A stretch of DNA of 10,874 nucleotides from an uncultured Burkholderiales bacterium (GTDB lineage: Bacteria > Pseudomonadota > Gammaproteobacteria > Burkholderiales > Burkholderiaceae), in contig CALBEV010000126.1 of the NCBI GenBank assembly GCA_937891045.1, forward strand, positions 1-10,874, read 5' to 3'. Of this stretch, positions 1 to 10,874 are shown one piece after another (the stretch's first letter is position 1; each line of letters opens with the position of its first letter). The notes under the pieces were generated by a model. It was not told the origin of the DNA, did no database searches, and worked only from the letters and a program-made list of their open reading frames with translations. The translations under genes and the position numbers were made by a program.

Positions 1-88
1 GTCTGCTCCCGAGGTTGAGTTAATCCAAAAGAATCATTATTGAATAATACACCTTGCCCTGGATAAAGGGATAAACGGTTTCCAAAAT
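1..88. other. Intergenic left edge, no gene seen
   Basis: This stretch lies beyond the stop codon of the leftmost minus-strand gene. It contains a short AT-rich dyad, ATTATT-G-AATAAT, at about 37-49, and a small GGATAAA/GGGATAAA tandem at 61-75. Neither has the form of a convincing intrinsic terminator, since there is no GC stem followed by a T run. I see no coding region of useful length. It may be the spacer before a further gene outside the window. Confidence 0.4.
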
Positions 89-406
89 TCAAGTGAGTGG
101 CGAGTTTTGATCGGGTGGGCCTTGCGCCTGCAAGTGCTCGTTCAGCACTTCATCCACCGCGGTGCGCATCATCTCTGGCAGGATGAGGGCCAATTGCGCA
201 TGAACTCGTGCAATCACCTTGTCCGCGAGCAAGGCTTGTTCAGATGCCAAGGGTGCTGTCTGAGGCATGGTTTTCAAAGGTGGCACTTTGGGCGCTTGTG
301 GCGCTTTTGGTGCCCAAGGAAACACAGCCGGGCGCAAGCTGCCATTCACCTGCACCACTTCTGTCAACATGGGCACAGGCGACTTGGGAATGTGTGGCTT
401 GTTCAT
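89..406 (-). CDS. Uncharacterised 105-residue protein downstream of holC
   Basis: I do not recognise a named family. The product has 105 residues. The first half (about residues 1-50) is rich in proline, alanine and lysine, with PKAPQAPKVPP-type stretches, and is probably disordered. The second half (about 55-97, from LASEQALLADKV to EHLQAQ) reads as one or two amphipathic helices with alternating hydrophobic and acidic residues. There is no signal peptide or membrane segment. The ATG is 3 bases after the holC stop (TGA CCC ATG on the minus strand), so it is very likely co-transcribed and translationally coupled with holC and pepA. In Escherichia coli the corresponding position is occupied by valS, which this is not. 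Tight packing and an intact frame support a real gene; the function is unknown. Confidence 0.7.
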   Translation of the reverse strand: MNKPHIPKSPVPMLTEVVQVNGSLRPAVFPWAPKAPQAPKVPPLKTMPQTAPLASEQALLADKVIARVHAQLALILPEMMRTAVDEVLNEHLQAQGPPDQNSPLT

Positions 407-409
407 GGG

Positions 410-847
410 TCAGGCTTTCAAAGCCAGATCATGGCGCACCAGAGGGTAGCCACGGTCAGCGTAATGCTTCCAACGCAGACGGGCCATGGCGCGGTCTTGC
501 TCATCATGGGTTACCACTTCAATGACTTTTTCAAAGGTTTCAAATCCACTGAGCAACGTTGAGCCAAGGTTCAACAACACCTGGTGGTGCGGCAAACCAG
601 CAGGTACTTGGTCACCCTGGACCAGCACCACGGGGGTATGTTGCAAGGTGATGGCATCGGCACTGGCCAAGCAATGCGGCACAAAGGCGGTGGCCGAGAA
701 GGTCCACAGGGCCGCATCCAAGTCGACCATCAAGTCGTCTGTGCCCATGACCACCACTTGGGCGGAATTGCTGCAAGCCTTGCGCAACAAGCGACAGGCG
801 TAACTCAGTTTGTCGGGCGCGTTGAAATGAAAAGCCACCTCGGTCAT
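410..847 (-). CDS. holC: DNA polymerase III chi subunit (HolC)
   Basis: The chi subunit belongs to the clamp-loader complex of the replicative polymerase. In the known family it binds psi (HolD) and the C-terminal tail of single-stranded DNA-binding protein, helping the clamp loader act at SSB-coated lagging strands. The 145-residue product has the family's usual size and typical features: an N-terminal strand (TEVAFHFNAPDKL), the segment YACRLLRKACSNSAQVVV, an LDAALWTFS helix start near residue 43, the FVPHC patch, and a C-terminal half with PVVLV and LLNLG. It is cytoplasmic and has no catalytic motif. The start ATG overlaps the pepA stop as ATGA, so expression probably depends on translational coupling to pepA; I see no strong ribosome-binding site of its own. 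The pepA-holC order is widely conserved in gamma- and betaproteobacteria and supports the call. Confidence 0.9.
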   Translation of the reverse strand: MTEVAFHFNAPDKLSYACRLLRKACSNSAQVVVMGTDDLMVDLDAALWTFSATAFVPHCLASADAITLQHTPVVLVQGDQVPAGLPHHQVLLNLGSTLLSGFETFEKVIEVVTHDEQDRAMARLRWKHYADRGYPLVRHDLALKA

Positions 848-2352
848 GCGCTTGTCAGCCCAGCATCAACGGCGCTTGGTGGCCGGTTTGCGCTGCGTTT
901 GGTCGACTTGGTGGCCGTCGGTGTTTGTGCCATGAGGTAGGCCAGCAAGGAGGGCACGGGCCGACCGGTGGCGCCCTTGGCAGCGCCACTTTTCCAAGCC
1001 GAGCCCGCGATGTCCAAGTGCGCCCAAGGGTAGTCTTTGGTGAATCGCTGCAAGAATTTGGCCGCCGTGACAGAACCAGCAGAACGATCGGCCACGTTGG
1101 CCACATCGGCGAAGTTGGACTTCAGCCCTTCCGCGTATTCATCATCCAAGGGCATGCGCCAGCACAAATCGAGGCTTTGTTCCCCAGCGGCCAACAGCTG
1201 TGCGGCCAAGGATTCGTCGGTGGCGTACAAGCCGCTTCGCAAATGACCCAGCGCAATGACGCAAGCACCTGTGAGGGTGGCAATATCGATGACGGCACGA
1301 GGCTTGAAGCGTTTGGCATAGGTGAGCGCATCACACAAGACCAAGCGGCCTTCGGCGTCGGTGTTCAAAATCTCGATGGTTTGACCACTCATGCTGGTGA
1401 CCACGTCCCCGGGCTTCAGGGCTTTGCCGCCCGGCATGTTTTCGCAAGCGGGAATCAGGCCGACGACGTTCAAAGCTGGCTTCAAGTGCGCCAAGGCTTC
1501 AAAGGTGCCCAACACGCTGGCCGCACCGCACATGTCGAATTTCATTTCATCCATGCCGGGGCCTGGTTTCAATGAAATGCCACCAGTGTCAAAGGTGATG
1601 CCCTTGCCCACCAGCACCACCGGCGCTTGGGTGGCGGCTGCGCCCTTGTAATGCAAGATGATGAAGCGCAGGGGCTGGGCCGACGCTTGGGCCACAGCGG
1701 CGAAAGTGCCCATGCCCAAACGCTCCACTTCTTTCAGACCGAGCACTTGGCAGCTGATACGCGCATGCTTGGCCAATCCCTTGGCCGCTTGGGCGAGATG
1801 ATCTGGTGTCGCATGGTTGGCGGGTCGGTTACCCCATTCGCGGGCGAGTGCCACACCGGCCATTTGGGCTTGGGCCACGGCGAAATCAGGTTTGGCTTGG
1901 GTTGCATTGGGGACACCCAGCACCACTTTAACGATGGTTTGCGCTTTGGCACTGGGCTTGGTAGCGGTGTAGACGTAGCTGGCGTCAGCAGCAGCTTGGG
2001 CTGCCACCACCAGGTGCTCGGCTTGATCAGCAGACAAGCACAGCGTGACGCTGGCGGCTTTGGATTTCTTCAAAGCGGTGATGGCGGCTGTGACACCTGC
2101 GCGTACATCGGCGGCACGGCCTTCACCAACACCAACAAGCACCAAACGCAAGGCTTTGAGGCCCGGAGGTTTCCACCACAACAGGCATTGACCGGCGGCA
2201 GAGGAGAAATCGCCTGACTTTTCCGCTTGTGCCAGCATGTTGGCAATCAGGCCTGTTTGGACTTGCGAAGATTTCGAGACCAAGACCACCAAAGCATCGG
2301 TTTTGGCCGATGCCGCCTGCGCCCAAGAGAGGGTCTGAAGTTCCAAGTTCAT
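844..2352 (-). CDS. pepA: Leucyl aminopeptidase (PepA, peptidase family M17)
   Basis: Cytosolic di-metal aminopeptidase that removes N-terminal residues from peptides. In E. coli the homologue also binds DNA in Xer recombination and carAB control; whether that applies here is not visible. The 502-residue product has an N-terminal macro-like domain (about 1-165) and a C-terminal catalytic domain. Metal ligands and catalytic residues are all present: K250 and D255 in GKGITFDTGG, K262, D273 in FDMCGAA, and D332, E334 and R336 in the NTDAEGRL signature. I place the start at the ATG at 2350-2352 because AAAAGG (2359-2364) lies 6 bases upstream. An in-frame TTG at 2365-2367 would make a five-residue-longer protein but abuts that ribosome-binding site and is unlikely. 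It is first in a leftward set with holC and the 105-residue gene, and divergent from lptF. Confidence 0.96.
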   Translation of the reverse strand: MNLELQTLSWAQAASAKTDALVVLVSKSSQVQTGLIANMLAQAEKSGDFSSAAGQCLLWWKPPGLKALRLVLVGVGEGRAADVRAGVTAAITALKKSKAASVTLCLSADQAEHLVVAAQAAADASYVYTATKPSAKAQTIVKVVLGVPNATQAKPDFAVAQAQMAGVALAREWGNRPANHATPDHLAQAAKGLAKHARISCQVLGLKEVERLGMGTFAAVAQASAQPLRFIILHYKGAAATQAPVVLVGKGITFDTGGISLKPGPGMDEMKFDMCGAASVLGTFEALAHLKPALNVVGLIPACENMPGGKALKPGDVVTSMSGQTIEILNTDAEGRLVLCDALTYAKRFKPRAVIDIATLTGACVIALGHLRSGLYATDESLAAQLLAAGEQSLDLCWRMPLDDEYAEGLKSNFADVANVADRSAGSVTAAKFLQRFTKDYPWAHLDIAGSAWKSGAAKGATGRPVPSLLAYLMAQTPTATKSTKRSANRPPSAVDAGLTSA

Positions 2353-2358
2353 AATCTG

Positions 2359-2364
2359 CCTTTT
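2359..2364 (-). promoter_or_regulatory. Ribosome-binding site deciding the pepA start
   Basis: On the minus strand this reads AAAAGG, 6 bases before the ATG at 2350-2352. It is the reason for choosing that ATG over the TTG at 2365-2367, which directly abuts it. Confidence 0.7.
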
Positions 2365-2373
2365 CAATTGCTT

Positions 2374-2402
2374 AGTATGTTATTCCATTCCTCCATCCGC
2401 AA
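2374..2402 (-). promoter_or_regulatory. Candidate pepA promoter overlapping the lptF start
   Basis: On the minus strand a TTGCGG box (2397-2402) is separated by exactly 17 bases from CATACT (2374-2379). They match the sigma70 consensus at 3 and 4 of 6 positions. Transcription would begin near 2367, leaving a leader of about 15 bases that still contains the AAAAGG ribosome-binding site. The -10 box would overlap the lptF ATG. This is weak but positionally consistent; with only 24 bases (2353-2376) between the divergent start codons, promoters must lie inside one gene or the other. Confidence 0.3.
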
Positions 2403-3483
2403 CGAGTTGTCCCGCTATTTCTGGGCAACCTTGGTGGTCTTGACGACCATCGTGTTGACGGTGTGGCTGATTCGCACTTTTGGTGATGCCTCATTTGGGC
2501 GTATCAGTTTGGAAGACGTGAGCTTGGTGCTGGGCTACACCATGCTTAGCAACCTGCATTCCTTGCTGACGCTCAGCCTGTATGTGGCCACGGTGTCCAC
2601 CTTGTCGCGCATGTACGCCGACAGTGAAATGGTGATCTGGCAGGCCAGTGGCCAAAGCACCTTCAAACTTCTGCGCCCGACCCTTTTGTTTGCCCTGCCC
2701 TGGTTGTTGGCGATCATTGTCTTGACGTTGTTTGCTTGGCCATGGTCCAACCAGCAAATCTTTGAAGTGCGCGAGCGGTTTGAACAACGTGGTGACTTGG
2801 AGCGCATACAACCCGGCTTGTTCCAGGAGTCGGCCGATGGCAAACGCGTTTTTTTCATCGACAAATCCAGCGCTTCTCAAGGCCAAGGCAACCAGATATT
2901 CATTGTTGCCAACGAGAACAACACACAAACCATTGTGAGCTCGCAAACCGGACTGGTGGAAAACCGGATGGGCAACCGTTATTTGGTTCTCAGTAACGGT
3001 CAGCGGATAGAAATCAATGCCGAAAAAAATGAATTCCGGGTCGTGGAATTCGATACCTATTCTTCCTTGGTTGATATCAAACCGATGCAAACAAGCTTGC
3101 AAGATGCCCAGGCCAAGCAACCACAAGAATTGATCGCCAACCTCACGCCTGCCAGCAAAGGCGAGTTGACCTGGCGCATCGGCATGATCGTTGCTGCTGT
3201 CAATCTCTTGTTGTTGGCCATTGGCATCCCCTTTATCAACCCACGCAGTGGTCGCTCGGGTTCGTTGATGTTGACCTTGGTCAGCTTTTTCACCTATTAC
3301 AACTTCGTCAACATGAGCCGCAACTGGGTGGTGGTGGGCAAACTCGGCATGACCGATATGCTGTTGGCATTGCACTTGCCGGTGTTTGTGTTGGCCTGTT
3401 TGATTTTGCTTTGGCGTGCCCAGCAAGGCATGGTGTTCAAGCGCAGCCGCCGAATGCCTGGCCTGCAAGGACAACCCACATGA
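2377..3483 (+). CDS. lptF: LPS export ABC transporter permease LptF
   Basis: LptF pairs with LptG as the inner-membrane permease of LptB2FG, which extracts lipopolysaccharide from the inner membrane and pushes it along the LptC-LptA bridge to the outer membrane. The 368-residue product has the family layout: a short cytoplasmic N-terminus (MLFHSSIRNELSRYF), three membrane segments at about 13-35, 50-72 and 99-120, a large periplasmic beta-jellyroll region from about 125 to 270, and three further segments at about 273-291, 300-320 and 332-352. The coupling-helix region SRMYADSEMVIWQASGQ between segments 2 and 3 is the conserved stretch expected to contact LptB. The frame is open further upstream, but ATG 2377 matches the family N-terminus and avoids pepA. 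No strong ribosome-binding site is visible. The stop overlaps the lptG start. Confidence 0.95.
   Translation: MLFHSSIRNELSRYFWATLVVLTTIVLTVWLIRTFGDASFGRISLEDVSLVLGYTMLSNLHSLLTLSLYVATVSTLSRMYADSEMVIWQASGQSTFKLLRPTLLFALPWLLAIIVLTLFAWPWSNQQIFEVRERFEQRGDLERIQPGLFQESADGKRVFFIDKSSASQGQGNQIFIVANENNTQTIVSSQTGLVENRMGNRYLVLSNGQRIEINAEKNEFRVVEFDTYSSLVDIKPMQTSLQDAQAKQPQELIANLTPASKGELTWRIGMIVAAVNLLLLAIGIPFINPRSGRSGSLMLTLVSFFTYYNFVNMSRNWVVVGKLGMTDMLLALHLPVFVLACLILLWRAQQGMVFKRSRRMPGLQGQPT
3467..3471 (+). promoter_or_regulatory. Ribosome-binding site for lptG inside lptF
   Basis: AAGGA lies 8 bases before the lptG ATG at 3480 and within the last codons of lptF. It supports that ATG and tight coupling of the two permease subunits. 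Confidence 0.6.
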
Positions 3484-4592
3484 AAACCTTGCGCCGAATG
3501 ATGTACCAGGAAATTCTGTCGAAGGTGATTTTTGTCACCTTGGGATTTGTTGGTTTGTTCTTTTTCTTCGACTTGGTAGAAGAACTCAAGCGCATTGGCC
3601 AAGGTCCCGGCGGCGCCTACAACATGCGACACGCCCTGATGTACGTGACGCTGCAAGTGCCCAACCATGTTTACGAGTTGATGCCCATCACTGTGCTGAT
3701 TGGCACCATCTTTGTCATGGCACGCTTGGCACAAAGCTCGGAATTCACGATTTTGCGCACCAGCGGTTTGGGGCCATTCAAGGCCCTGCGTCTGCTGCTT
3801 GAAATGGGTTTGCTCTTCGTGGTGGTCACCTTTTTAGTCGGCGACTATTTGTCACCCATGGCCAGTCGGCAAGGTCAGTTGCTCAAAGCCAAGTACTTGG
3901 GCGTGACCATCAGCTTGGGGACATCAGGCGCTTGGCTGAAAGAGTCCCAAGGCGACAGATCCAATGTGGTGAATGTGGCCGCACTCAGCAACGACGGACA
4001 GTTGGCCGGTGTGCGGGTATTTCAATTTGATGCCGCCGGCCGCTTGAGCGGCATGCTCATGGCCGCGCAAGGCTCGTTTTCGCCAGATGGGCAATATTGG
4101 CAGTTGCGATCGGTTCAAACAGACACCTTCAAACCGCTTGACACCTCGAACCAAAACATCGAGCGCTCGGTGCTGGACAGCTACAACTGGCCCAACAGCC
4201 TGACCGAGGACATGGTGTCGGTGGCCTTGCTCAAGCCCGAGCGCATGGCCACCATCGACTTGTTCAATTACATCCAGCACCTGAACAACAACGGCCAAGC
4301 CTCACAGCGCTATGAAATCGACTTTTGGAAGAAAGTGTTCTACCCCATGAGTTGCTTGGTGATGGTGATTTTGTCCTTGCCTTTTGGTTACTTGCACCTG
4401 CGAAACACCAACATGAACAGCATGGTGTTTTTGGGCGTGATCATTGGCTTGAGTTTCATTTTGCTCAACAATTTGTTTGGCTTTGTGGGCAACCTCAACG
4501 CTTGGTCGCCTTGGCTGGCGGCTGCCACCCCCGGCATTGTTTACATGACGGCATCCTTGCTGGCTTTTGGCTGGCTGGTTCTGAGGCATTGA
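3480..4592 (+). CDS. lptG: LPS export ABC transporter permease LptG
   Basis: Second permease subunit of LptB2FG. LptF and LptG form a heterodimer whose lateral gate admits LPS, powered by cytoplasmic LptB. The 370-residue product begins MKTLRRMMYQEI, with membrane segments at roughly 13-30, 58-80, 100-118, 283-300, 309-330 and 342-362. The periplasmic jellyroll lies between segments 3 and 4 (about 125-270). The region ARLAQSSEFTILRTSGLG (about 81-98) is the conserved cytoplasmic coupling segment. The ATG overlaps the lptF TGA as ATGA, which suits 1:1 synthesis of the partners. Length and order match the conserved lptF-lptG pair. lptA, lptB and lptC are not in this window. The chelatase gene follows 2 bases after the stop. 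Confidence 0.95.
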   Translation: MKTLRRMMYQEILSKVIFVTLGFVGLFFFFDLVEELKRIGQGPGGAYNMRHALMYVTLQVPNHVYELMPITVLIGTIFVMARLAQSSEFTILRTSGLGPFKALRLLLEMGLLFVVVTFLVGDYLSPMASRQGQLLKAKYLGVTISLGTSGAWLKESQGDRSNVVNVAALSNDGQLAGVRVFQFDAAGRLSGMLMAAQGSFSPDGQYWQLRSVQTDTFKPLDTSNQNIERSVLDSYNWPNSLTEDMVSVALLKPERMATIDLFNYIQHLNNNGQASQRYEIDFWKKVFYPMSCLVMVILSLPFGYLHLRNTNMNSMVFLGVIIGLSFILLNNLFGFVGNLNAWSPWLAAATPGIVYMTASLLAFGWLVLRH

Positions 4593-4594
4593 CG

Positions 4595-4960
4595 ATGAAA
4601 TCGATTGTTTTGTTTGCGCATGGGTCACGCGACCCACTTTGGCACCGCCCCATGCAAGCCGTGGCCGAGCGTGTGGCCGCCCTGCAACCAGATGTGGCCG
4701 TGGCCTGCGCCTACTTGGAGCTGAGCACCCCCTCCTTGAGCGACGCGGTGGCCGCGTTGGTGCGCCAAGGTTGCACCCAGGTGCGGGTGGTGCCCATGTT
4801 TTTGGGCGTGGGCAAGCATGTGCGCGAAGACCTGCCGGTGATGCTGCAAGCCTTGCGGGATGCCCACCCCGATGTGGCGTTCGAGCCCCTGCCCGCGGTG
4901 GGAGAACACCCAGATTTACTTGATTTGCTGGCCCAGATCGCCATCGCCAACCCCAGCTAG
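4595..4960 (+). CDS. cbiX: Short CbiX/SirB-type sirohydrochlorin chelatase
   Basis: Members of this family insert Co2+ or Fe2+ into sirohydrochlorin, giving the cobalamin precursor or siroheme. The product is only 121 residues, the half-size single-domain form; such forms work as homodimers, whereas longer CbiX and CbiK proteins carry two such domains. The N-terminal signature FAHGSRDPLW puts a metal-binding histidine at residue 9, and VVPMFLGVGKHVREDLP supplies the second at residue 75. These are the two histidines expected in the family. The protein is cytosolic. The ATG is 2 bases after the lptG stop and GAGG at 4583-4586 is 8 bases upstream, so it probably shares the lptFG transcript. The neighbouring cysB suggests siroheme for sulfite reductase as the relevant product, but sequence alone does not settle iron versus cobalt. 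Confidence 0.88.
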   Translation: MKSIVLFAHGSRDPLWHRPMQAVAERVAALQPDVAVACAYLELSTPSLSDAVAALVRQGCTQVRVVPMFLGVGKHVREDLPVMLQALRDAHPDVAFEPLPAVGEHPDLLDLLAQIAIANPS

Positions 4961-4986
4961 GCGTGGGGGGCTTACCCCTGGCAAAA

Positions 4987-5012
4987 GGCATAATGAATGC
5001 CTTTCTTATGCC
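4987..5012 (+). promoter_or_regulatory. Candidate operator in the cysB leader
   Basis: A perfect 7-base inverted repeat, GGCATAA-N12-TTATGCC, has arms at 4987-4993 and 5006-5012. A second nested dyad, GGCAT-N5-ATGCC, spans 4987-5001. ATGCC recurs at 4997, 5008 and 5017, close to helical phasing. LysR-family regulators bind dyads containing a T-N11-A core and often repress their own genes, so CysB itself is a plausible binder. That is inference; the gap between cbiX and cysB is only 61 bases. Confidence 0.4.
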
Positions 5013-5021
5013 ATTAATGCC

Positions 5022-5942
5022 ATGAACCTGCACCAATTTCGCTTTGTCCAAGAGGCGGTTCGCCGCAACCTCAACCTGACCGAAGTGGCCAAAGTGCTGC
5101 ACACCTCGCAGCCCGGCGTGTCCAAAGCCATTCTGGAGTTGGAAGGCGAGTTGGGCATCGAGATTTTTGGCCGCCATGGCAAGCGCTTGAAGCGCGTCAC
5201 CGAGCCCGGCGAGCATGTCTTGAAAAGCATTGACATCATCTTGCGCGAGGTGAGCAACTTGAAGCGCATTGGCGAGCAGTACAGCGCCCAAGACTCGGGC
5301 ACCTTGTCGATTGCCACCACCCACACCCAAGCCCGCTATGTGCTGCCCCTGCCCGTGGCACAACTGCGCAGCGCCTACCCGAATGTGAACATCAGCCTGC
5401 ACCAAGGTGCGCCCGATCAAGTGGCCCGCATGGTGTTGGATGAAACCGCTGAAATTGGCATTGCCACCGAAAGCCTGTCGGACTACCCCGAGTTGATCAC
5501 CCTGCCCTGCTACGAATGGCAACACGTGCTGGTGCTGCCCGCCGACCATCCGCTGGTGAACGTGCCGGACCTGCAACTGAGCGACTTGGCGAACGAACCC
5601 ATCATCACCTACCACCCCTCGTTCACCGGCCGCACCCGCATCGACAAAGCCTTTGCAGCACTGCACCTGTCGCCGCGCATTGCCCTGGAAGCGATTGACT
5701 CGGACGTGATCAAAACCTATGTGCGACTGGGTTTGGGCGTGGGCATCGTGGCCGAGATGGCGGTGCGTGACATCACCGACACCGACCTGGTGGTGCGCCC
5801 TGCCGGTCATTTGTTTGGCCACAACTTGGCGCGTATTGCCTTCAAACGCCACGCGTATTTGCGCCAGTTTGTGTATGAGTTTGCGCAGTTGCTCAACCCC
5901 GAGTTGAACGCCGAGAGGATTGCGGCGTCGGTGGCGCATTGA
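5022..5942 (+). CDS. cysB: LysR-family transcriptional regulator CysB
   Basis: CysB activates sulfate and thiosulfate uptake and reduction genes in response to N-acetylserine or O-acetylserine and represses its own gene in studied bacteria. The 306-residue product begins MNLHQFRFVQEAVRRN, with the winged helix-turn-helix at about 1-60 (LTEVAKVLHTSQPGVSKAILELE, then IFGRHGKRLKRVTEPG). The linker helix follows (about 63-88), then the effector-binding domain from about 93. There TTHTQARYVLP is the CysB/Cbl-specific ligand loop, with HQGAPDQVARMV and the second-lobe motif TYHPSFTGRTRIDKAF. The N-terminus matches the beta-proteobacterial CysB form closely, so I prefer CysB over Cbl. Other nearby ATGs (5008, 5017) are out of frame. 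No strong ribosome-binding site is visible. It follows the chelatase gene in the same direction and converges on the HigA-like gene 19 bases away. Confidence 0.92.
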   Translation: MNLHQFRFVQEAVRRNLNLTEVAKVLHTSQPGVSKAILELEGELGIEIFGRHGKRLKRVTEPGEHVLKSIDIILREVSNLKRIGEQYSAQDSGTLSIATTHTQARYVLPLPVAQLRSAYPNVNISLHQGAPDQVARMVLDETAEIGIATESLSDYPELITLPCYEWQHVLVLPADHPLVNVPDLQLSDLANEPIITYHPSFTGRTRIDKAFAALHLSPRIALEAIDSDVIKTYVRLGLGVGIVAEMAVRDITDTDLVVRPAGHLFGHNLARIAFKRHAYLRQFVYEFAQLLNPELNAERIAASVAH

Positions 5943-5961
5943 GTTCCGTCTAAAGACTGAT

Positions 5962-6189
5962 TCACGAACCCGCCAACAACCTCACCTGCTTTAAATCATC
6001 TTTTATTTGGATTTGTGCCAGCTTCAAGTCATAGGTGGCTTGCAGGTTGAGCCAATATTGCGGGGTTTGACCAAAAGCGCGACCAAGTCGCAAAGCCAAT
6101 TCAGCAGTCACGGGTCGATCACCTTTGAGCACATGAGACACGCGCATGGCGGAGATGCCAATGGCATCCGCAAAAGCGGCTTGGGTCAT
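5962..6189 (-). CDS. higA: Orphan HigA-like antitoxin, start uncertain or lost
   Basis: XRE/HigA-family DNA-binding antitoxin. From the first ATG (6187-6189) the product has 75 residues. The helix-turn-helix is at about residues 3-23 (QAAFADAIGISAMRVSHVLKG), and it ends with the hallmark PVTAELALRLGRAFG and TPQYWLNLQ of HigA. The same frame continues upstream to 6255 and encodes the conserved N-terminal family motif AIHPGEFLRETLDELS, so the intact protein should be about 96 residues. No ATG, GTG or TTG lies in that extension; ATT at 6250-6252 is the only remotely possible start, and an in-frame TAA sits at 6256-6258. Either a rare ATT start is used, translation begins internally, or the gene is decaying. 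No HigB-like toxin is adjacent, which is unusual since higB normally precedes higA. It lies divergent from fitAB and convergent with cysB. Confidence 0.7.
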   Translation of the reverse strand: MTQAAFADAIGISAMRVSHVLKGDRPVTAELALRLGRAFGQTPQYWLNLQATYDLKLAQIQIKDDLKQVRLLAGS

Positions 6190-6269
6190 GGAGAGTTCAT
6201 CTAGCGTTTCACGAAGAAATTCGCCGGGGTGAATAGCCGGTAATTTTAGAATTTTTTAATTAGCCAACC

Positions 6270-6298
6270 ATGACATGAGTGATTGCATTTAATTTAAT
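6270..6298 (+). promoter_or_regulatory. Sigma70-like promoter of fitAB
   Basis: ATGACA (6270-6275, 5 of 6 match to the -35 consensus) is separated by 17 bases from TTTAAT (6293-6298, 5 of 6 match to the -10 consensus). Transcription would start near 6305, giving a leader of roughly 30 bases before the antitoxin ATG at 6334. The stretch is AT-rich compared with its surroundings. The large dyad described separately straddles the -10 box. Confidence 0.6.
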
Positions 6299-6307
6299 AT
6301 GCAATCA
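6280..6307. promoter_or_regulatory. Palindromic operator for the FitA-like antitoxin
   Basis: A perfect inverted repeat with 9-base arms, TGATTGCAT (6280-6288) and ATGCAATCA (6299-6307), is separated by 10 AT-rich bases. Described as 8-base half-sites it is TGATTGCA-N12-TGCAATCA. One arm lies in the promoter spacer and the other directly after the -10 box, so a bound repressor would block transcription. From memory, the gonococcal FitAB complex recognises two 8-base half-sites with similar spacing, so the FitA-like protein is the expected ligand. The site could also influence the divergent HigA-like gene. Confidence 0.65.
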
Positions 6308-6333
6308 TTGAGATCAATTTCCTGGAGATGCCC

Positions 6334-6573
6334 ATGTCGTCCATCACCGTACGCAACATTCCTGAAGAAACACATCGTGCATTGCGGGTTCGGGCCGCGA
6401 TGGCCGGAAGGAGTACCGAGGCCGAAGTACGCGCCATCCTTGAAAGCGCGGCCCGGCCAGACGACCGCGTCAAACTGGGTTCATTGCTGGCCGAAATTGG
6501 GCAGCTGGCTGGTGGCGTAGATCTGATGATTGAACGCGACAAAACACCCACTGAACCGCTGAGCTTCGAATGA
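6334..6573 (+). CDS. fitA: FitA-type ribbon-helix-helix antitoxin
   Basis: Antitoxin of a FitAB (VapBC-superfamily) module. It neutralises the PIN-domain toxin encoded next to it and, with the toxin, represses its own promoter. The 79-residue product starts MSSITVRNIPEETHRALRVRAA. SSITVRN (2-8) is the DNA-contacting beta strand and about 9-45 form the two helices, including AGRSTEAEVRAILESA, which closely follows the pattern known for FitA. The C-terminal part (about 50-79, VKLGSLLAEIGQLAGGVDL) should be the toxin-binding tail. I chose ATG 6334 because GGAG (6324-6327) is 6 bases before it; ATG 6328 directly abuts that site. The stop overlaps the toxin start as ATGA, the usual arrangement for coupled synthesis. 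A sigma70-like promoter and dyad operator precede it. Confidence 0.9.
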   Translation: MSSITVRNIPEETHRALRVRAAMAGRSTEAEVRAILESAARPDDRVKLGSLLAEIGQLAGGVDLMIERDKTPTEPLSFE

Positions 6574-6995
6574 TTCTGCTTGACACCAACGTCATCTCTG
6601 AGCCTATCAAGCTTGGAGGCGATGCGAAGGTTTTAGCTTGGCTGGACGCCCAGTTGATCGAAACACTGTATTTGTCCACGATCAGTTTGGCTGAGTTGCG
6701 TTTTGGCATCGCAAGCATGCCAGCAGAAAAGAGAAAAAGCACACTTCACAGTAGCCTAGAGCAACGCATCTTGCCCTTGTTTGTGGGCCGAATCTTGGCC
6801 TTTGATGAAGCAACGACCGAAGCTTATGCAGCGCTGCGAGCCTTAGCAAGGGCACAAGGCCAAGCGATTACAGCTGCAGATGGCTATATTGCGGCAACCG
6901 CGATTCAACATGGCTTGATGGTCGCTACACGTGACACTGGCCCCTTTGAGGCAGCAGGCCTGACCGTCATCAACCCTTGGGTTTTGCCTCAATGA
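6570..6995 (+). CDS. fitB: FitB-type PIN-domain toxin (VapC superfamily RNase)
   Basis: Probable Mg2+- or Mn2+-dependent endoribonuclease held inactive by the upstream antitoxin. The 141-residue product has the full PIN acidic quartet: D5 in LLDTNVISE, E42 in SLAELRFGI, D104 in ITAADGYIAA and D122 in ATRDTGPF. To my recollection these are the same positions as in gonococcal FitB. The length is that of an intact toxin, with no frameshift or missing residue. The ATG lies inside the antitoxin stop (ATGA). The RNA target cannot be told from sequence; studied VapC toxins cut tRNAs or the rRNA sarcin-ricin loop, while gonococcal FitB was linked to slower intracellular growth. Flanking housekeeping genes suggest a chromosomal module acquired between cysB and hrpA. 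Confidence 0.92.
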   Translation: MILLDTNVISEPIKLGGDAKVLAWLDAQLIETLYLSTISLAELRFGIASMPAEKRKSTLHSSLEQRILPLFVGRILAFDEATTEAYAALRALARAQGQAITAADGYIAATAIQHGLMVATRDTGPFEAAGLTVINPWVLPQ

Positions 6996-7023
6996 TTCAA
7001 CTGCCCCCAAGCCTTTTAGCTTC

Positions 7024-7054
7024 GACTCACATGCCTTTCAGGCAGATGTGAGTC
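7024..7054. terminator. Candidate bidirectional terminator hairpin between fitB and hrpA
   Basis: GACTCACAT (7024-7032) pairs perfectly with ATGTGAGTC (7046-7054), and inside it GCC (7033-7035) can pair with GGC (7041-7043) beyond a two-base bulge. It lies midway in the 79-base gap between the convergent ends of fitB and hrpA. Neither strand has a strong T run after the stem, so termination may be weak or factor-assisted. The placement favours a shared terminator over any other role. Confidence 0.5.
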
Positions 7055-7074
7055 TGCGCTGAAAAGCCAGAGGC

Positions 7075-10000
7075 TCATTGCGAAAGCTGAGCCCAAGCTT
7101 TTTCAAGCCTCTTGATACTCACTGGCTGCGGGGTCCGCAGTTCTTGCGCGAAAAAGCTAACCCGCAGTTCTTCCAATAACCAACGGAATTCCAGCATCCG
7201 CGCGTCGGTTTGGCCTTTGCGCTCGGCCACCAGGCGCCAATACTTTTGCTCCAGCGGTTTCAGCTCGGTCAGGCGTTGGGCGTCGCGGCTGGGGTCGGCG
7301 CGGTATTTGTCCAGCCGCAGGGTGATGGCCTTCAGGTAGCGGCCGTAGTGCTGCAACTGCGGCCACGGGGTGGCGGCCATGAAGTGTTTGGGCATCAGGC
7401 GTTGCAGTTGTTGGGCGCAGTCGGCGGTGGCGTCGGGCGCGTTTTTCGTGTCCTTGATCTTGCGGGCGGCCGCGCCAAACTCCAACAATATGCCGCCAGC
7501 CAGCCGCGCAACTTCGTTGGCAATCAGGGTCAAGCGCCCTCTGCCCTCGTCCACGCGGCGCTTGAAGCTGGCCTCGTCGTTGGGCAGCGGCTCGAGCAAA
7601 AACGCGCGTTCTAGCGCCACGTCCAAAATCTGCTGCTTCAGTTCTTCCGAGGTGCCGCCGCCCGCGCCCTCGGGCGTCTTGCCCACCAGCATGTAGGCCA
7701 CGGTCATTTTTTGCAGGTCGGGGATGTTTTTTTCCAGGTACTTGAGGGCGTCTTTGATTTGCAGCGCAAACAGGCGGCGCAGACCAGCGCGGTGCTTGGT
7801 GGCGGCGAGGTCGGGCTCGTCAAACACCTCGATGCTGACGGCGTCGCCCAGGTCCACCAAGGCGGGAAAGCCGATGAGGGATTGGCCGCCTTTGCTGATT
7901 TCCATCAGCTCGGGGAGTTCGCCGAAGGACCAGGTGGTGTGGTGTTGGCTGGAGAGATTGGGGGTAGAGGACGGTTTGGTTTTGAAATTGGGGTCAGAGC
8001 CCGAGTTTTGCTTCGCAAAATCGGGATCCGACCCCAAATTCCTCTGGTCTGCCCCCGAACTCTTGCCTGAGTTTTGCGCTTTCGCCGACTTGGCGAAGTT
8101 GGGGTCAGAGCCTGCTTTAGATGCTTGATTGAAATTGGGGTCAGAGCCCGAGTTTTGCTGCGCAAAATCGGGGTCTGACCCCAATTTCGAAAAGCCCGTC
8201 TTCTGCGGCTGAGCCAAATCGGGATCTGACCCCAATTTCTCATCGGCGAGCGATTTCACCTTCAGGCCAGCCAGGGCTTGGAAGGCGCCGCGGGCCTGGG
8301 CGCCGAGTTCGGCTTTCAGGGCGCTGAGGTTGCGGCCCTGCCCCAGCTGGCGGCCGTGTTCGTCCACCACTTTGAAGTTCATGAAAAAGTGGGCGCTCAG
8401 CATGTCGAGTTTGAAGTCGGTGCGTTTGATGTCCAAGCTGGTTTCATCGCGGGCTTTTTTCAGCAGAACATCGGTCAAGCCGCCTGCGCCAAACACCTCG
8501 GGTGAAGACAGTGCTTGAGCCAGTCGGGCGGCGCTCTCGGGCAGGGGCACAAAGCGGCTGCGGGGGCGCTGCGGCAGGCTTTTCAAAAGCGCCTGAATCT
8601 TGTCTTTCAACATGCCGGGCACCAGCCACTCGGCGCGGTCGTCGCTCACTTGGTTCAGCACAAACAAGGGCACGGTCACGGTCAGGCCGTCTTTGCTGTC
8701 GCCGGGCGCATGCAAATACTGGGCGGCGCAGTCCACGCCACCTAAGCGCACCATTTTTGGAAAGGCTTGCGCGGTGATGCCCACGGCCTCGTGGCGCATC
8801 AGGGCTTCGCGGGTCATGAGTAGCGGCTCGGTCTGGTCGCCCGCTGCGCTGCGGCGGCGGCTTTCATCGCGGTGCCAGCGCTCCAGGGTTTTGCAGCTGC
8901 ACACGTCCTCGGGCAGATGCTGTTCGTAAAACGCTTGGATCATGGCCTCGTCCACCAGCACGTCTTGGCGGCGCGATTTGTGTTCAAGCTCCATCACTTG
9001 GGCCATGAGTTTTTTGTTGGCGGCCATGAAGGCCAGCGGTGTTTGCCACTGCGCCTCCACCAGCGCTTCTCGAATGAAAATTTGCCGCGCCAACACCGGG
9101 TCGGCTTTGGCATAGGGCACGCGGCGCCCGCTGTACACCACCAGGCCATACAGGGTGGCGCGTTCAAAGGCCACCACATCGCCGTGCCGCGCTTCCCAGT
9201 GCGGGTCCAGAAGTTGTTTTTTCAAGAGGTGCGCCCCCACCTGCTCCAGCCATGTCGGCTCGATGTTGGCCATACCTCGCCCAAACAGGCGCGTGGTTTC
9301 CACCAGCTCGGCGCACACCAACCACTTGCCGGGCTTCTTGCGCAAATGCACCCCCGGGTGGCGGTGGAACTTGATGCCACGTGCGCCCAAGTAAATGTCT
9401 TCTTCGTCTTGCTTCCAACCGATGTTGCCCAGCAAGCCGCTCAACATGCTCAGGTGCAGTTGCTCATAACTGGCCGGCTTGTCGTTGATGGTCCAGCGCT
9501 GTTCTTTCACCACCGTCAGCAACTGGCTGTGCACATCACGCCACTCGCGCCAACGGCGGATGTTGATGAAGTTTTGCCGCAGCAGGTTGTCGTGTTGGCG
9601 GTTGGAAAGTTTGTGCTTGGCGCCGGTGGCGCTGGCAGCTGCGTTGCCCTTTTTCAATGGGCCAGCACCTGCTTCTGGCGTCGTGGCAGCGCCCTCCCCG
9701 CCACGCGAAGCTTGCAGCCAATCCCACAGGCGCAAATAGCCGCTGAACTCGCTCTTGTCGTCCTTGAACTTGGCATGTGCTTGGTCGGCCTGGGTTTGCG
9801 CTTGCAAGGGGCGGTCGCGCACGTCTTGCACGCTCAGCGCCGAGGCAATGATCAGCACCTCGTGCAGGCTTTGCTGCTCGCGGGCCGCCAAGATCATGCG
9901 CCCCACGCGCGGGTCCAGGGGCAGCTTGGACAGCTCGTGGCCAATGGGCGTCAGGCTGTGGTCTTCGGTCACCGCGCCCAACTCGTTCAGCAACTGAAAA

Positions 10001-10874
10001 CCATCCGAAATCGCTTTGGGCCGAGGCGCTTCCAAAAACGGAAAGTCGGCCACATCGCCCAGGCGCAAAGACATCATCCGCAAAATCACGCCCGCCAAAG
10101 AGCTGCGCAAAATTTCGGGCTCGGTGAAGCGCGGGCGGCCGTTGAAATCTTTCTCGTCATACAAGCGAATGCAAATGCCATCGGCCACCCGGCCACAGCG
10201 GCCAGCGCGTTGGTTGGCAGCGGCTTGGCTGATCGGCTCCACCAACAATTGCTCCACCTTGCTTCTGAAGCTGTAGCGCTTCACGCGGGCCATGCCTGCA
10301 TCCACCACATAGCGGATGCCGGGCACGGTGAGCGATGTTTCGGCCACGTTGGTGGCCAGCACGATGCGCGGTGCGCCGCCGGTTTCAAACACCCGCTCTT
10401 GCTCGGCCTGCGACAGCCGTGCAAACAGCGGCAGCACCTCAACATGACGGGTGTAGGCGTTGTGCGCCAAGTGGCCGCGCAGGTGGTCGGCGGCATCGCG
10501 AATCTCGCGCTCGCCCGGCAAAAACACCAAGATGTCGCCACGTGGTGCGCCGGTCCACAGCTCGTCCACCGCGTCTGCAATGGCATTGCCCAGATCGTGC
10601 TCGCGGGTTTCTTCCCAGGGGCGGTAGCGCATCTCCACCGGAAACGTGCGGCCCGACACCATCAGCACAGGCGCGGGGCCTTTGGCCGAGGCGAAGTGCT
10701 GGGCAAATCGGTCGGCGTCGATGGTGGCCGAGGTGACGATGATTTTCAGATCGGGGCGGCGCGGCAAGATTTGGCGCAAATAGCCCAGCAAAAAATCGAT
10801 GTTCAAACTGCGTTCGTGTGCCTCGTCAATGATGAGCGTGTCATAGGCCAGCAGCAGCGGATCGGTTTGCGTTT
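7075..10874 (-). CDS. hrpA: ATP-dependent RNA helicase HrpA, N-terminus outside window
   Basis: DEAH-box RNA helicase. HrpA has been connected with mRNA processing and rescue of stalled ribosomes in E. coli. About 1265 C-terminal residues are visible; the Walker A motif and first roughly 130-160 residues lie beyond the right edge. Visible residues 16-19 are DEAH (10816-10827), followed by TSAT (47-50), the motif V segment TNVAETSLTVPG and motif VI QRAGRCGR. Then come the HA2/ratchet region (LGAVTEDHSLTPIGHELSKLPLDPRVG), the OB-like part (LLGNIGWKQDEEDIYLGARG) and the long DUF3418 C-terminal domain ending at QLSQ. Two insertions relative to E. coli stand out: an alanine- and glycine-rich linker (about 9603-9713), and a run of GSDP-type repeats (about 7984-8239) just before the conserved TTWSFGELPELME. 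The frame stays open throughout, so the gene looks functional. It converges on fitB. Confidence 0.95.
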   Translation of the reverse strand, partial: TQTDPLLLAYDTLIIDEAHERSLNIDFLLGYLRQILPRRPDLKIIVTSATIDADRFAQHFASAKGPAPVLMVSGRTFPVEMRYRPWEETREHDLGNAIADAVDELWTGAPRGDILVFLPGEREIRDAADHLRGHLAHNAYTRHVEVLPLFARLSQAEQERVFETGGAPRIVLATNVAETSLTVPGIRYVVDAGMARVKRYSFRSKVEQLLVEPISQAAANQRAGRCGRVADGICIRLYDEKDFNGRPRFTEPEILRSSLAGVILRMMSLRLGDVADFPFLEAPRPKAISDGFQLLNELGAVTEDHSLTPIGHELSKLPLDPRVGRMILAAREQQSLHEVLIIASALSVQDVRDRPLQAQTQADQAHAKFKDDKSEFSGYLRLWDWLQASRGGEGAATTPEAGAGPLKKGNAAASATGAKHKLSNRQHDNLLRQNFINIRRWREWRDVHSQLLTVVKEQRWTINDKPASYEQLHLSMLSGLLGNIGWKQDEEDIYLGARGIKFHRHPGVHLRKKPGKWLVCAELVETTRLFGRGMANIEPTWLEQVGAHLLKKQLLDPHWEARHGDVVAFERATLYGLVVYSGRRVPYAKADPVLARQIFIREALVEAQWQTPLAFMAANKKLMAQVMELEHKSRRQDVLVDEAMIQAFYEQHLPEDVCSCKTLERWHRDESRRRSAAGDQTEPLLMTREALMRHEAVGITAQAFPKMVRLGGVDCAAQYLHAPGDSKDGLTVTVPLFVLNQVSDDRAEWLVPGMLKDKIQALLKSLPQRPRSRFVPLPESAARLAQALSSPEVFGAGGLTDVLLKKARDETSLDIKRTDFKLDMLSAHFFMNFKVVDEHGRQLGQGRNLSALKAELGAQARGAFQALAGLKVKSLADEKLGSDPDLAQPQKTGFSKLGSDPDFAQQNSGSDPNFNQASKAGSDPNFAKSAKAQNSGKSSGADQRNLGSDPDFAKQNSGSDPNFKTKPSSTPNLSSQHHTTWSFGELPELMEISKGGQSLIGFPALVDLGDAVSIEVFDEPDLAATKHRAGLRRLFALQIKDALKYLEKNIPDLQKMTVAYMLVGKTPEGAGGGTSEELKQQILDVALERAFLLEPLPNDEASFKRRVDEGRGRLTLIANEVARLAGGILLEFGAAARKIKDTKNAPDATADCAQQLQRLMPKHFMAATPWPQLQHYGRYLKAITLRLDKYRADPSRDAQRLTELKPLEQKYWRLVAERKGQTDARMLEFRWLLEELRVSFFAQELRTPQPVSIKRLEKAWAQLSQ
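7984..8042 (-). repeat. Palindromic repeat element, full copy 1, in frame in hrpA
   Basis: A near-palindrome able to fold end to end. On the plus strand the outer arm GAAATTGGGGTC faces GACCCCAAATTCC, an inner CCCGA(G)TTTTGC faces GCAAAATCGGG, and the loop is TTC. It matches full copy 2 at about 53 of 57 positions. Read in hrpA it encodes LGSDPDFAKQNSGSDPNF. The symmetry and the GGGGTC...GACCCC core resemble REP or small MITE-like dispersed elements; the family assignment is inference. Confidence 0.75.
8043..8094 (-). repeat. Possible degenerate repeat copy between full and half copies
   Basis: This segment contains TCTGCCCCCGAAC, reminiscent of TCTGACCCCAATTT in the full copies, and a GAGTTTTGCG piece like the inner arm. 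In hrpA it encodes SAKAQNSGKSSGADQR, in which SGAD echoes the GSD units. It may be an eroded copy, or simply linker sequence. Confidence 0.35.
8095..8114 (-). repeat. Half copy of the palindromic element (outer-arm type)
   Basis: On the plus strand GAAGTTGGGGTCAGAGCC differs by a single base from the left arm of the full copies, but the matching right arm is missing. In hrpA it encodes AGSDPNFA. It looks like a partial duplication or eroded remnant. Confidence 0.6.
8131..8188 (-). repeat. Palindromic repeat element, full copy 2, in frame in hrpA
   Basis: The best-preserved copy. GAAATTGGGGTCAGA (8131-8145) is perfectly complementary to TCTGACCCCAATTTC (8174-8188), giving 15-base arms. Inside, CCCGA-G-TTTTGC pairs with GCAAAA-TCGGG around a TGC loop, leaving one bulged G and a G-G mismatch. 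The whole 58 bases can form one long hairpin in DNA or in hrpA mRNA. The coding strand reads LGSDPDFAQQNSGSDPNF. The perfect arms suggest this is closest to the founding element. Confidence 0.8.
8214..8239 (-). repeat. Half copy of the palindromic element (right-arm type)
   Basis: On the plus strand AATCGGGATCTGACCCCAAT within this span matches the right half of the full copies apart from one base; the left half is absent. It encodes LGSDPDLA in hrpA and is the repeat nearest the N-terminal side of the protein insertion. Confidence 0.6.

Follow-up and report, generated by a model that had tools for sequence, protein, structure and literature searches.

Palindromic REP-family repeats read in frame in the HrpA linker and in other proteins of freshwater Burkholderiales bacteria

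The analysed window is a 10,874-nucleotide stretch of DNA that contains a partial hrpA gene (positions 7075–10872, reverse strand), which encodes a DEAH-type RNA helicase with a C-terminal DUF3418. The N-terminal end of the protein lies outside the window, and the open reading frame provides the C-terminal 1265 residues, with the Helicase_C, HA2, OB, and DUF3418 domains. The ordinary neighbours at positions 410–5942 are HolC, an M17 aminopeptidase, two LptF/LptG permeases, CbiX, and a LysR regulator. A PIN-domain protein, presumably VapC-like, is encoded at positions 6570–6995, between the LysR regulator and hrpA. The repeat-derived insert spans positions 7984–8238 on the reverse strand, which correspond to residues 879–963 of the partial HrpA, and is located in the linker before the TTWSFGELP segment. 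The Rfam scan of window positions 7000–9000 yielded no match. As a stand-in for the rest of the genome we used G001, the nearest genome compared, in which 22% of the 31-letter words sampled from the window recur; the HrpA of locus L061, taken as that of G001, is 96% identical to the window HrpA in the best tblastn segment.

All the repeat copies of the insert lie on the reverse strand, and they are given here in the order in which hrpA is read. The first half copy, a single REP at positions 8214–8239, is read as KLGSDPDL and is followed by REP dimer 1 (8131–8188), the most symmetrical copy, which is read as KLGSDPDFAQQNSGSDPNF. Next come the second half copy (8096–8118), also a single REP, read as AGSDPNF, an eroded copy (8046–8077), read as QNSGKSSGADQR and recognised by a weak core match TCTGCCCCCG at 8048–8057, and REP dimer 2 (7984–8042), read as NLGSDPDFAKQNSGSDPNF. 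The half copies were identified by repeat and core-pattern searches, and the palindromic dimers by repeat search, translation, and folding. Sixty-nucleotide copies at positions 7982–8041 and 8129–8188 are 93% identical to each other. The core pattern TTGGGGTCNGANCC, with up to two mismatches, has 11 matches in the window, all between positions 7988 and 8235, whereas 1.17 were expected and none of 200 shuffles reached 11.

Dimer 1 contains inverted arms of 25 nucleotides (8131–8155 and 8164–8188) that are 92% complementary, and as single-stranded DNA it folds with −28.5 kcal/mol (z −11.86; none of 200 shuffles as good) into a hairpin, the outermost 15 pairs of which are without a break. The corresponding values for dimer 2 are −20.5 kcal/mol and z −6.08, again with none of 200 shuffles as good. 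The middle stretch at 8043–8130 folds weakly (z −2.54; 2 of 200 shuffles as good), and the isolated half 8164–8188 has a fold z of −1.95 (12 of 200). The frame is open across the whole cluster, and six GSDPD or GSDPN units are read from position 8238 down to 7984. An earlier sequence-only reading had described the two near-perfect palindromes, one of them with 15-base perfect arms, two half copies and possibly an eroded one beside them, and six GSDP(D/N) units uninterrupted by a stop or frameshift; its coordinates and symmetry proved right in the repeat search and folding, and the smaller copies, the open frame, and the unbroken outer pairs agree with it.

The dimer consists of two REPs of about 23 nucleotides in inverted order, has the centre TTTTGCnnnGCAAAA and arms with GGGGTCNGANCC, and makes one hairpin of 46–58 nucleotides. 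Both arms read Gly-Ser-Asp-Pro in one phase because the core GGGTCNGACCC equals its own reverse complement. For the same reason a copy in the opposite orientation has an almost identical translation, with KLGSEPEFCCAKSGSDPN in place of KLGSDPDFAQQNSGSDPN. The protein repeat thus follows from a DNA palindrome with a self-complementary core. The second phase of the dimer, NWGQTPILRSKTRALTPI, is open as well, and the third phase has a stop. Inverted copies are present in the HrpA linkers of P0003 and P0006, in MetG, and in the HrpA helicase loop of G722. Each half of the window dimers is a REP of the GGGGTCAGA family, which supports the REP-like DNA origin proposed from the sequence. We consider it very probable, judging from sequence comparisons, that the HrpA insert is a cluster of palindromes of this family, which reached the linker as hairpin DNA and persisted there because the reading frame runs through it.

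The searches that located further genic loci, by DNA pattern or similarity, took no account of reading frame, but their query was of the genic type. Dimers are in frame in the HrpA linker, the HrpA helicase loop, UvrA, MetG, IcmF, MmeI-type methyltransferases, and AMP nucleosidase, and single or spaced REPs are present in DnaE and AtuA, so that in-frame copies occur in eight unrelated proteins; a molybdopterin oxidoreductase contains a dimer of another phase. The helicase-loop dimer of HrpA sits after the Walker A motif (LGRG...RRQIIGHTQPRR), that of MetG precedes the tRNA-binding domain, that of IcmF is inside the MeaB-like GTPase, and those of the MmeI-type methyltransferases are positioned shortly before NPPF. 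Pfam confirms the domains of the decorated IcmF-type mutase, MmeI, UvrA, MetG, AMP nucleosidase, HrpA helicase, DnaE, and AtuA. The reading of REP-like DNA in frame, proposed earlier for HrpA, is supported. Expansion of GSDP units at the protein level, by replication slippage in a disordered linker with the palindrome as a by-product, would suit the varying unit number of the HrpA linker and its simple, hydrophilic peptide. We regard it as very unlikely, since the same kind of DNA element occurs in unrelated proteins and in inverted copies, its arms change in a complementary fashion, and members lie outside long open reading frames and beside a transposase, as described below. The copies in UvrA, MetG, IcmF, and MmeI contradict slippage as the sole cause, and slippage may still add units to the linker.

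The use of reading phases was compared among 62 distinct dimers from loci L155–L238, the last 20 of which were hand-picked from the 84-genome listing; most CACG-type dimers fall outside the pattern. Of the 52 dimers that have an open GSDP phase in one or both orientations, 49 lie in a reference gene, as opposed to 2 of the 10 in which it is closed (Fisher p 2e-6, a generous value because the reference gene set came from the same loci, the query was of the genic type, and the copies are related). Among the genic dimers, 48 of 51 have a core length of 1 modulo 3, and among the others 4 of 11. The strict claim that the GSDP phase alone is in use was rejected: it is broken by L177, L187, L214, and L227, and by single arms in L218 and L238. 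Other phases are read in the molybdopterin oxidoreductase of L177, in GltB of L187, and, in part, in the HrpA of L214, L218, L227, and L238. Matches in the IcmF of L205 (NSGVS) and in the HrpA of L211, L224, and L228 (FSGRP or QELRT) were ascribed to chance.

Filled and empty sites were found side by side among relatives. Sixteen UvrA loci were readable (28 analysed, 30 fetched), and the site is filled in five of them (G756, G757, G744, G741, and G005), eroded in G745, and short and empty in ten, G723 and nine others. Among the eight readable MetG loci (22 analysed, 25 fetched) there are two dimers (G017 and G037), a single REP (G025), and five empty sites. A separate search identified further MetG inserts in G765, G743, G007, and G023, which show that both orientations are present at the MetG site. 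G722 has an inverted dimer in the HrpA helicase loop, where its relatives have another short sequence; several short helicase-loop sites resemble eroded REPs rather than virgin sites. The HrpA of G017 contains a degenerate copy of the element.

The states of both HrpA sites were placed on a quick tree of 64 rows, built with both linkers removed and with its forks left open. For the linker, scored in four states over 53 rows, at least eight changes are required, or at least five for GSDP presence alone, and for the helicase loop at least eight over 43 scored rows; the first pass gave at least six and seven changes, respectively. G734 and G760 were scored as 'none' in this count despite LQKSS/SQKSL variants of the G722-clade palindrome described below. 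Relatives devoid of the insert had been anticipated by the sequence-only reading, and close relatives indeed have empty UvrA and MetG sites. The solved full-length HrpA 9ggr, which we take to be the E. coli protein, has 2 and 10 residues at the helicase-loop and linker sites in the alignment, in comparison with 58 and 119 in the relative P0003. This fits a tolerated loop and the short spacer that the sequence-only reading ascribed to E. coli HrpA.

The pairing of the two arms was evaluated in 42 of 44 distinct 46-nucleotide cores, with L171 (shifted pairing) and L223 (chance-like core) left out; some of the 42 are outside confirmed genes (L163, L165–L167, L170, L189, and L120). In this set, 94.2% of cells are paired compared with 90.4% in shuffles, and 28 cells are changed on both arms compared with 6.6, values reached by none of 500 shuffles, in which the relatedness of the copies remains. 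Pairs with a change on both sides number 7, against 4.0 in shuffles (2 of 500 reach), and further pair types show no excess among the 42 cores (13 against 12.2; 198 of 500 reach). When the partner is slid by 1–3 columns, the paired cells fall to 16–56%. The element is accordingly an inverted doublet hairpin with compensatory changes, as are REPINs. These figures point to retention of the hairpin as nucleic acid, although separate insertion of different perfect subtypes would look the same as upkeep of the hairpin in place.

The core pattern TTGGGGTCNGANCC is present in 29 of 61 genomes, comprising G001 and 60 relatives. G018 has 179 strand matches (92 forward and 87 reverse) and none for the reversed-pattern control; because a perfect palindrome matches on both strands, these represent approximately 90 places. 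G001 has 113 strand matches with up to one mismatch, as opposed to 17 for the control, so that in both genomes a short palindrome is repeated across the genome, as expected of REPs. A search with the 62-nucleotide element detected it in at least 25 of 84 genus genomes at E 1e-5 and in at least 27 of 299 family genomes at E 1e-3; both are lower bounds, since at most 11 and 3 candidates per genome, respectively, were scored. In an even sample of 399 genomes across the order, only 3 yielded the exact core GGGGTCNGANCCCGANTTTNGC, which therefore defines a narrow subfamily. All four of its copies in G001 are in genes (one in the HrpA loop, two in the HrpA linker, and one in IcmF), which departs from the predominantly extragenic location of REPs and REPINs. 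Sister variants in G001 lack a spanning open reading frame of at least 150 codons at 10 of the 17 sites examined. The expectation of many intergenic copies elsewhere in the genome is compatible with the sister variants, most of which are outside long open reading frames, and fails for the exact subfamily.

The family core GGGGTCAGA is present in 38 of the 55 Y1-transposase loci fetched and missing from 17. After 12 loci were set aside, as IS200-like best matches, fragments, or, in one case, below the cut-off, it is present in 37 of 43, compared with a mean of 1.5 and a maximum of 4 in mononucleotide shuffles. Several of the loci have TTAATTGGGGTCAGAnnCCAATTAA on both sides of the gene in inverted orientation, and five such transposases match NCBIfam REP_Tyr_transpos with 73.7–82 bits, two of them reaching the cut-off of 80. 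With GGGGTCAG, the element provides GGGGWSAS inverted repeats beside a Y1 transposase, as in the TIRYT group. The centre of the transposase-flanking REPs is AATTAA, whereas that of the genic REPs is GATTTTGC, and no RAYT flanked by the genic centre type was found among the 55 loci. The suggestion of a Y1/RAYT neighbourhood is supported at the level of the family core. The REPs beside the G007 transposase (L040/L302) contain the variant GATACC, which is also found in both arms of the hrpA helicase-loop dimers of G007, G037, and G765 (L228, L229, and L232); at the level of sequence, the variant offers a lead on a cognate enzyme and element. No GATACC REP was seen at the G765 transposase locus.

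The hrpA linker also accommodates other repeats. The linker could be read at 44 of the 56 named HrpA loci; of these 44, 9 contain GSDP repeats (some degenerate), 4 a VIASEAKQ-type translation of CGTCATTGCGAGCGnAGCGAAGCAA (L278, L279, L293, and L113), 1 the peptide SPFGRG/PHPNPPPAGEG with two short palindromes, and 30 no recognised repeat. The VIASEAKQ repeat is of the CGTC type and unrelated to the GSDP element, although it occupies the same linker. G008, G026, and G732, taken as three of the four VIASEAKQ loci, have 29, 14, and 17 matches of the CGTC-type repeat, in comparison with 0 or 1 in six other genomes, the linkers of which are without it. The linker of L107, with SPFGRG...PHPNPPPAGEG, contains CCCTCTCCCTTTGGGAGAGGG and CCCTCCCCCAGCGGGGGAGGG and is another palindromic stretch in frame, presumably the translation of a common repeat. 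A different palindrome, with 16-base arms GATGCGGGGCAGCGGG and CCCGCTGCCCCGCATC (some copies with a mismatch), is read as DAGQRAPHASQKSSPAAPHRS in the hrpA linker of the G722 clade (L246, L248, L249, L260, L269, and L295). A one-arm search with up to one mismatch matched 7 of 16 genomes; both arms are in hrpA in five of these, one arm is at the hrpA locus of G742, and a lone match in G012 is elsewhere.

The restriction of both arms of the G722-clade palindrome to hrpA in those five genomes is what would be expected if palindromes were made in place, by template switching at quasi-palindromes in tolerant linkers and spread by gene conversion without transposition, and strand switching would also be compatible with a copy that is inverted at its site. 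As the origin of the GSDP insert this is nevertheless unlikely, since the GGGGTC element has one consensus common to several genera and a link to a transposase, and the CGTC repeats of the linker follow the genome-wide copy number.

Under the preferred reading, in which REP hairpin DNA entered hrpA, a transposase would move or template copies in trans as single-stranded hairpins. Insertions with a stop, a frameshift, or an unsuitable peptide would be purged, and the survivors would mainly be those read in the hydrophilic GSDP phase in exposed loops. The copy number of the linker may then shift as new copies insert, existing ones recombine with each other, and old ones erode. Both the translation of the insert and the mobility of the element by a transposase are predicted from sequence, and the interpretation offered by the sequence-only reading appears largely right and is supported in part. 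That the inserts are selected modules tuning the decorated proteins, as Di Nocera et al. speculated for repair genes, is scarcely credible here. The gene list leans towards enzymes acting on nucleic acids (UvrA, MetG, MmeI, DnaE, and HrpA, the last at two sites), and several lineages have inserts at the same positions, but the presence of inserts differs between close relatives, copies erode, unrelated families take one site in different relatives, and metabolic enzymes are also decorated (IcmF, AMP nucleosidase, and AtuA). The HrpA protein probably gains nothing from the insert, and the linker is probably a tolerated, putatively disordered spacer.

The REPIN and RAYT work is said to be that of Bertels and Rainey. 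The REPINs and RAYTs characterised in the relevant parts of PMC3116915 are similar to the present element in that they comprise inverted REP doublets in a hairpin, compensatory changes, and a RAYT gene nearby, the last feature being shared here at the level of the family core; they are described there in extragenic space, whereas the exact subfamily here is mostly in genes. In-frame intragenic REPs were described in 2013 by Di Nocera et al. (PMC3733652). In the portions of that paper considered here, GTAG and CGTC REPs and TIRYT inverted repeats, like the present element, are short palindromes, single or dimeric, in frame inside genes, many of which function in repair or replication, with RNA helicases in one species. 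GGGGWSAS is common to the TIRYT inverted repeats, and GGGGTCAG conforms to it. Its main text, supplements apart, does not contain the words hrpA, Rhodoferax, Polaromonas, or Burkholder-. The present case differs from those portions in that a single family is traced through orthologues, some of which have empty sites, and in its inverted copies, its one dominant reading phase, and the paired changes of its arms. Subclass 2.1 of TnpAREP, probably the TIRYT group according to the section of PMC6006769 used here, likewise contains Y1 transposases, most of them flanked by GGGG[AT][CG]A[CG] inverted repeats; the C-terminal HTH domains mentioned in that section were not detected by Pfam in five RAYTs here. 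The Rickettsia palindromic elements, as outlined in part of PMC3767692, are palindromic repeats in frame inside proteins, in solvent-exposed regions. The present inserts are also in-frame palindromes inside proteins, which upholds the likeness noted earlier, while the Rickettsia elements are 100–150 bp long and belong to another host, a comparison made by description alone. In-frame intragenic REPs are therefore, on the passages cited, not new in kind (PMC3733652, and earlier the Rickettsia elements, PMC3767692). No description of a GSDP REP family in HrpA or in genes of this bacterial group was found in the literature searched, mostly by title.

A broader reading is possible, which we put forward tentatively and would not yet call probable. 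A gene-dwelling REPIN lineage may have arisen when the stop-bearing centre AATTAA changed to the stop-free GATTTTGC...GCAAAA, its length being such that the two arms share a phase. Such an element would give almost the same hydrophilic peptide whichever way round it is read and could persist inside proteins, and the HrpA linker would be a landing pad common to unrelated resident REP families. The inserts are a well-sampled case, in freshwater bacteria, of hairpin repeat DNA turning into coding sequence, and a single data set combines filled and empty sites, inverted copies, and arm covariation. It can now be tested whether the inserted stretches are neutral as spacers, what determines the sites at which REP elements land, and whether a core with the same reading on either strand gives a palindrome an advantage within genes. 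Conserved-looking database stretches such as GSDPDFAKQNSGSDPNF call for caution, as they are probably repeat DNA and not protein domains. Two public metagenome-assembled genome records, named Bordetella parapertussis (L082) and Rickettsia typhi (L087), contain hrpA that is 89% and 92% identical, in the best segment, to the freshwater Comamonadaceae HrpA of the window, and the names or bins of these records are therefore likely to be wrong.
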